Positions 1 to 64,000 of a DNA stretch of 64,000 nt are shown one piece after another. Position numbers and translations under genes: made by a program. The notes below the pieces were generated by a model. The model saw nothing but the letters and a program-made list of their open reading frames with translations, did no database searches and had not been told where the DNA came from. Position 1 is the stretch's first letter; each line of letters starts with the position of its first letter. Origin of the DNA: Ewingella americana ATCC 33852 (GTDB taxonomy: Bacteria > Pseudomonadota > Gammaproteobacteria > Enterobacterales > Enterobacteriaceae). The stretch covers positions 1 to 64,000 of the forward strand of contig NZ_JMPJ01000069.1 in assembly GCF_000735345.1 (NCBI RefSeq), read 5' to 3'.

Positions 1-9
1 ATTTAAATT

Positions 10-33
10 ATGCCTGCTAACTTTAGCAGGCAT
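10..33. other. perfect 10-bp hairpin upstream of tRNA-Trp
   Basis: A perfect inverted repeat (ATGCCTGCTA, loop ACTT, TAGCAGGCAT) lies 17 nt before the tRNA-Trp gene. In E. coli trpT follows aspT at the end of an rRNA operon, so this is probably a spacer hairpin of a tRNA or rRNA precursor involved in processing. No T tract follows, so it does not look like a terminator. The upstream genes are outside the window. Confidence 0.4.
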
Positions 34-50
34 AATGTTAAGCAGAATCT

Positions 51-126
51 AGGGGCGTAGCTCAGTTGGTAGAGCACCGGTCTCCAAAACCGGGTGTCGC
101 GAGTTCGAGTCTCTCCGCCCCTGCCA
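51..126 (+). tRNA. trpT: tRNA-Trp (anticodon CCA)
   Basis: A 76-nt cloverleaf is visible. The acceptor AGGGGCG pairs with CGCCCCT, the D-arm contains the AGCTCAGTTGGTAGAGC block, the anticodon loop is CTCCAAA with anticodon CCA, the T-arm contains GTTCGAGTC, and a 3' GCCA is encoded. It reads UGG codons. No promoter is seen just upstream, which fits the last gene of a longer rRNA/tRNA transcript as in E. coli, where trpT also precedes hdfR. Confidence 0.97.
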
Positions 127-133
127 TATAAAG

Positions 134-163
134 GCCCTTTGCGAAAGCGAAGGGCTTTTTTTT
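134..163 (+). terminator. Rho-independent terminator after tRNA-Trp
   Basis: A 9-bp stem (GCCCTTTGC with GCGAAGGGC, one G-U pair, GAAA loop) is followed by an uninterrupted T run. It begins 8 nt after the tRNA CCA end, as expected for the end of the rRNA/tRNA transcription unit. Confidence 0.9.
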
Positions 164-173
164 GCTTTAAAAT

Positions 174-260
174 CCTGCCACACCTGCCACACCTGCCACA
201 CCTGCCACACCTGCCACACCTGCCACACCTGCCACACCTGCCACACCTGCCACACCTGCC
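174..260. repeat. 9-bp tandem repeat (CCTGCCACA, about 9.7 copies)
   Basis: The unit CCTGCCACA is repeated head to tail without any change for 87 bp, ending CCTGCC before GCTATCC. It starts 11 bp after the terminator of tRNA-Trp. Because the period is a multiple of three, several reading frames stay open through it and give repetitive artefact proteins. No ribosome binding site or gene is associated. Perfect identity between copies suggests recent slippage, so copy number is likely to vary between strains. Confidence 0.95.
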
Positions 261-283
261 GCTATCCACTTGTAATCACTTCA

Positions 284-538
284 AATGCTGCTCGTAAAAT
301 AGCCACAACACATCGGCGAAAAGAGCTTTTTCATCATTTATCTTTCAGTTTATGGTACGAATGTCGGCATTTTTTGGATAGAAAACCCTCAGATAGGATC
401 AATTTCTGGATCTTCCGAGCGGGATATTTGAGCGATTTTGAAGGGATAGAAGAGTTGCGGAGCGAAGGAGTTAAAGGCGCGTTATTGCTTTCTATTGCGC
501 CAATTATGCTGGATAAAGTGACTAAAATGCATGCATGA
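284..538 (+). other. open frame without start codon, possible gene remnant
   Basis: In the gap between the tandem repeat and hdfR, one plus-strand frame is free of stops from before 284 to a TGA at 536-538. No ATG or GTG with a plausible ribosome binding site opens it. The translation has protein-like composition (for example FWIFRAGYLSDFEGIEELR) but I do not recognise the family. It may be the C-terminal relic of a gene that once stood beside the tRNA, a common integration site. An open frame of this length can also arise by chance. Otherwise I see nothing in 301-576. Confidence 0.2.
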
Positions 539-576
539 AAGGTTCTTTTGAGATCTTTAGCTGTGGCGTTAGCCCA

Positions 577-1404
577 TTACAAATAAGTCACCAGAGGCGT
601 TTTAAGTAACTGACGAATCAGCACCTGCTGATCGCTGCTCTGGAGCCACACGGCGTACAGAGGGCGAATAACAGGAGGAATTTCATGGTAAGGCGACAGC
701 TGAGGATACTCTTTTGCCCAGTGTGTCGGCAGATAGGCGCAGCCTCCGGTCGTTTCCAATAGCTGGCGAGTCAGATGTGCTGAGGTGGTTGTCAGAACAG
801 GTTCCTGCTCATTGGTCTGCATTTTGCTTTCTTGCTGGGTGAAATCTGCACCCCACTCCAAACGGACATACGGCGCATGTTCGGCCTTATCATGCTTGGC
901 TGAAGCGAAAAGACGTAACGAGAAATTACCTAGCAGCTGGCTGGAAAGCTCATCCATCTTGGGGGGTTCTGTTGTGATGAGGAGATCTAGCTGTCTTTCA
1001 TGCAGTTGCTTAACCAGCGAGTGTCGAAGTGCCACGCGCGCTTCGAGGCGCAATGCTTCACGCTGAGTGTAAAGAGATTGCAACCAAGGGGTTAGATAGG
1101 CTTCCCAGAGCGAAGCCGTGGCCCCGATAGACAATTCTGTGTGCTGTAGAGAGCGTACAACCTCTTTTTTAGCCATTTGCCAGGTCGACATGAGGTTTTC
1201 AGCGTAGGGAAGCAAACGCTCGCCAGCGGGCGTTAAGCGAATGTTATTGCGGTGGCGGGTGAATAAATTTGCCCCAAGCTGGGTCTCCAGTTGGCGGATG
1301 CGAAAACTGACTGCTGATTGCGTCAAATAGAGTGATTCAGCGGCTCTACCAAAGTGGCGCGTTCTACTAACCTCCAAAAAGGTTTTCAGTAATTCCGTAT
1401 CCAA
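577..1404 (-). CDS. hdfR: HdfR, LysR-type transcriptional regulator
   Basis: This 275-residue LysR-family regulator has an N-terminal winged helix-turn-helix (residues about 3-60, including [20 protein letters not shown]) and a C-terminal effector-binding domain. In E. coli, HdfR represses flhDC, the flagellar master operon; the same role here is inference. I chose the TTG start at 1404 because it gives the family N-terminus (M)[11 protein letters not shown] and has GGAG six bases upstream. A TTG at 1416 would add four residues and has no such site. The gene is divergent from maoP, as in E. coli, and the 118-bp gap probably carries both promoters. The C-terminal half has diverged more from E. 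coli than the DNA-binding half. Confidence 0.9.
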
Positions 1405-1522
1405 AACTATCTCCAATATTTTTTGTCGTTAAGATTTAAATGTTTTGTTTTACACATTGTCAAGCCTATCTAATACTCCGCGCCATAACAGCACGACCAT
1501 GAGAGAATTAGGAGCGTGTCAG

Positions 1523-1861
1523 ATGGCGGAAAGCTTCATCACGACAAATCGTTTTTTTGACAATAAACACTACCCTCGCGGGTTCTCCCGGCATGGCGAT
1601 TTCACCATTAAAGAAGCGCAAATGCTAGAACGTTACGGCTTTGCTTTCAATGAGCTGGACTTGGGGAAACGCGAACCTGCAACCGAGGAAGAAAAGCTCT
1701 TTCTTGAGGTCTGCCGCGGCAGCCGTGATCCGGCAACCGAAGCGGAAAAAGTGTGGAATAAATACATTACCCGCACACGTCGCCCGAAGAAATTCCACAC
1801 GTTGTCTGGCGGTAAGCCGCAAGCTGACGCCGTGGAAGATTACACGGAAAGCGATGATTAA
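1523..1861 (+). CDS. maoP: MaoP (YifE), Ori macrodomain organiser
   Basis: The 112-residue product has the same length and general sequence as E. coli MaoP (YifE). With the cis-acting site maoS, located close by in E. coli, that protein keeps the Ori macrodomain organised and limits its mixing with neighbouring chromosome regions. The ATG at 1523 is chosen because AGGAG lies nine bases upstream and the product [20 protein letters not shown] matches the family start; an in-frame extension to 1445 has no support. It is divergent from hdfR and convergent with comM, with a shared terminator at 1864. I could not point to maoS by eye. Confidence 0.9.
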
Positions 1862-1863
1862 TG

Positions 1864-1888
1864 AAACGGGGCCTAGCCCCGTTTTTTT
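1864..1888. terminator. terminator between maoP and comM
   Basis: A 9-bp stem, AAACGGGGC/GCCCCGTTT with CTA loop, is followed by a T run on the plus strand. It starts directly after the maoP stop and its T tract overlaps the stop codon of the convergent comM gene. Confidence 0.85.
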
Positions 1889-3428
1889 ATGCCAGGCTTT
1901 TGTGTAACTTCAGCAGCAATCTATCCATACATCTGTAGCTTAGCGCTTCAGAGATATGAGCTTTCTCAATCATAGACTGATTATTGAGATCGGCTATTGT
2001 TCTCGCAACTTTAAGAATGCGATGCCACGCTCGAACCGATAATCCCAGCTTGTGCAGCACCCCCTCCAGAAATTCAGCATCCTCCTTTTTAAGCTCGCAA
2101 AATTTTTCGACTTCACTGCTGCTCATATGCGCATTAATTTTCCCTGACCGGGCTAATTGGCGCTCGCGAGCCCTCATCACTCGCTCGCGTACCTGCGCAC
2201 TGCTCTCTCTGGCGCGAGAGCCGAGCTTCTGGCTTTGCAAACTCAGCACGCCCGGTGGCAGGAGAGGCACTTCAATCGATAAATCAAAACGGTCGAGAAA
2301 GGGACCTGAGAGCCTGCTGAGATAGCGAAGGACCTGCTGGGGAGGAGTACGGTTGTGTACGCCTTGGTAATGTCCTGTAGGGCTGGGATTCATGGCGGCG
2401 ATGAGTTGCGTTCTGGCGGGGTAGCGCACCTTGGCGCGGGCGCGTGAGATGGTGATTTCGCCTGACTCCATGGGCTGGCGCAAGGCATCGAGCACTTTGC
2501 GTTCGAACTCCGGCAGCTCGTCAAGAAACAGCACGCCGTTGTGTGCCAGAGAAATTTCGCCGGGACGTGGCAAAGAGCCGCCGCCGACTAAGGCGCTCAT
2601 GGAGGTGCTGTGGTGAGGGGCGCGGAAAGGGCGGCTGCGTGAGAAATTTCCATTCTCTTCGGGGTTGTAGACCAGACTGGCTATCGCCGCCGTCTCAAGG
2701 GTTTCTTGATCGGTTAACGGAGGCAGCAACGCTGGCAGGCGGCTGGCAAGCATGGTTTTGCCGGTACCCGGGGGGCCAATCAGCAAGAGGTTATGCCCAC
2801 CGGCGGCGGCCACTTCCAGCGCTCGTTTAGACTGCTCTTGCCCAATGATGTCAGCAATGTCGGGCTGGTTGGCGTAGATATCCGGCGGATCGACGCGTTC
2901 GACGTCATGTAAATCCTCTTCCCCCTGCAAAAAAGCACAGACTTGCAGAAGATGGTCGGCGACCTTGGCGATACCTGTCTCAAGCAGTGACATTTCTTGC
3001 CGATTGTCTTGCGGGAGGATTAAGCGTCGCCCCTCTTTTTGAGCTTCCAATGCCGCGGGAATAGCGCCATTTACGCCACGTAACGCGCCAGAAAGCCCTA
3101 ACTCCCCTAGAAACTCGTAATCACCCAGCTTATCCCCAGAAAGCTGCTCAGAAGCCACCAGAATCGCTAGCGCGATGGACAAGTCGTAACGGCCACCCTC
3201 TTTGGGCAGGTCAGCGGGAGCCAGATTGACGGTGATGCGTTTGGCGGGAAAGGTGAAACCGCAGTTGAGTATGGCGCTACGTACCCGATCCCGTGCCTCT
3301 TTCACCGTGGTTTCTGGTAAGCCAACCAGCGCCAGAGCGGGCAAGCCATTGCTGATATGAACTTCGACAGCAACCCCCGGAGCCTGCACGCCAAGTGAGG
3401 CTCTGGTGTGAACAACCGCTAATGCCAT
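1887..3428 (-). CDS. comM: ComM/YifB, Mg-chelatase-like AAA+ ATPase
   Basis: The 513-residue product has an N-terminal Lon-protease-like fold domain (residues about 1-175) followed by an AAA+ module with Walker A GPPGTGKT (218-225), Walker B VLFLDELPEF (299-308) and a C-terminal Mg-chelatase-type helical region. In competent bacteria ComM is a helicase that promotes branch migration during integration of transformed DNA; in E. coli (YifB) the role is not well defined. The start at 3428 is preferred over the ATG at 3434 because AAGGAG directly abuts the earlier ATG but lies six bases before the later one. It is transcribed toward maoP, as in E. coli. Confidence 0.92.
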   Translation of the reverse strand: MALAVVHTRASLGVQAPGVAVEVHISNGLPALALVGLPETTVKEARDRVRSAILNCGFTFPAKRITVNLAPADLPKEGGRYDLSIALAILVASEQLSGDKLGDYEFLGELGLSGALRGVNGAIPAALEAQKEGRRLILPQDNRQEMSLLETGIAKVADHLLQVCAFLQGEEDLHDVERVDPPDIYANQPDIADIIGQEQSKRALEVAAAGGHNLLLIGPPGTGKTMLASRLPALLPPLTDQETLETAAIASLVYNPEENGNFSRSRPFRAPHHSTSMSALVGGGSLPRPGEISLAHNGVLFLDELPEFERKVLDALRQPMESGEITISRARAKVRYPARTQLIAAMNPSPTGHYQGVHNRTPPQQVLRYLSRLSGPFLDRFDLSIEVPLLPPGVLSLQSQKLGSRARESSAQVRERVMRARERQLARSGKINAHMSSSEVEKFCELKKEDAEFLEGVLHKLGLSVRAWHRILKVARTIADLNNQSMIEKAHISEALSYRCMDRLLLKLHKSLA

Positions 3429-3640
3429 CGGCATCTCCTTGCGACTACGCCCAATTTGAGGCCGCAGTATGTCGCAATCCGCAGTCAGAACATCCGTCTA
3501 TTGGCGGCTATCCAGCACGTCTCGAAATCATAATTATGCAGTGACAATTTTTGCAGGGATGGGTGCGAGGGAAATCGCATATTGAGCAATAGCTGTTAAC
3601 ACTTTGCGGTATCTGGAAACAAATTAGCAAACTAATAATC

Positions 3641-3669
3641 TTGCTGCTTTTTGAATCAGAGTGTTTAAT
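3641..3669 (+). promoter_or_regulatory. candidate sigma-70 promoter of the MFS gene
   Basis: TTGCTG (3641-3646) and TTTAAT (3664-3669) are separated by 17 bp in an AT-rich stretch. The resulting leader before the MFS gene would be about 115 nt. The rest of the 365-bp gap between comM and this gene (3429-3793) shows no gene. Confidence 0.45.
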
Positions 3670-3793
3670 TTATTTGGATATTAACAATAAATAAACATTT
3701 TATTTTCTTGTTTAACATTGCTCCAGCCTCATTGGTTTGTTCCGGATACAGCAATGAGCGCACCCTACACTTTTCCGGGATAGGAAACACACC

Positions 3794-5032
3794 ATGTTCG
3801 GTTGGACCTCCAGACAGCGTAATGTCGCTATTGCCAGCTTTTTAAGTTGGACGCTCGACGCGTTCGATTTCTTCATCCTCGTCTTCTTACTCAGCGACAT
3901 TGCTACTGCCTTTAGCGTAGATATCAAGGAAGTGACGCTTGCCATCTTGCTGACCCTCGCGGTGAGGCCAATTGGGGCATTGCTGTTTGGGCGTGCTGCG
4001 GAGAAATATGGTCGTAAGCCGATATTGATGATCAATATCGCCTTCTTCTCGGTGTTTGAACTTTGCACAGCGGCGGCCCCTTCGCTGACCGTTTTCTTAG
4101 TATTAAGAGTGATTTACGGCGTGGCGATGGGCGGTGTGTGGGGCGTTGCTTCTTCACTGGCGATGGAAACTATTCCAGACCGTTCTCGCGGATTTATGTC
4201 CGGCGTGTTCCAGGCGGGTTATCCGTTTGGTTATCTGCTGGCCGCGGTGGTGTACGGGCTGTTCTCCAATATGGTTGGCTGGAGAGGCATGTTCGTGATT
4301 GGCGCAGTGCCGATTTTCCTGCTGCCATTCATCTGGTTCAAAGTTCAAGAATCACCGGTATGGCTGGCTGCCAGAGAGCGCAAAGAGAGCACCGCGCTGA
4401 TGCCAGTGCTGAAATCTCACTGGAAGTTGTGCGTTTATCTGGTGGTGCTGATGGCGGCTTTCAACTTCTTCAGCCACGGTACTCAAGATCTCTATCCGTC
4501 CTTCCTGAAAATTCAGCACGGGTTTGATGCCCATACGGTCAGCTTGATTGCGATTGGCTACACCATCGCTTCTATCATCGGCGGCATCTTCTTTGGCTCA
4601 CTTTCCGAAAAAATTGGACGTAAAAAAGCCATTATTATCGCGGCCTTACTGTCACTTCCGGTGATCCCGCTGTGGGCCTTCTCAAGTGGCGTATGGACCA
4701 TTGGTTTAGGCGCTTTCTTGATGCAGTTGATGGTGCAGGGCGCGTGGGGCGTGGTGCCGAGCTACCTTACCGAACTGGTGCCTGCTAACACCCGTGCGGT
4801 CTTGCCGGGGTTTGTTTACCAGCTGGGTAACCTTTTGGCGTCGGTCAATGCCACCTTGCAAGCCTACATTGCCGAAAGCAACGATCATAATTACGGTTTA
4901 GCGATGGCCGTTGTGGCTGGAACCGTGGCAATTGTCATTGCGGTGTTGGTTTCCTTCGGGCGCGATACGCGCGGAAAAGTGCTCTCAGGTGAAATAAAAT
5001 CATCTGGGGCGAAAGTTCATACGAATGCCTGA
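3794..5032 (+). CDS. MFS transporter, sialate/lactate:H+ symporter-like (SHS) type
   Basis: This 412-residue inner-membrane protein shows about twelve hydrophobic segments and two copies of the MFS loop signature, GRAAEKYGRK (66-75) and a related SEKIGRKK in the second half. The N-terminal SWTLDAFDFFILVF segment, with two acidic residues in the first membrane helix, is typical of the sialate:H+ symporter family (NanT and lactate or carboxylate relatives), so a proton-coupled organic acid carrier is likely. The substrate cannot be named. The gene stands alone between comM and the ilv operon, where E. coli has none. No terminator is obvious in the 131 bp before ilvL. The ribosome binding site is weak (TAGGAAA, 9 nt upstream). 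Confidence 0.75.
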   Translation: MFGWTSRQRNVAIASFLSWTLDAFDFFILVFLLSDIATAFSVDIKEVTLAILLTLAVRPIGALLFGRAAEKYGRKPILMINIAFFSVFELCTAAAPSLTVFLVLRVIYGVAMGGVWGVASSLAMETIPDRSRGFMSGVFQAGYPFGYLLAAVVYGLFSNMVGWRGMFVIGAVPIFLLPFIWFKVQESPVWLAARERKESTALMPVLKSHWKLCVYLVVLMAAFNFFSHGTQDLYPSFLKIQHGFDAHTVSLIAIGYTIASIIGGIFFGSLSEKIGRKKAIIIAALLSLPVIPLWAFSSGVWTIGLGAFLMQLMVQGAWGVVPSYLTELVPANTRAVLPGFVYQLGNLLASVNATLQAYIAESNDHNYGLAMAVVAGTVAIVIAVLVSFGRDTRGKVLSGEIKSSGAKVHTNA

Positions 5033-5093
5033 TTTGATTAACTATTTTTGAGTTAATGGTAAGCAGGCTAAAGGTAATAACCTAAGAAAAGTG

Positions 5094-5121
5094 TTGTCAT
5101 ATCACACCTGACTGTGATAAC
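5094..5121 (+). promoter_or_regulatory. ilv operon promoter region with perfect inverted repeat
   Basis: TTGTCA (5094-5099) and GATAAC (5116-5121), 16 bp apart, form a plausible promoter about 40 nt before ilvL. Between and overlapping these elements is a perfect inverted repeat, ATCACA-CCTGAC-TGTGAT (5101-5118). A protein bound there would cover the polymerase site. No known regulator is assigned. The half-sites are inverted relative to the CRP consensus, so CRP is not claimed. Confidence 0.45.
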
Positions 5122-5163
5122 TCTGTAGGCAATCGTTCGTAAGAAGAATTTAAGAAACCAAAA

Positions 5164-5265
5164 ATGAAAGCCCTTCTCCTAGTAGTTAGCCTAGTCGTGA
5201 TTAGCGTGGTGGTGATTATTATCCCACCGTGCGGGGCTGCACTTGGACGAAGAAAGGCTTATTAA
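5164..5265 (+). CDS. ilvL: IlvL, ilv operon leader peptide
   Basis: The 33-residue peptide MKALLLVVSLVVISVVVIII continues to PPCGAALGRRKAY and is nearly identical to the E. coli ilvGMEDA leader peptide. It is packed with leucine, valine and isoleucine codons, so ribosome stalling when any charged branched-chain tRNA is scarce would favour an antiterminator over the terminator at 5286. It is too short for ordinary gene finding. The terminator begins 20 nt after the stop codon, the classical attenuator layout. Confidence 0.95.
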   Translation: MKALLLVVSLVVISVVVIIIPPCGAALGRRKAY

Positions 5266-5285
5266 ACAAGCCTGAACCTGAAAAG

Positions 5286-5318
5286 AACCCCGCACCGAAA
5301 GGTCCGGGGTTTTTTTTT
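5286..5318 (+). terminator. ilv attenuator terminator
   Basis: The stem AACCCCGCACC/GGTCCGGGGTT (one C-C mismatch, GAAA loop) is followed by eight or more T residues. It lies between ilvL and ilvX and is the attenuator that responds to IlvL translation, as known for ilvGMEDA in enteric bacteria. Confidence 0.93.
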
Positions 5319-5349
5319 GGCCAGAGCAAAATTGAGGCGAGAATAGAAA

Positions 5350-5400
5350 ATGAGCAACAGCATAAAATTCTGCGCAGAACCTAAAAAGGCAGGAGAATAA
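5350..5400 (+). CDS. ilvX: IlvX, 16-residue peptide upstream of ilvG
   Basis: A 16-codon [19 protein letters not shown], sits between the attenuator and ilvG. It has the same position and length as E. coli IlvX and shares the start pattern of Met-x-Asn-Ser, a variable residue, then Lys-Phe-Cys. The ilvG ribosome binding site (AGGAG at 5391-5395) lies inside its last codons and its stop is two bases before the ilvG ATG, so the two are probably translationally coupled. No biochemical function is established that I know of. Confidence 0.75.
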
Positions 5401-5402
5401 CG

Positions 5403-7049
5403 ATGACCGGAGCACAGTGGGTAGTACAAGCATTGCGCGCACAGGGGGTCGATATGGTTTTCGGCTACCCAGGCGGAGCAATTATGCCGGTATACGATGC
5501 ATTGTATGACGGCGGCGTCGAACACCTACTGTGCCGACACGAGCAGGGCGCTGCGATGGCCGCCATTGGCTACGCACGTTCCACCGGGAAAGTCGGCGTG
5601 TGCATCGCCACTTCCGGGCCTGGCGCAACGAATTTAATCACCGGTCTGGCTGACGCGCTGATGGATTCCGTTCCTCTGGTGGCGATCACCGGTCAGGTTG
5701 GCTCTGCGTTAATCGGGACTGATGCTTTCCAAGAAATCGATGTTTTGGGTCTGTCTCTCGCCTGCACCAAACACAGCTTTTTAGTTGAATCGCTGGACGC
5801 TCTGCCGGAAATCATGGCTGACGCTTTTGCTATCGCAACCAGCGGCCGTCCGGGACCTGTACTGATTGATATTCCTAAGGATATTCAGCTGGCGATGGGC
5901 GAATTACCGCCGCACTTGATGCCGGTTGAAGAGCAGTTCGCACACCCCATTGCCGAACTGCAACAAGCCTACGACATGATTGCCACCGCGCAGAAGCCGA
6001 TGATGTACGTTGGCGGCGGCGTGGGTATCGCTCAGGCCGTTCCGGCGCTGCGTGATTTCATCGCGACCACCGGCATACCCTCCGTCGCCACGCTGAAAGG
6101 CTTGGGCGCGCCAGATGCTAACGACCCGTGCTATCTGGGCATGTTAGGCATGCACGGCAGCAAAGCCGCGAACTTGGCAGTCCAAGAGTGTGACTTGCTG
6201 ATCGCCGTCGGTGCTCGTTTCGACGACCGCGTGACCGGCAAATTAAACACCTTCGCGCCACACGCCGCCGTTATCCATATGGACATCGACCCAGCCGAAA
6301 TGAACAAGCTGCGTCAGGCTCACGTGGCCTTGCAGGGGGATTTAAAAACCTTGCTGCCCGCGCTGAAGCAGCCGCTGTCTATCAATAACTGGCGTGACCA
6401 CACAATGACGCTGAAAGCACAGAGCGAGCCTCGCTACGATCATCCGGGCGAAGCTATCTTTGCCCCGCTGTTGCTCAAGCAGATCTCCGAGCGCAAAGCG
6501 GCAGAAACCGTTGTCACCACCGACGTAGGCCAGCACCAGATGTGGGCCGCCCAGCACATGCAGTTCAGCCGTCCGGAAAACTTCATTACTTCCAGCGGTT
6601 TGGGCACCATGGGCTTTGGTATCCCAGCGGCGGTTGGCGCACAGGTTGCTCGCCCGGACGACATGGTTATCTGCGTTTCTGGCGACGGTTCCTTCATGAT
6701 GAACGTTCAGGAGCTGGGCACCATCAAGCGAAAACAGCTGCCGTTAAAAATCCTGCTGTTGGATAACCAGCGTTTAGGCATGGTTCGACAGTGGCAGGAG
6801 CTGTTCTTTGATGGACGTTATAGCGAAACCAACCTCTCCGATAACCCCGATTTTATTACGCTGGCCAGCGCGTTCGATATCCCAGGCCAACGTATCAGCC
6901 GTAAAGATCAAGTCGACGCCGCCCTGGACGCTTTCTTCAACAGTGAAGGTCCTTATTTGCTTCAGGTTTCCATCGACGAAAGCCAGAACGTCTGGCCACT
7001 GGTGCCGCCAGGCGCAGGCAACGAAAATATGTTGGAGAAAATGTCATGA
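5403..7049 (+). CDS. ilvG: acetolactate synthase II large subunit
   Basis: The 548-residue catalytic subunit of acetohydroxyacid synthase II condenses two pyruvates, or pyruvate and 2-oxobutanoate, to start valine/leucine and isoleucine synthesis in the cytoplasm. It has the N-terminal thiamine diphosphate (ThDP) pyrimidine domain with catalytic Glu47 (CRHEQG), a central FAD-binding domain and the C-terminal ThDP motif GDGS (from 427) ending in an Asn at about 455. Length equals that of the functional enterobacterial enzyme. The frame is intact, unlike E. coli K-12 where ilvG carries a frameshift. AGGAG lies seven bases upstream. The ATGA overlap with ilvM couples the subunits. Confidence 0.97.
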
Positions 7050-7309
7050 TGCAGCATAACGTCTCAATTCAAGCTCGCTTCCGCCCTGAAATGTTAGAAC
7101 GGGTTTTACGCGTTGTCCGCCACCGTGGTTTTCAGGTGTGCGCGATGAATATGACTCCTATGATAAATGCGGAAAACATAAATATTGAATTGACCGTTGC
7201 CAGCCAGCGGTCTGTAGATTTACTGTCTTCACAGTTACGCAAATTGATGGATGTCGCCTGCGTCGAGATCCAACAGCACACATCACAACAAATACGCGCC
7301 AACGCGTAA
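7046..7309 (+). CDS. ilvM: acetolactate synthase II small (regulatory) subunit
   Basis: The 87-residue protein with an ACT-type fold is the small subunit of acetohydroxyacid synthase II. It is needed for full activity of IlvG; the isozyme II holoenzyme is the valine-insensitive form in enterics. The start [23 protein letters not shown] follows the family pattern after its first residues. The gene overlaps the ilvG stop codon (ATGA), consistent with equal production of the two subunits, and is followed 16 bases later by ilvE. Confidence 0.95.
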
Positions 7310-7325
7310 GTTAAGGAAAGAGAGA

Positions 7326-8255
7326 ATGACGAAGAAAGCTGATTTCATTTGGTTCAATGGCGAGATGGTTCCTTGGGCGGAAGCGAAAGTACACGTAATG
7401 TCACACGCACTGCATTACGGCACTTCAGTCTTTGAGGGCGTTCGTTGCTACGACTCCCACAAAGGCCCAGTGGTGTTCCGTCACCGTGAACACATGCAGC
7501 GCCTGCGTGACTCAGCCAAAATCTATCGTATGCCAGTCAGCCAGAGCGTTGATGAGTTGATGGAAGCTTGCCGCGAAACCCTGCGCACCAACAAGCTGGT
7601 GAGCGCATACATCCGTCCGCTGGTGTTTATCGGCGATGTCGGTATGGGCGTTAACCCACCAGATGGTTACAAAACTGATGTGATCATCGCCGCGTTCCCT
7701 TGGGGCGCCTATCTGGGTGAAGAAGCGCTGGAGCAAGGTATCGATGCGATGGTTTCTTCATGGAACCGCGTAGCAGCTAACACCATCCCAACTGCCGCGA
7801 AAGCCGGCGGTAACTATCTTTCTTCCCTGCTGGTCGGTAGCGAAGCTCGCCGCCACGGCTATCAGGAAGGCATCGCGCTGGATGTTCACGGTTATGTTTC
7901 CGAAGGCGCGGGCGAAAACCTGTTTGAAGTTAAAGACGGCATTATCTTCACGCCACCATTCACCTCTTCTGCACTGCCGGGTATCACCCGCGACGCCATC
8001 ATCAAACTGGCGAAAGACATGGGTCTGGAAGTGCGTGAACAAGTGCTGTCTCGTGAATCTCTGTATCTGGCTGACGAAGTCTTCATGTCAGGCACCGCGG
8101 CTGAAATCACCCCGGTTCGCAGCGTTGATGGTATCCAAGTGGGTATCGGCAAGCGTGGTCCAGTGACTAAAAAAATCCAGGATGCATTCTTCGGCCTGTT
8201 CACCGGCAAAACCGAAGACAAATGGGGCTGGTTGGATCCAATCAACCCACAATAA
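7326..8255 (+). CDS. ilvE: branched-chain amino acid aminotransferase
   Basis: The 309-residue fold-type IV PLP enzyme transfers the amino group from glutamate to the 2-oxo acids of valine, leucine and isoleucine, the last step of all three pathways. The PLP-binding lysine is Lys159 in IPTAAKAGGNYLSS, at the same number as in E. coli. The ATG at 7326 is chosen for its exact family length and the AAGGAAAGAG Shine-Dalgarno stretch upstream; the open frame extends further 5' into ilvM but has no support there. A 118-bp gap with two hairpins separates it from ilvD. Confidence 0.96.
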   Translation: MTKKADFIWFNGEMVPWAEAKVHVMSHALHYGTSVFEGVRCYDSHKGPVVFRHREHMQRLRDSAKIYRMPVSQSVDELMEACRETLRTNKLVSAYIRPLVFIGDVGMGVNPPDGYKTDVIIAAFPWGAYLGEEALEQGIDAMVSSWNRVAANTIPTAAKAGGNYLSSLLVGSEARRHGYQEGIALDVHGYVSEGAGENLFEVKDGIIFTPPFTSSALPGITRDAIIKLAKDMGLEVREQVLSRESLYLADEVFMSGTAAEITPVRSVDGIQVGIGKRGPVTKKIQDAFFGLFTGKTEDKWGWLDPINPQ

Positions 8256-8256
8256 T

Positions 8257-8309
8257 TTTACCCGCAATCGCGTTGCCACACTGATGCAACTCGAAGGATT
8301 TAGGGTAAA
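8257..8309. repeat. short palindromic repeat between ilvE and ilvD
   Basis: This 53-bp element starts TTTACCC and ends GGGTAAA as inverted ends. Its right half (GCAACTCGAAGGATTTAGGG) matches the right end of the larger palindromic repeats at 14365 and 55315 (GCTCGAATTAC..GGG and ACTCGAATTATTTAGGG). I read it as an internally deleted member of that family inside the ilv operon. A separate hairpin, GCAGGTG/CACCTGC, follows at 8321-8344. Confidence 0.5.
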
Positions 8310-8373
8310 TAAGAAATACGGCAGGTGGCGAACACGTCACCTGCACATTGACTTGATTTGGAGTGAATAGAGC

Positions 8374-10224
8374 ATGCCTAAGTACCGTTCCGCTACCACC
8401 ACTCATGGCCGTAACATGGCTGGCGCCCGCGCTTTATGGCGTGCCACCGGCATGACCGATGACGATTTCGGTAAGCCAATTATTGCCGTTGTAAACTCCT
8501 TTACCCAGTTCGTACCGGGCCACGTGCACCTGCGCGACTTGGGTAAACTGGTTGCCGAACAAATCGAAGCCTCCGGCGGTGTTGCTAAAGAGTTCAACAC
8601 TATCGCCGTCGATGACGGTATTGCCATGGGTCATGGCGGCATGCTGTATTCACTGCCTTCGCGCGAGTTGATTGCCGACTCGGTGGAGTACATGGTTAAC
8701 GCGCACTGCGCCGATGCTATGGTGTGTATTTCCAACTGCGACAAAATCACGCCGGGAATGCTGATGGCGTCTCTGCGCCTGAATATCCCAGTTATCTTTG
8801 TTTCCGGCGGCCCGATGGAAGCCGGTAAAACCAAACTGTCTGACAAAATCATCAAGCTCGACTTGGTTGACGCCATGATTCAGGGCGCGAACCCGAACGT
8901 CAGCGATGCCGACAGCGAGCAGATCGAACGTTCTGCCTGCCCGACCTGTGGTTCTTGCTCAGGTATGTTCACCGCCAACTCCATGAACTGCCTGACCGAA
9001 GCCTTGGGCCTGTCCCAGCCGGGTAACGGTTCACTGTTGGCGACCCACGCTGACCGCAAAGAGCTGTTCCTGACGGCCGGTCAACGCATCGTTGAGTTGA
9101 CCAAACGTTATTACGAAAAAGACGATGCCACTGCCTTGCCGCGCAGCATCGCCAGCAAAGCCGCATTCGAAAACGCCATGACGCTGGACATCGCCATGGG
9201 CGGCTCGACCAACACCGTTCTGCACCTGTTGGCTGCGGCGCAGGAAGGCGAGATTGAGTTCGACATGACCGACATTGACCGCCTGTCCCGCAAAGTTCCA
9301 CACCTTTGCAAAGTTGCCCCAAGCACCCAGAAATACCATATGGAAGACGTTCACCGCGCCGGTGGCGTGTTGGCTATTCTCGGCGAACTGGACCGCGCAG
9401 GTCTGTTGCATCGCGATGTTAAAAACATCCTCGGCCTGTCGCTGACTGAGACGTTGAATAAGTACGACATCATGCTGACCAAAGACGAAGCGGTGAAAAA
9501 AATGTTCCGCGCAGGCCCGGCCGGTATTCGTACCACGCAGGCGTTCTCGCAGGATTGCCGTTGGGACACGCTGGATGATGACCGCGCAGAAGGCTGTATC
9601 CGTTCTCTGGAACACGCGTTCAGCAAAGACGGCGGTCTGGCCGTGCTTTACGGCAACTTGGCCGAAGCGGGCAGTATCGTTAAGACGGCGGGCGTGGATA
9701 AATCCAACCTGACCTTCCGTGGCCCGGCAAAAGTATATGAAAGCCAAGACAGCGCGGTTGAAGCGATTCTCGGCGGCAAAGTGGTGTCCGGCGACGTGGT
9801 AGTTATTCGCTACGAAGGGCCGAAAGGCGGGCCGGGCATGCAAGAGATGCTCTACCCAACTACTTACCTGAAATCCATGGGGCTGGGTAAAGAGTGTGCG
9901 CTGATCACCGACGGCCGTTTCTCCGGCGGTACTTCAGGTCTGTCCATCGGCCACGTTTCTCCAGAAGCGGGCAGCGGCGGCCTGATTGCTTTGGTGAAAG
10001 ATGGCGACATGATTGATATCGACATTCCAAATCGTAGCATGGTGCTGGATGTTCCAGCGGCCGAACTGGCTGCGCGCCATGAAGCTGAACTGGCCCGTGG
10101 CGATCAGGCGTGGACTCCTCACGGCCGTGAGCGCGTGGTCTCCTTCGCGCTGCGCGCTTATGCCAGCTTGGCAACCAGCGCCGACAAAGGCGCAGTGCGT
10201 GACAAGAGTAAGCTGGGAGGCTAA
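8374..10224 (+). CDS. ilvD: dihydroxy-acid dehydratase
   Basis: This 616-residue iron-sulfur enzyme dehydrates 2,3-dihydroxy-isovalerate and 2,3-dihydroxy-3-methylvalerate to the 2-oxo acids used by IlvE. Cluster and metal-site residues are visible: Cys122 in [12 protein letters not shown] and Cys195 in [11 protein letters not shown]. Length equals E. coli IlvD. The start has GGAGTGA upstream. It lies within ilvGMEDA, six bases before ilvA. Confidence 0.97.
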
Positions 10225-10229
10225 CGGTC

Positions 10230-11774
10230 ATGGCGGTATCACAACCCCTATCCGACCAGCCGGGAGGCGCGGAGTATCTCCGCGCCGTACTGCGCGCGCC
10301 GGTTTACGAAGTGGCGCAAGTTACGCCACTTCAGGCGATGGAGAAAATCTCTTCCCGCCTGAATAACACCATTTTAGTGAAACGCGAAGATCGCCAGCCC
10401 GTGCACAGTTTCAAGCTGCGCGGCGCCTATTCGATGATAGCGAGTCTGACTGAAGAGCAGGCCGCTCGCGGCGTGGTCACGGCATCGGCCGGTAACCACG
10501 CGCAGGGCGTGGCGCTTTCAGCCAGCAAAAAAGGCATTAAATCCCTCATCGTTATGCCAGTGGCGACCGCCGACATCAAAGTGGATGCCGTGCGTAATTT
10601 TGGCGGCGAAGTGCTGTTGCACGGGGCTAATTTTGATGAAGCGAAAGCCAAAGCTGTCGAGCTTTCCCAGCAGCAGGGCATGACTTTCGTCCCGCCATTC
10701 GACCATCCGGCAGTTATCGCCGGGCAAGGCACCTTGGCGATGGAGCTGCTCCAGCAAGATGCTCACCTCGATAGAGTTTTTGTGCCAGTCGGCGGTGGCG
10801 GTTTGGCCGCAGGCGTGGCGGTGCTGATTAAACAGCTGATGCCGCAAATTCAGGTGATTGGTGTCGAAGCCGAAGACTCTGCCTGCCTGCGCGCCGCGCT
10901 GGATGCGGGCGAGCCGGTGGACTTGGCACGCGTCGGGCTGTTTGCTGAGGGCGTGGCCGTTAAGCGCATCGGCAATGAAACCTTCCGCCTGTGTCGCGAG
11001 TACTTGGACGACGTGATCACTGTCGACAGCGACGCGATTTGCGCCGCGGTAAAAGACTTATTCGAAGACGTCCGCGCCATTGCCGAGCCTTCGGGCGCGC
11101 TGGCCTTGGCCGGGCTGAAGAAGTACGTCCAGCAACATAATATTCAGGGCGAGCGTCTGGCACACATCCTCTCTGGCGCCAACGTGAACTTCCACGGTTT
11201 GCGTTATGTTTCAGAGCGTTGTGAGCTTGGCGAGCAGCGTGAAGCCTTGTTGGCCGTGACCATTCCTGAGCAAAAGGGCAGCTTCCTAAAGTTCTGCCAA
11301 CTGCTCGGCGGGCGCTCGGTCACCGAGTTCAACTATCGCTACGCCGACGACAAAGATGCCTGCATCTTTGTGGGTGTTCGCTTAACGCGCGGGAATGTCG
11401 AACGCAAAGAGATCATCGACGAGCTGCACCACGGCGGGTATCAGGTGGTGGATCTTTCCGATGATGAAATGGCGAAATTGCACGTCCGCTACATGGTTGG
11501 CGGCCGCCCAAGCAAGCCTCTGCGCGAAAGGCTCTACAGCTTCGAGTTCCCGGAATCGCCGGGCGCGTTGCTCAAGTTCCTGCAAACCTTAGGCACGCAC
11601 TGGAATATTTCTCTGTTCCACTATCGCAGCCATGGCACTGATTTTGGTCGCGTTTTGGCGGCTTTCGAGCTGACCGAGCAAGAGCCGGAGTTTGAAAAAA
11701 ATCTTTCCGCGCTGGGCTACGACTGCCACAACGAAAGTGAAAACCCAGCTTTCCGTTTCTTCTTGGCGGGCTAG
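10230..11774 (+). CDS. ilvA: biosynthetic threonine ammonia-lyase (deaminase)
   Basis: The 514-residue PLP enzyme converts threonine to 2-oxobutanoate and ammonia, committing carbon to isoleucine. The catalytic domain carries PLP-binding Lys62 in HSFKLRGAYSM and the glycine-rich phosphate loop GGGGLAAG. The C-terminal third holds the two ACT-like regulatory subdomains that bind isoleucine (inhibitor) and valine (activator), which distinguishes it from the catabolic TdcB. It is the last gene of the operon and is followed directly by a terminator. Confidence 0.97.
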   Translation: MAVSQPLSDQPGGAEYLRAVLRAPVYEVAQVTPLQAMEKISSRLNNTILVKREDRQPVHSFKLRGAYSMIASLTEEQAARGVVTASAGNHAQGVALSASKKGIKSLIVMPVATADIKVDAVRNFGGEVLLHGANFDEAKAKAVELSQQQGMTFVPPFDHPAVIAGQGTLAMELLQQDAHLDRVFVPVGGGGLAAGVAVLIKQLMPQIQVIGVEAEDSACLRAALDAGEPVDLARVGLFAEGVAVKRIGNETFRLCREYLDDVITVDSDAICAAVKDLFEDVRAIAEPSGALALAGLKKYVQQHNIQGERLAHILSGANVNFHGLRYVSERCELGEQREALLAVTIPEQKGSFLKFCQLLGGRSVTEFNYRYADDKDACIFVGVRLTRGNVERKEIIDELHHGGYQVVDLSDDEMAKLHVRYMVGGRPSKPLRERLYSFEFPESPGALLKFLQTLGTHWNISLFHYRSHGTDFGRVLAAFELTEQEPEFEKNLSALGYDCHNESENPAFRFFLAG

Positions 11775-11782
11775 AAAAATTC

Positions 11783-11805
11783 AAAGGGCCTGTTGGCCCT
11801 TTTTA
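11783..11805 (+). terminator. terminator of the ilvGMEDA operon
   Basis: The stem AAAGGGCC/GGCCCTTT with loop TGTT is followed by further T residues, nine nt after the ilvA stop. It separates the operon from the convergent ilvY. Confidence 0.88.
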
Positions 11806-11833
11806 TTGGTCTTTTTTCTGTCATAAAACGGTT

Positions 11834-12715
11834 TTATAACAGTTGCCAGAAGGCGTCGATGAGCGGCTCCTTAAGACGTTTCTTCTGTACGCACACGCCC
11901 AGCTCTAAAGGTGAGCCAAGCGTCACGTTTTCAAGAACGGTAATACGATTTCGCACCGGTTCGGGGCTATTCTCCAGCACCACGTCAGGCAGCAGGGCAA
12001 TGCCGCAGCCGAGAGCCACCATCGAGACGATGGCTTCGTGGCCGGACACCGTGGCGTAAATCTGTGGGTTAATCAGGCGATTGCGTTTAAACCAAATGTC
12101 GATTCGCTTACGCGCCGGGCCGTGCTCCGGCAGGATAAACGGAATTTGCGACCAGTCCGGATGAGGCTCGCTGGTTTGGCTTCGCACCGCGCAGGGGAGT
12201 GACGGGGCGATGAGGATCATCGGGATTTCGCCAATTTGGGTGAAATCGACGCTGGAAGGCAGGTTTTCTGGATGCCCAGCGATACCCAAATCGGCTTCGG
12301 CGGACTGAACTTTCTCGACTGCGTCTGCGGCGTCGCCGGTGGTGAGTTTGATTTCAACCAACGGATGCTGCGCGCGGAATCGGTCGAGGATCGGCGGCAA
12401 ATGACTATATGCCGCGGTCACGGAACAAAACAGCCGTAACTCGCCACTCAACGAGGGCCCGTGTTGGCCGAGGGAGTGACGCAGCTGTTGGTACTGCAAC
12501 AAGGTTTGCTGCGCAAAGTTGCGAAGCTGTTCTCCCGCGCTGGTCAATTGTACCGTGCGGTTATCGCGCTGAAACAGCGGCTGGCCAAGCTCTTCTTCCA
12601 GACGCTGAATCTGGCGGGAAAGGGTCGACGGGCTGACATGCATCGCCTTGGACGAGCGCCCAAAGTGGCGGCTTTCGGCCAGATGTAAAAAGAGTTTGAG
12701 ATCGCGAAGATCCAT
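11834..12715 (-). CDS. ilvY: IlvY, LysR-type activator of ilvC
   Basis: This 293-residue LysR regulator has an N-terminal helix-turn-helix (SRHFGRSSKAMHVSPSTLSR, about residues 14-33) and a C-terminal inducer domain that in E. coli senses acetolactate or acetohydroxybutyrate to activate ilvC. The start at 12715 gives MDLRDLKLFLHLAESRHFGR, matching the family; upstream in-frame codons to 12748 are not supported. The ribosome binding site is weak. The gene is divergent from ilvC with a 172-bp shared control region containing inverted repeats. Confidence 0.93.
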   Translation of the reverse strand: MDLRDLKLFLHLAESRHFGRSSKAMHVSPSTLSRQIQRLEEELGQPLFQRDNRTVQLTSAGEQLRNFAQQTLLQYQQLRHSLGQHGPSLSGELRLFCSVTAAYSHLPPILDRFRAQHPLVEIKLTTGDAADAVEKVQSAEADLGIAGHPENLPSSVDFTQIGEIPMILIAPSLPCAVRSQTSEPHPDWSQIPFILPEHGPARKRIDIWFKRNRLINPQIYATVSGHEAIVSMVALGCGIALLPDVVLENSPEPVRNRITVLENVTLGSPLELGVCVQKKRLKEPLIDAFWQLL

Positions 12716-12748
12716 GCGCGGTTTCCCCAATTTGAGTAGGAACAGCAT

Positions 12749-12765
12749 GTTGCATTTTCTGCAAC
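12749..12765. promoter_or_regulatory. candidate IlvY operator 1
   Basis: The inverted repeat GTTGCA-TTTTC-TGCAAC contains the T-N11-A pattern of LysR binding sites and lies just upstream of ilvY, where an autoregulatory site would be expected. Assignment to IlvY rests on position and symmetry only. Confidence 0.45.
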
Positions 12766-12826
12766 GTCATCTTCTCAATATATCAATTTAAGCAACACAA
12801 TACATAACATATAGTAATTTCATCGC

Positions 12827-12846
12827 GTTCACCGAAACCGGTGAAC
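12827..12846. promoter_or_regulatory. perfect inverted repeat in the ilvC leader
   Basis: GTTCACCG-AAAC-CGGTGAAC is a perfect 8+4+8 palindrome located 42 bp before the ilvC start. It may be a second operator or a hairpin in the ilvC mRNA leader. The sequence differs from the repeat at 12749, so the same protein need not bind both. Confidence 0.35.
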
Positions 12847-12887
12847 CACACATAACAACATCCTCAGAGAGAGAACGGAGTATTACG

Positions 12888-14363
12888 ATGGCTAACTATT
12901 TCAACACCTTGAACCTGCGCCAGCAGTTAGAACAATTGGGCAAATGCCGCTTCATGGGCCGCGACGAATTCGCTGACGAAGCGAGCTACCTGAAAGGTAA
13001 AAAAGTCGTGATTGTTGGTTGTGGCGCGCAGGGCCTTAACCAAGGTTTGAACATGCGTGACTCCGGTCTGGACGTTTCCTACACCTTGCGTGCAGAAGCT
13101 ATCGCAGAAAAACGTGCATCATGGCGTAAAGCGACTGAAAACGGCTTCAAAGTAGGGACCTACGAAGAGCTGATCCCACAGGCTGATCTGGTTGTTAACC
13201 TGACGCCAGACAAACAGCACAGCGCTGTTGTTAAAGCCGTTCAGCCTCTGATGAAAGATGGCGCGACTCTGGGTTACTCCCACGGCTTCAACATCGTTGA
13301 AGTGGGTGAGCAAATTCGTAAAGACATCACCGTGGTGATGGTGGCTCCAAAATGCCCGGGTACCGAAGTGCGTGAAGAGTACAAACGCGGTTTCGGTGTT
13401 CCAACTCTGATCGCCGTTCACCCAGAAAACGACCCGAAAGGCGAGGGTATGGCTATCGCGAAAGCATGGGCTGCGGCAACTGGCGGTCACCGCGCGGGCG
13501 TTCTGCAATCTTCTTTCGTTGCAGAAGTTAAATCTGACCTGATGGGCGAACAAACCATCCTTTGCGGCATGTTGCAGGCGGGTTCTCTGCTGTGCTTCGA
13601 CAAATTAGTCGCTGACGGCGTTGATGAAGCTTACGCAGAAAAACTGCTGCAATTCGGCTGGGAAACTGTGACCGAAGCCCTGAAGCAAGGCGGTATTACG
13701 CTGATGATGGACCGTCTGTCCAACCCGGCTAAACTGCGTGCTTACGCGCTGTCTGAGCAGCTGAAAGGCATCATGGCTCCACTGTTCCAGAAACATATGG
13801 ATGACATCATCTCCGGCGAATTCTCTAGCGGCATGATGGCTGACTGGGCTAACGACGATAAGAAATTACTGACTTGGCGCGAAGAGACTGGCGCAACTGC
13901 ATTCGAAAACGCACCACAGTTCGAAGGCAAAATCGCTGAGCAAGAGTACTTCGACAACGGCGTTCTGATGATCGCGATGGTTAAAGCAGGCGTTGAACTG
14001 GCATTCGAAACCATGGTTGCTGCTGGTATCATCGAAGAGTCTGCTTACTACGAATCTCTGCACGAGCTGCCGCTGATTGCTAACACCATCGCGCGTAAAC
14101 GTCTGTATGAAATGAACGTGGTTATCTCTGACACCGCAGAATACGGCAACTACCTGTTCGCTAACGCTGCAGTGCCATTGCTGAAAGAGTTCATGACGAC
14201 GCTGCAAGCTGGCGATCTGGGTAAATCTGTTGCAGGCACCAACGTTGATAACGCGCAGCTGCGTGATGTTAACGAAGCCATTCGCAACCACCCGATCGAG
14301 TCTGTAGGCCATAAGCTGCGTGGGTATATGACGGATATGAAGCGTATCGCCGTCGCAAGCTAA
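12888..14363 (+). CDS. ilvC: ketol-acid reductoisomerase, class II
   Basis: The 491-residue NADPH- and Mg-dependent enzyme isomerises and reduces acetolactate and acetohydroxybutyrate to the dihydroxy acids used by IlvD. The nucleotide-binding loop GCGAQG is at residues 44-49. The length identifies the long class II form with a duplicated C-terminal knotted domain, as in E. coli and plants. The gene is monocistronic, divergent from its activator ilvY, and is followed by a palindromic repeat and a bidirectional terminator. The coding sequence is strongly biased toward common enteric codons, fitting high expression. Confidence 0.97.
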
Positions 14364-14364
14364 T

Positions 14365-14483
<119 letters not shown>

Positions 14484-14550
14484 TCTTCAGGCTGCCCAAA
14501 ACTCGAATGATTTTGGATATCCCAGCATTAGAGTGGGTACTGCATTAAAA

Positions 14551-14585
14551 AAGGGCACTGCATGGAAATGCGGTGCCCTTTCTTT
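14551..14585. terminator. bidirectional terminator between ilvC and ppiC
   Basis: A 13-bp stem (AAGGGCACTGCAT/ATGCGGTGCCCTT, one G-T pair, GGAA loop) is flanked by A residues on the left and TCTTTT on the right, so it can serve both ilvC (plus) and ppiC (minus). Confidence 0.88.
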
Positions 14586-14603
14586 TGGTACGTTATCGCC
14601 GAC

Positions 14604-14885
14604 TTAGTTGCGATAAAGCACTTTAATGATGTGGTAGCCGAACTGGGTGTGCAGCGGGCCTTGTGGCTCGATCAGCGGGGCAGAAAACACCACTTTATCG
14701 AAAGCTGGGACCATTGCGCCCTGTTTGAACTCGCCTAAGTGGCCGCCTTTTTTGCCTGACGGGCAAGTAGAGTGTTTCTTAGCCAGCTTCTCGAAATCGC
14801 CACCGTTTTTCAACTGGGCCAGGATTTCTTGTGCTTGAGCTTCTTCCTTCACGAGGATATGCATTGCTGCGGCAGTTTTCGCCAT
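14604..14885 (-). CDS. ppiC: parvulin-type peptidyl-prolyl isomerase C
   Basis: This 93-residue single-domain parvulin, the same length as E. coli PpiC, catalyses cis-trans isomerisation of peptidyl-proline bonds in the cytoplasm. The parvulin signature elements HILVKEE near the N-terminus, [13 protein letters not shown] and the C-terminal [12 protein letters not shown] are all present. No signal peptide is seen. It is divergent from rep across a 174-bp gap. Confidence 0.95.
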
Positions 14886-15059
14886 GATAAGACCTTTTTA
14901 CGAGAGAGTTTCCAGAGGCGTAATGTAACACCTGCAAGCGCCCAAGTGGAATCCAGCCTGTGTTCCATAGATGTAAATTGGGCGCTAAAGCCAGTCAATC
15001 TCAGCTTCCCTTTCTGCTACAATCGCCCTCCTTGTCCATCAAGTGAGCAAAAACAGGTC

Positions 15060-17078
15060 ATGCGATTAAACCCTAGTCAACAAAACGCCGTCGAATTCGT
15101 AACCGGACCTTGCTTGGTTCTGGCCGGCGCTGGTTCCGGTAAAACCAGGGTGATCACCAATAAAATCGCACACTTGATCCGTCAATGTGGGTATCAGGCT
15201 CGTCACATTGCCGCCGTGACATTTACCAATAAAGCCGCGCGTGAGATGAAAGAGCGTGTGGCGCAAACGCTGGGTCGTAAAGAAGCACGCGGGCTGATGA
15301 TTTCAACCTTCCACACCTTGGGTCTGGAGATCATCAAAAAGGAGTATGCCGCGCTGGGCATGAAGTCCAATTTCTCGCTGTTCGATGATCAGGACCAGCT
15401 GGCGCTGCTCAAAGAGCTGAGTGAGAAGTGGCTTGAGCAAGACAAAACGCTGCTGCAACAGCTGATCTCGACGATCTCCAACTGGAAGAACGATCTGGTT
15501 GATCCGGCGCGCGCCGCCGATCTGGCACGATCGGAGCGCGATAAGATCTTCGCGCTCTGCTACAGCCTTTATCATGACCACATGCGCGCCTGTAACATTC
15601 TCGATTTTGATGATTTGATTTTGCTGCCGACCCTGCTGCTGCAACGCAATGAAGAGGTACGCGAACGCTGGCAGAACAAGCTGCGCTACCTGCTGGTGGA
15701 TGAATATCAGGACACCAACACCAGCCAGTACATGATGGTGAAATTGCTGGTGGGCAGCCGTGCTCGATTCACCGTGGTAGGGGACGACGACCAGTCGATT
15801 TACTCTTGGCGCGGTGCGCGTCCGCAGAATCTGGTGCTGCTCAAAGAGGATTTCCCGGCGCTGCAAGTCATTAAGCTGGAGCAAAACTATCGCTCGTCGC
15901 AGCGCATTCTGAAAGCCGCCAACATCCTGATTGCCAATAACCCGCACGTTTTCGAGAAGCGTCTGTTCTCCGAGCTGGGCTATGGCGAAGCGCTGAAAGT
16001 CATTACTGCCAATAACGAAGATCACGAGGCGGAAAGAGTGGTGGGGGAGCTGATTGCTCATCACTTCATGAACAAGACTGACTATGGTGACTACGCCATT
16101 TTGTACCGTGGTAACCACCAGTCGCGGCTGTTTGAAAAGATGCTGATGCAAAACCGCATTCCTTATCGCATCTCCGGCGGCACGTCGTTCTTCTCGCGTC
16201 CTGAAATTAAAGACCTGCTGGCTTATTTACGGGTGCTGACCAACCCTGACGACGACAGCGCCTTCTTGCGCATTGTAAATACGCCGCGCCGTGAGATTGG
16301 TGCTGCGACATTGCAGAAGCTGGGTGAGTGGGCAAATCAGCGCAACAAGGGCCTGTTTAAAGCCAGCTTCGACATGGGGCTGAGCCAGTATCTTACTGGC
16401 CGCGGGCTGGAATCATTGCAACGTTTCACCCATTGGATGGGGACCATCGCCGAACGCGTTGAGAGAGAGCCGGTGGCCGCCGTGCGCGACTTAATCCACG
16501 GCGTGGATTATGAAAGCTGGTTGTTTGAAACCTCGCCTAGCCCGAAGGCCGCCGAAATGCGCATGAAAAACGTTAACCAGCTGTTTAGCTGGATGACGGA
16601 AATGCTCGAAGGCACCGATCTCGACGAACCTATGACCCTGACTCAGGTGGTGACGCGCTTTACCTTGCGAGACATGATGGAGCGTGGCGAAAGTGATGAA
16701 GAGCTGGATCAGGTTCAACTGATGACCCTGCATGCTTCGAAAGGTCTGGAATTCCCCTACGTCTTTTTAGTTGGGATGGAAGAAGGGCTGCTGCCTCACC
16801 AGAGCAGCATCGATGAAGACAACGTGGATGAAGAGCGCCGCCTTGCTTATGTGGGGATCACCCGTGCGCAGAAAGAGCTGATCTTCACTTTGTGCCGCGA
16901 ACGCCGTCAGTACGGCGAGCTGATCCGCCCCGAGCCGAGCCGTTTCCTGTTGGAGCTTCCACAGGATGATCTTGAGTGGGAAACCGAGCGTAAAGTGGTC
17001 AGCGCGCAGGAGCGGATGGTCAAAGGACAGAGCCATCTGGAGAAAATTCGCGCTCAGTTGGCAAACGCCAAGAAATAG
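15060..17078 (+). CDS. rep: Rep, ATP-dependent 3'-5' DNA helicase
   Basis: The 672-residue superfamily 1A helicase acts with the replisome and clears nucleoprotein blocks ahead of forks; it is also required for replication of some phages. Walker A AGAGSGKT is at residues 22-29, followed by the Walker B/DEYQD box, motif IV QNYRSS and motif VI VGITRAQ. The ATG at 15060 matches the family N-terminus [14 protein letters not shown]; the frame extends upstream across ppiC but that is antisense overlap without support. Its paralogue uvrD lies at 47317. A bidirectional terminator separates it from gppA. Confidence 0.97.
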
Positions 17079-17104
17079 CCGCGCGCAGCCAATGCAGCAA
17101 CAAA

Positions 17105-17128
17105 AAAGGCGACCTAGGGTCGCCTTTA
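17105..17128. terminator. bidirectional terminator between rep and gppA
   Basis: The stem AAAGGCGAC/GTCGCCTTT (extending one base pair further inside) is flanked by A residues on the left and TTTA on the right. It lies between the convergent rep and gppA stop codons. Confidence 0.82.
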
Positions 17129-17151
17129 CTACTTAAGTCACTTAAAGCCAA

Positions 17152-18657
17152 TCAAACCGCGGGTTTACCGCTCTCTTCGATGAACAACGGCCAATGGGCG
17201 TAGCTCTGCCAATGGCTCTCCTGCTCTAACTCTTCTGCCCGCAGTGGATGCTGCTCCAGCCAACCGTGAGGGACAATGACGTTCAAATCGTCCTCGTTGG
17301 CGCGCAGGCGCACGGCGGGAAGGGTGTCATCACGACGGCGGCTGGCAAAGATGATCGCCAGTCGCAAGATGCGGCATAAACGCTGGGCCTGACGCGGTGG
17401 CACGGCGTTTTGCTGGCTGAGCAGAGGCAAATCTAACGCCTGACTCTGGTTCTGCAACAGGGTTGCCAGCAGCTTTTTCTGGGCCGGAGTAAAGCCCGGT
17501 AAATCCAAATGGCGAATCAAATACGCGGCATGATGCGGAGCTTGCCTGAAGTCGACGCTGAGGCCAATTTCATGGATCAGGCAGGCGCTGTTCAGCAGCT
17601 CTCGTGCGCGGGCATCAAGCTGCCAGCCACTGGCGACTTGCAGCGAGAAGTTTTCGGCCAGCTGCGCCACGCGGTTAGCCTGTTCGCTGTCTAGCAGATA
17701 GCGACGCTGGAGGTTGCGTAGGGTGCGCTGGCGAATATCTTGCTCGATAGGCAAGTGCAGCATGCCATAAACCAAACCTTCGCGCAGCGCGCCGCCAGCG
17801 AGGGTCATGGTTTCGATATTTAGGGCTTTGAAGATGGCGATAAGAATCGACAGGCCGCTTGGGAAGACCAGAGCACGTTCCAGCGTTAAGCCTTCAATCT
17901 CGAGTTCTTCAAGCTTGCCGCAGTGAATCGCGCGCTGTTTCAGCTGTTGCAGCTTGGCGAGGGTGATGCGCTCATCCATGCCCTGAGCCACCATGATTTC
18001 CTGCAACGCCTGAACGGTGCCTGACGCGCCAACACAAATCTGCCAGCCGTTGGCCAAGAGCCGAGGTGCAACCGGGGTTATCATGTCGAGCGCGGCTTGT
18101 TCCGCTTTCTCGAAATTCTCTTTACCCAGGTTACGGTCGCCGAAGTAGCGTTCAAGCCAAGTGACGCAGCCCATCGATAAGCTGATGAGTGCCGTGGCCT
18201 GTGCGCCCGTTCCGGTGACTAATTCCGTGCTGCCGCCGCCGATATCAACCACTAAACGCTGGTCGGGACCGCCGGTAGTGTGTGCTACGCCGTGATAAAT
18301 CAGGCGTGCTTCTTCTTCACCTGCAATAACCTGTACCGGGCAACCGAGAATTTCCTGCGCTTTTTGCAGGAACTCATCCGCGTTGCTCGCCAAACGCAAG
18401 GTCGCCGTGGCAACCACGCGAATCTGATCGCGTGGGATATCCTGAAGGCGTTCTGAAAACAGCTTCAGGCATTGCCAGCCGCGCTGCATCGCTTCTTGAG
18501 ACAGCAGATTGTCTTTATCAAGACCGGCGGCCAGACGGACTTTGCGTTTTATCTTCGCCAGCGTCTGAATGCTGCCTGCCACCTCACGGACAACCAGCAT
18601 GTGAAAGCTGTTCGAGCCTAAATCGATTGCGGCATATAATGAGGTGGAGCTCAGCAT
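17152..18657 (-). CDS. gppA: guanosine pentaphosphate phosphohydrolase/exopolyphosphatase
   Basis: This 501-residue member of the Ppx/GppA family hydrolyses pppGpp to ppGpp and can degrade polyphosphate, so it tunes the stringent response. The N-terminal ASKHA-type ATPase fold shows [12 protein letters not shown] and [11 protein letters not shown] phosphate loops, and the C-terminal third is the HD-like helical domain. It starts six bases after the rhlB stop on the same strand and is probably cotranscribed with it, as in E. coli. Confidence 0.95.
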
Positions 18658-18663
18658 AGTAAA

Positions 18664-19962
18664 TCAGCCCGTGCGTTTACGGTTATTATTGCGAGGCGCG
18701 CTGCTGCGGCGTGATGAAGAGTTGCTGTTGCGACGCTGACCGTTGTTTCCAGTACGGGAACGGGCCAAACGTTTTGGTGCAGGCAAGTCAGTCAACAGGG
18801 CATCGCTATTGTATTTGCTGACCGGAATACTGTGTCCGGTGTAAGTTTCAATCGCGGTCAGGTTCAGCGCATATTCTTCGCACGCCAGACTGATGGAGTG
18901 ACCACTTAAGCCAGCACGGCCGGTACGGCCAATACGGTGAACGTAGTCTTCGCAGTCGTCAGGCAAGTCGTAGTTGAATACGTGCGTAACCGCTGGGATG
19001 TGCAAACCGCGCGCAGCAACGTCGGTGGCGACCAGAATATCCAGCGTACCCGCTGTGAAATCTTCCAATACGCGCAGGCGTTTCTTCTGCGGCACATCAC
19101 CTGTCAACAAACCTACGCGATGACCATCGGCAGCCAGATGGCCCCAGACGTCTTCACAGCGATGCTTGGTGTTGGCGAAGATGATGCAGCGATCTGGCCA
19201 TTCTTCTTCAATCAGCGTCTGCAGCAGGCGCATTTTTTCTTCATTTGAAGGGTAGAACAGCTCTTCTTGAATACGGTGACCCGTCTTCTGCTCCGGTTCG
19301 ATTTCAATCGACTCGGCGTTATTCATATTTTCGAACGCCAGCTCTTTCACACGATAGGAAAGGGTTGCTGAGAACAGCATGTTAAGGCGTTGGTTAGCCG
19401 GCGGCATGCGGCGGAACAACCAGCGAATGTCTTTGATAAAGCCCAGATCGAACATACGGTCAGCTTCATCGAGAACTACCACCTGAATGGCGCTTAAGTC
19501 GATGTAGTTTTGCTTGGCGTAATCAATCAAGCGGCCGGTGGTGCCGATGAGGATATCAACGCCACTTTCCAATACTTTTAATTGTTTGTCGTAACCGTCG
19601 CCGCCATAGGCTAGCCCCAGTTTCAAACCGGTGGACTCGGAAAGCGCTTCGGCGTCCGAGTGAATTTGCACTGCTAATTCGCGGGTCGGTGCCATGATTA
19701 AGGCACGTGGCTGATTGGTCTGACGACCTTCAGCAGCCGGGTTAGAAAGCAGATAATGGAAAGTAGACGCTAGAAAAGCCAGCGTCTTGCCGGTACCGGT
19801 TTGCGCCTGACCTGCAACATCACGCCCAGCGAGCGTGATTGGCAATGCCAATGCCTGAATAGGAGTACAGTAATGAAAGCCTTTCTTTTCAAGGGCTTCA
19901 ACTGCAAGCGGGTGCAGGGCGAAGTCGGAAAACTTCTGTTCGGTCAAGTGTGTTTTGCTCAT
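18664..19962 (-). CDS. rhlB: RhlB, DEAD-box RNA helicase of the degradosome
   Basis: The 432-residue ATP-dependent RNA helicase unwinds structured RNA for RNase E and PNPase in the RNA degradosome. It shows the Q motif, Walker A AQTGTGKT (53-60), motif II DEAD (165-168), SAT, and [10 protein letters not shown] (motif VI). The C-terminal tail is Arg/Ser/Asn-rich ([14 protein letters not shown]), as in family members, and probably binds RNA. It is divergent from trxA and leads into gppA. Confidence 0.96.
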
Positions 19963-20080
19963 AGTGTGGTAGAATATCAGCTAACTATTGCTTTACGAAA
20001 GCGTATCCGGTGAAATAAAGTCAACCTAATGTTGGTTAATGCTACATCAACAAGGTAAAGATAATCCTTTGGAGTAGAAC

Positions 20081-20407
20081 ATGAGCGATAAAATTATTCA
20101 CCTGACCGATGACAGTTTCGACAATGATGTATTGAAGGCCGCGGCGCCGGTTCTGGTCGACTTCTGGGCTGAATGGTGTGGTCCTTGTAAAATGATCGCT
20201 CCGATTCTGGATGAGATTGCCACTGAGTTCGAAGGCAAACTGACCATCGCGAAGCTGAATATCGATGAAAACCCAGGTACAGCACCTAAATACGGCATCC
20301 GTGGTATTCCTACGCTGCTGTTATTTAAAGACGGTGAAGTCGCTGCAACTAAGGTTGGCGCACTGTCTAAAAGTCAGTTGAAAGAATTCCTGACTGCAAA
20401 TCTGTAA
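20081..20407 (+). CDS. trxA: thioredoxin 1
   Basis: The 108-residue cytoplasmic dithiol oxidoreductase has active site WCGPCK with Cys33 and Cys36, and the cis-Pro loop GIPTLLLF. It reduces ribonucleotide reductase, PAPS reductase and methionine sulfoxide reductases and is a T7 polymerase processivity factor in E. coli. It is one residue shorter than the E. coli protein. GGAG lies eight bases upstream of the ATG. It precedes rho, as in E. coli. Confidence 0.97.
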
Positions 20408-20824
20408 TCGGTCGGGATGACCCACTCCAGGTGTTTAGCGGGCTGACGTGTTTTTCATATTGTCCGCTAGACGCCTGTCAATAAGCGTGTTAAGTTTACT
20501 CTCACTGCAAATAGAGCTTACCTGTAGTTTGATTCTAACGTTTTACTCTGTGTCAAAAACATCTGCCTAGACCTATAAAGTCGCTTTGATAAAAATAACT
20601 TTAATCGGCACTGTGCTTTGACAATCTAACGGTTTTGACAAAATCGGCTTTAAGACACCTTCAAATATCAGTCTGCCCATCTAGAATAGCCCGCGTGCGA
20701 CTGCCTGTGGCCTATATTCAGAAACTGCTAATTGAGTGTCCTACACAAACAGGCATGGATGACCCTGCCATACCCATTCACGACAGATGTTCGAGACATA
20801 CCCCGAGTTTAAGAACCCACCATT
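20408..20824 (+). promoter_or_regulatory. rho leader region (candidate autoregulatory rut segment)
   Basis: This 417-bp gap between trxA and rho holds no convincing gene. Its last 85 bases are visibly rich in C and poor in G (for example GACCCTGCCATACCCATTCA), as expected for a Rho-utilisation site. Rho is known in E. coli to limit its own synthesis by terminating in its leader. Two short overlapping ORFs begin at 20755 (35 codons, running past the rho ATG) and 20759 (17 codons). Neither matches the E. coli rhoL peptide as I recall it. Promoters were not assigned. Confidence 0.4.
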
Positions 20825-22084
20825 ATGAATCTTACCGAATTAAAGAACACGCCGGTCTCTGACCTGATTGCACTCGGCGAAAATATGGGGCTGGAAAACC
20901 AAGCCCGTATGCGCAAGCAAGACATTATATTTTCAATCCTGAAGCAACATGCGAAAAGCGGAGAAGACATCTTCGGTGATGGCGTACTGGAGATATTGCA
21001 GGATGGATTTGGTTTCCTCCGCTCTGGAGACAGTTCCTACCTCGCCGGTCCCGACGACATCTACGTTTCTCCTAGCCAAATTCGCCGCTTCAACCTCCGT
21101 ACTGGAGACACTATTTCCGGTAAAATTCGTCCCCCTAAAGAAGGCGAACGTTATTTTGCCCTGTTGAAAGTTAACGAAGTTAACTACGACAAACCAGAAA
21201 ATGCCCGCAGTAAAATTCTTTTCGAAAACTTAACCCCGTTACATGCAAACTCCCGTTTGCGTATGGAACGCGGCAACGGCTCCACCGAAGATTTAACCGC
21301 TCGCGTACTCGACTTAGCTTCCCCAATTGGCCGTGGCCAGCGTGGCCTGATCGTTGCACCGCCGAAAGCCGGTAAAACGATGTTGCTGCAAAATATCGCC
21401 ACCAGCATTGCTTACAACCATCCTGATTGCGTACTGATGGTGCTGCTGATTGACGAACGTCCGGAAGAAGTCACAGAGATGCAGCGTCTGGTTAAAGGCG
21501 AAGTGATCGCTTCAACCTTCGATGAGCCAGCATCTCGCCACGTGCAAGTGGCAGAAATGGTAATCGAGAAGGCTAAGCGTCTGGTTGAGCACAAGAAAGA
21601 CGTTATCATCTTGCTCGACTCCATCACGCGTTTGGCTCGTGCCTACAACACCGTGGTTCCAGCTTCAGGTAAAGTGCTGACCGGTGGTGTGGACGCCAAC
21701 GCCTTGCACCGTCCAAAACGCTTCTTCGGTGCAGCGCGTAACGTGGAAGAGGGCGGCAGCCTGACCATCATCGCTACCGCGTTGGTTGATACCGGTTCTA
21801 AGATGGATGAAGTTATCTACGAAGAATTTAAAGGTACCGGCAACATGGAACTGCATCTCGCGCGTAAAATCGCTGAGAAACGCGTCTTCCCGGCTATCGA
21901 TTACAACCGTTCTGGTACCCGTAAAGAAGAGTTACTTACCTCTTCTGAAGAGCTGCAAAAAATGTGGATCCTGCGCAAAATCATCCATCCAATGGGTGAA
22001 ATCGATGCAATGGAGTTCCTCATCAACAAGCTTGCGATGACCAAAACCAATGATGATTTCTTCGACATGATGAAACGTTCATAA
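20825..22084 (+). CDS. rho: transcription termination factor Rho
   Basis: The 419-residue hexameric RNA-dependent ATPase terminates untranslated transcripts. It has the N-terminal helical and OB-fold RNA-binding domains (about 1-130, with GFGFLRS) and a RecA-like motor with Walker A APPKAGKT (178-185), [10 protein letters not shown] and [11 protein letters not shown]. Sequence is nearly the same as E. coli Rho over its whole length. It ends just before a strong terminator and precedes the ECA operon, an order conserved in enterics. Confidence 0.98.
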
Positions 22085-22114
22085 ACTGACGTCAGTTTGT
22101 TGTAAAAGTCGCCT

Positions 22115-22144
22115 AACGCCACGCTAATCCGTGGCGTTTTTTGT
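22115..22144 (+). terminator. terminator after rho
   Basis: The stem AACGCCACG/CGTGGCGTT with loop CTAATC runs into a six-base T tract, 31 nt after the rho stop codon. Confidence 0.9.
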
Positions 22145-22365
22145 TTATGGCGGCTACGATATGGCAACTTGTAAGAAAGGAAACATTTAGGATAAGCGCC
22201 GATAGGCTTTCCGCGGCTCTTTCTCTATCCTGCCTGACGATTAGGAAAAGACATATTTATCGGTTTTTACACCATAACTGTCACCATAGGATATGACCCT
22301 AAGGCTATGAGGTTTTATGACGTTGGCCATGAGCAGCCTTATCTTTTTGCAGAGATCTGTTTACT

Positions 22366-23445
22366 GTGAACATACTCAATATGAGTACTGAACTCTTCAT
22401 TATCTTCTTATTTTCTTTTGCCTTTTTATTTGTGGCTCGCAAAGTTGCCAAGAAAGTCGGCTTAGTTGATAAACCTAATTACCGTAAACAACACCAAGGG
22501 TTAGTTCCTCTGGTGGGCGGGATCTCTGTATTTGCTGGGATCTGTTTCACTTTCCTGATCACTGATTACCCCATTGCTCATAGCTCGCTCTATCTTGGAT
22601 GCGCGGGATTGCTGGTATTTGTCGGTGCATTGGATGACCGCTTTGATATCAGTATTAAAATTCGGGCGTTAGTTCAGGCATTGGTCGCGATAGTGATGAT
22701 GTACTTCGCTGGGCTGATCCTGAAAGATTTAGGCCATATCATTGGGCCTTGGGCGATGGTTCTGGGGCCGTTTGGCTACCCTATTACGCTATTTGCGGTC
22801 TGGGCGGCGATCAACGCATTCAACATGGTCGATGGCATTGACGGGCTGCTCGGCGGGCTATCGAGCGTCACCTTCGGCGCGATGGGCATAGTCATGTACA
22901 TGAGCGGCCATATGGAGCTGGCTCTGTGGTGCTTCTCCATGATTGCTGCAACATTGCCCTATATATTGCTTAATCTCGGTGTGTTTGGCCCAAGATATAA
23001 AGTATTTATGGGCGATGCAGGCAGCACCTTGATTGGCTTTACCGCCATTTGGATTTTGCTGCAAAGCACTCAGGGCGTTGCTGCGCCAATGACTCCGGTG
23101 ACGGCGCTGTGGATTATCGCAATCCCATTAATGGATATGATTGCCATCATGTATCGCCGCCTGCGCAAAGGCATGAGCCCTTTCTCCCCAGACAGGCAGC
23201 ATATTCACCACCTTATAATGCGCGCAGGATTTAGCCCTCGGCAGGCATTTGTTTTAATCACTCTGGCAGCAGCAGTGTTGGCGGCGATAGGCGTCATTGG
23301 CGAGCACCTTGGGTTTGTACCTGAATGGTTAATGTTGATACTGTTCCTGCTGGCATTTTTATTCTACGGCTACTGCATTAAACGCGCGTGGCGCGTAGCT
23401 CGCCTGTTGAAGCGGATGAAAAGACGTCTTCGCCACGCACAGTGA
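22366..23445 (+). CDS. wecA: UDP-GlcNAc:undecaprenyl-phosphate GlcNAc-1-P transferase
   Basis: The 359-residue polytopic membrane enzyme puts GlcNAc-1-phosphate on undecaprenyl phosphate, giving lipid I of enterobacterial common antigen and often the primer for O antigen. About eleven hydrophobic segments are visible with the cytoplasmic motifs LDDRFDIS, NAFNMVDGIDGL and RQHIHHLIMRAGF, which bind metal and nucleotide. The GTG start at 22366 gives the family N-terminus MNILNMSTEL; E. coli also uses GTG. It is the first gene of the wec operon, 222 bases after the rho terminator. No JUMPstart/ops element was seen upstream. Confidence 0.95.
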   Translation: MNILNMSTELFIIFLFSFAFLFVARKVAKKVGLVDKPNYRKQHQGLVPLVGGISVFAGICFTFLITDYPIAHSSLYLGCAGLLVFVGALDDRFDISIKIRALVQALVAIVMMYFAGLILKDLGHIIGPWAMVLGPFGYPITLFAVWAAINAFNMVDGIDGLLGGLSSVTFGAMGIVMYMSGHMELALWCFSMIAATLPYILLNLGVFGPRYKVFMGDAGSTLIGFTAIWILLQSTQGVAAPMTPVTALWIIAIPLMDMIAIMYRRLRKGMSPFSPDRQHIHHLIMRAGFSPRQAFVLITLAAAVLAAIGVIGEHLGFVPEWLMLILFLLAFLFYGYCIKRAWRVARLLKRMKRRLRHAQ

Positions 23446-23485
23446 TGCCATCCATTAGTCATTATTTAGAGGTTTGAAAGCTTTG

Positions 23486-24544
23486 ATGAAAGCAGAGACG
23501 AAGGTTACCGAGGTTCAATCCATCGATAATGAGCTGGATATTCGCGGCTTATGTTGTGCGCTTTGGGGCGGAAAGTTTTGGATCTTAGGTATTGCGCTGC
23601 TGTTTGCACTCATTGCGTTGGGTTCCTCCTATTTAATGAAACAGGAGTGGAGCTCGACGGCGATCACTGACCGCCCAACGGTGAATAACCTCTCTTCTTA
23701 TTTCTCTCAGGCGCAGTTTTTACGCAATCTCGACACGCGCAATGCCGTTGCGCCTTTGGGTACCCAGCCTTCGATTTCTGACGATGCTTACAGCGAGTTC
23801 GTCATGCAGTTGGCTTCTTACGACACCCGCCGCGATTTCTGGCTGCACAGCCCTTATTATCAGCAGCGTAAAGAGGGCGATGCCCACGCCGATGCCGCCC
23901 TGCTAGATGACATGATCAATGACATCCAGTTCACGGCAAGAGATGCAGTGAAAGTGCCAAACGACAGTGTGAAGCTGACCGCTGAAACCTCAGCTGATGC
24001 CAATAAGCTGCTGCGTGAATATGTTAATTTCGCCAGCAAGCGCGCGGCGCAACATCTGTTTGACGAGCTGCAAGGCGCATGGGCGGCCCGCACTCAATCG
24101 ATGAAAGCACAGGTTAAGCGTCAGGAAGCCGTCGCGCAGTCTATTTTCCAGCGCCAAACCAATAATGCCGAGCAAGCACTGAAGATAGCCCAGCAACAGA
24201 ACATTAATAGCAGTCGTACAGATACTCCGGCCGAGCAGTTGCCGAATTCCGACATGTTCCTGTTAGGCGTGCCAACGCTCAAGGCGCGCGCTGAATTATT
24301 GCAAGCCTCGGGACCAAGCTATGACCTCGACTATGACCAGAACCGAGCCATGCTTGCGACCTTAAATGTTGGGCCTACTTTGACTGCCCATTTCCAGACT
24401 TACCGCTACCTGCGTACCCCTGAAGAGCCGGTGAAACGCGACAGTCCGCGTCGAGCTTTCCTGATGATCATGTGGGGTGCCGTTGGGGCATTGGTAGGTG
24501 CTGGCATTGCACTGGCGAAACGCCGGAGCCGCACAGCCGCGTAA
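23486..24544 (+). CDS. wzzE: WzzE, ECA chain-length regulator
   Basis: The roughly 352-residue polysaccharide co-polymerase sets the number of ECA repeat units. The topology is typical: a short cytoplasmic start with NELDIRGL, a first membrane segment (about 35-55), a long periplasmic coiled region ending QTYRYLRTPEEPVKRDSPRR, then a second membrane segment near the C-terminus. The start is uncertain: the ATG at 23486 has GAGG thirteen bases upstream, while TTG codons at 23483 and 23474 are in frame. It follows wecA by 40 bases. Confidence 0.92.
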   Translation: MKAETKVTEVQSIDNELDIRGLCCALWGGKFWILGIALLFALIALGSSYLMKQEWSSTAITDRPTVNNLSSYFSQAQFLRNLDTRNAVAPLGTQPSISDDAYSEFVMQLASYDTRRDFWLHSPYYQQRKEGDAHADAALLDDMINDIQFTARDAVKVPNDSVKLTAETSADANKLLREYVNFASKRAAQHLFDELQGAWAARTQSMKAQVKRQEAVAQSIFQRQTNNAEQALKIAQQQNINSSRTDTPAEQLPNSDMFLLGVPTLKARAELLQASGPSYDLDYDQNRAMLATLNVGPTLTAHFQTYRYLRTPEEPVKRDSPRRAFLMIMWGAVGALVGAGIALAKRRSRTAA

Positions 24545-24619
24545 CTCATTTAATAAAGACGATATTTGCGTCTGGCCGGTAGGAACGCACACGGCCTAAC
24601 CGAAAAAGAGAGACTCATT

Positions 24620-25750
24620 GTGAAAGTGTTGACCATCTTCGGCACACGACCAGAGGCCATCAAAATGGCCCCTTTACTGCACGCATTGGCTCAGGATGAT
24701 GCCTTTGAGTCAAAAGTCTGCGTTACGGCGCAGCATCGCGAAATGCTCGATCAAGTGTTGCACTTGTTCGGCATCGTGCCTGATTACGATCTCAATATAA
24801 TGCAGCCAGGCCAAGACCTGACGGAAATCACCAGTCGCATTCTTAAAGGCTTAAAGCCCGTTCTGCAAGACTTTAAGCCGGATATCGTCTTGGTTCATGG
24901 CGATACCACTACCACGTTCTCGGCCAGTCTGGCCGCGTTTTACCAGCAGATCCCGGTGGGTCATGTGGAAGCCGGTCTGCGCACCGGAGACCTCTCTTCA
25001 CCGTGGCCAGAAGAGGCGAATCGCCGTCTGACGGCCCATCTGGCGAAGTGGCATTTCGCCCCGACGGAGACCTCCCGCGCTAATCTGCTGCGTGAATCTA
25101 TTGATGCTGACGACATCTTCGTCACCGGCAATACGGTTATCGACGCTTTGCTGTGGGTACGTGACCGCGTGCAGGGCGACGCGGCGCTGATTGAGCAACT
25201 GGCGGCCCGCTACCCGTTTATTGATGAGAATAAGAAGCTTATCTTAGTCACCGGCCATCGCCGGGAGAGCTTTGGCGGCGGCTTTGAGCGGATTTGCAAC
25301 GCATTGGCCGACATCGCGCTGAAGCACCCTGAGGTGCAGATTGTCTATCCGGTACACCTCAATCCGAATGTGAGTGAGCCGGTTAATCGCATCCTGCATG
25401 ACATCGATAATGTCATCCTGATTGAGCCTCAAGACTACCTGCCGTTCGTCTATTTGATGGATAAGTCCTACCTGATCCTCACCGATTCTGGCGGTATTCA
25501 GGAAGAGGCGCCGTCGCTGGGCAAACCCGTGTTAGTCATGCGCGAAACCACTGAACGGCCGGAGGCCGTCAGCGCCGGCACGGTCAAACTCGTCGGTACC
25601 GAGACGGAAAAAGTGATCGAAGAGGTGACCCGCCTGCTCAACGACGAAAATGCCTACCAAAGCATGAGCCGGGCACACAATCCTTACGGCGACGGCGAGG
25701 CTTGCCGTCGTATTCTTGACGCACTGAAGAATCATCGAGTATCACCATGA
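24620..25750 (+). CDS. wecB: UDP-GlcNAc 2-epimerase (non-hydrolysing)
   Basis: This 376-residue cytoplasmic enzyme interconverts UDP-GlcNAc and UDP-ManNAc, the first step toward the ManNAcA residue of ECA. Catalytic residues known from E. coli fall at identical numbers: Asp95 (VHGD), Glu117 (HVEAGL), Glu131 (PEEANR) and His213 (TGHRRES). The GTG at 24620 is the start because it gives the exact family length and [18 protein letters not shown]. Its stop overlaps the wecC start (ATGA). Confidence 0.96.
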
Positions 25751-27009
25751 GCTTCCATACGATTTCTGTCATTGGGCTGGGTTACATCGGCCTGCCGACC
25801 GCCGCGGCCTTCGCTTCGCGCCAGAAAAAAGTCATTGGCGTAGACATCAACCAGCACGCCGTCGATACCATTAATCGTGGTGGCATCCACATCGTCGAGC
25901 CTGACCTCGACGCGTTGGTTAAGCAAGCCGTTGACGAGGGCTTCCTTGAAGCATCGATCCGCCCTTATCCTGCCGACGCATTTTTGATTGCCGTGCCAAC
26001 GCCGTTTAAAGGCGAGCATCAGCCGGATTTGAAATATGTTGAAGCCGCCGCACGCTCCATTGCGCCAGTGCTGAAAAAGGGTGATTTGGTTATCCTCGAG
26101 TCAACATCTCCGGTGGGCACCACCGAGCAGATGGCCGAGTGGCTGGCAGAGTGCCGCCCTGATTTGACTTTCCCACAGCAAGAGAGCGATCGCGCGGATA
26201 TCAATATCGCCTACTGCCCAGAGCGTGTTCTGCCCGGTCAGGTGATGGTTGAGCTCATTAAAAACGACCGCGTTATCGGCGGAATGACAGCCGTTTGCTC
26301 CCAGCGCGCCTGCGATTTGTACAATATTTTCCTGCAGGGCGAGTGCGTGGTGACTAATTCGCGCACCGCTGAGATGTGCAAGCTGACTGAAAACAGCTTC
26401 CGTGACGTCAATATCGCTTTCGCCAATGAGCTGTCGCTGATTTGCGATGCGCAGGGCATTAACGTTTGGGAGCTTATCGCGCTGGCCAATCGCCATCCGC
26501 GCGTCAATATTTTGCAGCCCGGTCCGGGCGTCGGCGGCCACTGTATCGCGGTTGACCCGTGGTTTATCGTGGCGCAGAACCCCGAGCAGTCGAAGCTTAT
26601 CCGCACCGCGCGCGAAGTTAACGACGGCAAACCGCACTGGGTGGTCGACCGAGTAAAATCCCAGTTTGCCGACTGCCTGACCGCCACTGGCAAACGGGCG
26701 TCTGAAATCAAAATTGCCTGCTTCGGTTTGGCCTTCAAACCTAACATTGATGACCTGCGCGAAAGCCCGGCGGTGGAAGTCAGCAAGCTGATTGCCGACT
26801 GGCACTCGGGTGAGACCTGGGCCGTCGAGCCTCACGTGCATCAGCTTCCCGCGTCGCTTAGCGACAAAGTCACGCTGCACTCGCTGGAAGATGCGCTGGA
26901 GCATGCCGATCTGCTGGTGATGCTGGTGGATCATAAAATCTTTAAAGCGATCCCCGCCGATCAGGTTAAACAGTCATGGATTGTTGATACCAAAGGCGTT
27001 TGGCGCTGA
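25747..27009 (+). CDS. wecC: UDP-N-acetyl-D-mannosamine dehydrogenase
   Basis: The 420-residue NAD-dependent enzyme oxidises UDP-ManNAc twice to UDP-ManNAcA, donor of the second ECA sugar. The Rossmann motif GLGYIGLP (10-17) is at the N-terminus, the catalytic Cys266 sits in GGHCIAVDP, and the C-terminal UDP-binding domain follows. It is translationally coupled to wecB. In E. coli rffG and rffH follow; here wecD comes after only 21 bases. Confidence 0.96.
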
Positions 27010-27030
27010 TCTTTATGGCTGGAGGTATGC

Positions 27031-27729
27031 ATGAGTCTTTGTGGAACGCTCGAATTTCTTGAATGGGAAAGTGAGTTTTTCCATCTGCGAACGGCAAAGT
27101 TTCACGCTGACTCTGGCTCGCCTCCTGTTGAGGCTACTGATTTAGCTGGCTTTCAGCTGGTGCAGGCCAAGGTCGACGCGCAGGACGTGGTTCTGCTGAG
27201 CGCGCTTCAGGCCGCCGGTTTCCAGTTTGCCGAAGGGGAGATTAACGTGCGCATCTCACTCAGCAGCAAACTCGCCTTGGTCGGCGCTGCCAGCCCCGCT
27301 GGTGAATCCGACATCCCGCACGTCGCCGCCGCCGCCTCGGCCGCTTTCGCGCTCAGCCGTTTCCGCGCCCCTTGGTATCAAGCTGGGGATAGCGCGCGTT
27401 TCTACGCTCTGTGGGCTGAGAAAGCCGTGCGAGGCACTTTTGATGATCAGTGTTTGCTGATTAAAAACGCGCAGGGTGACTTACAAGGCTTTGTCTCACT
27501 GCGTGAACTCGGGCCGGGCGAGGCGCGAATTGGCCTGCTGGCGGTGCTGCCCGAGTGGCAATCCTGCGGCATTGGCAAGCAGTTGATGGCCGCCGCCAAG
27601 CAGTGGTGTGTGGCGAAGGGTTTGTCGCATTTGCATGTCGCGACTCAAACGGGCAACGTCGCGGCCCTTAATCTCTATCTCGCCAGCGGGGGGAAAATCA
27701 CTCGCTCGGCATATTGGCTTTACAGGTGA
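27031..27729 (+). CDS. wecD: dTDP-4-amino-4,6-dideoxygalactose acetyltransferase
   Basis: This 232-residue GNAT-family enzyme (also called RffC) acetylates dTDP-fucosamine to make dTDP-Fuc4NAc, donor of the third ECA sugar. The acetyl-CoA-binding region is visible as IGLLAVLPEWQSCGIGKQLM, followed by NVAALNLYLASGGKI near the C-terminus. GGAGG lies seven bases upstream of the ATG. The N-terminal half is the more divergent part compared with E. coli. It directly follows wecC because rffGH are absent. Confidence 0.92.
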   Translation: MSLCGTLEFLEWESEFFHLRTAKFHADSGSPPVEATDLAGFQLVQAKVDAQDVVLLSALQAAGFQFAEGEINVRISLSSKLALVGAASPAGESDIPHVAAAASAAFALSRFRAPWYQAGDSARFYALWAEKAVRGTFDDQCLLIKNAQGDLQGFVSLRELGPGEARIGLLAVLPEWQSCGIGKQLMAAAKQWCVAKGLSHLHVATQTGNVAALNLYLASGGKITRSAYWLYR

Positions 27730-27733
27730 AAAT

Positions 27734-28864
27734 ATGATCCCTTTTAACGCACCTCCGGTATTCGGTACCGAGATGGATCACATGCGCGCAGCGATGAGCA
27801 GCGGGAAAATGTGTGGCGACGGCGGCTTTGGCCTGCGCTGCCAGCAGTGGTTTGAGCAGCGTTTTGGCAGCGCCAAAGTCCTGCTGACCCCGTCATGTAC
27901 CGCGTCGCTTGAGATGGCGGCGCTGCTGCTGGATATCAAAGAAGGCGACGAAGTGATCATGCCGAGCTTCACCTTCGTCTCCACGGCCAATGCCTTTGTG
28001 CTGCGCGGCGCGAAAATCGTCTTTGTGGATGTGCGCCCAGACACCATGAACATTGATGAAACGCTGATTGAAGCCGCGATCACCGAGAAGACCCGCGTCA
28101 TCGTGCCGGTGCATTACGCGGGCGTGGCCTGCGAGATGGACACCATCATGCAGCTGGCCGAGAAATATAACCTGTTCGTGGTGGAAGATGCCGCGCAGGG
28201 CGTGATGTCGACCTATAAAGGCAAGGCGCTGGGCGCTATCGGCCATATTGGCTGTTTCAGTTTCCATGAAACCAAAAACTACACGGCGGGCGGCGAGGGC
28301 GGCGCGACCCTGATCAATGATAAAGCGCTGATTGAACGCGCTGAGATAATCCGCGAGAAAGGCACCAACCGCAGCCAGTTCTTCCGTGGCCAAGTGGACA
28401 AATACACTTGGCGCGATATCGGCTCCAGCTATCTGATGTCTGACCTACAGGCCGCATACCTGTGGGCACAGTTGGAAGCCGCCGAGCCGATTAACCAGCG
28501 CCGTCTGGCCCTGTGGGATAACTACCACCGCGCCTTGCAGCCGCTGGCGCAGGCTGGGCGCATTACGCTTCCGACTATCCCTGAGGGCTGTGTGCACAAT
28601 GCCCACATGTTCTATCTGCGCCTGAACGATATCACCGACCGCGACGCCTTTATCGCCCACATGAAAGCGGCCGATATTTTGACCGTGTTCCACTACATCC
28701 CGCTGCACACCAGCCCTGCCGGGCTGAGCTTCGGCCGATTCAGTGACGAAGATCGTTTTACGACGCCAGAAAGCGAGCGTCTGGTGCGTCTGCCGTTGTT
28801 CTATAACATGACCGACGAAACGCAGCAGACCGTGATCGCCGCCATGCTGAAATACTTCGCCTGA
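27734..28864 (+). CDS. wecE: dTDP-4-dehydro-6-deoxyglucose aminotransferase
   Basis: The 376-residue PLP enzyme of the DegT/DnrJ/EryC1 family transaminates dTDP-4-keto-6-deoxyglucose to dTDP-fucosamine, the substrate of WecD. The PLP lysine is Lys181 in FHETKNYTAGGEGG. The ATG at 27734 follows the wecD stop by four bases; the frame extends back into wecD but the chosen start gives the family N-terminus MIPFNAPPVFGTE and exact length. Its dTDP-sugar substrate has to come from RmlA/RmlB-type enzymes encoded outside this cluster. Confidence 0.96.
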   Translation: MIPFNAPPVFGTEMDHMRAAMSSGKMCGDGGFGLRCQQWFEQRFGSAKVLLTPSCTASLEMAALLLDIKEGDEVIMPSFTFVSTANAFVLRGAKIVFVDVRPDTMNIDETLIEAAITEKTRVIVPVHYAGVACEMDTIMQLAEKYNLFVVEDAAQGVMSTYKGKALGAIGHIGCFSFHETKNYTAGGEGGATLINDKALIERAEIIREKGTNRSQFFRGQVDKYTWRDIGSSYLMSDLQAAYLWAQLEAAEPINQRRLALWDNYHRALQPLAQAGRITLPTIPEGCVHNAHMFYLRLNDITDRDAFIAHMKAADILTVFHYIPLHTSPAGLSFGRFSDEDRFTTPESERLVRLPLFYNMTDETQQTVIAAMLKYFA

Positions 28865-28865
28865 T

Positions 28866-30116
28866 ATGTCTCTGGCAAAAGCATCGGTGTGGACGGCTGG
28901 CTCGACGCTGATAAAAATCGCGGCGGGCCTGCTGGTGGTCAAGCTGCTGGCAGTGGCCTTTGGCCCGAGCGGCGTGGGGCAGGCGGGGAATTTCCGCCAG
29001 ATGGTGACGGTGCTCGGCGTGCTGTCCGGGGCCGGGATTTTCAACGGCGTCACCAAGTATGTCGCAGAGCATCATCATGACCCCGCACGCTTAAAGGCAG
29101 TGCTGGGCACGGCGTCCAGCCTGATCCTGTTTTTCTCCACCGCGCTGGCATTAGTGTTCCTGCTGGCCGCCGGGCCGATAAGTATTGGGCTTTTTGGTCA
29201 CGACAGGTATCAGTCGGTAGTGCGCGCCGTGGCCTTTATTCAGATGGGCATCGCCTATGCCAACTATTTTCAAGCCATCCTCAAAGGTTACCGGGACGCG
29301 CGGGGCAATGCGCTGGCGGTGATTGGCGGCAGTCTGATTGGCCTGCTGGCCTATTTACTCTGTTTCAAGCTCGGCGGCTATGAAGGTGCGTTGGCCGGGT
29401 TGGCGTTGGTGCCGGCTCTGGTGGTACTGCCTGCTGGCGCAATGCTCTGGCGGCGTAAGCCTTTTCCTCTGCACTTCCTGCGTCTGGGTTTTGATCGCGC
29501 GATAGCCAGCCATCTGGGCAAATTCACCCTGATGGCCCTCATCACCTCGGTGACCCTGCCGGTGGCTTATGTGATGATGCGAAACCTGCTGGCGAAGTAT
29601 TACAGCTGGGACGCCGTGGGGATCTGGCAGGGCGTGAGCAGCATTTCTGATGCCTATTTGCAGTTCATCACCGCCTCTTTTAGCGTCTACTTGTTGCCGA
29701 CGCTGTCGCGGTTGACCGATAAACAGGCCATTTCACGCGAGATAGTGAAGTCGCTGAAGTTTGTGATTCCCGCCGTGGCCTGCGCCAGCTTTGTGGTTTG
29801 GCTGCTGCGTGACTTCGCGATTTGGCTGCTGTTCTCGCACCAGTTCACCGCCATGCGCGACCTGTTTGCCTGGCAGTTGGTCGGCGATGTGCTCAAAGTC
29901 GGCTCCTATGTGTTTGGCTATCTGGTGATTGCCAAAGCCTCTTTGCGCTTTTATATATTGACCGAGATTAGCCAGTTCGCGCTATTGACGGCTTTCTCCC
30001 ACTGGCTTATCCCGTTGAAGGGTTCTCTTGGCGCTGCGCAGGCCTACATGGCGACTTACATCGTCTATTTCACCCTGTGTAGCATCGTTTTTGTTATTTA
30101 TCGTAGACGAGCATGA
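28866..30116 (+). CDS. wzxE: WzxE, ECA lipid III flippase
   Basis: The 416-residue inner-membrane protein of the MOP (Wzx/MATE) exporter superfamily flips undecaprenyl-PP-linked ECA trisaccharide to the periplasmic face. Twelve hydrophobic segments are apparent. Family landmarks include [18 protein letters not shown] at the start and [20 protein letters not shown]. It lies one base after wecE and overlaps wecF by four bases (ATGA). Confidence 0.95.
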
Positions 30117-31201
30117 CGACGCTGATTCACGTTTTGGGATCTGATATCCCGCACCATAATCTTACCGTTTTGCGCTTCTTCAATGATGTGCTGGCGGAGC
30201 AATTGCCGCCGGAGCAGGTCCGCCGTTTTATGGTGGCAGCTGCCGATAAGTCAGCTTTTAGCGCATTTACCCGGCTGAATATTGAAGTCTATCAAGACAA
30301 GAAAACGCTGGCGCAGGCGGTTATTGCGCAGGCTCAGGCCAATCGCCAGCAGAAGTTCTTCCTGCACGGGCAGTTCAACCCGACCCTGTGGCTCGCATTG
30401 CTCAGTGGCAAGATTAAAGCGCGTCAGGCGTGCTGGCATATCTGGGGCGCGGATTTGTACGAAGCCTCGGGCAGCCTGAAATTCCGCCTGTTCTACCTGC
30501 TGCGCCGTCTGGCTCAGGGGCGGATTGGCCACGTGTTTGGCACTCGCGGCGACCTGAATCACTATCACCAGCGGCATCCGCGCGTGGCGTCATCTCTGCT
30601 CTATTTCCCGACGCGCATGGACCCCGCGCTGACCCAGTCAGCCGAACAGCCAGCCCCCGCCGGGCCAATGGCCGTGCTGGTGGGCAACTCTGGGGATCGC
30701 AGTAATCGCCACATTGAAGCACTGAATTCGCTGCACCAGCAGTTTGGCGCAGAAATTAAGGTGATTATCCCCATGGGCTATCCGGCGGATAATCAGCAGT
30801 ACATTGAACAGGTTAGAGCCGCCGCGCTGGGCTTATTCCCGGCAGAGAATGTCGAATTGCTGACAGATGCCATGCCCTTTGATGCCTATCTCAATCTGCT
30901 GCGTCGCTGCTCGCTGGGTTATTTCATTTTCGACCGCCAGCAGGCGATTGGTACTCTTTGCCTGCTGATTCAGTTCGGCGTGCCTTTTGTAGTCAGCCGC
31001 AAAAACCCGTTCTGGCAGGATCTGGCGGAGCAACACCTGCCGGTACTGTTTTACGGCGATGCCTTGGATAGCGCCACGGTGGCCGAAGCTCGCCGCCAGT
31101 TACTCAGCGCCGACCTGCAGAATATCGACTTCTTCAACCCGAACTACATTGCGGGCTGGCAGCAGGCGATTGAGCTGGTGACCGGCGGAGCAGCATCATG
31201 A
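30113..31201 (+). CDS. wecF: WecF, Fuc4NAc transferase
   Basis: The 362-residue glycosyltransferase (TDP-Fuc4NAc:lipid II Fuc4NAc transferase, RffT) completes ECA lipid III on the cytoplasmic side. It begins [22 protein letters not shown] and carries [16 protein letters not shown], the nucleotide-sugar binding part of this family, then a conserved PFGVP-like segment ([18 protein letters not shown]). It overlaps both wzxE and wzyE by four bases, so the middle of the operon is tightly coupled. Confidence 0.95.
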
Positions 31202-32580
31202 CGCTGACCCAGTTTGGCGGCCTGAGTCTGGTCTACGCGCTCTCTCTGATTTTTATTCTGACGCTGACTTATAAAGAGTTTCGCCGCGTCAGATTTAACT
31301 TCAACGTCTTCTTTTCCATGCTCTATTTGCTGACATTCTATTTCGGCTTCCCGCTGACCTGCCTGTTGGTGTTCCGATTTGATGTCAAAGTGGTGCCGGT
31401 CGAAAATCTGCTGCAAGCCATGCTGGCGGCGACCTGCTTCTACGGCATTTACTACGTGTGCTACAAAACGCGCCTCAGGGCGAAGTCTGACAAGCCCCGC
31501 GTGCCAATTTTCACCATGAATCGGGTGGAAACCCACCTGACGTGGATGTTGCTGGCGCTGGTGGCTATCGTAACGGTGTCTATCTTCTTCCTGCACAACG
31601 GTTTTCTGCTGTTTAAGCTCAAGTCTTACAGCCAGATTTTCTCCAGCGAAGTGTCGGGCGTGGCGTTGAAACGCTTCTTCTACTTCTTTATTCCCGCCAT
31701 GCTGGTGGTCTATTTCCTGCGCCAAAACAGCCGCAGTTGGCTGTTCTTCTTGGTCAGCACCGTGGCCTTTGGGCTGCTCACCTATGTGATTGTTGGCGGC
31801 ACGCGTGCCAATATTATTATTGCCTTCGCCTTATTCTTGTTTATCGGCATTGTGCGCGGCTGGATCTCTCTGTGGATGCTGGCAACGGCGGGCGTGATGG
31901 CGGTGGTCGGCATGTTCTGGCTGGCGCTAAAGCGTTATGGCATGAATGTGAATGGCCCCGAGGCGTTTTACACCTTCCTCTATCTGACCCGCGACACCTT
32001 CTCTCCGTGGGAAAACCTCGGGCTGCTGCTGCAAAACTACGACAAAATTAGTTTTCAGGGGTTAGCGCCTATTGTGCGCGACTTTTACGTGTTCATCCCA
32101 AGCTGGCTGTGGCCCGAGCGTCCGGCAGTGGTGCTTAACTCGGCCAACTACTTCACTTGGGACGTGCTGAACAACCACTCTGGCTTGGCGATTTCACCGA
32201 CCTTAATTGGTTCGCTGGTGGTGATGGGCGGCGTGTGGTTTATCCCGCTCGGCGCGGTGGTGGTGGGCTTAATTATCAAATGGTTTGACTGGCTCTATGA
32301 GCTGGGCAAAGCCGAGGCCAACCCCTATAAAGCCGCCATTTTGCAAAGCTTTTGTTTCGGTGCGGTATTCAATATGATCGTGCTGGCGCGCGAAGGGGTC
32401 GACTCCTTCTTCTCCCGCGTGGTGTTTTTCTGCCTAATTTTTGGCTTGTGTCTGGTGGTCGCAAAATTACTCTACTGGATGTTTGATGCCATCGGGCTTA
32501 TTCGCCCGCGCCGCGTGCTCGACCACGTTTCAACCAAAGGGAACCCCACGACGCCCGCGTCGTCGCAGGAATATCAATGA
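31198..32580 (+). CDS. wzyE: WzyE, ECA polymerase
   Basis: This 460-residue polytopic membrane protein (about eleven to twelve hydrophobic segments) polymerises ECA trisaccharide units in the periplasm in a Wzy-dependent way together with WzxE and WzzE. Conserved stretches include [20 protein letters not shown] and [20 protein letters not shown]. It is about ten residues longer than E. coli WzyE, with extra residues at the C-terminus (after [14 protein letters not shown]). It overlaps wecF and wecG by four bases each. Confidence 0.94.
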
Positions 32581-33317
32581 TTTCAAATAACAACATCCCC
32601 ACGTATTCCATTCGCGGCATAAATTTATGCGGCTTTAACGATATGGACCACTTTATCAATTACCTGTTTGAGGGCCCGCAGCTTAAAACTGGCTCTCTGG
32701 TGGCGATTAATGCCGAAAAAGTGCTGACCATGGAAAGCCAGCCCGCCATTGCCGAGCTGATTGGTCAGGCGAAATACAAATATGCCGACGGCATCAGCAT
32801 TGTGCGTTCCATTCGCCGTAAATACCCCGAAGCCAAGGTTTCGCGCATCGCGGGGGCCGATCTGTGGGAAGGGCTGATGCAGCGCGCAGGGCAGGAGGGG
32901 ACGCCGGTATTTTTGATTGGCGGTAAACCCGAGATACTGGAGCAGACCAAGGCAAAACTGCGGGCGCAGTGGAACGTCAACATTGTTGGCAGTCAGGATG
33001 GCTACTTCACGCCGCAGCAGCGCGACTCGCTGTTTGAGCAGGTAAAAGCGTCGCAGGCGGCGATTGTTACCGTGGCGATGGGGTCGCCAAAGCAAGAGAT
33101 CTTGATGCGCGACTGCCAGTTGGTTCACCCTCAGGCGCTATATATGGGGATTGGCGGCACTTACGATGTGTTCACCGGGCATGTGAAGCGCGCGCCAAAA
33201 ATCTGGCAAAAGCTTGGCCTCGAGTGGCTTTATCGCCTGATTCGCCAGCCAAGTCGACTGGGCCGCCAGCTCAAACTGCTGAAATATTTGCGTTACCACT
33301 ACACCAACCAGCTCTAA
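32577..33317 (+). CDS. wecG: WecG, UDP-ManNAcA transferase
   Basis: This 246-residue glycosyltransferase of the WecG/TagA/CpsF family (GT26) adds ManNAcA to lipid I, giving ECA lipid II. Landmarks are the [12 protein letters not shown] motif and [12 protein letters not shown] in the C-terminal half. It is membrane-associated but without obvious transmembrane helices. It is the last gene of the operon. I see no strong terminator in the 247 bp before thrP. Confidence 0.95.
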
Positions 33318-33564
33318 TTTCCGCTTTGCGTCGCGAGGTTTTCACCTTCGCGGCGCGCCATCTCTCGTTTTTCGTGCCTATTTGCTGCTTATTGCAGCGC
33401 CTGCTGTCAACCGGGGCGCAGCTTCTCTATTCGTGGTTTGCAACTGATCACAAAATGCGAAACCATACTGCCCGTTTTAACTCCCGAGCGGGAAAACCAG
33501 ACTATAAAAATAACATTCCGGAGAATCCGGAAGGCAAACACAATAACGATAACATTGAGGATTT

Positions 33565-34959
33565 ATGGCAAGTAACGAGGAAAAAGGTGGTCTACACCGA
33601 GGGCTAGAAGCCCGTCATATAGAGCTGATTGCCTTGGGCGGGACAATCGGCGTGGGTCTGTTCATGGGGGCGGCAAGTACGCTGAAATGGGCCGGGCCTT
33701 CGGTTTTACTGGCTTATATTCTGGCCGGGGTGTTCGTGTTCTTCATCATGCGCGCCATGGGCGAAATGCTGCATCTCGAGCCGGTCGCCGGTTCCTTTGC
33801 GGTTTATGCGCATAAGTATCTCGGGCCTTACTATGGCTACCTGACCGCGTGGAGCTACTGGTTCATGTGGATAGCCGTGGGTATCTCGGAGATCACGGCG
33901 ATTGGTGTCTATGCGCAATACTGGTTCCCGGACTTGCCTCAGTGGATACCAGCGATTGCTGCCGTGGCTATTGTTGCTGCGGCCAATCTAGCGGCGGTGA
34001 AGCTTTACGGCGAGTTTGAGTTCTGGTTCGCGCTGATCAAAATCACCACCATCATTGTGATGATCGTGGTGGGGCTGGCGGTGATTTTCTTTGGCTTCGG
34101 CAACCACGGTCAGCCTATTGGCTTTGGCAACCTGACGGCGCACGGCGGCTTCTTTGCCGGTGGCTGGAAAGGCTTCCTGTTCGCCCTCTGTATCGTGGTG
34201 GCGTCCTATCAGGGCGTCGAGTTGGTGGGTATCACCGCCGGTGAAGCCAAGAACCCGCAGGTGACGCTAAAGCGCGCTATCAATAACATCCTGTGGCGTA
34301 TCCTGATTTTCTACGTCGGCGCGATCTTCGTCATCATCACTATCTTCCCGTGGAATGAGATGGGCACTCACGGCAGCCCGTTCGTGCTGACCTTCGCCAA
34401 AATCGGTATCACGGCGGCGGCGGGGATTATTAACTTTGTGGTGCTGACGGCGGCGCTGTCGGGCTGTAACAGCGGCATGTACAGCTGCGGTCGCATGCTC
34501 TACGCGCTGTCGCAGAATCGCCAAGTCCCGGCATTCTTAGGCAAAGTGTCGAAAAGCGGCGTGCCGGTGTACGGCATCACCGTGTCTATCGCGGTATTGG
34601 TGGTGGGTTCATGCCTGAACTACGTCATCCCGAACCCGGAGAAGGTGTTCGTGTATGTCTACAGCGCCAGCGTGCTGCCGGGCATGGTGCCGTGGTTTGT
34701 GGTGTTGGTCAGCCAGCTGCGTTTTCGCGAGGCGCATAAAGAGAAGCTGAAAGACCATCCGTTTAAATCGGTGCTGTTCCCTTACGTCAACTATCTGACG
34801 CTGGCATTCTTGGCCTGCGTGCTGGTCGGAATGGCGATAAACCCTGATACGCGCGTATCTTTGCTGGTAGGCGGTATTTTCATCGCGGCGATCAGCTTGA
34901 TATACTTTGGGCTGGGGATGCACAAGCGGGCATCTCTGACCACTGAAAGCGTAAAATAA
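33565..34959 (+). CDS. thrP: ThrP (YifK), threonine/serine:H+ permease
   Basis: The 464-residue amino acid transporter of the APC superfamily (AAT family) has twelve hydrophobic segments. The N-terminal [20 protein letters not shown] consensus of this family is present, and the sequence is close to E. coli YifK/ThrP throughout, including [20 protein letters not shown]. In enterics the transporter imports threonine and serine. Position between wecG and the argX tRNA operon is the same as in E. coli. AGGATTT upstream of the ATG is the likely ribosome binding site. Confidence 0.92.
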
Positions 34960-35052
34960 CGTCGTAAGTCATGGGTGGGGAAGGTAAGACGCCTACTTTT
35001 AATGCGTATTGGACAAAGAGCAATCAAACGCAACTTTTCCAATAAAAAGCAC

Positions 35053-35081
35053 TAGACAGGGTGGCATTAAAACCGTAGTAT
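35053..35081 (+). promoter_or_regulatory. promoter of the argX-hisR-leuT-proM tRNA operon
   Basis: TAGACA (35053-35058) and TAGTAT (35076-35081) are separated by 17 bp and followed by the GC-rich discriminator CCCCACCCGC. Such discriminators are typical of stable RNA promoters under stringent control. The first tRNA begins 22 bp downstream. Confidence 0.75.
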
Positions 35082-35102
35082 CCCCACCCGCAACGGCGCT
35101 AA

Positions 35103-35179
<77 letters not shown>

Positions 35180-35249
35180 TTAAGTTTGCGCTAGAGTTGC
35201 GGTGGTACTGTTTGAGGTTAAACAGTTCACGTGTGGAAGAGTTTGAAAT

Positions 35250-35326
35250 GGTGGCTATAGCTCAGTTGGTAGAGCCCTGGATTGTGATTCCAGTTGTCGT
35301 GGGTTCGAGTCCCATTAGCCACCCCA
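35250..35326 (+). tRNA. hisR: tRNA-His (anticodon GTG)
   Basis: The 77-nt gene includes the extra 5' G (G-1) characteristic of tRNA-His, at 35250. The anticodon loop is ATTGTGATT with anticodon GTG, the T-loop is GTTCGAGTC and the 3' end CCCCA encodes CCA. It is second in the operon. Confidence 0.97.
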
Positions 35327-35357
35327 AATTTTTTAAATGATTTTGTGAATGTGACAT

Positions 35358-35443
35358 GCGATGGTGGCGGAATTGGTAGACGCGCTAGCTTCAGGTGTTA
35401 GTGTCCTTAGGATGTGAGGGTTCGAGTCCCTCCCTTCGCACCA
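35358..35443 (+). tRNA. leuT: tRNA-Leu (anticodon CAG)
   Basis: An 86-nt class II tRNA with a long variable arm (TGTCCTTAGGATGTG region). The anticodon is CAG in CTTCAGGTG and CCA is encoded. The acceptor 5' strand GCGATGG and 3' strand CCTTCGC give a U-U mismatch at pair 5-68; E. coli leuT has a different mismatch (A-C) at that pair, so an unpaired 5-68 position seems tolerated. It is third in the operon. Confidence 0.95.
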
Positions 35444-35502
35444 CACACAAAATGCATTTAAATGATGCTGTTAGCATTAAAAAGTAGTAAGATGCACGAC
35501 AT

Positions 35503-35579
35503 CGGCGAGTAGCGCAGCTTGGTAGCGCAACTGGTTTGGGACCAGTGGGTCGGAGGTTCGAATCCTCTCTCGCCGACCA
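35503..35579 (+). tRNA. proM: tRNA-Pro (anticodon TGG)
   Basis: The 77-nt cloverleaf has acceptor CGGCGAG/CTCGCCG, anticodon TGG in TTTGGGA, T-loop GTTCGAATC and encoded CCA. It reads CCA and other proline codons. It is the last tRNA of the operon. Its final 19 nt (AATCCTCTCTCGCCGACCA) are repeated twice more downstream, each copy followed by a copy of the terminator. Confidence 0.97.
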
Positions 35580-35586
35580 ATTTAAG

Positions 35587-35614
35587 AAACCTGCTTTTAA
35601 AGCAGGTTTTTTTT
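35587..35614 (+). terminator. terminator 1 after tRNA-Pro
   Basis: The stem AAACCTGCTTT/AAAGCAGGTTT is followed by eight T residues. It should end most transcripts of the tRNA operon before the repeated copies downstream. Confidence 0.9.
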
Positions 35615-35748
35615 CGTCTGAAGTTTATGAGGATAAGAACCTCCGAAGGAGGTTTGAGCCGAGCGAAGCGAGACCACGTTGCTTTAGCAACGGCCCGCAG
35701 GGCAAGCATCGAAGATGCGCGTAATCCTCTCTCGCCGACCAATTTAAG

Positions 35749-35777
35749 AAACCTGCTTTCAAAAGCAGGTTTTTTTT
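35749..35777 (+). terminator. terminator 2 in the tRNA-Pro repeat array
   Basis: This is the second copy of the same terminator, with loop region CTTTCAAAAG instead of CTTTTAAAG, which is a small length change in the loop while stem and T run are kept. Confidence 0.85.
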
Positions 35778-35911
35778 CGTCTGAAGTTTATGAGGATGAG
35801 AACCTCCGAAGGAGGTTTGAGCCGAGCGCAGCGAGACCACGTTGCTTTAGCAACGGCCCGCAGGGCAAGCATCGCAGATGCGCGTAATCCTCTCTCGCCG
35901 ACCAATTTAAG

Positions 35912-35940
35912 AAACCTGCTTTTTAAAGCAGGTTTTTTTT
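35912..35940 (+). terminator. terminator 3 in the tRNA-Pro repeat array
   Basis: Third copy of the terminator with loop CTTTTTAAAG and an eight-base T run. After it the repeat ends within GTCTGGAGTTTATG. Confidence 0.85.
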
Positions 35941-36018
35941 CGTCTGGAGTTTATGTATTTGCCTCTTTGCCCCTCTTTCTAACCCCTGTCGCCGCTAGAC
36001 AACATCACCCTTTCTCTC

Positions 36019-36036
36019 TGTCGCTATCCGGTGACA
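36019..36036. promoter_or_regulatory. candidate GlrR (YfhA) activator site 1 for glmZ
   Basis: TGTCGCTATCCGGTGACA exactly matches the reported GlrR target TGTC-N10-GACA. It is centred about 240 bp upstream of the glmZ start, a usual distance for enhancer-type activation of sigma-54 promoters. Confidence 0.7.
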
Positions 36037-36081
36037 CTTAATCTATTGAAATACTTTAATTTATATCCCGACTGAGAAGGG

Positions 36082-36099
36082 TGTCGTTTGCCAGCAACA
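36082..36099. promoter_or_regulatory. candidate GlrR activator site 2 for glmZ
   Basis: TGTCGTTTGCCAGCAACA matches TGTC-N10-GACA with one change (AACA for GACA). It lies 63 bp from site 1, which is six helical turns, so both sites face the same side of the DNA. The AT-rich stretch at 36170-36210 between it and the promoter would suit an IHF bend, but no clear IHF consensus was found. Confidence 0.6.
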
Positions 36100-36238
36100 C
36101 TTATTTCATTTAAGTCGGGGATTGGCTTAGGGGGAAGTTCAGCGCGCAAAGGCGTGAGAAAATTCATCTCTTATAAATTCATTTAAAATCAAAAAGATAA
36201 ATATATATTGAGTCAATTGGAGATGATTTTTAGAATTG

Positions 36239-36254
36239 TGGCACGCTATCTGCA
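36239..36254 (+). promoter_or_regulatory. sigma-54 promoter of glmZ
   Basis: TGGCACGCTATCTGCA has the GG (36240-36241) and GC (36252-36253) doublets ten bases apart that define -24/-12 promoters. The distance to the expected start of GlmZ at 36266 is right (13 nt from the GC). No well-spaced sigma-70 promoter overlaps it. GlrR-activated sigma-54 control of glmZ is known in Yersinia, whereas E. coli glmZ uses sigma-70. Confidence 0.8.
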
Positions 36255-36265
36255 ATAATTACTGC

Positions 36266-36479
36266 GTAGATGCTCATTCCACCTCCTATGTTTGCCTTAG
36301 GGCTTCATAAAACTGGGAATGACGCAGAGCCACTTTATAGTGCCTATTGTCTATCTGACCGATAAGCGCCTCTCATCAGGCATTTATCAACCAGCAGGCA
36401 AATCGTTGAGTGAGGCACTCCCCTGTTGTCTTAGACCTGATTGTTTTATGCACTTGCCACTCGGCAAGTGTTTTTTTTT
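36266..36479 (+). ncRNA. glmZ: GlmZ small RNA
   Basis: The RNA starts GTAGATGCTCATTCCACCTC, nearly identical to the 5' end of E. coli GlmZ, and keeps GAATGACGCAGAGCC, CGTTGAGTGAGGCAC and the late TTGTCTTAGACCTGATTG block that corresponds to the glmS-pairing and RNase E processing region. It ends in the hairpin CACTTGCC/GGCAAGTG (36451-36470) and nine T residues, about 214 nt in all; E. coli GlmZ is about 207 nt. GlmZ with Hfq activates glmS translation and is degraded through RapZ when GlcN6P is abundant; GlmY acts as decoy. It lies next to the end of hemY, as in E. coli, and is convergent with it. Confidence 0.92.
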
Positions 36480-36487
36480 GCCTAAAT

Positions 36488-36552
36488 CCCCGTCATCCTT
36501 CAAGCCGCAGATGCGTTGGCTGCATTCCCTTACCCGAATCACTGGTAACTTA
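36488..36552. repeat. YPAL-like palindromic repeat, left half only
   Basis: CCCGTCATCCTTCAAGCCGC, then AGATGCGTTGGCTGC and TTACCCGAATCACTGGTAACTT, match the left half of the element at 14365. The right half is missing. It starts nine bases after the glmZ T run. Confidence 0.55.
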
Positions 36553-36571
36553 TATCTTGTTGATAGCAACA

Positions 36572-36597
36572 AAAAAGGCCCCCGAAGGAGCCTTTTT
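36572..36597 (-). terminator. terminator of the hemCDXY operon
   Basis: Read on the minus strand, the stem AAAGGCTCC/GGGGGCCTTT type pairing (one mismatch) ends in a run of six T residues, about 30 nt beyond the hemY stop codon. It is on the opposite strand to the glmZ terminator. Confidence 0.75.
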
Positions 36598-36626
36598 GAG
36601 ATACGTATTTCTAGCAGATTGAAGCT

Positions 36627-37823
36627 TTACTGCTCTTGCGAGTTGTTCAGTGTCAGCATCAAGCCTTTGTGGCGCATTTCTGCGGCCTCTGCTGGTTTGT
36701 GGAGCTTATCCAGAGCATCCGCCAGCCATGCGTAGTCGTAGGCGTCCGGGCGCTGTTTGAGTGCTTCACGGAAGGATTCCGCAGCCTGCGCCCACTCGCC
36801 GTGTTTCATCAATAATTGCCCCAGCGTGCTGCTCAGCAGCGCGGTAGAGCCATTTTGCTTGATGATTTGGCGCAGCGCCTTCTCCAACTGCTCCGGATTG
36901 CCTGAACGCAGTTTCGGCATCATGGCGACCAGACGTTCATCATATTGGCGCTTGATGCCATCCAGAATCACTTCCTGCGCGAGGTCCTGATCGTTGCATT
37001 CAATCAGATGCGCAGCCATGGCGACCTGCAAAGCAACTTCGTGGCGAGTTTTACGATTCTGGTCTTTCCACCAGCGTTTCAGCCCGTCACTGCCTTCTTC
37101 AGCCATGATTTGATTCATCAAGCCGATATAGGCCTGCTCTTGCAGCACGCGCAGCTCTTCGTCGTCATGCACGCCCGCTTTTGCCATCGACGGCAAAATC
37201 TCCAGCAATGAGGCGTAGGCCCCGGTGCGCAGATAGGCTTGCTCGGCCAGACGCAGAATCTCCGGGTGGCGCGGTGACTGGCCAATCAGGCGATCAACAC
37301 CGTGGCGCGCCGCGTGGATCTCTCCCTGCGCCAGTTGAATGCGCACGCGGGTGATGTCCACCGGCATCTGGTCGATATCGGCGATTTCAGCCGCGCGTTC
37401 CAGATACTGATTAGTGCGAATGTCATCGCCACGCTGCTGCGCTGCTTCTGCCGCCAGCAGGTAGTTCACCACCGGCTGATCGGCATGGTCCGCATTGCGC
37501 GCCAGCAGTTTCTCCATCTGACGATGGTCGCCTTCCGCCAGTTTTAACATGGCAGCCTGCGTCTGCTTACGCGCCTTAGAGCTTTTACGCCCGGCGAACC
37601 AGCCGCGGGTGCGCGCGCCGGTGCGGAACACGCGGCGCAGGATCCATTCAATGAAGAACAGAACCAGCATCAGCACCACGAACATGATAACCAAGCCGGT
37701 AACGCTGGTTTCAACGTTGTAGTTGTCAGTCTGGATCAGCACATAACCCTGATGCCCTGCGAGCATCGGGCCGACCACAATCCCGGCGATGATAATGAGG
37801 AATAACACTAAGACCTTTAGCAT
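36627..37823 (-). CDS. hemY: HemY, TPR-containing inner-membrane protein
   Basis: This 398-residue protein, the same length as E. coli HemY, has two N-terminal membrane segments (about 5-25 and 40-60), then an Arg/Lys-rich turn and a long cytoplasmic or periplasmic helical region with tetratricopeptide-like repeats, e.g. ALRQIIKQNGSTALLSSTLG. It is encoded in the heme operon, but its exact job is not settled; it is not the protoporphyrinogen oxidase HemY of Gram-positives. It follows hemX by three bases and ends near the operon terminator. Confidence 0.93.
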   Translation of the reverse strand: MLKVLVLFLIIIAGIVVGPMLAGHQGYVLIQTDNYNVETSVTGLVIMFVVLMLVLFFIEWILRRVFRTGARTRGWFAGRKSSKARKQTQAAMLKLAEGDHRQMEKLLARNADHADQPVVNYLLAAEAAQQRGDDIRTNQYLERAAEIADIDQMPVDITRVRIQLAQGEIHAARHGVDRLIGQSPRHPEILRLAEQAYLRTGAYASLLEILPSMAKAGVHDDEELRVLQEQAYIGLMNQIMAEEGSDGLKRWWKDQNRKTRHEVALQVAMAAHLIECNDQDLAQEVILDGIKRQYDERLVAMMPKLRSGNPEQLEKALRQIIKQNGSTALLSSTLGQLLMKHGEWAQAAESFREALKQRPDAYDYAWLADALDKLHKPAEAAEMRHKGLMLTLNNSQEQ

Positions 37824-37826
37824 GCG

Positions 37827-39008
37827 TTATCCCCCCTGAGTAGAGGCTGCGGGCTGCTGAAGCAGATTACGCACCCGAGTTTGCATCAGTTTTTCCAGCA
37901 TCGGCTGGCTTTTCAGCTGCTCCGGGACATCCATCGAAATAGACTGCTGGCTCAGGTTATCCACATCTTCAAGGAAAGCTTTGGTCGCTGGGTCGCTGGT
38001 ATCGAAGTAGGCACGAACCCAGGTGGAAACAGATTCAAGAGACTGTTTGTAGATCTCATCCTGATGGCGCGGCACGGCCTGTGCGGCAATCAGCAGCTTG
38101 GAGCGAATGTTCTCACGCAGATAGACATCTTGATTCGGCGCCAGCAGAGGCTCTGCACTGCTATCGCGACGGCGAATAGTGATGAAATCTGACATGAAGT
38201 TATGCCAGCTCTTGGTGAGGTTTTGACGCCATTCGCTGAGGGAGCTGGACAGGCTGGTGCCGTCGTCGTCCATCGGCGCTTCGTCACTGTCGTTATCGGC
38301 CAGACGCAGGTTATCTACCTGATTAGTCAGCTGATTAGTCTTCAGAATGATGCCGTCGAAGTCGACCTGAGTCACCGCCGACAGGCTCGACACATCCTCA
38401 TTCAGTGCGCGACGCACCTCAATCAGGCTTGGGTCGTTCATGTCGGCCAGACTGGCGTCGGCGCTTTTCAGCAGCGCGGCCGCGGTAGTGACGTCTTGGT
38501 CGCTCCACAGCTTGCGACCGGCCAGTTTCACCAAGAAGTCGGCCTGGGCCAGCAGCCAAGTTTTGGCATCGCTACCGGAAATGCTGGCGACTTTGTCCTG
38601 CAATTCATTAAGCTGGCGGCTGAAAGAGGCTTCCTGACGCTCGCTGGTCTGCTGCGATTTGTCTTGTTGGCTGAGCAGGTCGGCAATTTGCTGCTTGTCC
38701 TGCTGCTGGGTTTTCTGCAAGGCAATAAGTTGGTCTTGTAACTCATCAACTGCCGCCGTTTGCTTCAGTCCCTGAGTGTGTCCGTGATAGTAAAGACCCG
38801 CCCCTAAGGCAATCACCAATACGATGGCGATAGCACCCAGAACTGGCGCAGTGCGTTGTTTTTTACGCAAAGCATTCAGCTGCTCATTTTGCTGATCTAA
38901 CTGAATATCTTGTGGTTTTTCACGGCGATCAACATCTGGCTGTTGGGGGCTCTCAGCCGCAGGGGTGATCATGTCATCCTGTGCGGAAGGATTTTTTTGT
39001 TCCGTCAT
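37827..39008 (-). CDS. hemX: HemX, membrane protein of the heme operon
   Basis: The 393-residue protein has a polar N-terminal tail, one membrane segment (about 52-72, [20 protein letters not shown]), and a long extracytoplasmic region with coiled-coil and Gln-rich stretches ([20 protein letters not shown]). It was once annotated as a uroporphyrinogen methyltransferase but lacks the SAM-binding SUMT motifs. It belongs to the hemCDXY operon, with a 22-base gap after hemD. The biochemical role is not established. Confidence 0.92.
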
Positions 39009-39030
39009 CTTGGCACATCCCTTAGTCAGG

Positions 39031-39771
39031 TTATTTTAATGCACGAATTAGCGCATCATTATCTGCGTTTTCGGCGACCCGAATATCCTGCCAGCCAAAT
39101 TGGCGGGCGAGGGTCGCCAAGCGTTCACTGACCACTATCAGGCTACAGCGCAGTAACCAAGATTGGCGATAGTAATCAGGAACTAACGTATAAAGTTGTT
39201 CTAACATTTCTCCACTGGTGACCACCAGCGTATTGATACCGGCGCGCTGCCAGCTCGAGCTTTGCTCGCTGCCATCATAATGAATCTGGCTACGCTGGTA
39301 GCACTCACAGTATGTCACTTCGACGCCGCGTTCCCGCAGCGTTTCAGCCAACAGTTCACGCCCACCATTACCGCGCAAAATCAGCGCTTTTTTGCCTGCC
39401 AGATGTTGTAAGTCGGGCAGGTTGAGCAGCACTTCGCTGGTTTCGCCATCGTGAGGATAGATAACCGGCAGGCTACTCACGCGATGGAAAAGCAGGCCGG
39501 TGGTGCGGCCAATGGCGTAATAATTGACGTGCTCAGGCCATGACTGATTTGCCTGCTGCAAAGCACGTTCCGCGTACTTAACAACATGCTGGGAAAGCAC
39601 AAACACCAAGTCATGCTGGTTTAAAGAGGATAGCAGGTTCGGCAGAACCGCGAGCTCCCTTCCCGGCGCAAATTCAATCAAAGGGGAGTGATAGGCAACC
39701 CGACCAAGCGTTCTTAGTCTACTGACCAACAGTTCTCCCGAGGGAGAGGGGCGGGTTACCAATATACTCAT
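39031..39771 (-). CDS. hemD: uroporphyrinogen-III synthase
   Basis: The 246-residue cytoplasmic enzyme closes hydroxymethylbilane with inversion of ring D to give uroporphyrinogen III, the branch point for heme, siroheme and cobalamin. The family is weakly conserved; recognisable parts are [20 protein letters not shown] at the N-terminus and [16 protein letters not shown] in the second domain. It overlaps the hemC stop by four bases. Confidence 0.93.
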
Positions 39772-40709
39772 TTTGGTGGGTTACCTTGGTAGACTTCTTG
39801 CAGGATCTCACGGGCACCCTTGGCCAGCAGCTCTTCGGCCAAGTCAACGCCCATACGCTCGGCATCTGCCGTGTTTCCACGGCGTTCGCCACGCACCATT
39901 TGGCTGCCATCGGGTGCGCCAACCAAGGCGCGAAGCCAGATTTGGTCGCCGTCGATTTCAGCATAGCTGCCAATCGGCACCTGACACCCACCTTCAAGGC
40001 GCGTATTCATGGCGCGTTCGGCCAGCACGCGCAGTGTGGTTTCGCGGTGTGCCAGCGGAGCAAGCAGGGCGCGGGTTTCGCTGTCATCAAGACGGCATTC
40101 GATCCCCACAGCCCCTTGGCCCACGGCCGGCAAGCACTCTTCCGGCGTCAGCGCGGTGCGCACACGGTCTTGCAAATTGAGGCGATTCAGGCCAGCGACG
40201 GCGAGAATAATCGCGTCGTAGTCGCCGTTATCGAGCTTCGCCAGACGGGTGCCGACGTTGCCGCGTAAATCGCGAATCACTAGATCAGGGCGCTGTTCGC
40301 GCAGCTGGCACTGACGGCGCAGGCTCGAAGTACCCACGACGCTGCCTTCTGGCAGGTCGGCGAGGCTGGCGTAATGGTTGGAGACGAAGGCGTCACGCGG
40401 GTCATCGCGCTCGCAAATCGTCACCAGACCTAAGCCTTCCGGGAATTCCACCGGAACGTCTTTCATTGAGTGAACCGCGATATCCGCGCGGCCGTCGAGC
40501 ATGGCTAATTCCAGCTCTTTGACGAACAGACCTTTACCGCCCACCTTGGCCAGCGGGGTGTCTAAAATGATGTCGCCTTTGGTGACCATCGGAACCAGTT
40601 CGACCTGCAAACCGGGATGACAAGCCATTAATTGCTTCTGAACGTACTGTGCCTGCCACAGAGCCAGCGGGCTCTGTCGGGTGGCAATTCGAATGATTTT
40701 GTCTAACAT
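39768..40709 (-). CDS. hemC: hydroxymethylbilane synthase (porphobilinogen deaminase)
   Basis: The 313-residue enzyme polymerises four porphobilinogens to hydroxymethylbilane. The dipyrromethane cofactor attachment site is Cys242 in [12 protein letters not shown], at the E. coli number, and the substrate-binding SLRRQCQL and LRGNVGTRL arginine motifs are present. It is the first gene of hemCDXY and is divergent from cyaA across 374 bp. Confidence 0.97.
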
Positions 40710-40966
40710 GCTTGTTACCGTTTTACTATTTCGCTGACCATCCTACCACCGACAGAGGAAAGCTGTCAGCGTAAGAAGCCATCGCGAGCATCCATCGCTT
40801 TGTGACGATAATTTGCAAACGGGCAGTAAATTGCATGATTTTGTTAAAAGGTAATAAAGGAAAGAAAGCAGCACAAAAGGGAATTGTTACGCAGGTGTTA
40901 AAGAAGTAAAATGCATAGTAGCAGAAGAATAATTGTGGTGCGTTACTTCCTTTACGGTCAATCGGC

Positions 40967-40988
40967 AAGGTGTTAAATTGATCACGTT
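40967..40988. promoter_or_regulatory. CRP site in the cyaA promoter region
   Basis: AAGGTGTTAAATTGATCACG followed by TT fits TGTGA-N6-TCACA well (TGTTA-N6-TCACG) and has nearly the same sequence as the CRP site at cyaA P2 in E. coli, where cAMP-CRP represses adenylate cyclase synthesis. It is about 100 bp before the cyaA start. The rest of the 374-bp hemC-cyaA gap (40710-41083) should hold promoters for both genes, but I assign none. Confidence 0.8.
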
Positions 40989-41083
40989 TCCAGCATTTAT
41001 CCGTCAACTAATTCTGCTTTTCGACAAATGACGGCTTTGGAACGGGGTTATTTCGAGACACTGGAAAATCAGGCGAAAAAGTC

Positions 41084-43642
41084 TTGTACTTGTATATCGA
41101 GACATTGAAGCAGAGATTGGATGCGATCAACCAACTTCGCGTAGATCGCGCCTTAGCGGCCATGGGGCCGGCTTTCCAACAGGTCTACAGTCTTCTGCCA
41201 GTTTTACTACATCACCATCATCCTTTGATGCCGGGATACCTTGAGGGCAAGGTTCCTCACGGCGTCTGCATCTTCACGCCTGATGATACCCAAAACGACT
41301 ACCTTGCCGATCTTCAAGAGAAATGGGGCAGCCCGCTTGATGAGATGGCCAAAGGTGAACTGCCGATCACCGGCGTTTACTCCATGGGTAGCACCTCTTC
41401 TATTGGTCAAAGCCACAACTCGGACTTAGATATCTGGGTGTGCCACCAATCCTGGCTCGACAACGAAGAACGCAACCGCCTGCAGGAAAAATGCAGCCTG
41501 CTGGAGAAATGGGCCGCGTCGCTGGGCGTGGAGCTGAGCTTCTTCCTGATCGACGAAAACCGCTTCCGCCACAATGAAAGTGGCAGCCTTGGCGGCGAAG
41601 ACTGTGGTTCGACCCAGCACATTTTACTGCTCGATGAATTCTACCGTACTGCCGTGCGTCTGGCCGGGAAACGTATTCTGTGGAATATGGTGCCGGGCGA
41701 GGAAGAGGGGCATTACGACGAGTACGTCCTGTCGCTGTATGCGCAGGGCGCGCTGACACCAAACGAATGGCTGGATCTCGGCGGTCTGAGCACGCTGTCT
41801 GCCGAAGAGTATTTCGGTGCCAGCCTGTGGCAGCTGTATAAGAGTATCGACTCGCCTTACAAAGCGGTGCTGAAAACCCTGCTGCTGGAAGCCTATTCGT
41901 GGGAGTACCCGAATACCCAGCTGTTGGCGATGGACATCAAACAGCGCCTGCATCAGGGCGAAATCGTCTGTTTCGGCCTCGACTCTTACTGCATGATGCT
42001 CGACCGCGTAACCCGCTACCTCACTCAGATTGAAGACACCACTCGCCTCGATTTAGTCCGCCGCTGCTTCTACTTAAAAGTGTGCGAAAAGCTGTCGCGC
42101 TCCCGCGCTTCGGTGGGCTGGCGTCGCGAAATCCTGACCCAACTGGTCAGCGAGTGGGGCTGGAGCGAAGAGCGTCTAGCGATTCTGGATAACCGGGCGA
42201 ACTGGAAAATCGAGCGCGTCCGCGAGGCGCACAACGAGTTGCTGGACGCCATGATGCAGAGCTACCGTAACCTGATTCGTTTCGCGCGCCGCAACAACTT
42301 AAGCGTCAGTGCCAGCCCGCAGGATATCGGCGTGCTGACCCGTAAGTTGTACGCCGCGTTTGAAGCCCTGCCGGGCAAGGTGACGCTGGTTAACCCGCAG
42401 ATCTCCCCTGACTTATCAGAAAGCGACCTGACCTTCATCCACGTGCCGATTGGCCGGGCGAACCGCGCGGGTTGGTATCTGTATAACCAGTCGCCGTCGA
42501 TGGAGTCCATCGTCAGCCATCAGCCGCTGGAATATAACCGCTATCTGAACAAGCTGGTGGCTTGGGCCTACTTCAACGGCCTGCTGACACCAACCACGCG
42601 CCTGCATATCAAGAGTGGCAACCTGTGCGATATCGCCAAGCTGCGTGAACTGGTGGCCGACGTGGCGCACCATTTCCCGCTGCGTTTGCCGGCTCCGACG
42701 CCAAAAGCGCTCTATAGCCCGTGTGAAATCCGCCATCTGGCGATTATCGTGAATCTCGAGCATGACCCGACCGCGGCCTTCCGCAATCAGGTGGTGCATT
42801 TCGACTTCCGCAAGCTGGACGTCTTCAGCTTCGGCCAGCAACAGCAGTGTCTGGTGGGCAGTATTGACCTGCTTTACCGTAACTCGTGGAACGAAGTGCG
42901 TACTCTGCATTTCAGCGGCGAGCAGGCTGTGTTGGAAGCGCTGAAAACTATTCTGGGCAAAATGCATCAGGACGCCGCGCCGCCGGAATCGGTGGAAGTG
43001 TTCTGCTACAGCCAGCATCTGCGCGGTTTGATTCGCACCCGTATTCAGCAGCTGGTGTCCGAGTGCATCGAGCTGCGCCTGTCGAGCAAACGCCTCGAGC
43101 CGGGCCGCTTCAAAGCCGTGCGCGTGGCCGGGCAGACGTGGGGATTATTCTTCGAACGCCTGAGCGTGTCGGTGCAGAAGCTGGAAAATGCCATTGAGTT
43201 CTACGGCGCAATTTCCAACAACAAACTGCACGGCCTGTCAGTCAAAGTGCAGACCGACCAAGCGCATCTTCCGGCGGTGATTGATGGCTATGCCAGCGAA
43301 GGCATCATCCAGTTCTTCTTTGAAGAGGGGAATGATGAGGTGGGTTTCAACATCTATATACTGGATGAAGCCAACCGCGTTGAGGTTTACCACCACTGTG
43401 AAGGCAGTAAAGAGGATTTGGTGCGTGACGTGAGCCGCTTCTACTCGTCATCCCACGACCGCTTTACCTATGGTTCGAGCTTTATCAATTTCAACTTGCC
43501 GCAGTTCTACCAGATTGTTTCGCTTGATGACCGCACGCAGGTGATCCCGTTCCGCAGCAACCCGCTGTCCCATCTTTGCGCCACCGTGGGCGACAACGCG
43601 CCTGAATCGGCAAAAGTACCGCAGCGCTTCCAGCTTCATTAA
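41084..43642 (+). CDS. cyaA: class I adenylate cyclase
   Basis: This 852-residue enzyme makes cAMP for CRP. The N-terminal catalytic domain has GSTSSIGQS (102-110), Ser103, Ser113 and the metal-binding Asp114 and Asp116 (DLDIW); the C-terminal half is the glucose-responsive regulatory domain controlled by EIIA-Glc. The start is TTG at 41084 ([20 protein letters not shown]), as in E. coli, where this poor start codon limits synthesis; no strong Shine-Dalgarno is seen. The C-terminal tail differs from that of E. coli. The frataxin gene cyaY that normally follows is absent. Confidence 0.97.
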
Positions 43643-43778
43643 TCTCTCCCATTGGAGATAGGCTTTCTTCGCACCAAACGACTAAAACCTGCGGCCTGAA
43701 ATCGTCATTCCTATTGCTTTTCATGATCCACCTGCGATTATAGAGAGCTTGGTCGCATGAATTACAGGCATTCATAAA

Positions 43779-43982
43779 ATGAAAAACGCTTTACGCTGGT
43801 CTTTGGCCGCGACATTACTCTTTTCGCTCTCTGGCTGTGGACTCAAAGGTCCACTCTATTTCCCGCCAGCCGATGGCTCGACGACCAATAAAAATGGTCA
43901 GGTTAAAGGCACGCCGGGCGATGGTTCTTCGCAAGAAAATGGCGTTTCACCAGAAAAGCTCGGTACCAAAACGCGCGACTAA
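43779..43982 (+). CDS. lptM: LptM (YifL), LPS-assembly lipoprotein
   Basis: This 67-residue lipoprotein has a type II signal peptide with lipobox LSGC (Cys20) followed by GLKGPLYFPPAD, the conserved part of the family; the remaining tail is low-complexity and divergent. In E. coli LptM associates with the LptD-LptE translocon and promotes LptD oxidative maturation. The gene lies between cyaA and dapF, but only 136 bp from cyaA because cyaY is missing. Confidence 0.92.
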   Translation: MKNALRWSLAATLLFSLSGCGLKGPLYFPPADGSTTNKNGQVKGTPGDGSSQENGVSPEKLGTKTRD

Positions 43983-44001
43983 CTGAGTGAACATATTGCG
44001 C

Positions 44002-44024
44002 TTCCGGTAAGATTTTTACCGGAA
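44002..44024. other. perfect 9-bp hairpin between lptM and dapF
   Basis: TTCCGGTAA-GATTT-TTACCGGAA lies 19 nt after the lptM stop. No T tract follows on the plus strand, so it is probably not a terminator; it may protect or process the mRNA between lptM and dapF. Confidence 0.45.
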
Positions 44025-44084
44025 AACACAGTAGATTAAGGGATCATTGCGACTGGATTTGACCAGCGGTAAGCGGAGTAAAAT

Positions 44085-44909
44085 ATGCAGTTCTCCAAAA
44101 TGCACGGCCTGGGCAACGACTTTATGGTCGTCGATGCCGTCACTCAAAATGTTTATTTCTCTCCAGAATTGATCCGTCGTCTGTCCGATCGTTTTCGCGG
44201 CGTTGGTTTTGACCAACTGCTGGTGGTTGAGCCACCTTACGATCCCGAGTTAGATTTCCATTACCGTATTTTCAATGCGGATGGCAGCGAAGTTGCCCAG
44301 TGTGGCAACGGCGCGCGTTGCTTTGCCCGCTTTGTTCGCATTAAAGGCTTAACCAATAAACGTGATATTCGCGTCAGTACGCAAACCGGTCGCATGGTAT
44401 TAACCGTCACCGAGGACGAACTGGTACAAGTGAATATGGGCGAGCCGATTTTTGAGCCTCAGCAAGTGCCGTTCCGCGCGCCGAAGCAGGAAAAGACCTA
44501 TATTCTTCGTGCTGAAGAACATACGGTGTTCTGCGGCGTAGTCTCGATGGGTAACCCGCACTGTGTGTTGCAGGTCGAAGATGTCACCACGGCAAGCGTT
44601 GAACTGCTGGGTCCGCTGCTGGAAAGCCACGAGCGTTTCCCTGAGCGCGTTAACGTCGGCTTTATGCAAGTAGTTGATCGTAACTCGGTCAAACTGCGCG
44701 TGTATGAGCGCGGCGCTGGCGAAACGCAGGCTTGTGGTAGCGGTGCCTGTGCGGCGGTTGCCGTCGGCATTCAACAGGGCATACTTGCGGAAGAAGTTCA
44801 GGTGGAACTGCCGGGAGGCAGCCTCGAAATTCGCTGGAAAGGGCCGGGTCATCCGCTTTATATGACCGGGCCAGCCACCCACGTATACGACGGATTTATT
44901 CATCTATGA
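44085..44909 (+). CDS. dapF: diaminopimelate epimerase
   Basis: The 274-residue PLP-independent epimerase converts LL- to meso-diaminopimelate for lysine and peptidoglycan. The two catalytic cysteines are visible: Cys73 in [10 protein letters not shown] and a second in [12 protein letters not shown] near residue 217. It begins [17 protein letters not shown] and starts a coupled series dapF-yigA-xerC-yigB in which each stop overlaps the next start, as in E. coli. Confidence 0.97.
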
Positions 44910-45610
44910 ACAATCTTGACGACCAGTTAGACGCCGCCATCGAGCTAGACGATGAAAGCGTGATGCAGTATTTGCTACAAAACCCCGACTTCTTTATCCG
45001 TAACGCGCGCAGCGTCGAGCAGATGCACGTGCCACATCCGGTTAAAGGCAGCGTTTCCTTAGTGGAATGGCAGTTGGGGCGTCAGCGTCATCACATCAGC
45101 CAACTGGAAGAAGAGATCACCTTATTAATGGAACAGGCTTCGGTGAACGAAGCCTTGTTCGGGCGTTTAATCGAGCTTCAGGCCACCCTCGCGGCGGCCA
45201 CCAGTCTGCAAGATATGCTCAACCGGCTGCAACGCTGGGCGCGCGGGCTGGGCCTCGCCGGTGCGAACGTGCGCCTGTTTAGCGAAAGCTGGCGCATTGG
45301 CGCGCCGTCTGACTTCACCCATTTAGCGCTCAGCCGCAGCGCGTTTGAATCTCTGCGTATTCAACGCCTTGGCGACACCCACCACTTCCTCGGTAGCCTG
45401 AATGGCCCCGAGCTGCTGCTGGTACTGCCGCAGGCGAAAGCCGTGGGCTCGGTTGCGCTCTCTCTGATGGGCGAGCAGGGCGAGTTGGGTATGCTGATTT
45501 TCAGCAGCCGCGACCCGCAACATTATCAGTCGGGGATGGGCACCGTGATGCTCAACCAGTTAGCGCGAATGCTGCCGGGCTTGCTGGAACGCTGGATAGA
45601 ACGGGCATGA
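44906..45610 (+). CDS. yigA: YigA, DUF484 family protein
   Basis: The 234-residue DUF484 protein has a short N-terminal acidic helix, a coiled-coil-like region ([20 protein letters not shown]), and a GAF-like C-terminal domain. Its function is unknown. It is always found beside xerC in enterics, and overlaps dapF and xerC by four bases, so it may be linked to recombinase production. Confidence 0.9.
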
Positions 45611-46521
45611 GCCAGCAAACTGACTCGCCGCTGAATACCGCAGTCGAGGCTTTTTTGCGTTATCTGCGGGTTGAGCGCCAGCTCAGTCCCCTCACTTCAA
45701 CCAGCTACGGACGCCAGCTCGAAACGCTGGTGGCCATGGCCTCTGAAATCAATATCGCCAACTGGCAGCAGTTGGACGCCCCTAAAGTCCGCATGTTATT
45801 GGCCCGCAGTAAACGCGCCGGGCTTGGCGCCGCCAGTTTGGCTCTGCGCATGTCGGCGCTGCGCAGCTTCCTCGACTGGTTAGTGTTTCAAGGCGTGTTG
45901 CCTGCCAACCCGGCGAAAGGCATTGCCACGCCGCGCGCGCCTAAGCACCTGCCAAAAAACATCGATGTCGATGAAGTGAACAAACTGCTGGATATCGACC
46001 TCAACGACCCGCTGTCGGTGCGTGACCGCGCCATGCTGGAAGTGATGTACGGCGCGGGGCTGCGTCTGTCTGAAATGGTGGGCATCAATACGCGCCATCT
46101 GGATTTGGCCTCGGGCGAAGTGTGGGTGGTGGGTAAAGGCAGCAAAGAGCGCAAAGTGCCGATGGGCCGCACGGCGGTGACTTGGCTGGAGCACTGGCTG
46201 GAGCTGCGCGACCTGTTTGGGCCGGAAGACGACGCCTTATTCCTGTCGAGCCAAGGCAAGCGTATCTCGGCGCGCAACGTGCAAAAGCGTTTTGCCGAGT
46301 GGGGCGTCAAGCAGGGGGTGAACAGCCATATTCACCCGCACAAGCTGCGCCACTCCTTTGCGACCCACGTTCTGGAGTCGAGTGGGGATCTGCGCGCCGT
46401 GCAGGAGCTGCTGGGCCACGCGAATCTATCGACTACCCAAATCTATACCCATCTCGACTTTCAACATCTGGCGTCGGTGTACGATGCCGCACATCCACGC
46501 GCTAAACGAGGAAAAACCTGA
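45607..46521 (+). CDS. xerC: XerC, site-specific tyrosine recombinase
   Basis: The 304-residue recombinase acts with XerD at dif to resolve chromosome dimers and at cer/psi-type plasmid sites. Catalytic residues of the tyrosine recombinase fold are all present: Arg153 (GLRLSE), Lys177 (GKGSKERK), His245-x-x-Arg248 (HKLRH), His271 (GHANLSTTQ) and nucleophile Tyr280 (IYTH). The N-terminal SAM-like core-binding domain occupies residues about 8-110. It sits in the dapF-yigA-xerC-yigB unit. Confidence 0.96.
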
Positions 46522-47237
46522 TGAAGTTTTACCGTCCGCTTAACCGGATTGAGGCGATCAGCTTCGATTTAGACGATACGCTTTATGACAACTATCCGGT
46601 TATCCGTCGCACCGATGTCGAAACATTGAAATTTATTCAGGGCTACCATCCGGCGCTGGCCAATCTTCAAGGCGAGTTTATCCGCGAAGTGCGCGCCGAG
46701 CTGCTGGAGCAAGACGCCGAGATTTATCACGACGTCACCGAGTGGCGGCGTCAGGCGGTATTTCACGTCATGCAGCGTTCTGGTTTGACGGAAAACGAGG
46801 CCAGCGAAGGTTCTTTCGCAGCGATGAAAAACTTCGCCCACTGGCGCAGCAAGATAACCGTTCCGCAGGAAAACCACGACGCGCTGGCGGCGTTAGCCAA
46901 ACGCTGGCCGCTGGTGGCCATCACCAATGGCAATGCCGACCCGGAAGCCTGTGGCCTGTCGCAGTATTTCCAATTTACCCTGCGCGGTGGCCCGGACGGG
47001 CGTGCCAAGCCTTACGTCGACATGTATCAGACGGCGTCTGATAAGCTCGGCATCCCCCTCGAGCAGTTCCTGCACGTCGGCGATGATCTGACCACCGATG
47101 TCGCCGGTTCAGTCAGCTGCGGCATGCAAGCTTGCTGGATAAACCTGCGCGAAGGCAATCTGATGCACGTCAAAGATGCCCGTCTATTACCTCACATTGA
47201 GATTTCGCAGTTGGCATCGCTGACAGCATTGCTATAA
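46521..47237 (+). CDS. yigB: YigB, HAD-family phosphatase (FMN/5-amino-6-ribitylaminouracil phosphatase)
   Basis: The 238-residue haloacid dehalogenase-like hydrolase has motif I SFDLDDTLYDNYP, motif II ITNGN, and motif IV HVGDDLTTDVAGS. In E. coli YigB dephosphorylates FMN and the pyrimidine intermediate of riboflavin synthesis (with YbjI/YcsE-type enzymes). It overlaps the xerC stop by one base (TGATG). The uvrD promoter begins inside its end. Confidence 0.93.
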   Translation: MKFYRPLNRIEAISFDLDDTLYDNYPVIRRTDVETLKFIQGYHPALANLQGEFIREVRAELLEQDAEIYHDVTEWRRQAVFHVMQRSGLTENEASEGSFAAMKNFAHWRSKITVPQENHDALAALAKRWPLVAITNGNADPEACGLSQYFQFTLRGGPDGRAKPYVDMYQTASDKLGIPLEQFLHVGDDLTTDVAGSVSCGMQACWINLREGNLMHVKDARLLPHIEISQLASLTALL

Positions 47238-47266
47238 TCCCCGTCATTCTCTGTATAAATTCACAG
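47211..47266 (+). promoter_or_regulatory. uvrD promoter with LexA (SOS) box
   Basis: TTGGCA (47211-47216) and TATAAT (47233-47238), 16 bp apart, form the promoter. The LexA box CTGTATAAATTCACAG (47251-47266) is a perfect CTGT-N8-ACAG and lies just downstream, over the expected start site, where bound LexA would block transcription. E. coli uvrD is likewise an SOS gene. Confidence 0.88.
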
Positions 47267-47316
47267 TAGAAAAGCGTCCTTCGTGGATGCTTTTCTCTTC
47301 CAGACCTACGGTGCCT

Positions 47317-49479
47317 ATGGACGTTTCTGACCTGCTCGACAGCTTAAATGAAAAACAACGTGAAGCCGTGGCCGCGCCGCGCAGCAATCTGTTGGTGCTG
47401 GCGGGAGCGGGCAGCGGCAAGACGCGCGTGCTGGTACACCGCATTGCTTGGCTTCTGTCGGTAGAGAACTGCTCGCCTTACTCCATTATGGCGGTGACCT
47501 TTACTAACAAAGCGGCGGCGGAGATGCGCCATCGTATCGATCAGCTGATCGGCACCAGTCAGGGCGGCATGTGGATCGGCACTTTCCACGGGTTGGCGCA
47601 CCGCCTGCTGCGCGCTCACCATCTGGACGCCAATCTGCCGCAGGACTTCCAGATCCTCGACAGCGATGACCAGCTGCGTTTGCTGAAACGCATCGTTAAA
47701 GCATTGAATATCGACGACAAACAGTGGCCGCCGCGTCAGGCGATGTGGTACATCAACGCCAAAAAAGACGAAGGTCTGCGCCCGCAGCACGTCGAGACTT
47801 ACAACAATCCGGTGGAAGCCACTTGGTTGCGTATCTATCAGGCGTATCAAGAAGCCTGTGACCGCGCCGGGCTGGTGGACTTCGCCGAGCTGCTGCTGCG
47901 CGCCCACGAGCTGTGGCTCAACAAGCCGCACATTCTTCAGCACTACCGCGAACGCTTTACCAACCTGATGGTGGACGAGTTTCAGGACACCAACGGCATT
48001 CAATATGCCTGGATCCGCCTGCTGGCGGGCAATAACAACAATGTGATGATCGTTGGCGATGATGACCAGTCAATCTACGGCTGGCGCGGCGCGCAGGTCG
48101 AAAACATTCAGCGTTTCCTGAAAGATTTCCCTAACGCGCACACCATCCGCCTTGAGCAGAACTATCGCTCCACCAGCAACATTTTGACCGCGGCCAACAC
48201 CCTGATTGCCAACAACAGCGGGCGAATGGGTAAAAACCTGTGGACCGAAGACCCAGAAGGCGAGCCGATTTCTCTCTACTGCGCCTTTAACGAGCTGGAT
48301 GAAGCGCGTTTCGTGGTCAACCGTATCAAGACGTGGCAGGACAATGGCGGCGCGCTGAAAGATTGCGCCATCCTCTATCGCAGCAACGCCCAGTCGCGCG
48401 TGCTGGAAGAAGCTTTACTGCAAATGGCGATGCCTTACCGCATCTACGGCGGGCAGCGATTCTTCGAGCGTCAGGAAATCAAAGACGCCTTGGCCTATCT
48501 GCGCCTGATGGCCAACCGCAATGACGACGCCGCCTTCGAGCGCGTGGTCAACACGCCGACGCGCGGCATTGGCGATCGCACGCTGGACGTGGTGCGCCAG
48601 ACCGCCCGTGACCGTCAGCTGACCATGTGGCAATCCACCCGCGTGCTGCTGCAAGAGAAAGTGTTGGCGGGTCGCGCCGCTGCGTCATTACAGCGTTTCT
48701 GCGAGCTGGTTGACGCGCTGGCGCATGAGACCGCCGACATGCCGCTGCACGTGCAGACTGACCGCGTGATTAAGGATTCCGGCCTGTTCATGATGTATGA
48801 GCAGGAGAAGGGCGAGAAAGGTCAGGCGCGCATCGAAAACCTTGAGGAACTGGTGACGGCGACGCGCCAGTTCAGCTATCAGGATGAAGATCAGGACTTG
48901 ATGCCGCTGCAGGCATTCCTCTCCCACGCCGCGCTGGAAGCCGGTGAAGGGCAGGCGGATGCCAATCAGGACGCCGCGCAGCTGATGACGCTGCACTCGG
49001 CGAAAGGGCTGGAGTTCCCGCAGGTGTTTATCGTCGGCATGGAAGAGGGCATGTTCCCGAGCCAGATGTCGCTCGACGAGGGCGGCCGTCTGGAAGAAGA
49101 GCGCCGTCTGGCCTATGTCGGCGTAACCCGCGCTATGCAAAAGCTGACGCTGACTTATGCCGAAACGCGCCGTCTGTACGGCAAAGAGGTGTTCCACCGG
49201 CCTTCGCGCTTTGTGGGTGAACTGCCAGAAAACTGCGTCGAGGAAGTCCGCCTGCGCGCCAGCGTGTCGCGCCCGGTCAGCCATAAACGCATGGGAACCC
49301 CAGTCAGCACCAGCGATACCGGCTTCAAACTCGGCCAGCGCGTGATGCATCCGAAATTCGGTGAAGGCACCATCGTCAACATGGAAGGTAGCGGCGAGCA
49401 CAGCCGTTTGCAGGTCGCGTTCCCCGGAGAAGGGATCAAGTGGCTGGTTGCGGCCTACGCGAGACTAGAAGCAGTTTGA
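47317..49479 (+). CDS. uvrD: UvrD, DNA helicase II
   Basis: The 720-residue superfamily 1A 3'-5' helicase removes the incised oligonucleotide in nucleotide excision repair, unwinds DNA in mismatch repair, and dismantles RecA filaments. Walker A AGAGSGKT is at 29-36; the DEFQDTN, DDQSIYGWRGA, QNYRST and VGVTRA motifs follow, with the C-terminal RNA polymerase-interacting Tudor-like domain (FKLGQRVMHPKFGEGTIVN). The ATG at 47317 gives the exact family length; the upstream frame to 47287 is not supported. Confidence 0.97.
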   Translation: MDVSDLLDSLNEKQREAVAAPRSNLLVLAGAGSGKTRVLVHRIAWLLSVENCSPYSIMAVTFTNKAAAEMRHRIDQLIGTSQGGMWIGTFHGLAHRLLRAHHLDANLPQDFQILDSDDQLRLLKRIVKALNIDDKQWPPRQAMWYINAKKDEGLRPQHVETYNNPVEATWLRIYQAYQEACDRAGLVDFAELLLRAHELWLNKPHILQHYRERFTNLMVDEFQDTNGIQYAWIRLLAGNNNNVMIVGDDDQSIYGWRGAQVENIQRFLKDFPNAHTIRLEQNYRSTSNILTAANTLIANNSGRMGKNLWTEDPEGEPISLYCAFNELDEARFVVNRIKTWQDNGGALKDCAILYRSNAQSRVLEEALLQMAMPYRIYGGQRFFERQEIKDALAYLRLMANRNDDAAFERVVNTPTRGIGDRTLDVVRQTARDRQLTMWQSTRVLLQEKVLAGRAAASLQRFCELVDALAHETADMPLHVQTDRVIKDSGLFMMYEQEKGEKGQARIENLEELVTATRQFSYQDEDQDLMPLQAFLSHAALEAGEGQADANQDAAQLMTLHSAKGLEFPQVFIVGMEEGMFPSQMSLDEGGRLEEERRLAYVGVTRAMQKLTLTYAETRRLYGKEVFHRPSRFVGELPENCVEEVRLRASVSRPVSHKRMGTPVSTSDTGFKLGQRVMHPKFGEGTIVNMEGSGEHSRLQVAFPGEGIKWLVAAYARLEAV

Positions 49480-49494
49480 TTTTTTGCTCGGCAA

Positions 49495-49618
49495 AACCCC
49501 ACACCCCATCCCAGCCTTCCCCTCCTGAAAGGGGAAGGAGCAAAACCACCCTATGTTAGATAGGTTTTGGGTTTATCCCTCCCCTTTCAGGAGGGGAGGT
49601 TAGGAGGGGTGTGGGGTT
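49495..49618. repeat. 124-bp near-perfect inverted repeat with nested palindromes
   Basis: The left arm starts AACCCCACACCCCATCCCAG and the right arm ends GGAGGGGTGTGGGGTT. The arms pair over roughly 45 bp with a few gaps. Each arm holds its own smaller palindrome (TCCCCTCCTGAAAGGGGA type), and the centre has AAAACC/GGTTTT. It lies between the uvrD and cupin stop codons and could fold as a long hairpin in either transcript. It looks like a REP/MITE-type dispersed element. The rest of 49480-49679 shows nothing else. Confidence 0.8.
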
Positions 49619-49679
49619 AAATTAAAACACCCAACCGAACTCAACCTTGCTGCGCCGTTAACGCTTACTCTGTCGCAGA

Positions 49680-50156
49680 CTAGACAGCAAACACATCACC
49701 AATTTCGGCATTCGCATACCACTCCAGCGTGGCTTTGACGCGCTCGTCGCCTTCTGGCGCGGAGCCCGGCAGGTAATCTTCTTCGGTGACCGGCTGATAG
49801 GCGCCGTGCTTCACTTCAAAAATCACGCCGCCTTCATCCAGAGACAGGACGCTGTGCCACGTGTTGGCGGGGATCTCCAGCAGGCGAGTGTCGCCGCCGA
49901 GCCACAGGCGGTCGGTGACTTTGCCTGATTGGTCATAGGTCAACACCAAGAAACGGCCACGCAGCGGGGTCAACAGCTCCCACGTGTGCGGGTGGCGGTG
50001 GACGCGCACGTAAGTGCCCGGCTCCATGGCGATAGCCAGACGCTGAACATCGTCTTCCGGTGCAGGATGAATGTTAAGGTTCTGACGCAGGCGCGGCGAG
50101 TTGGTCGCCTTGGTGATCAAGTCACACATCGTGTCTTGGCTAATCTGTTTAATCAT
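49680..50156 (-). CDS. WbuC-family cupin-fold metalloprotein
   Basis: The 158-residue protein carries a cupin domain with the histidine-rich motif YVRVHRHPHTWELLTPLRGR and a second conserved block NTWHSVLSLDEGGVIFEVKHG. It resembles WbuC proteins, which in E. coli occur in O-antigen clusters and whose reaction is not known. Here the gene stands outside any O-antigen locus, between uvrD and corA. The ATG at 50156 is chosen because AGGAA lies five to six bases upstream; the frame extends to 50192 without support. It is transcribed toward uvrD. Confidence 0.8.
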   Translation of the reverse strand: MIKQISQDTMCDLITKATNSPRLRQNLNIHPAPEDDVQRLAIAMEPGTYVRVHRHPHTWELLTPLRGRFLVLTYDQSGKVTDRLWLGGDTRLLEIPANTWHSVLSLDEGGVIFEVKHGAYQPVTEEDYLPGSAPEGDERVKATLEWYANAEIGDVFAV

Positions 50157-50303
50157 CGGAATTCCTGTACCGCGAGTGGCGGTGAAGCACAAAAAAGAGT
50201 TGCCTGAGTGTAGCCAAAAAGCGGGCGGCGTATAAGCCTGTGAAGGAGGTTAGGGCGCTGAGAATATTATGCCTAAATGTTGCAAAATTCGTTTTGTTCT
50301 TTG

Positions 50304-50333
50304 TTGACACTGTTTTTCTTCTCGGCGTAACAT
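50304..50333 (+). promoter_or_regulatory. candidate corA promoter
   Basis: A consensus TTGACA (50304-50309) is followed, 18 bp later, by TAACAT (50328-50333). It would start a leader of about 245 nt before corA that includes the corL ORF and its hairpin. Confidence 0.6.
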
Positions 50334-50364
50334 GCGCGCACTAATATCAATGAGGAACTGCGCC

Positions 50365-50421
50365 TTGGACACACCCAGTAGATACTGGCTCGATAACCTG
50401 TTCTTAAGGTACCACTTCTAA
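50365..50421 (+). CDS. corL: CorL, corA leader peptide
   Basis: An 18-codon ORF begins with TTG at 50365 and reads (M)DTPSRYWLDNLFLRYHF. AGGA lies 9 bases upstream. An in-frame ATG at 50350 would add RNCAL before it. In Salmonella, translation of the corL leader peptide controls whether Rho ends transcription before corA according to Mg2+. The position upstream of corA, the short length and the hairpin overlapping its stop codon fit that system; identification rests on this context and not on an alignment. Confidence 0.65.
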   Translation: MDTPSRYWLDNLFLRYHF

Positions 50422-50452
50422 GGCTATCCTCAATGCTGATAGCCTTAGTGGT
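50411..50452 (+). promoter_or_regulatory. corA leader hairpin overlapping the corL stop codon
   Basis: CTAAGGCTATC (50418-50428) pairs perfectly with GATAGCCTTAG (50438-50448), and ACCA/TGGT extends the stem across a three-base bulge. The stem includes the last corL codons and its TAA, so a ribosome finishing corL must open it. This is the layout expected of a translation-dependent switch for corA. The remaining leader to 50585 has no other feature that I can name. Confidence 0.65.
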
Positions 50453-50585
50453 TGTCGGCGACCCCCGTCTGTCGCTGTGAGTCGGATCTGAATTTGGTCT
50501 GAAACGTACTGGTGACTTTCTACCCCCGTATTTTTCTGTGCTTCAACGCGTTGTCCACACCTGTCACCTTAGGGAGAACGGACAC

Positions 50586-51542
50586 ATGCTGAGTGCTTTT
50601 AAGTTAGAAAACAGCCGCTTATCCCGTTTGGAACTGGAAGAGGGCGAACCAGACGACCTGAAAACGTCGTTGTGGGTTGACCTGATTGAACCCGATGAGC
50701 AAGAGCGTGAGCGCGTTCAATGTGAGCTAGGCCAAAGCCTGGCGACTCGTCCAGAGCTGGACGATATCGAAGCATCGGCCCGTTTCTTCGAAGATGAAGA
50801 CGGCCTGCATATTCACTCCTTTTTCTATTTCGAAGATGCTGAAGACCACGCGGGCAACAGCACCGTGGCGTTTACCATCCGCGAAGGGCGTCTCTACACC
50901 CTGCGTGAGCGTGAACTGCCCGCGTTTCGCCTGTACCGCATGCGCGCCAGAAACCAAAAGCTGGGCGACGGCAATGCCTATGAGCTGCTGCTGGACCTGT
51001 TCGAAACCAAAATCGAACAGCTGGCGGATGAAATCGAAAATATCTACAGCGATCTGGAAAAGCTCAGTCGCGTCATCATGGAAGGGCATCAGGGCGACGA
51101 ATACGACGCCGCGCTCTCTACCTTGGCGGAGCTGGAAGACGTTGGCTGGAAGGTTCGCCTCTGTCTGATGGATACCCAGCGCGCCCTGAACTTCTTGGTG
51201 CGCAAGGCCCGTCTGCCAGCAGGTCAGCTGGAGCAGGCGCGTGAAGTGTTACGTGATATCGAATCCCTGCTGCCGCATAACGAATCCCTGTTCCAGAAGG
51301 TGAACTTCCTGATGCAGGCGGCGATGGGCTTTATCAACATTGAGCAGAACCGCATCATCAAAATCTTCTCGGTGGTATCGGTGGTGTTCCTGCCGCCAAC
51401 GCTGGTGGCATCAAGCTACGGGATGAACTTCGAGTTCATGCCGGAGTTGAAGTGGAGCTTCGGCTATCCGGGGGCCATCAGCTTGATGATTCTGGCCGGG
51501 CTCGCGCCTTACCTGTACTTCAAACGTAAAAACTGGCTCTAA
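50586..51542 (+). CDS. corA: CorA, Mg2+/Co2+/Ni2+ channel
   Basis: This 318-residue homopentameric inner-membrane channel is the main constitutive Mg2+ uptake route in enterics. A long cytoplasmic N-terminal domain rich in acidic residues is followed by two C-terminal membrane helices joined by the signature YGMN (278-281) and the loop motif FEFMPELKW; the protein ends [10 protein letters not shown] as in E. coli. The ATG at 50586 follows GGGAGAACGG; the upstream frame to 50538 is not supported. Expression is probably governed by the corL leader. Confidence 0.97.
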
Positions 51543-51680
51543 GTTTTTATCAGCCAGCCTCTCGGGGCTGGCGGTTTACTTCCTCGCGTTAAATCCCCGC
51601 TTTCCCACAGATGTTCTAATTCTGTTAACAGTTTTTATGCTAAAACTATGCCTCCGCTTTCGCAGATGTAGATTCAAACC

Positions 51681-52748
51681 ATGTTGATGGAAAAGATTGC
51701 TCCTTGGGGCCAGTGGACATTGCTGGTGGTCTCCTCGCTGATCCTTGGCTTTATTTTTCAGGCTTTCCACGTGCCTGCCGCCCTACTGCTCGGGCCGATG
51801 ATTATCGGCGTTCTGATGGGCTTGCTGGGGGCTACGGTGCGAATTGCGCCGATCTTCTTCAAAATCGCGCAAGGCATTCTGGGCTGTATGATTGCCCAAA
51901 GCCTCTCTCCTTCGATTCTTCCTCCGCTACTTAATGACTGGCCGATGGTGCTGCTGGTGCTGATCTCCACACTGATGGCTAGCGGGCTGTCGGGCTGGCT
52001 GCTGGTGAAATTCAGCAATCTGCCGGGGCCGACGGGGGCGTGGGGCTCATCGCCGGGCGGGGCCAGCGCGATGGTTGCCATGGCGGGAGATTTCGGCGCA
52101 GACGTGCGTCTAGTGGCTTTCATGCAATATCTGCGCGTGCTGTTTGTCGCCACCGCTGCGGCCTTTGTGGCGCGCATGAGTTTGGGTGATAGCGCCTCTG
52201 CCGCGGCCGCCGTGGTGTGGTTCCCGCCGATTGACTGGCGCTTTGGCGTGACGCTGCTGCTGGCGCTGGCGGGTGTCTGGCTGGGGCCGCGCTTGCGTAT
52301 TCCCTCCGGCGCGCTGTTGCTCCCAGCCTTCGTCGGCGCGGTCTTGCACTCAACCGACACCATGACCTTGCAAGTGCCTGAATGGCTGCTGGCGATTGCT
52401 TACACGCTGATTGGCTGGAGCGTCGGTCTGCGCTTCACCCGTCCGATTTTCAAACTGGCGTTACGCACGCTGCCGCAGATGATTGCTTCGATTATTGGCT
52501 TGATGGTGCTCTGCGGCGCGATGGCGTGGCTGCTGACCAAAGTGCTGCACGTGGATATGCTGACGGCCTATCTGGCAACCAGCCCCGGCGGGCTGGACAC
52601 CGTGGCGATTATCGCGGCGGGGAGTAATGTGAACTTAGGCTTTGTGATGGCCATGCAGACCTTGCGCCTGCTGACCATCATTGTGACCGGCCCGGCGATG
52701 GCGAGGTTTATCTCGCGCAGCGCCAAGCCTGCTTCCTCAGCGTCTTAA
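51681..52748 (+). CDS. AbrB-family membrane protein
   Basis: The 355-residue hydrophobic protein has about ten membrane segments arranged as two related halves, each with a motif of the type AWGSSPGGASAMVAMAGDFG (first half) and LATSPGGLDTVAIIAAGSN (second half). This duplicated SPGG arrangement identifies the AbrB/ammonia monooxygenase-associated membrane family; E. coli AbrB, encoded elsewhere, affects aidB expression. The transported substrate is unknown. The gene converges on rarD and their 3' ends overlap by 12 bp. Confidence 0.8.
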   Translation: MLMEKIAPWGQWTLLVVSSLILGFIFQAFHVPAALLLGPMIIGVLMGLLGATVRIAPIFFKIAQGILGCMIAQSLSPSILPPLLNDWPMVLLVLISTLMASGLSGWLLVKFSNLPGPTGAWGSSPGGASAMVAMAGDFGADVRLVAFMQYLRVLFVATAAAFVARMSLGDSASAAAAVVWFPPIDWRFGVTLLLALAGVWLGPRLRIPSGALLLPAFVGAVLHSTDTMTLQVPEWLLAIAYTLIGWSVGLRFTRPIFKLALRTLPQMIASIIGLMVLCGAMAWLLTKVLHVDMLTAYLATSPGGLDTVAIIAAGSNVNLGFVMAMQTLRLLTIIVTGPAMARFISRSAKPASSAS

Positions 52749-53624
52749 CTGACGCTGGGTGTAGAGGGCGTCGGCGATGAAACACGCCAGCCCGGCCCAG
52801 ATAAAGCCGAAGGTGATCATCATCGAAGTGGTGACCTGCTCACCGTAGAAGATCGCCAGCAGGAACATCAACGTAGGGGCAAGGTATTGGAAAAAGCCCA
52901 GCGTTGAGAGCTTCAGGCGGGTGGTGGCCGCGGTGAAGAACAGCAGCGGAATGGTGGTAATGATGCCTGCGGAGATAAGCATCAGGTTCAGCGACCACGG
53001 GTTGGCCGTCAGGTGGCTGGTCGCGCTGTCTGCTAGCAGGAATAGGTAAACCGCCGCCACCGGCAGCAGCCAAAGCGTTTCAATCAGCATGCCGGTTTGC
53101 GCGTCCACGCCCATCTTCTTACGCAGCAGGCCGTAGAAGGCGAAAGTCATCGACAGCGCCAGACCAATCACCGGCACCGAGCCAAACACCCACACCTGAA
53201 TCAGCACCCCAATCAGGGCCAGCAACACCGCCACCCACTGCATTCTTCGGAATCGCTCTCGCAAAAATAGCATGCCAAGCACCACATTCACCAAGGGGTT
53301 GATAAAGTAGCCGAGGCTCGCTTCCAGCAGGTGATTGTTGTTGATGGCCCAGATATAAATCAGCCAGTTACTGCCGATTAACACCGCGGTGGCCAGCAGC
53401 AGTAACAGGGTTTTCGGCTTCTTCGCCACGCGGCAGACGTCACCCCAGCTGCGGCTCAGAGAGAGCAGGGCCAGCATAAAGAAGAACGACCAGATAACCC
53501 GGTGAGTCAAGATCTCCGGCGGCGGGACTTGATGGATTAACTTGAAGTAGACCGGGGCGATCCCCCAGATGAAATAAGCGACGAAGGCGAAAATAATGCC
53601 CTGTCGGGTGCGCTGTGCGTCCAT
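52737..53624 (-). CDS. rarD: RarD, EamA-family transporter
   Basis: The roughly 295-residue inner-membrane protein of the drug/metabolite transporter superfamily has ten hydrophobic segments and the RarD landmarks YFIWGIAPVYFKL, LEASLGYFINPLVNVVLGM and LSTLGFFQYLAPTLMFLLA. It was named from chloramphenicol sensitivity in Pseudomonas; its natural substrate is unknown. I chose the ATG at 53624 because it gives MDAQRTRQG, like E. coli MDAKQTRQG; an ATG two codons earlier (53630) is possible. Confidence 0.92.
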   Translation of the reverse strand: MDAQRTRQGIIFAFVAYFIWGIAPVYFKLIHQVPPPEILTHRVIWSFFFMLALLSLSRSWGDVCRVAKKPKTLLLLLATAVLIGSNWLIYIWAINNNHLLEASLGYFINPLVNVVLGMLFLRERFRRMQWVAVLLALIGVLIQVWVFGSVPVIGLALSMTFAFYGLLRKKMGVDAQTGMLIETLWLLPVAAVYLFLLADSATSHLTANPWSLNLMLISAGIITTIPLLFFTAATTRLKLSTLGFFQYLAPTLMFLLAIFYGEQVTTSMMITFGFIWAGLACFIADALYTQRQLRR

Positions 53625-53705
53625 GTGCATGCTCGAAACGAAAGTGAGGCGACAAGTGTAACTGAATCTTGCCGCCGCAGGTTTAGGATATGTTCAGGCT
53701 GTGAG

Positions 53706-54185
53706 TTAGCCGACCAGATAGGTGGCGTTGGCGGTGGCGATGTGAACGCCGCTGTCGCTGTGCAAATCAACGCGCGCGACCGAGACTTTGTTGCCCGCGC
53801 GAATAAGCTTGGCGCTGGCGGTAAACACCTCGCCACGGCCCGGACGCAGGTAGTCGACGCGCAGGTCAATCGTGCCCATTTTGGACAGGCGCTGGCGCAT
53901 TTCGCCTTCCAACAGCGGGTGGTCTGGCTTATCGCGGCGAATCAGGGAGCTGGTCACGCACACCAATCCGGCGGCCACGTCCAGCACCGAGGCAATCACG
54001 CCGCCGTGGAGGATTTTTTGCGCGGCGTTGCCGACTAAACGCGTCTGATTGGTGAAGGTCAGCTCGGCGCTGTCCCCGTCAAGATGTTTAAGCTCAAGGC
54101 CCAGCTCGCGGTTAAACGGCATATCGTAAACGAAAATTTCGCCAATAAGCTGGCGAGCAGCCTCGTGGCTGAGTGATGCGGACAT
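53706..54185 (-). CDS. yigI: YigI, acyl-CoA thioesterase
   Basis: The 159-residue hotdog-fold (PaaI-like) thioesterase has the motif [14 protein letters not shown] around its active-site region and [14 protein letters not shown] further on. YigI in E. coli hydrolyses medium- to long-chain acyl-CoAs. CAGGAA lies six bases before the ATG. It is transcribed toward rarD, after a 75-bp gap, and diverges from pldA. Confidence 0.9.
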
Positions 54186-54432
54186 GACAATTTCCTGAAG
54201 GGTGTCGCGGTGAATACCGGGGTAAATGTTAGCTGATTGTAGATTTTAGGTCTTGGTATCATTGATTTCCACGCCCTAAGTGCTAAATCTAATCAATCCT
54301 CAGCCATTGTAAATTTTTGTGTAGAATGGCTTCGCCTTCTGGGGCCGGGGTTTTTGTCATCCGGCGAGTCGGCGAGAAACAACTTATAAAATTAAAGCCG
54401 TTTACCGGCACCTACTTTTGAGTGGAGACATA

Positions 54433-55311
54433 ATGCGTAAAAATTGGGCTGTTGGGGCAACCTTGATGGTGATGCCGGCTTTAGGCTATGCGGCAGAAGC
54501 GACGATTCAGGAAGTGCATGATAAACCTAGCGTTCGTGGCAGCGTTATCGCCAACTTACTGCAAGAGCATGACAACCCTTTTACGCTTTATCCTTACGAC
54601 ACCAACTATTTGGTTTACACCGACACCAGCAGCATCAATAAAGACGCCATTAAGTCTTATGACTGGGCAGACAATGCGCGCCATGACGAAGTCGAGTTCC
54701 AACTTAGCCTTGGTTTCCCGATTTGGCGCGGTATCGCCGGGGATAACTCCTTGCTCGGCGCGTCTTACACGCAGAAATCTTTCTGGCAGCTTTCCAACCG
54801 TGCTGAATCTTCACCTTTCCGCGAAACCAACTATGAGCCGCAAATCTTCATCGCCTGGGCGACGGATTATCAGTTTATGGGCTGGACCCTGCGCGAAGCC
54901 GAGTATGGTGTAAACCATGATTCCAACGGCCGCTCTGACCCGACTTCCCGCAGCTGGAACCGTGTTTATGCTCGCTGGATGGCGCAAAACGGCAACTGGC
55001 AGTTAGATCTCAAGCCTTGGTATCGCATTCCAGAAAGTGACAAAAACGATGACAACCCGGACATCACCAAATACATGGGTTATTACCGCCTGAAAGTGGG
55101 CTACGCGCTGGGCGAAAGCGTCATCAGCGTAGAGAGCCGCTATAACTGGAACACCGGCTACGGCGGCGCGGACGTGGGCGTGAGCTACCCAATCACCAAG
55201 CACATGCGCTTCTACACCAAAGTCTTCAGCGGCTACGGCGAGTCATTGATTGATTACAACTACAAGCAGACTCGCGTCGGTGTTGGTATTATGCTGAACG
55301 ACATTATGTAA
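54433..55311 (+). CDS. pldA: outer membrane phospholipase A1
   Basis: The 292-residue precursor has a signal peptide (about 20 residues, ending GYA-AEA) and a twelve-stranded outer-membrane barrel that dimerises with Ca2+ when activated by membrane damage. The active site is visible in YGVNHDSNGRSDPTSRSW, with His162 and Ser164 of the precursor equal to His142 and Ser144 of mature E. coli OMPLA. The ATG at 54433 follows GGAGACATA; the GTG-like extension to 54418 is not supported. pldB lies about 3.4 kb downstream. Confidence 0.96.
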   Translation: MRKNWAVGATLMVMPALGYAAEATIQEVHDKPSVRGSVIANLLQEHDNPFTLYPYDTNYLVYTDTSSINKDAIKSYDWADNARHDEVEFQLSLGFPIWRGIAGDNSLLGASYTQKSFWQLSNRAESSPFRETNYEPQIFIAWATDYQFMGWTLREAEYGVNHDSNGRSDPTSRSWNRVYARWMAQNGNWQLDLKPWYRIPESDKNDDNPDITKYMGYYRLKVGYALGESVISVESRYNWNTGYGGADVGVSYPITKHMRFYTKVFSGYGESLIDYNYKQTRVGVGIMLNDIM

Positions 55312-55314
55312 TTT

Positions 55315-55373
55315 ACCCGTCATACTTCAAGCTACAGGCGCGTTGGCTGCCCGTAACTCGAATTATTTAGGGT
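55315..55373. repeat. YPAL-like palindromic repeat, internally deleted
   Basis: ACCCGTCATACTTCAAGCTA continues to CAGGCGCGTTGGCTGCC, then jumps to the right-end sequence AACTCGAATTATTTAGGGT. It thus joins the left half and right end of the element at 14365. It starts three bases after the pldA stop. A separate palindrome, CGGCGCTT/AAGCGCCG, follows at 55394-55413. Confidence 0.55.
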
Positions 55374-55439
55374 AGAAAATCAGTATATATTCTCGGCGCT
55401 TTTTTAAGCGCCGGGCGGTTTGAACAGTTGGGGAATTGA

Positions 55440-57272
55440 GTGTCTACGGCGGCAGTGATAAACAAAGAAGAGCTGGCACAGCAGGTATTACGCGATACCT
55501 TCGGTTATCAGCAATTCCGACCGGGTCAGCAGACCATCATCAATGCGGCTATCTCCGGACGAGACTGTCTGGTCGTGATGCCCACGGGTGGCGGTAAGTC
55601 ACTGTGCTATCAAATCCCCGCGCTGGTGATGGACGGCCTGACGCTGGTGGTCTCTCCGCTCATCTCGCTGATGAAGGATCAGGTCGACCAATTGATGGCC
55701 GCCGGGGTAGAAGCCGGTTGCCTGAACTCGACGCAAACCCGCGAACAGCAGATGGAAGTGATGACCGGCTGCCGCACGGGCCGCATCAAAATGCTCTATA
55801 TCGCCCCAGAGCGCCTAATGATGGGCGACTTTATGGAACAGCTCCAGCAGTGGAATCCGGCGATGCTCGCCGTGGACGAAGCACACTGTATCTCCCAATG
55901 GGGGCACGATTTCCGCCCGGAATATCGCGCGCTAGGCCAGCTTAAGCTGCGTTACCCGCAATTGCCGGTGATTGCGTTGACCGCCACCGCCGACGAAGCC
56001 ACCCGCAGCGACATCGCGCGCCTGCTGGAACTCAACGACCCACTGATTCAGGTCAGCAGCTTCGACCGCCCAAATATTCGCTACACCTTGGTGGAGAAGT
56101 TTAAGCCGCTCGACCAGCTGCTGCGCTTCGTGCAAGACCAGCGCGGCAAAAGCGGCATTATTTACTGCAATAGCCGGGCGAAAGTCGAAGACACCGCCGC
56201 CCGCCTGCAAAGCCGTGGCTTGAGCGTCGGGGCCTATCACGCCGGTTTGGACAACGAAACCCGTGGCAATGTGCAGGAAGCCTTCCAGCGCGATGATTTG
56301 CAAATCGTGGTGGCGACCGTGGCCTTCGGCATGGGGATCAACAAACCCAACGTGCGTTTCGTGGTCCATTTCGACATCCCGCGCAATATCGAATCCTATT
56401 ATCAAGAAACCGGCCGCGCAGGGCGTGATGGCCTGCCCGCAGAAGCCGTTTTACTCTATGACCCGGCCGACATGGCTTGGCTGCGCCGCTGCTTGGATGA
56501 AAAGCCAGCCGGGCCGCAGCAAGATGTCGAGCGCCATAAACTCAATGCGATGAATGCTTTCGCCGAAGCCCAGACCTGTCGGCGCTTGGTGCTACTCAAC
56601 TATTTTGGTGAAGGCAAGCAGAACGCCTGCGGCAACTGCGATGTCTGCCTTGACCCGCCAAAACGCTATGACGGCCTGCTGGACGCGCAGAAGGCGCTGT
56701 CAGTGGTGGCGCGCGTCGGCCAACGTTTTGGCTTGGGCTATGTGGTTGAAGTGCTGCGCGGCGCGAATAACCAACGAATTCGCGAGTATGGTCATGACAA
56801 GCTGACGGTTTACGGCATCGGCAAAGAACAGAGCAACGAGCACTGGACCAGCGTGCTGCGCCAGCTGATCCACCTCGGCATGATCATGCAGAACATCGCC
56901 ATGCACTCCGCCCTGCAACTGACCGAGGCCGCACGCCCGGTGCTGCGTGGGGAAATTCCTCTGCAACTGGCGGTGCCGCGAATTCAGACGCTGAAAATTA
57001 AAAGTAGCAGCAGCCAGAAGACCTACGGCGGGAATTACGACCGCAAGCTGTTCGCCAAATTGCGCAAGCTGCGTAAGACCTTGGCCGATGAGAATAACGT
57101 GCCGCCTTACGTGGTATTCAACGACACGACATTGCTGGAGATGGCCGAGCAGCTGCCGGTCAGCCCAAGCGAGCTGCTGGATATCACCGGCGTCGGCCAG
57201 CGCAAACTCGAAAAATTTGGTCGACCTTTTATGGCGATGATTCGCGATCACATTGATAATGGCGACGAGTGA
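55440..57272 (+). CDS. recQ: RecQ, 3'-5' DNA helicase
   Basis: The 610-residue helicase of the RecF pathway starts and resolves recombination intermediates and helps suppress illegitimate recombination. It has Walker A TGGGKS (49-54), DEAH box [19 protein letters not shown], motif [12 protein letters not shown], the RQC zinc site ([20 protein letters not shown] followed by CDVC) and a C-terminal HRDC domain ([20 protein letters not shown]). The start is GTG with GGGGA upstream; the product [17 protein letters not shown] matches family length. Confidence 0.96.
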
Positions 57273-57309
57273 TCTGGGTTCTTTCTTTTTTCCACACTGA
57301 GTACGAGCT

Positions 57310-57939
57310 ATGTTAATTCTGTTTTTGACCGTGGCGATGGTGCATCTGATTGCGTTGATGAGCCCAGGACCTGACTTCTTCTTCGTTTCCCAAACTGCCG
57401 CCAGCCGTTCTCGCAAAGAGGCGATGATGGGCGTGGTGGGGATTTCACTGGGTATCGTGGTGTGGGCCGGCGTGGCCTTGATGGGCCTGCATCTGATTTT
57501 GCAGAAAATGGCCTGGCTGCATGACGTCATCACCATCGGCGGCGGCATTTACCTGTGCTGGATGGGCTGGCAGCTGCTGAAGTCTGCTCGCGCCAAGAAG
57601 CAGGCTGGCGTGGAAGCTGAAGCTGAAAAGCCGGTGCAGCTTCCCGCGCGTGGCCGCACCTTTATGCGCGGTTTCCTGACCAACCTGTCTAACCCGAAAG
57701 CCGTGATTTACTTCGGCAGCGTGTTCTCGCTGTTTGTGGGTGATGACGTGGGAAGTGGCGAGCGCTGGGGGCTGTTTATCCTGATCATCGCCGAGACCTT
57801 TGCTTGGTTCTCGGTGGTGGCGATGGTGTTTGCCATGCCGGTGATGCGCCGTGGGTATCAGCGTTTAGCGAAATGGATTGATGGCGTGGCGGGCGTGTTG
57901 TTTACCGGTTTCGGCATCCACCTGATTATTTCTCGATAA
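57310..57939 (+). CDS. rhtC: RhtC, threonine efflux protein
   Basis: This 209-residue inner-membrane exporter of the LysE/RhtB superfamily has about six hydrophobic segments and the hallmark LMSPGPDFFFVSQTA near the N-terminus, then FLTNLSNPKAVIYFGS. In E. coli RhtC exports threonine. It follows recQ on the same strand by 37 bp and is convergent with rhtB, as in E. coli. Confidence 0.93.
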   Translation: MLILFLTVAMVHLIALMSPGPDFFFVSQTAASRSRKEAMMGVVGISLGIVVWAGVALMGLHLILQKMAWLHDVITIGGGIYLCWMGWQLLKSARAKKQAGVEAEAEKPVQLPARGRTFMRGFLTNLSNPKAVIYFGSVFSLFVGDDVGSGERWGLFILIIAETFAWFSVVAMVFAMPVMRRGYQRLAKWIDGVAGVLFTGFGIHLIISR

Positions 57940-57953
57940 GATTTCATCTTGCC

Positions 57954-57983
57954 TGCGCGCAGCCAACGGACTGCGCGCATTTT
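57954..57983. terminator. terminator between rhtC and rhtB
   Basis: The stem TGCGCGCAG/CTGCGCGCA with loop CCAACGGA is followed by TTTT on the plus strand. The minus strand lacks a T tract, so it mainly serves rhtC. Confidence 0.7.
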
Positions 57984-58002
57984 GCCTAAGACGTTGTGCT
58001 AA

Positions 58003-58623
58003 CTAGGCTTTTCTGGCGCTCGCCAACAACACCGCGACTAAGATAAACAGCGAACCGAAGATACGGTTGAGCAATTTCATCTGTTTGGCAGACTTAATCC
58101 AGCCCGAGATATGGGTTGCGAGCATGGCGTAGCCGCTCATGACGATGATATCCACCACAATGGTTGTCACGCCCAGCACCATATACTGACCCGCCTGTGG
58201 CGCTTCTGGCAGGATGAACTGCGGGAAGAGCGCGGCAAGAAACACGATGCTTTTCGGGTTGGTGAGATTCACAAACACCGCCCGTTTGAATAGCCGATTT
58301 GGCGACAGCGTTTTCGCCATGGCATTAAGGTCTACCGCGCCCGCCGCTCGCCATTGGCCGATGCCCAGCCAGATAAGATAGGCCGCGCCGAACCACTTCA
58401 GCACTTCAAAGGCCATGACCGACTGCGAAACCAGCGTGCCCAAGCCGACGCCAACCACCACAATATGGCAGGCCAAGCCGATTTGCTGACCGGCAATCGA
58501 GAACACTGAGCCGCGATAGCCGTGACTAATGCCGGTACTCATGGTGTTTATCGCACCCGCGCCGGGGGAAAGACTGAGAATGATTGTGGTAAGAAGATAG
58601 GTTAACCACCAGTGCAACGTCAT
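58003..58623 (-). CDS. rhtB: RhtB, homoserine/homoserine lactone efflux protein
   Basis: The 206-residue LysE/RhtB-family exporter has [20 protein letters not shown] near the start and [21 protein letters not shown]. coli RhtB exports homoserine, homoserine lactone and threonine. The ATG at 58623 is chosen because GGGAG lies seven bases upstream and gives the family length; the frame continues to 58659 without support. It is convergent with rhtC and divergent from pldB. Confidence 0.93.
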
Positions 58624-58728
58624 CGAGCGACTCCCTGAAAAGACCATTGTATGGCACAATACGCTATTGTCTAAAAACGGACAATTAACTTAATTCACCT
58701 TCCGGTAACGGGGTTCTGGAACCATTTC

Positions 58729-59718
58729 ATGGCATCGAATTTTGCAAAGTGGTTAACGCGAGAGAAGGAATTTTCTGCCTTTGCTACGGGTCCGTTGCTT
58801 GATTTCTGGCGCGAGCGCCAAGAGGGTGAATTTGCGGGCGTGGACGACGTGCCTATCCACTATGTTCGCTTCAGCGCCATAGGTAATGACAACATCATTT
58901 TGGTGTCACCGGGCCGTATTGAAAGCTATGTAAAGTACCCCGAGCTGGCCTATGACCTGTTCCAATGCGGCTTCGACGTGATTATTGTCGACCACCGCGG
59001 GCAGGGGCGATCCGGGCGAATGCTGGATGACCGCCATCGCGGGCACGTGCAGCATTTCGATGATTATATTGAAGATTTGCACCAGCTTTACCAGCGTGAA
59101 ATCGCGCCGCGCGACTACACCAAGAAGTACATTTTGGCCCACTCGATGGGGGGCGCGATTGCCGCGCTGTTCCTCGCCAAGTATCCGCAAACCTTTGACG
59201 CCGCCGCGCTCTGCGCGCCGATGACCGGCATTTATCTGCCGATACCGGGCTGGATATCTCGCCGCATCCTCAACTGGGCGGAGCGCCGACCGCTGCGCCG
59301 TGACGGCTATGCGATGGGCACCGGCCACTGGCGGCCGCTGCCGTTTGTGGTTAATCGCTTAACTCACAGCCGCGAACGCTATCGCCGTAATCTGCGTTTT
59401 TACGCCGACTACCCCGAGCTTCAGGTGGGCGGGCCAACTTATCACTGGGTGAAGGAAGGTATCAAGGCGGGAATGCATATTCTGCAACAAGCCGAAAATA
59501 TCACCACACCCCTGCTATTATTACAGGCAAGCGAAGACCGGGTTGTGGATAACCGGTCGCATCTTGCTTTTTGTCAGGCAATGGCCGTTGCGGGGCACCC
59601 TTGTGAAGGGGATGAACCCTTGGTCATTGAAGGCGCGCGCCACGAGATCCTGTTTGAACGGGACGACCTGCGGGCAAAGGCGCTCGATGCCATTATGCGC
59701 TTTTATGCGCGGCATTAA
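58729..59718 (+). CDS. pldB: lysophospholipase L2
   Basis: The 329-residue alpha/beta-hydrolase removes the remaining acyl chain from lysophospholipids at the inner membrane. The nucleophile elbow is AHSMGGA, preceded by IIVDHRGQGRSGR and followed by THSRERYRRNLRFYADYPEL; the catalytic His is probably in GARHEILFE. It is shorter than E. coli PldB (340) at the C-terminus. Directly upstream of yigL, as in E. coli. Confidence 0.94.
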   Translation: MASNFAKWLTREKEFSAFATGPLLDFWRERQEGEFAGVDDVPIHYVRFSAIGNDNIILVSPGRIESYVKYPELAYDLFQCGFDVIIVDHRGQGRSGRMLDDRHRGHVQHFDDYIEDLHQLYQREIAPRDYTKKYILAHSMGGAIAALFLAKYPQTFDAAALCAPMTGIYLPIPGWISRRILNWAERRPLRRDGYAMGTGHWRPLPFVVNRLTHSRERYRRNLRFYADYPELQVGGPTYHWVKEGIKAGMHILQQAENITTPLLLLQASEDRVVDNRSHLAFCQAMAVAGHPCEGDEPLVIEGARHEILFERDDLRAKALDAIMRFYARH

Positions 59719-59769
59719 CTCGCGGCGGACTGCCGCGCCCAACTCCATCTGAGGTTAGAATTTACCGTT

Positions 59770-60579
59770 ATGTATCATGTTGTTGCTTCCGATTTAGATG
59801 GCACACTGCTGTCACCCGACCACACACTGAGCCCGTACGCCAAAGAGACGCTGAAGATGTTAACCCAGCGCGGCGTGCATTTCGTCTTTGCCACTGGCCG
59901 TCACCATATCGACGTGGCGCAAATCCGCGACAACCTTGAGATCAGCGCCTACATGATCACCTCTAACGGTGCGCGGGTGCATAACACCGAAGGCGAGCTG
60001 ATCTTCTCGCACAATCTGGACGAAGACATCGCCGGTGACCTGTTTGGCATCGTTCATGACAATCCAAATATCCTGACCAACGTGTATCGCAACGATGAGT
60101 GGTTTATGAATCACGATCGCGACGATCAGGATCAGTTCTTCCGCGAGTCGGTCTTCAAATACAAGCTGTATCAGCCGGGCCTGCTGGAGACTGACGGCAT
60201 CTGCAAAGTCTATTTCACCTGCGACAGTCATGAAGAGTTACTGCCGTTGGAAGAGGCGATCAATGCTCGCTGGGGCGACCGCGTGAACGTCAGCTTCTCG
60301 CTGCCGACTTGTCTGGAAGTGATGGCGGGAGGCGTCTCTAAGGGCCACGCGCTGGAGCAGGTTTCTAAGCTGATGGGGTATTCGCTGCAAGACTGTATCG
60401 CCTTTGGCGATGGCTTGAATGACTTGGAAATGCTGACCATGTCCGGCAAAGGTTGCCTGATGAGTGGTTCGCTGCCGCGCCTGAAAGCCGCCATGCCGGA
60501 TGCTGAAATCATTGGCTCCAACGCCGATGACGCCGTGCCGCACTATCTGCGCAAAATGTATCTGTCCGAACCAGCGTAA
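59770..60579 (+). CDS. yigL: YigL, HAD-family (Cof-type) sugar/PLP phosphatase
   Basis: This 269-residue HAD phosphatase of the Cof/IIB cap type has motif I SDLDGTLLS (nucleophile Asp8), motif III around KGHALEQV and motif IV IAFGDGLNDLEML. In E. coli YigL dephosphorylates pyridoxal phosphate and sugar phosphates and is upregulated by the sRNA SgrS to relieve sugar-phosphate stress. It lies 51 bp after pldB and ends at a strong bidirectional terminator. Confidence 0.93.
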   Translation: MYHVVASDLDGTLLSPDHTLSPYAKETLKMLTQRGVHFVFATGRHHIDVAQIRDNLEISAYMITSNGARVHNTEGELIFSHNLDEDIAGDLFGIVHDNPNILTNVYRNDEWFMNHDRDDQDQFFRESVFKYKLYQPGLLETDGICKVYFTCDSHEELLPLEEAINARWGDRVNVSFSLPTCLEVMAGGVSKGHALEQVSKLMGYSLQDCIAFGDGLNDLEMLTMSGKGCLMSGSLPRLKAAMPDAEIIGSNADDAVPHYLRKMYLSEPA

Positions 60580-60600
60580 ATTCGGTTCTGCGAAAGCAAA

Positions 60601-60636
60601 AAAAAGCGGGCAGGGTGAAAACCTTGCCCGCTTTTT
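60601..60636. terminator. bidirectional terminator between yigL and glpQ
   Basis: A 15-bp stem (AAAAAGCGGGCAGGG/CCTTGCCCGCTTTTT, one G-T pair) is flanked by A residues on one side and T residues on the other, so it can end yigL (plus) and glpTQ (minus). Confidence 0.9.
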
Positions 60637-60645
60637 AATGGCGTT

Positions 60646-61728
60646 TTACTGCTGTGGCTGAGTCTGCTGGTGTTCTAAATAACTCACCGCTTTGTCCGGG
60701 AAGTCAGTGAACAGGCCGTCGACGTGGGCTTGCTGATAAAGGATCTTATACAGCGAGTCGACGTTTTTGGCGTACTTTGGCAGATCATCGGCGCGAACGG
60801 TAAACGGATGCACCACCATGTTGCTGGCGTGCGCTTCCGCCGTCATTGGCGTCAGCTTCACGTTGTCCGGCGTGGAGTCGGTTTCCACCAGCATGTGGTA
60901 GTCAGGCCCGATACCGTCGGCGTACTCGGCAATCTTCTTCATCGCGCCCGGCTTGAACATCCAATCGTAATTGTAGTTCACCCACTTGCCGTCTTTCTGC
61001 TCCTGCGTCTCATCCCACTTGGTGTAGGCGATCAGCTGAACCAGCTTCAGGTCCATGCCCATTTTCGGCTCAAGCTCATTCTTAATGCGTTTCAGCTCGT
61101 TCGGGTCGAAGCATTGCAGATAGACATTGCTGCTTTTGCTGGTGTAGCCGTACTGTTTGAGCACTTCAAGCACCTTGGCGGAGATGTCCTTACCTTCCTG
61201 ACGGTGGAACCACGGCGCTTTGATCTCGGTGTAAATCCCGACGTTTTTGCCGGTTGAATGGTTCAGACCCTGAACGAATTCAATCTCTTCCTGGAAGGTG
61301 TGGACGCGGAAATCAGACTTGCCCATCGGGAAACGCCCCGGATAGGTTTGCACCTGCTTGCCGTCTTTAATATCAAAGCCTTCGGTGAATTTCAGCGATT
61401 TGATTTCCGCCAGCGTGAAGTCGATGGCGTAGTAGCGGCCATCTTTACGCGCCCGGTTCGGGAAGCGCTGGGCGACATCAGTGACGCGATCCAAATAGTG
61501 GTCATGTAAGACGACCAGCTGGTCGTCTTTAGTCATTACCAAGTCCTGCTCAAGGAAGTTAGCGCCCTGTGCGTAAGCCATGGCTTTCGCTGGCAGGGTA
61601 TGTTCCGGCAGATAGCCGCTGGCACCGCGATGCGCGATAACAATCGGCTCGGCCGCGCTGGCGTAACAAGACGTGGCAATCAAACTCGCCAACAGGGTGC
61701 CTTTTACTATCTTAGTTAAACGGTTCAT
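60646..61728 (-). CDS. glpQ: GlpQ, periplasmic glycerophosphodiester phosphodiesterase
   Basis: This 360-residue precursor has a Sec signal peptide (about 26 residues, cut at SAA-EP). The mature enzyme hydrolyses deacylated phospholipids to glycerol 3-phosphate and alcohol. Catalytic and Ca-binding residues of the GDPD family are seen in IAHRGASGYLPEHT (His33), FLEQDLV (Glu60, Asp62) and LHDHYLD (His75). Its ribosome binding site GGAGC lies inside the end of glpT, so the two are cotranscribed and coupled. Confidence 0.96.
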   Translation of the reverse strand: MNRLTKIVKGTLLASLIATSCYASAAEPIVIAHRGASGYLPEHTLPAKAMAYAQGANFLEQDLVMTKDDQLVVLHDHYLDRVTDVAQRFPNRARKDGRYYAIDFTLAEIKSLKFTEGFDIKDGKQVQTYPGRFPMGKSDFRVHTFQEEIEFVQGLNHSTGKNVGIYTEIKAPWFHRQEGKDISAKVLEVLKQYGYTSKSSNVYLQCFDPNELKRIKNELEPKMGMDLKLVQLIAYTKWDETQEQKDGKWVNYNYDWMFKPGAMKKIAEYADGIGPDYHMLVETDSTPDNVKLTPMTAEAHASNMVVHPFTVRADDLPKYAKNVDSLYKILYQQAHVDGLFTDFPDKAVSYLEHQQTQPQQ

Positions 61729-61731
61729 CCG

Positions 61732-63084
61732 TTATGCTCCTTTTGCTAGGTTTGCTTTGTGTTTGTTCTCGCTCAACATAGTCATAATCAACAGGATAAC
61801 CGCCAGCACGCAGCCGCCAATCATCACCATAAAGCCGCCATCCCAGCCGAAGTAGTCAACGGTATAGCCAACAATCGCGCTCGCCGCCACTGAACCTCCC
61901 AGATAACCGAACAGGCCGGTGAAGCCCGCCGCGGTACCCGCCGCTTTCTTCGGAGCCAGTTCCAGCGCGTGCAGACCAATCAACATCACCGGGCCGTAAA
62001 TCAGGAAGCCGATGGTGATCATACAGGCCATGTCGATGCCCGGGTTGCCCACTGGGTTCAGCCAGTACACCACGGTGGCGATAGTCACCAGCACCATGAA
62101 GAACACGCCGGTCGCGCCACGGTTGCCTTTAAACACTTTGTCCGACATCCAGCCGCAAAGCAGGGTGCCCGGAATACCGGCATATTCGTAGAGGAAGTAG
62201 GCCCAAGAGGACTTATCCAGCGCGAAGTGCTTCACCTCTTTCAGATAGGTCGGTGACCAGTCGAGGATGCCGTAGCGCAGCAGGTAAACGAACACGTTGG
62301 CGAGGGCGATGTACCACAGCAGCTTGTTCGGCAAGATGTACTGCATGAAGATCTGCTTGGTGGTCAGCTCTTCCTCGGACTTCTCTTTGTCGTAGTCCGG
62401 CGGATAGTCGTTTTTGTATTCTTCAATCGGCGGCAGGCCGCAGGATTGCGGGGTGTCTCGCATAGTGATGAAAGCGAAAACCGCCAGCGCGATAGCCGCG
62501 AAAGCAGGCATATACAGCGCGGCTTTCCAGTCGTTAAACCACGCCATACCCAGCAGGAACAGCAGCGGAGGGATACCACCACCGACGTTATGCGCGCAGT
62601 TCCACACCGACACAATCTGCCCGCGCTCTTTCTGAGACCACCAGTGAACCATGGTGCGCCCGCACGGCGGCCAGCCCATACCTTGGAACCATCCACAAAG
62701 GAACAGCAGCACAAACATAATGGCGATACTGGAAGTAGCCCAAGGCACGAAGCCCATGAACAGCATCACCGCCGCCGCCAGTATCAGGCCCGCTGGCAGG
62801 AAAACGCGCGGGTTGGAACGGTCAGAAACCGAACCCATGATGAATTTCGAAATACCGTAGGCGATGGAGATACCGGACAGGGCAAAACCGAGGTCACCAC
62901 GGGTGAAACCTTGATCAATCAGATAAGGCATGGCCAGCGCGAAGTTTTTGCGCACCAGATAGTACGCGGCGTAGCCGAAGAAAATCCCCATGAAGATCTG
63001 CCAACGCAGGCGGCGGTAAAGGGGATCAACATGGTCGTCTGCCACGGGAGCCTTATGGGCTGCGGGCTTAAAGATACTGAGCAT
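61732..63084 (-). CDS. glpT: GlpT, glycerol-3-phosphate:phosphate antiporter
   Basis: The 450-residue MFS protein of the organophosphate:Pi antiporter family imports glycerol 3-phosphate (and fosfomycin) in exchange for phosphate. Twelve membrane segments are apparent; Arg45 of the substrate site lies in [11 protein letters not shown], and [19 protein letters not shown] is conserved. The ATG at 63084 is chosen for its GGAGG five bases upstream and family start MLSIFKPA; the extension to 63102 is not supported. It is upstream of glpQ. The glpABC genes that diverge from glpT in E. coli are not here. Confidence 0.96.
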
Positions 63085-63150
63085 AAACGCCTCCAATGGC
63101 ATAGATCAGAGCCACTCTCATGAGCGACTGGCGATAAAACTGAACCTTTC

Positions 63151-63168
63151 ATGTTCTATAACGAACGC
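63151..63168. promoter_or_regulatory. candidate GlpR operator upstream of glpT
   Basis: ATGTTCTATAACGAACGC resembles the GlpR palindrome (ATGTTCG..CGAACAT) with two or three mismatches, and a further half-site TGCGAAC lies at 63189-63195. TGTGATAGATGACAGA (63197-63212) is a weak CRP-like sequence beside it. Both regulators control glpTQ in E. coli. Nothing else was found between 63085 and the dcrB terminator. Confidence 0.45.
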
Positions 63169-63433
63169 CATGCTAGCGATATGCGCGTATGCGAACTGTG
63201 ATAGATGACAGAATTGTTACAGTTTTATGAAACAGGAGGCGGATTTTGCGGGATTGATTAACAATTGGAAATACGTAATAGCCCATTTTAGCCGACGAAG
63301 ATCACATTTCTGGGTTTTAAGCTGCGCAGAAATTCACCGTGGCGCGGTTTTATTCGTTTTTGCGCGAATAAGTCCATAGAGAGGGTAATGTTTTAGTGTG
63401 AGGAGGGGTGACAGGAACTCGGGAGCTGGAAAG

Positions 63434-63460
63434 TAAAAAGCGGGGCAATAAGCCCCGCTC
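63434..63460 (-). terminator. terminator of dcrB
   Basis: On the minus strand AGCGGGGC-TTATT-GCCCCGCT is followed by TTTTTA. It lies 20 nt beyond the dcrB stop codon. Confidence 0.85.
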
Positions 63461-63479
63461 TGGCAATTCTCAATCTGAC

Positions 63480-64000
63480 TTACTGGACTTTCAGCGTATT
63501 GATAATAGCTTCAGCGTCGGTTTGCGCCTGCTGCTGGTTATCGGCTGGCAGAGAGATTTGAATGGTCAGCAGATGGTCGTCTACTTTGCCCAAAATGATG
63601 GAAGAGTAGGCTTGCTGACCTGCTGAAGAGATGATGCTGTCGTACTGCTGCAACGTCTGCCCGTTGACCTGAATCGACTTATTGGTCACCACTTGCAGGT
63701 TGGTATCACGCGCGCGCTGCTGGTCTTGCAGGCGAGTTGCCAGCACTTCCAGCGACTCAGTGGTGTTGTCGCCAAGAATAACAATCACCGCTTTCTGGCC
63801 AGTTTTGTCAGCGTAAACGTGCATATTGTTGGCCTGACTGCCGAGCTTGCCGCTCTGGTCACTCATTCCCTGTGGCAGGGAGAAGGTCACTTTGCCGTCG
63901 AGCAGGCTTACCGGCACCGCCGTGGTGCTGGCAGCCGCCGCAGGCGCGCCCTTGTCGGCAGCGGCTTTATCGCTGGTATTTCCATCGCAAGCCGCAAGAC
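63480..64000 (-). CDS. dcrB: DcrB, lipoprotein (5' end outside the window)
   Basis: About 173 C-terminal codons are visible and the frame runs out at the window edge. The first readable residues are [17 protein letters not shown], in which LAAC is a lipobox, so the gene encodes a lipoprotein whose signal peptide lies just beyond 64000; Asp after the lipidated Cys suggests inner-membrane retention. The remainder ([40 protein letters not shown]) matches E. coli DcrB, a protein needed for entry of phages C1 and C6 and linked to lipoprotein maturation. An apparent GTG start at 63917 is internal. Confidence 0.9.

Follow-up and report, generated by a model that had tools for sequence, protein, structure and literature searches.

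The window (the whole 64-kb stretch of DNA analysed here) carries an Arg-His-Leu-Pro tRNA cluster that is closed by a tRNA-Pro(TGG) gene in the proM position. The last 19 nt of this gene, AATCCTCTCTCGCCGACCA, occur exactly at 35561, 35723, and 35886, the first of these sites being the 3' end of the gene itself as delimited by ARAGORN. The exact search thus bears out the initial annotation, which had described three copies spaced by 162 and 163 nt. No fourth site was found in the window with up to two mismatches, and none occurred in 100 shuffles. The repeat unit is 163 nt long, its copies are 97% identical, and the array is made of the following elements:

35503..35579 (+): tRNA-Pro(TGG) gene, proM position, donor of the repeated 3' end (ARAGORN; Rfam tRNA)
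35584..35614 (+): intrinsic terminator 1 (hairpin and T8), in the gap between the tRNA and unit 1 (sequence; fold -14.8 kcal/mol)
35613..35741 (+): RtT unit 1 (RF00391, 79.3 bits, cut-off 45)
35629..35646 (+): inverted copy of the T-arm in unit 1, complementary at 89% to the T-arm of the tRNA (35550-35567)
35658..35722 (+): hairpin core of unit 1, 65 nt, within a split T-arm (GGTTTGA^core^AATCC)
35723..35741 (+): unit 1 tail, identical to the 19 nt that end tRNA-Pro, CCA included
35746..35777 (+): terminator 2, 3' of tail 1 (sequence; fold -15.3 kcal/mol)
35776..35904 (+): RtT unit 2 (RF00391, 80.2 bits)
35792..35809 (+): inverted T-arm copy of unit 2 (inverted repeat)
35821..35885 (+): hairpin core of unit 2, 65 nt
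35886..35904 (+): unit 2 tail, identical to the 19 nt that end tRNA-Pro
35909..35940 (+): terminator 3, 3' of tail 2, end of the array (sequence; fold -15.3 kcal/mol)

Every 19-mer is followed by the same kind of hairpin and T8, as had been proposed, and both the sequence and the folds agree on this point. A standard terminator scan of positions 34950-36300 reported none of them, whereas our own test and the folds do find them; the scan probably missed them by extending the A/T-flanked stem into the T run.

Tandem repeats are often misassembled, which might make the array an assembly artefact. We find this scarcely credible because the copies differ in sequence and spacing and because similar arrays are present in independent assemblies. 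The ends of tRNA genes raise another option. Since tRNA 3' ends are common integrase targets, the duplicated tail might be the scar of a mobile element that integrated and excised there, an alternative put forward in the initial annotation. The neighbourhood lends it no support: the seven proteins flanking the array (WzyE, WecG, ThrP, HemY, HemX, HemD, and HemC) are housekeeping proteins, none of them is an integrase, and the thrP side matches E. coli. The repeat also carries a family core that is common to several tRNA isotypes, and we regard such a scar as highly improbable. Elsewhere in the window, Rfam models match a Rev39_5p_UTR of soft rot Enterobacteriaceae (5089-5387, 189.4 bits; the genome here probably belongs to the genus Ewingella), a TrxA thermometer (20023-20110, 105.8 bits), and the sRNA GlmZ (36266-36477, 158 bits).

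RtT units behind tRNA genes

Both spacers belong to Rfam RF00391 (RtT), a family already described. They cover the full model (positions 1-130) at scores far above its cut-off, so the likeness to rtT repeats that had been noted from the letters was right and stronger than claimed. The genome of the window (G000) has seven RtT matches, of which five are above the cut-off: the two window units and those behind a tRNA-Tyr gene (L001), a second tRNA-Pro(TGG) gene (L002), and a tRNA-Lys cluster (L005). The search behind other tRNA genes suggested by the initial annotation was therefore fruitful at Tyr, at the second Pro, and at Lys. The two matches below the cut-off lie at contig edges, one with an Arg-type tRNA end (L006) and one dispersed (L007).

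We then counted RtT matches at increasing taxonomic distance, with the window's own genome included at each level and stricter filters beyond the genus. They are present in 6 of 6 genomes of the genus, in 68 of 119 of the family (66 above the cut-off), and in 51 of 274 at the level of the class (19 above the cut-off). Of nine class-level loci examined, seven repeat the end of the local tRNA (Tyr, Ser, or Gln), one does not, and one has no tRNA in the sequence covered. RtT was found behind Tyr, Pro, Lys, and Arg tRNAs in 58 genomes and in E. coli K-12. Among the 309 deduplicated units whose locus DNA was examined across the family, 282 have a tRNA upstream on the same strand, and none of the remaining 27 has tRNAs on the opposite strand only. 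RtT is not special to the proM of the window. One locus of another kind is L010, in which an RtT with a tRNA-Tyr tail (1501-1630) has no ARAGORN tRNA within the 3.1 kb examined; its upstream flank resembles the tRNA-Tyr locus L001, as if the tRNA gene had been lost and the repeat kept.

The best-known relatives are in E. coli K-12. In MG1655, proM has a terminator and no RtT, and the statement that the array is not a feature of E. coli proM holds for this strain. An RtT sRNA is already annotated behind the tRNA-Pro gene between eptB and dppA, which we take to be proK. A profile search of K-12 recovered four units at tyrT/tyrV, one near-full and four short units in the lys operon, three short units in the arg cluster, and one full and one partial unit at the tRNA-Pro between eptB and dppA. 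Most of the short units (arg cluster, L227; lys cluster, L228) match only the later part of the profile, and they are without annotation in the stretches of NC_000913.3 that were read. The copied CCA coincides exactly with the end of the annotated rttR (1287066-1287236). The window array shares with rttR/tyrT the covariance model, the place behind a tRNA, the tail of the local tRNA, and the tandem units, but it differs from it in lying behind tRNA-Pro and in having a terminator inside each unit. The array between eptB and dppA is also a tRNA-Pro followed by RtT with a tRNA-Pro tail; it belongs, however, to another tRNA-Pro gene and has one full unit and a partial match.

To characterise the tails, we used 218 deduplicated units from whole-genome loci, leaving out those picked by the tRNA-Pro pattern; 183 of them, from 58 genomes, have a complete 3' end and a tRNA upstream. 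Compared with the final 19 nt of the closest tRNA upstream, 152 of these 183 units agree at 17 or more of 19 positions (74 exactly), 15 at 15-16 positions, and 16 at fewer than 15 (12 Tyr, 2 Lys, and 2 Pro). None of the 183 has a tail that matches the tRNA end of another amino acid at 17 or more positions. Hence, the tail follows the local tRNA across genomes. The inverted T-arm provides a weak test of the same association: it fits its own tRNA better in 62 of 90 Tyr units and 14 of 49 Lys units, is tied in 110 of 115 Pro units and better in none (counts that include loci chosen by the tRNA-Pro repeat pattern), and fits worse in all five Arg units.

Copy number and structure of the units

The array varies between close relatives. 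Within the genus, the number of units at proM is two in G000, one in G001 and G002, and zero in G003, G004, and G005, and the second tRNA-Pro locus has one unit in G000, one in G001, and four in G002. A single-copy tRNA end in all close relatives, which the initial annotation had named as the pattern of a strain-specific duplication, is thus not what the genus shows, as G001 and G002 have a unit. In the 30 proM loci that were the best matches among the 99 genomes searched (own genome included), copies of the tail with at most three mismatches number zero in 23, one in four, two in two, and three in one. The two-copy loci include the window, and one copy of the three-copy locus belongs to a full tRNA copy. 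A further 79 named loci had been chosen for a repeat; 63 of them could be counted (16 could not), with one copy in 52, two in ten, and four in one. For the tyrT region of E. coli, we surveyed 60 evenly spaced records out of the 5391 matching it. Annotated RtT units number none in 8 records, one in 21, two in 7, three in 8, four in 14, five in 1, and six in 1, and inspection of two regions with none and of the one with six agreed with the annotation. Copy number is unstable, ranging from 0 to 2 at proM in the genus and from 0 to 6 among annotated units at E. coli tyrT. Two further observations concern this region: 32 of the 20053 places matching the E. coli tyrT-RtT region are on plasmid records, and at the tyrT locus of E. 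coli NZ_AP022064.1 (L345), with one tRNA-Tyr and no RtT, desaturase genes directly behind the tRNA replace narI.

Core identity averages 97% behind one tRNA gene, 89% within a genome between different genes that serve the same amino acid (54 pairs, namely 30 Lys, 21 Tyr, and 3 Pro, many of the Lys and Tyr genes being in one operon), and 72% for the same isotype in other genomes. A single position of 65 separates each window core from that of the second tRNA-Pro locus. Across amino acids, the identity within a genome is 0.671, compared with 0.646 when genomes are shuffled (21 of 1000 shuffles as high), in a comparison that sorted pairs by locus, which may split an array, and not by tRNA gene as in the preceding one. 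As this excess is small, movement between tRNA types must be rare. The array most likely grew, and is kept uniform, by exchanges between the repeated tRNA ends (unequal recombination and gene conversion), in which the second tRNA-Pro locus probably takes part as well.

The anatomy of the unit is made of tRNA pieces around a core. It starts with a terminator, followed by an inverted T-arm, a split T-arm containing the 65-nt multi-hairpin core, and the 3' end of the neighbouring tRNA. More precisely, an 18-nt segment 5' of the core is 89% complementary to the T-arm of the tRNA, and then come a direct GGTTYGA, the core, and AATCC...CCA. We tested covariation on a structure comprising a closing stem, the T-arm-derived hairpin, a tandem G.A hairpin, and three further hairpins, using 74 units hand-picked from 103 selected ones (29 were omitted: 25 Lys, 3 Pro, and 1 Tyr) and shuffles that ignore relatedness. 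In this mixed set, 89.3% of the cells pair, and 200 cells show changes on both sides (shuffle mean 62; no slid version above 44). The 14 pairs with changes on both sides are not above the slid versions (9-14), whereas the cells and the score are. The 20 tRNA-Pro(TGG) units alone gave 27 both-side cells (shuffle 7.6; slid at most 10) and 10 both-side pairs (slid 2-7). The tandem G.A positions are GA/GA in 67 of 74 rows, and a tandem GA motif in RtT is mentioned in PMC7657543. RNAalifold alone gives a weak consensus (-4.16 kcal/mol), and one window unit folds modestly better than shuffles (z -1.51). The hairpins covary, as expected of an RtT structure, within the limits of this hand-picked set and its shuffles. 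In three loci (L088, L105, and L159), the tandem G.A hairpin appears by eye to be replaced in place by a different Watson-Crick hairpin.

Terminators and expected transcription

We searched the whole-genome loci for intrinsic terminators, defined as six consecutive T following a hairpin that folds at -6 kcal/mol or lower. Between the tRNA and unit 1, such a terminator is present in 19 of 23 proline loci, 7 of 37 Lys loci, and none of the Tyr (0/55) or Arg (0/5) loci; the Tyr loci differ in this from the window. The same test found none within 90 nt 3' of the last unit of the Tyr loci (0/55). Because the terminator precedes unit 1, any transcription or RNA role of most proline units needs read-through. 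Little RNA is expected at proM, where the unit would be rarely transcribed and would be a dispensable repeat without a function particular to proM. At the Tyr, Arg, and most Lys loci, which have no intervening terminator, the unit is expected to be transcribed and cut out as rtT RNA during tRNA processing.

These results bear on the proposal that the array makes a functional rtT RNA, i.e., that read-through transcripts are cut at the copied CCA into decoys or sponges of about 160 nt or tune the stringent response. The structure covaries in the proline units too, the annotated small RNA rttR of E. coli has its end at the copied CCA, and PMC4986893 describes northern signals for RtT RNAs in A. 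pleuropneumoniae, where they are placed upstream of tRNA genes; the same paper cites the older tyrT work on rtT RNA and the stringent response. The decoy or sponge idea is nevertheless weakened at proM because unit 1 starts after an intrinsic terminator. Moreover, 23 of the 30 best-matching proM loci have no copy of the tail, and 8 of the 60 sampled E. coli records have no annotated tyrT unit. We therefore consider a functional RNA at proM unlikely. Still, the covariation of hairpins at proline loci as well suggests that an RNA or DNA structure is under selection, something that a dispensable repeat would not need.

The terminators themselves could be the point of the array, if the units were modules for termination and 3' processing that provide tRNA operons with back-up terminators and trimming signals. 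Termination would be intrinsic at Pro and Rho-dependent at Tyr, the latter being the mode reported for tyrT in older work. Each proline unit of the window has its own terminator, and the lack of intrinsic terminators on either side of the Tyr units (0/55 before, 0/55 after) leaves room for another mode. However, 23 of the 30 best-matching proM loci manage without the array, and such a module leaves unexplained both the conserved core and its copies away from tRNA genes. We give this explanation a small chance.

RtT cores outside tRNA loci

The most unexpected result lies outside the window, at two orthologous sites away from tRNA genes where the RtT core is present in one genome and precisely missing from another. 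The genus contains a dispersed non-tRNA repeat, with 49 matches in the window's own genome, that includes the site GGCTCGA^A. Among 68 loci of this repeat, 44 distinct sites are empty, six (all in G001) contain the core, and ten lack the anchor, in a count that leaves out the copies of G005 (slightly different left junction) and the contig-edge locus L268 (G000). For the seven dispersed cores from G000 and G001, agreement with the RtT-Tyr core in the same two genomes is 58-60 of 62 positions, compared with 49-52 of 67 for Pro cores and 45-47 of 65-70 for Lys cores; three cores from G005 match that RtT-Tyr core at only 52-54 of 62. At L216 of G001, the core is present (1001-1082, minus strand), and the corresponding flanks at G000:C29:14440 are contiguous (94% and 89%) without those 62 nt. 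The comparison of L031 with L274 of G000 has the same precise core gap, beside other small indels. A core of 62-63 nt present in the sister genome G001 is thus precisely absent from G000 at both sites, and no target duplication is visible in the alignments of empty and occupied sites. For a third locus, L217, the counterparts of the flanks in the window's own genome fall on different contigs, which leaves no site to compare.

Cores are also found within tRNA genes. In G002, a tRNA-Lys gene (L212, 1394-1528, minus strand) has an RtT core in its T-loop, in an operon with four intact tRNA-Lys genes, and its 5' part is identical to a neighbour at 54 of 57 positions. More degenerate cases are L026 (Lys) and L052 and L061 (Tyr), with L054 identified by eye. 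The comparison with relatives suggests that the hairpin core can appear or disappear as a precise small insertion. The tRNA-core chimera may also result from exchange between a tRNA and an RtT through the short shared T-arm, and the occupied dispersed sites could have been spread by gene conversion, perhaps after a single insertion.

We searched for what could move the core. Among the five genomes searched, the Y1 transposase (PF01797) has one match each in G002, G003, and G005 and none in G000 or G001, and it was rejected on that ground; the lack of a candidate mobilising enzyme in these two genomes counts against a mobile core. Carriage by phages was rejected as well, since the sole exact core match among viral contigs reads as a partial unit behind tRNA-Lys; it adjoins two tRNA-Val genes, like a lys operon of a host. 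A 64-amino-acid ORF beside the dispersed core of L268 has no Pfam match at E<=1, and in six dispersed-repeat loci the sole Rfam family to appear is RtT, at L268 and L216. The dispersed repeat might be an Ash/Icd or c4 module. Copies of this repeat family, which includes L007 and L268 (1-200), are often accompanied by a further partial match in inverted orientation and by a terminator-like hairpin, and a few of them hold the core.

Small structured cassettes inside genes are also known from another host, as the Rickettsia palindromic elements, to which the core can be likened by description. REP/BIME and IS200/IS605-type palindromic elements are, like the core, small hairpin DNAs in several copies with no visible target duplication. 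They differ from it at the foot of the palindrome, where GTAG is the most frequent tetranucleotide in REP-type elements according to PMC8266576: the core has no GTAG foot, its boundaries being, by eye, TCGA^GCCGAG...GAGT^A. It also differs from them in its T-loop-like target (TCGA^A) and in the absence of PF01797 from G000 and G001.

A tentative and still rather doubtful proposal is that the RtT core is mobile, a hairpin cassette of some 62-65 nt inserting without target duplication at T-loop-like TCGA^A. It would enter tRNA genes, whose remains become RtT units with local tails, and the dispersed non-tRNA repeat. For the window, whose array consists of two tandem RtT units, we favour as reasonably probable that the repeat grew by recombination, that it is dispensable at proM, and that its core is an insertion cassette; past entry of this cassette into the T-loop of a copied tRNA would account for a tail that matches the tRNA. 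RtT behind tRNA-Pro is already known from E. coli K-12, and the new element is the proposed mobility of the core, of which our literature search, reaching few subscription papers, found no report.

The gain for the window itself is modest: the correct name, and a warning that RtT behind tRNA-Pro usually sits downstream of a terminator. More broadly, a family studied mostly at E. coli tyrT acquires an origin that can be tested, as a hairpin cassette in a split T-arm, with a tail from the local tRNA, unstable copy number, and precise presence or absence at orthologous non-tRNA sites in sister genomes. Should the mobile reading be true, a family listed as cis-regulatory would in origin be an insertion element directed at the T-loops of tRNAs, and one could then ask what the cassette targets and which enzyme moves it.
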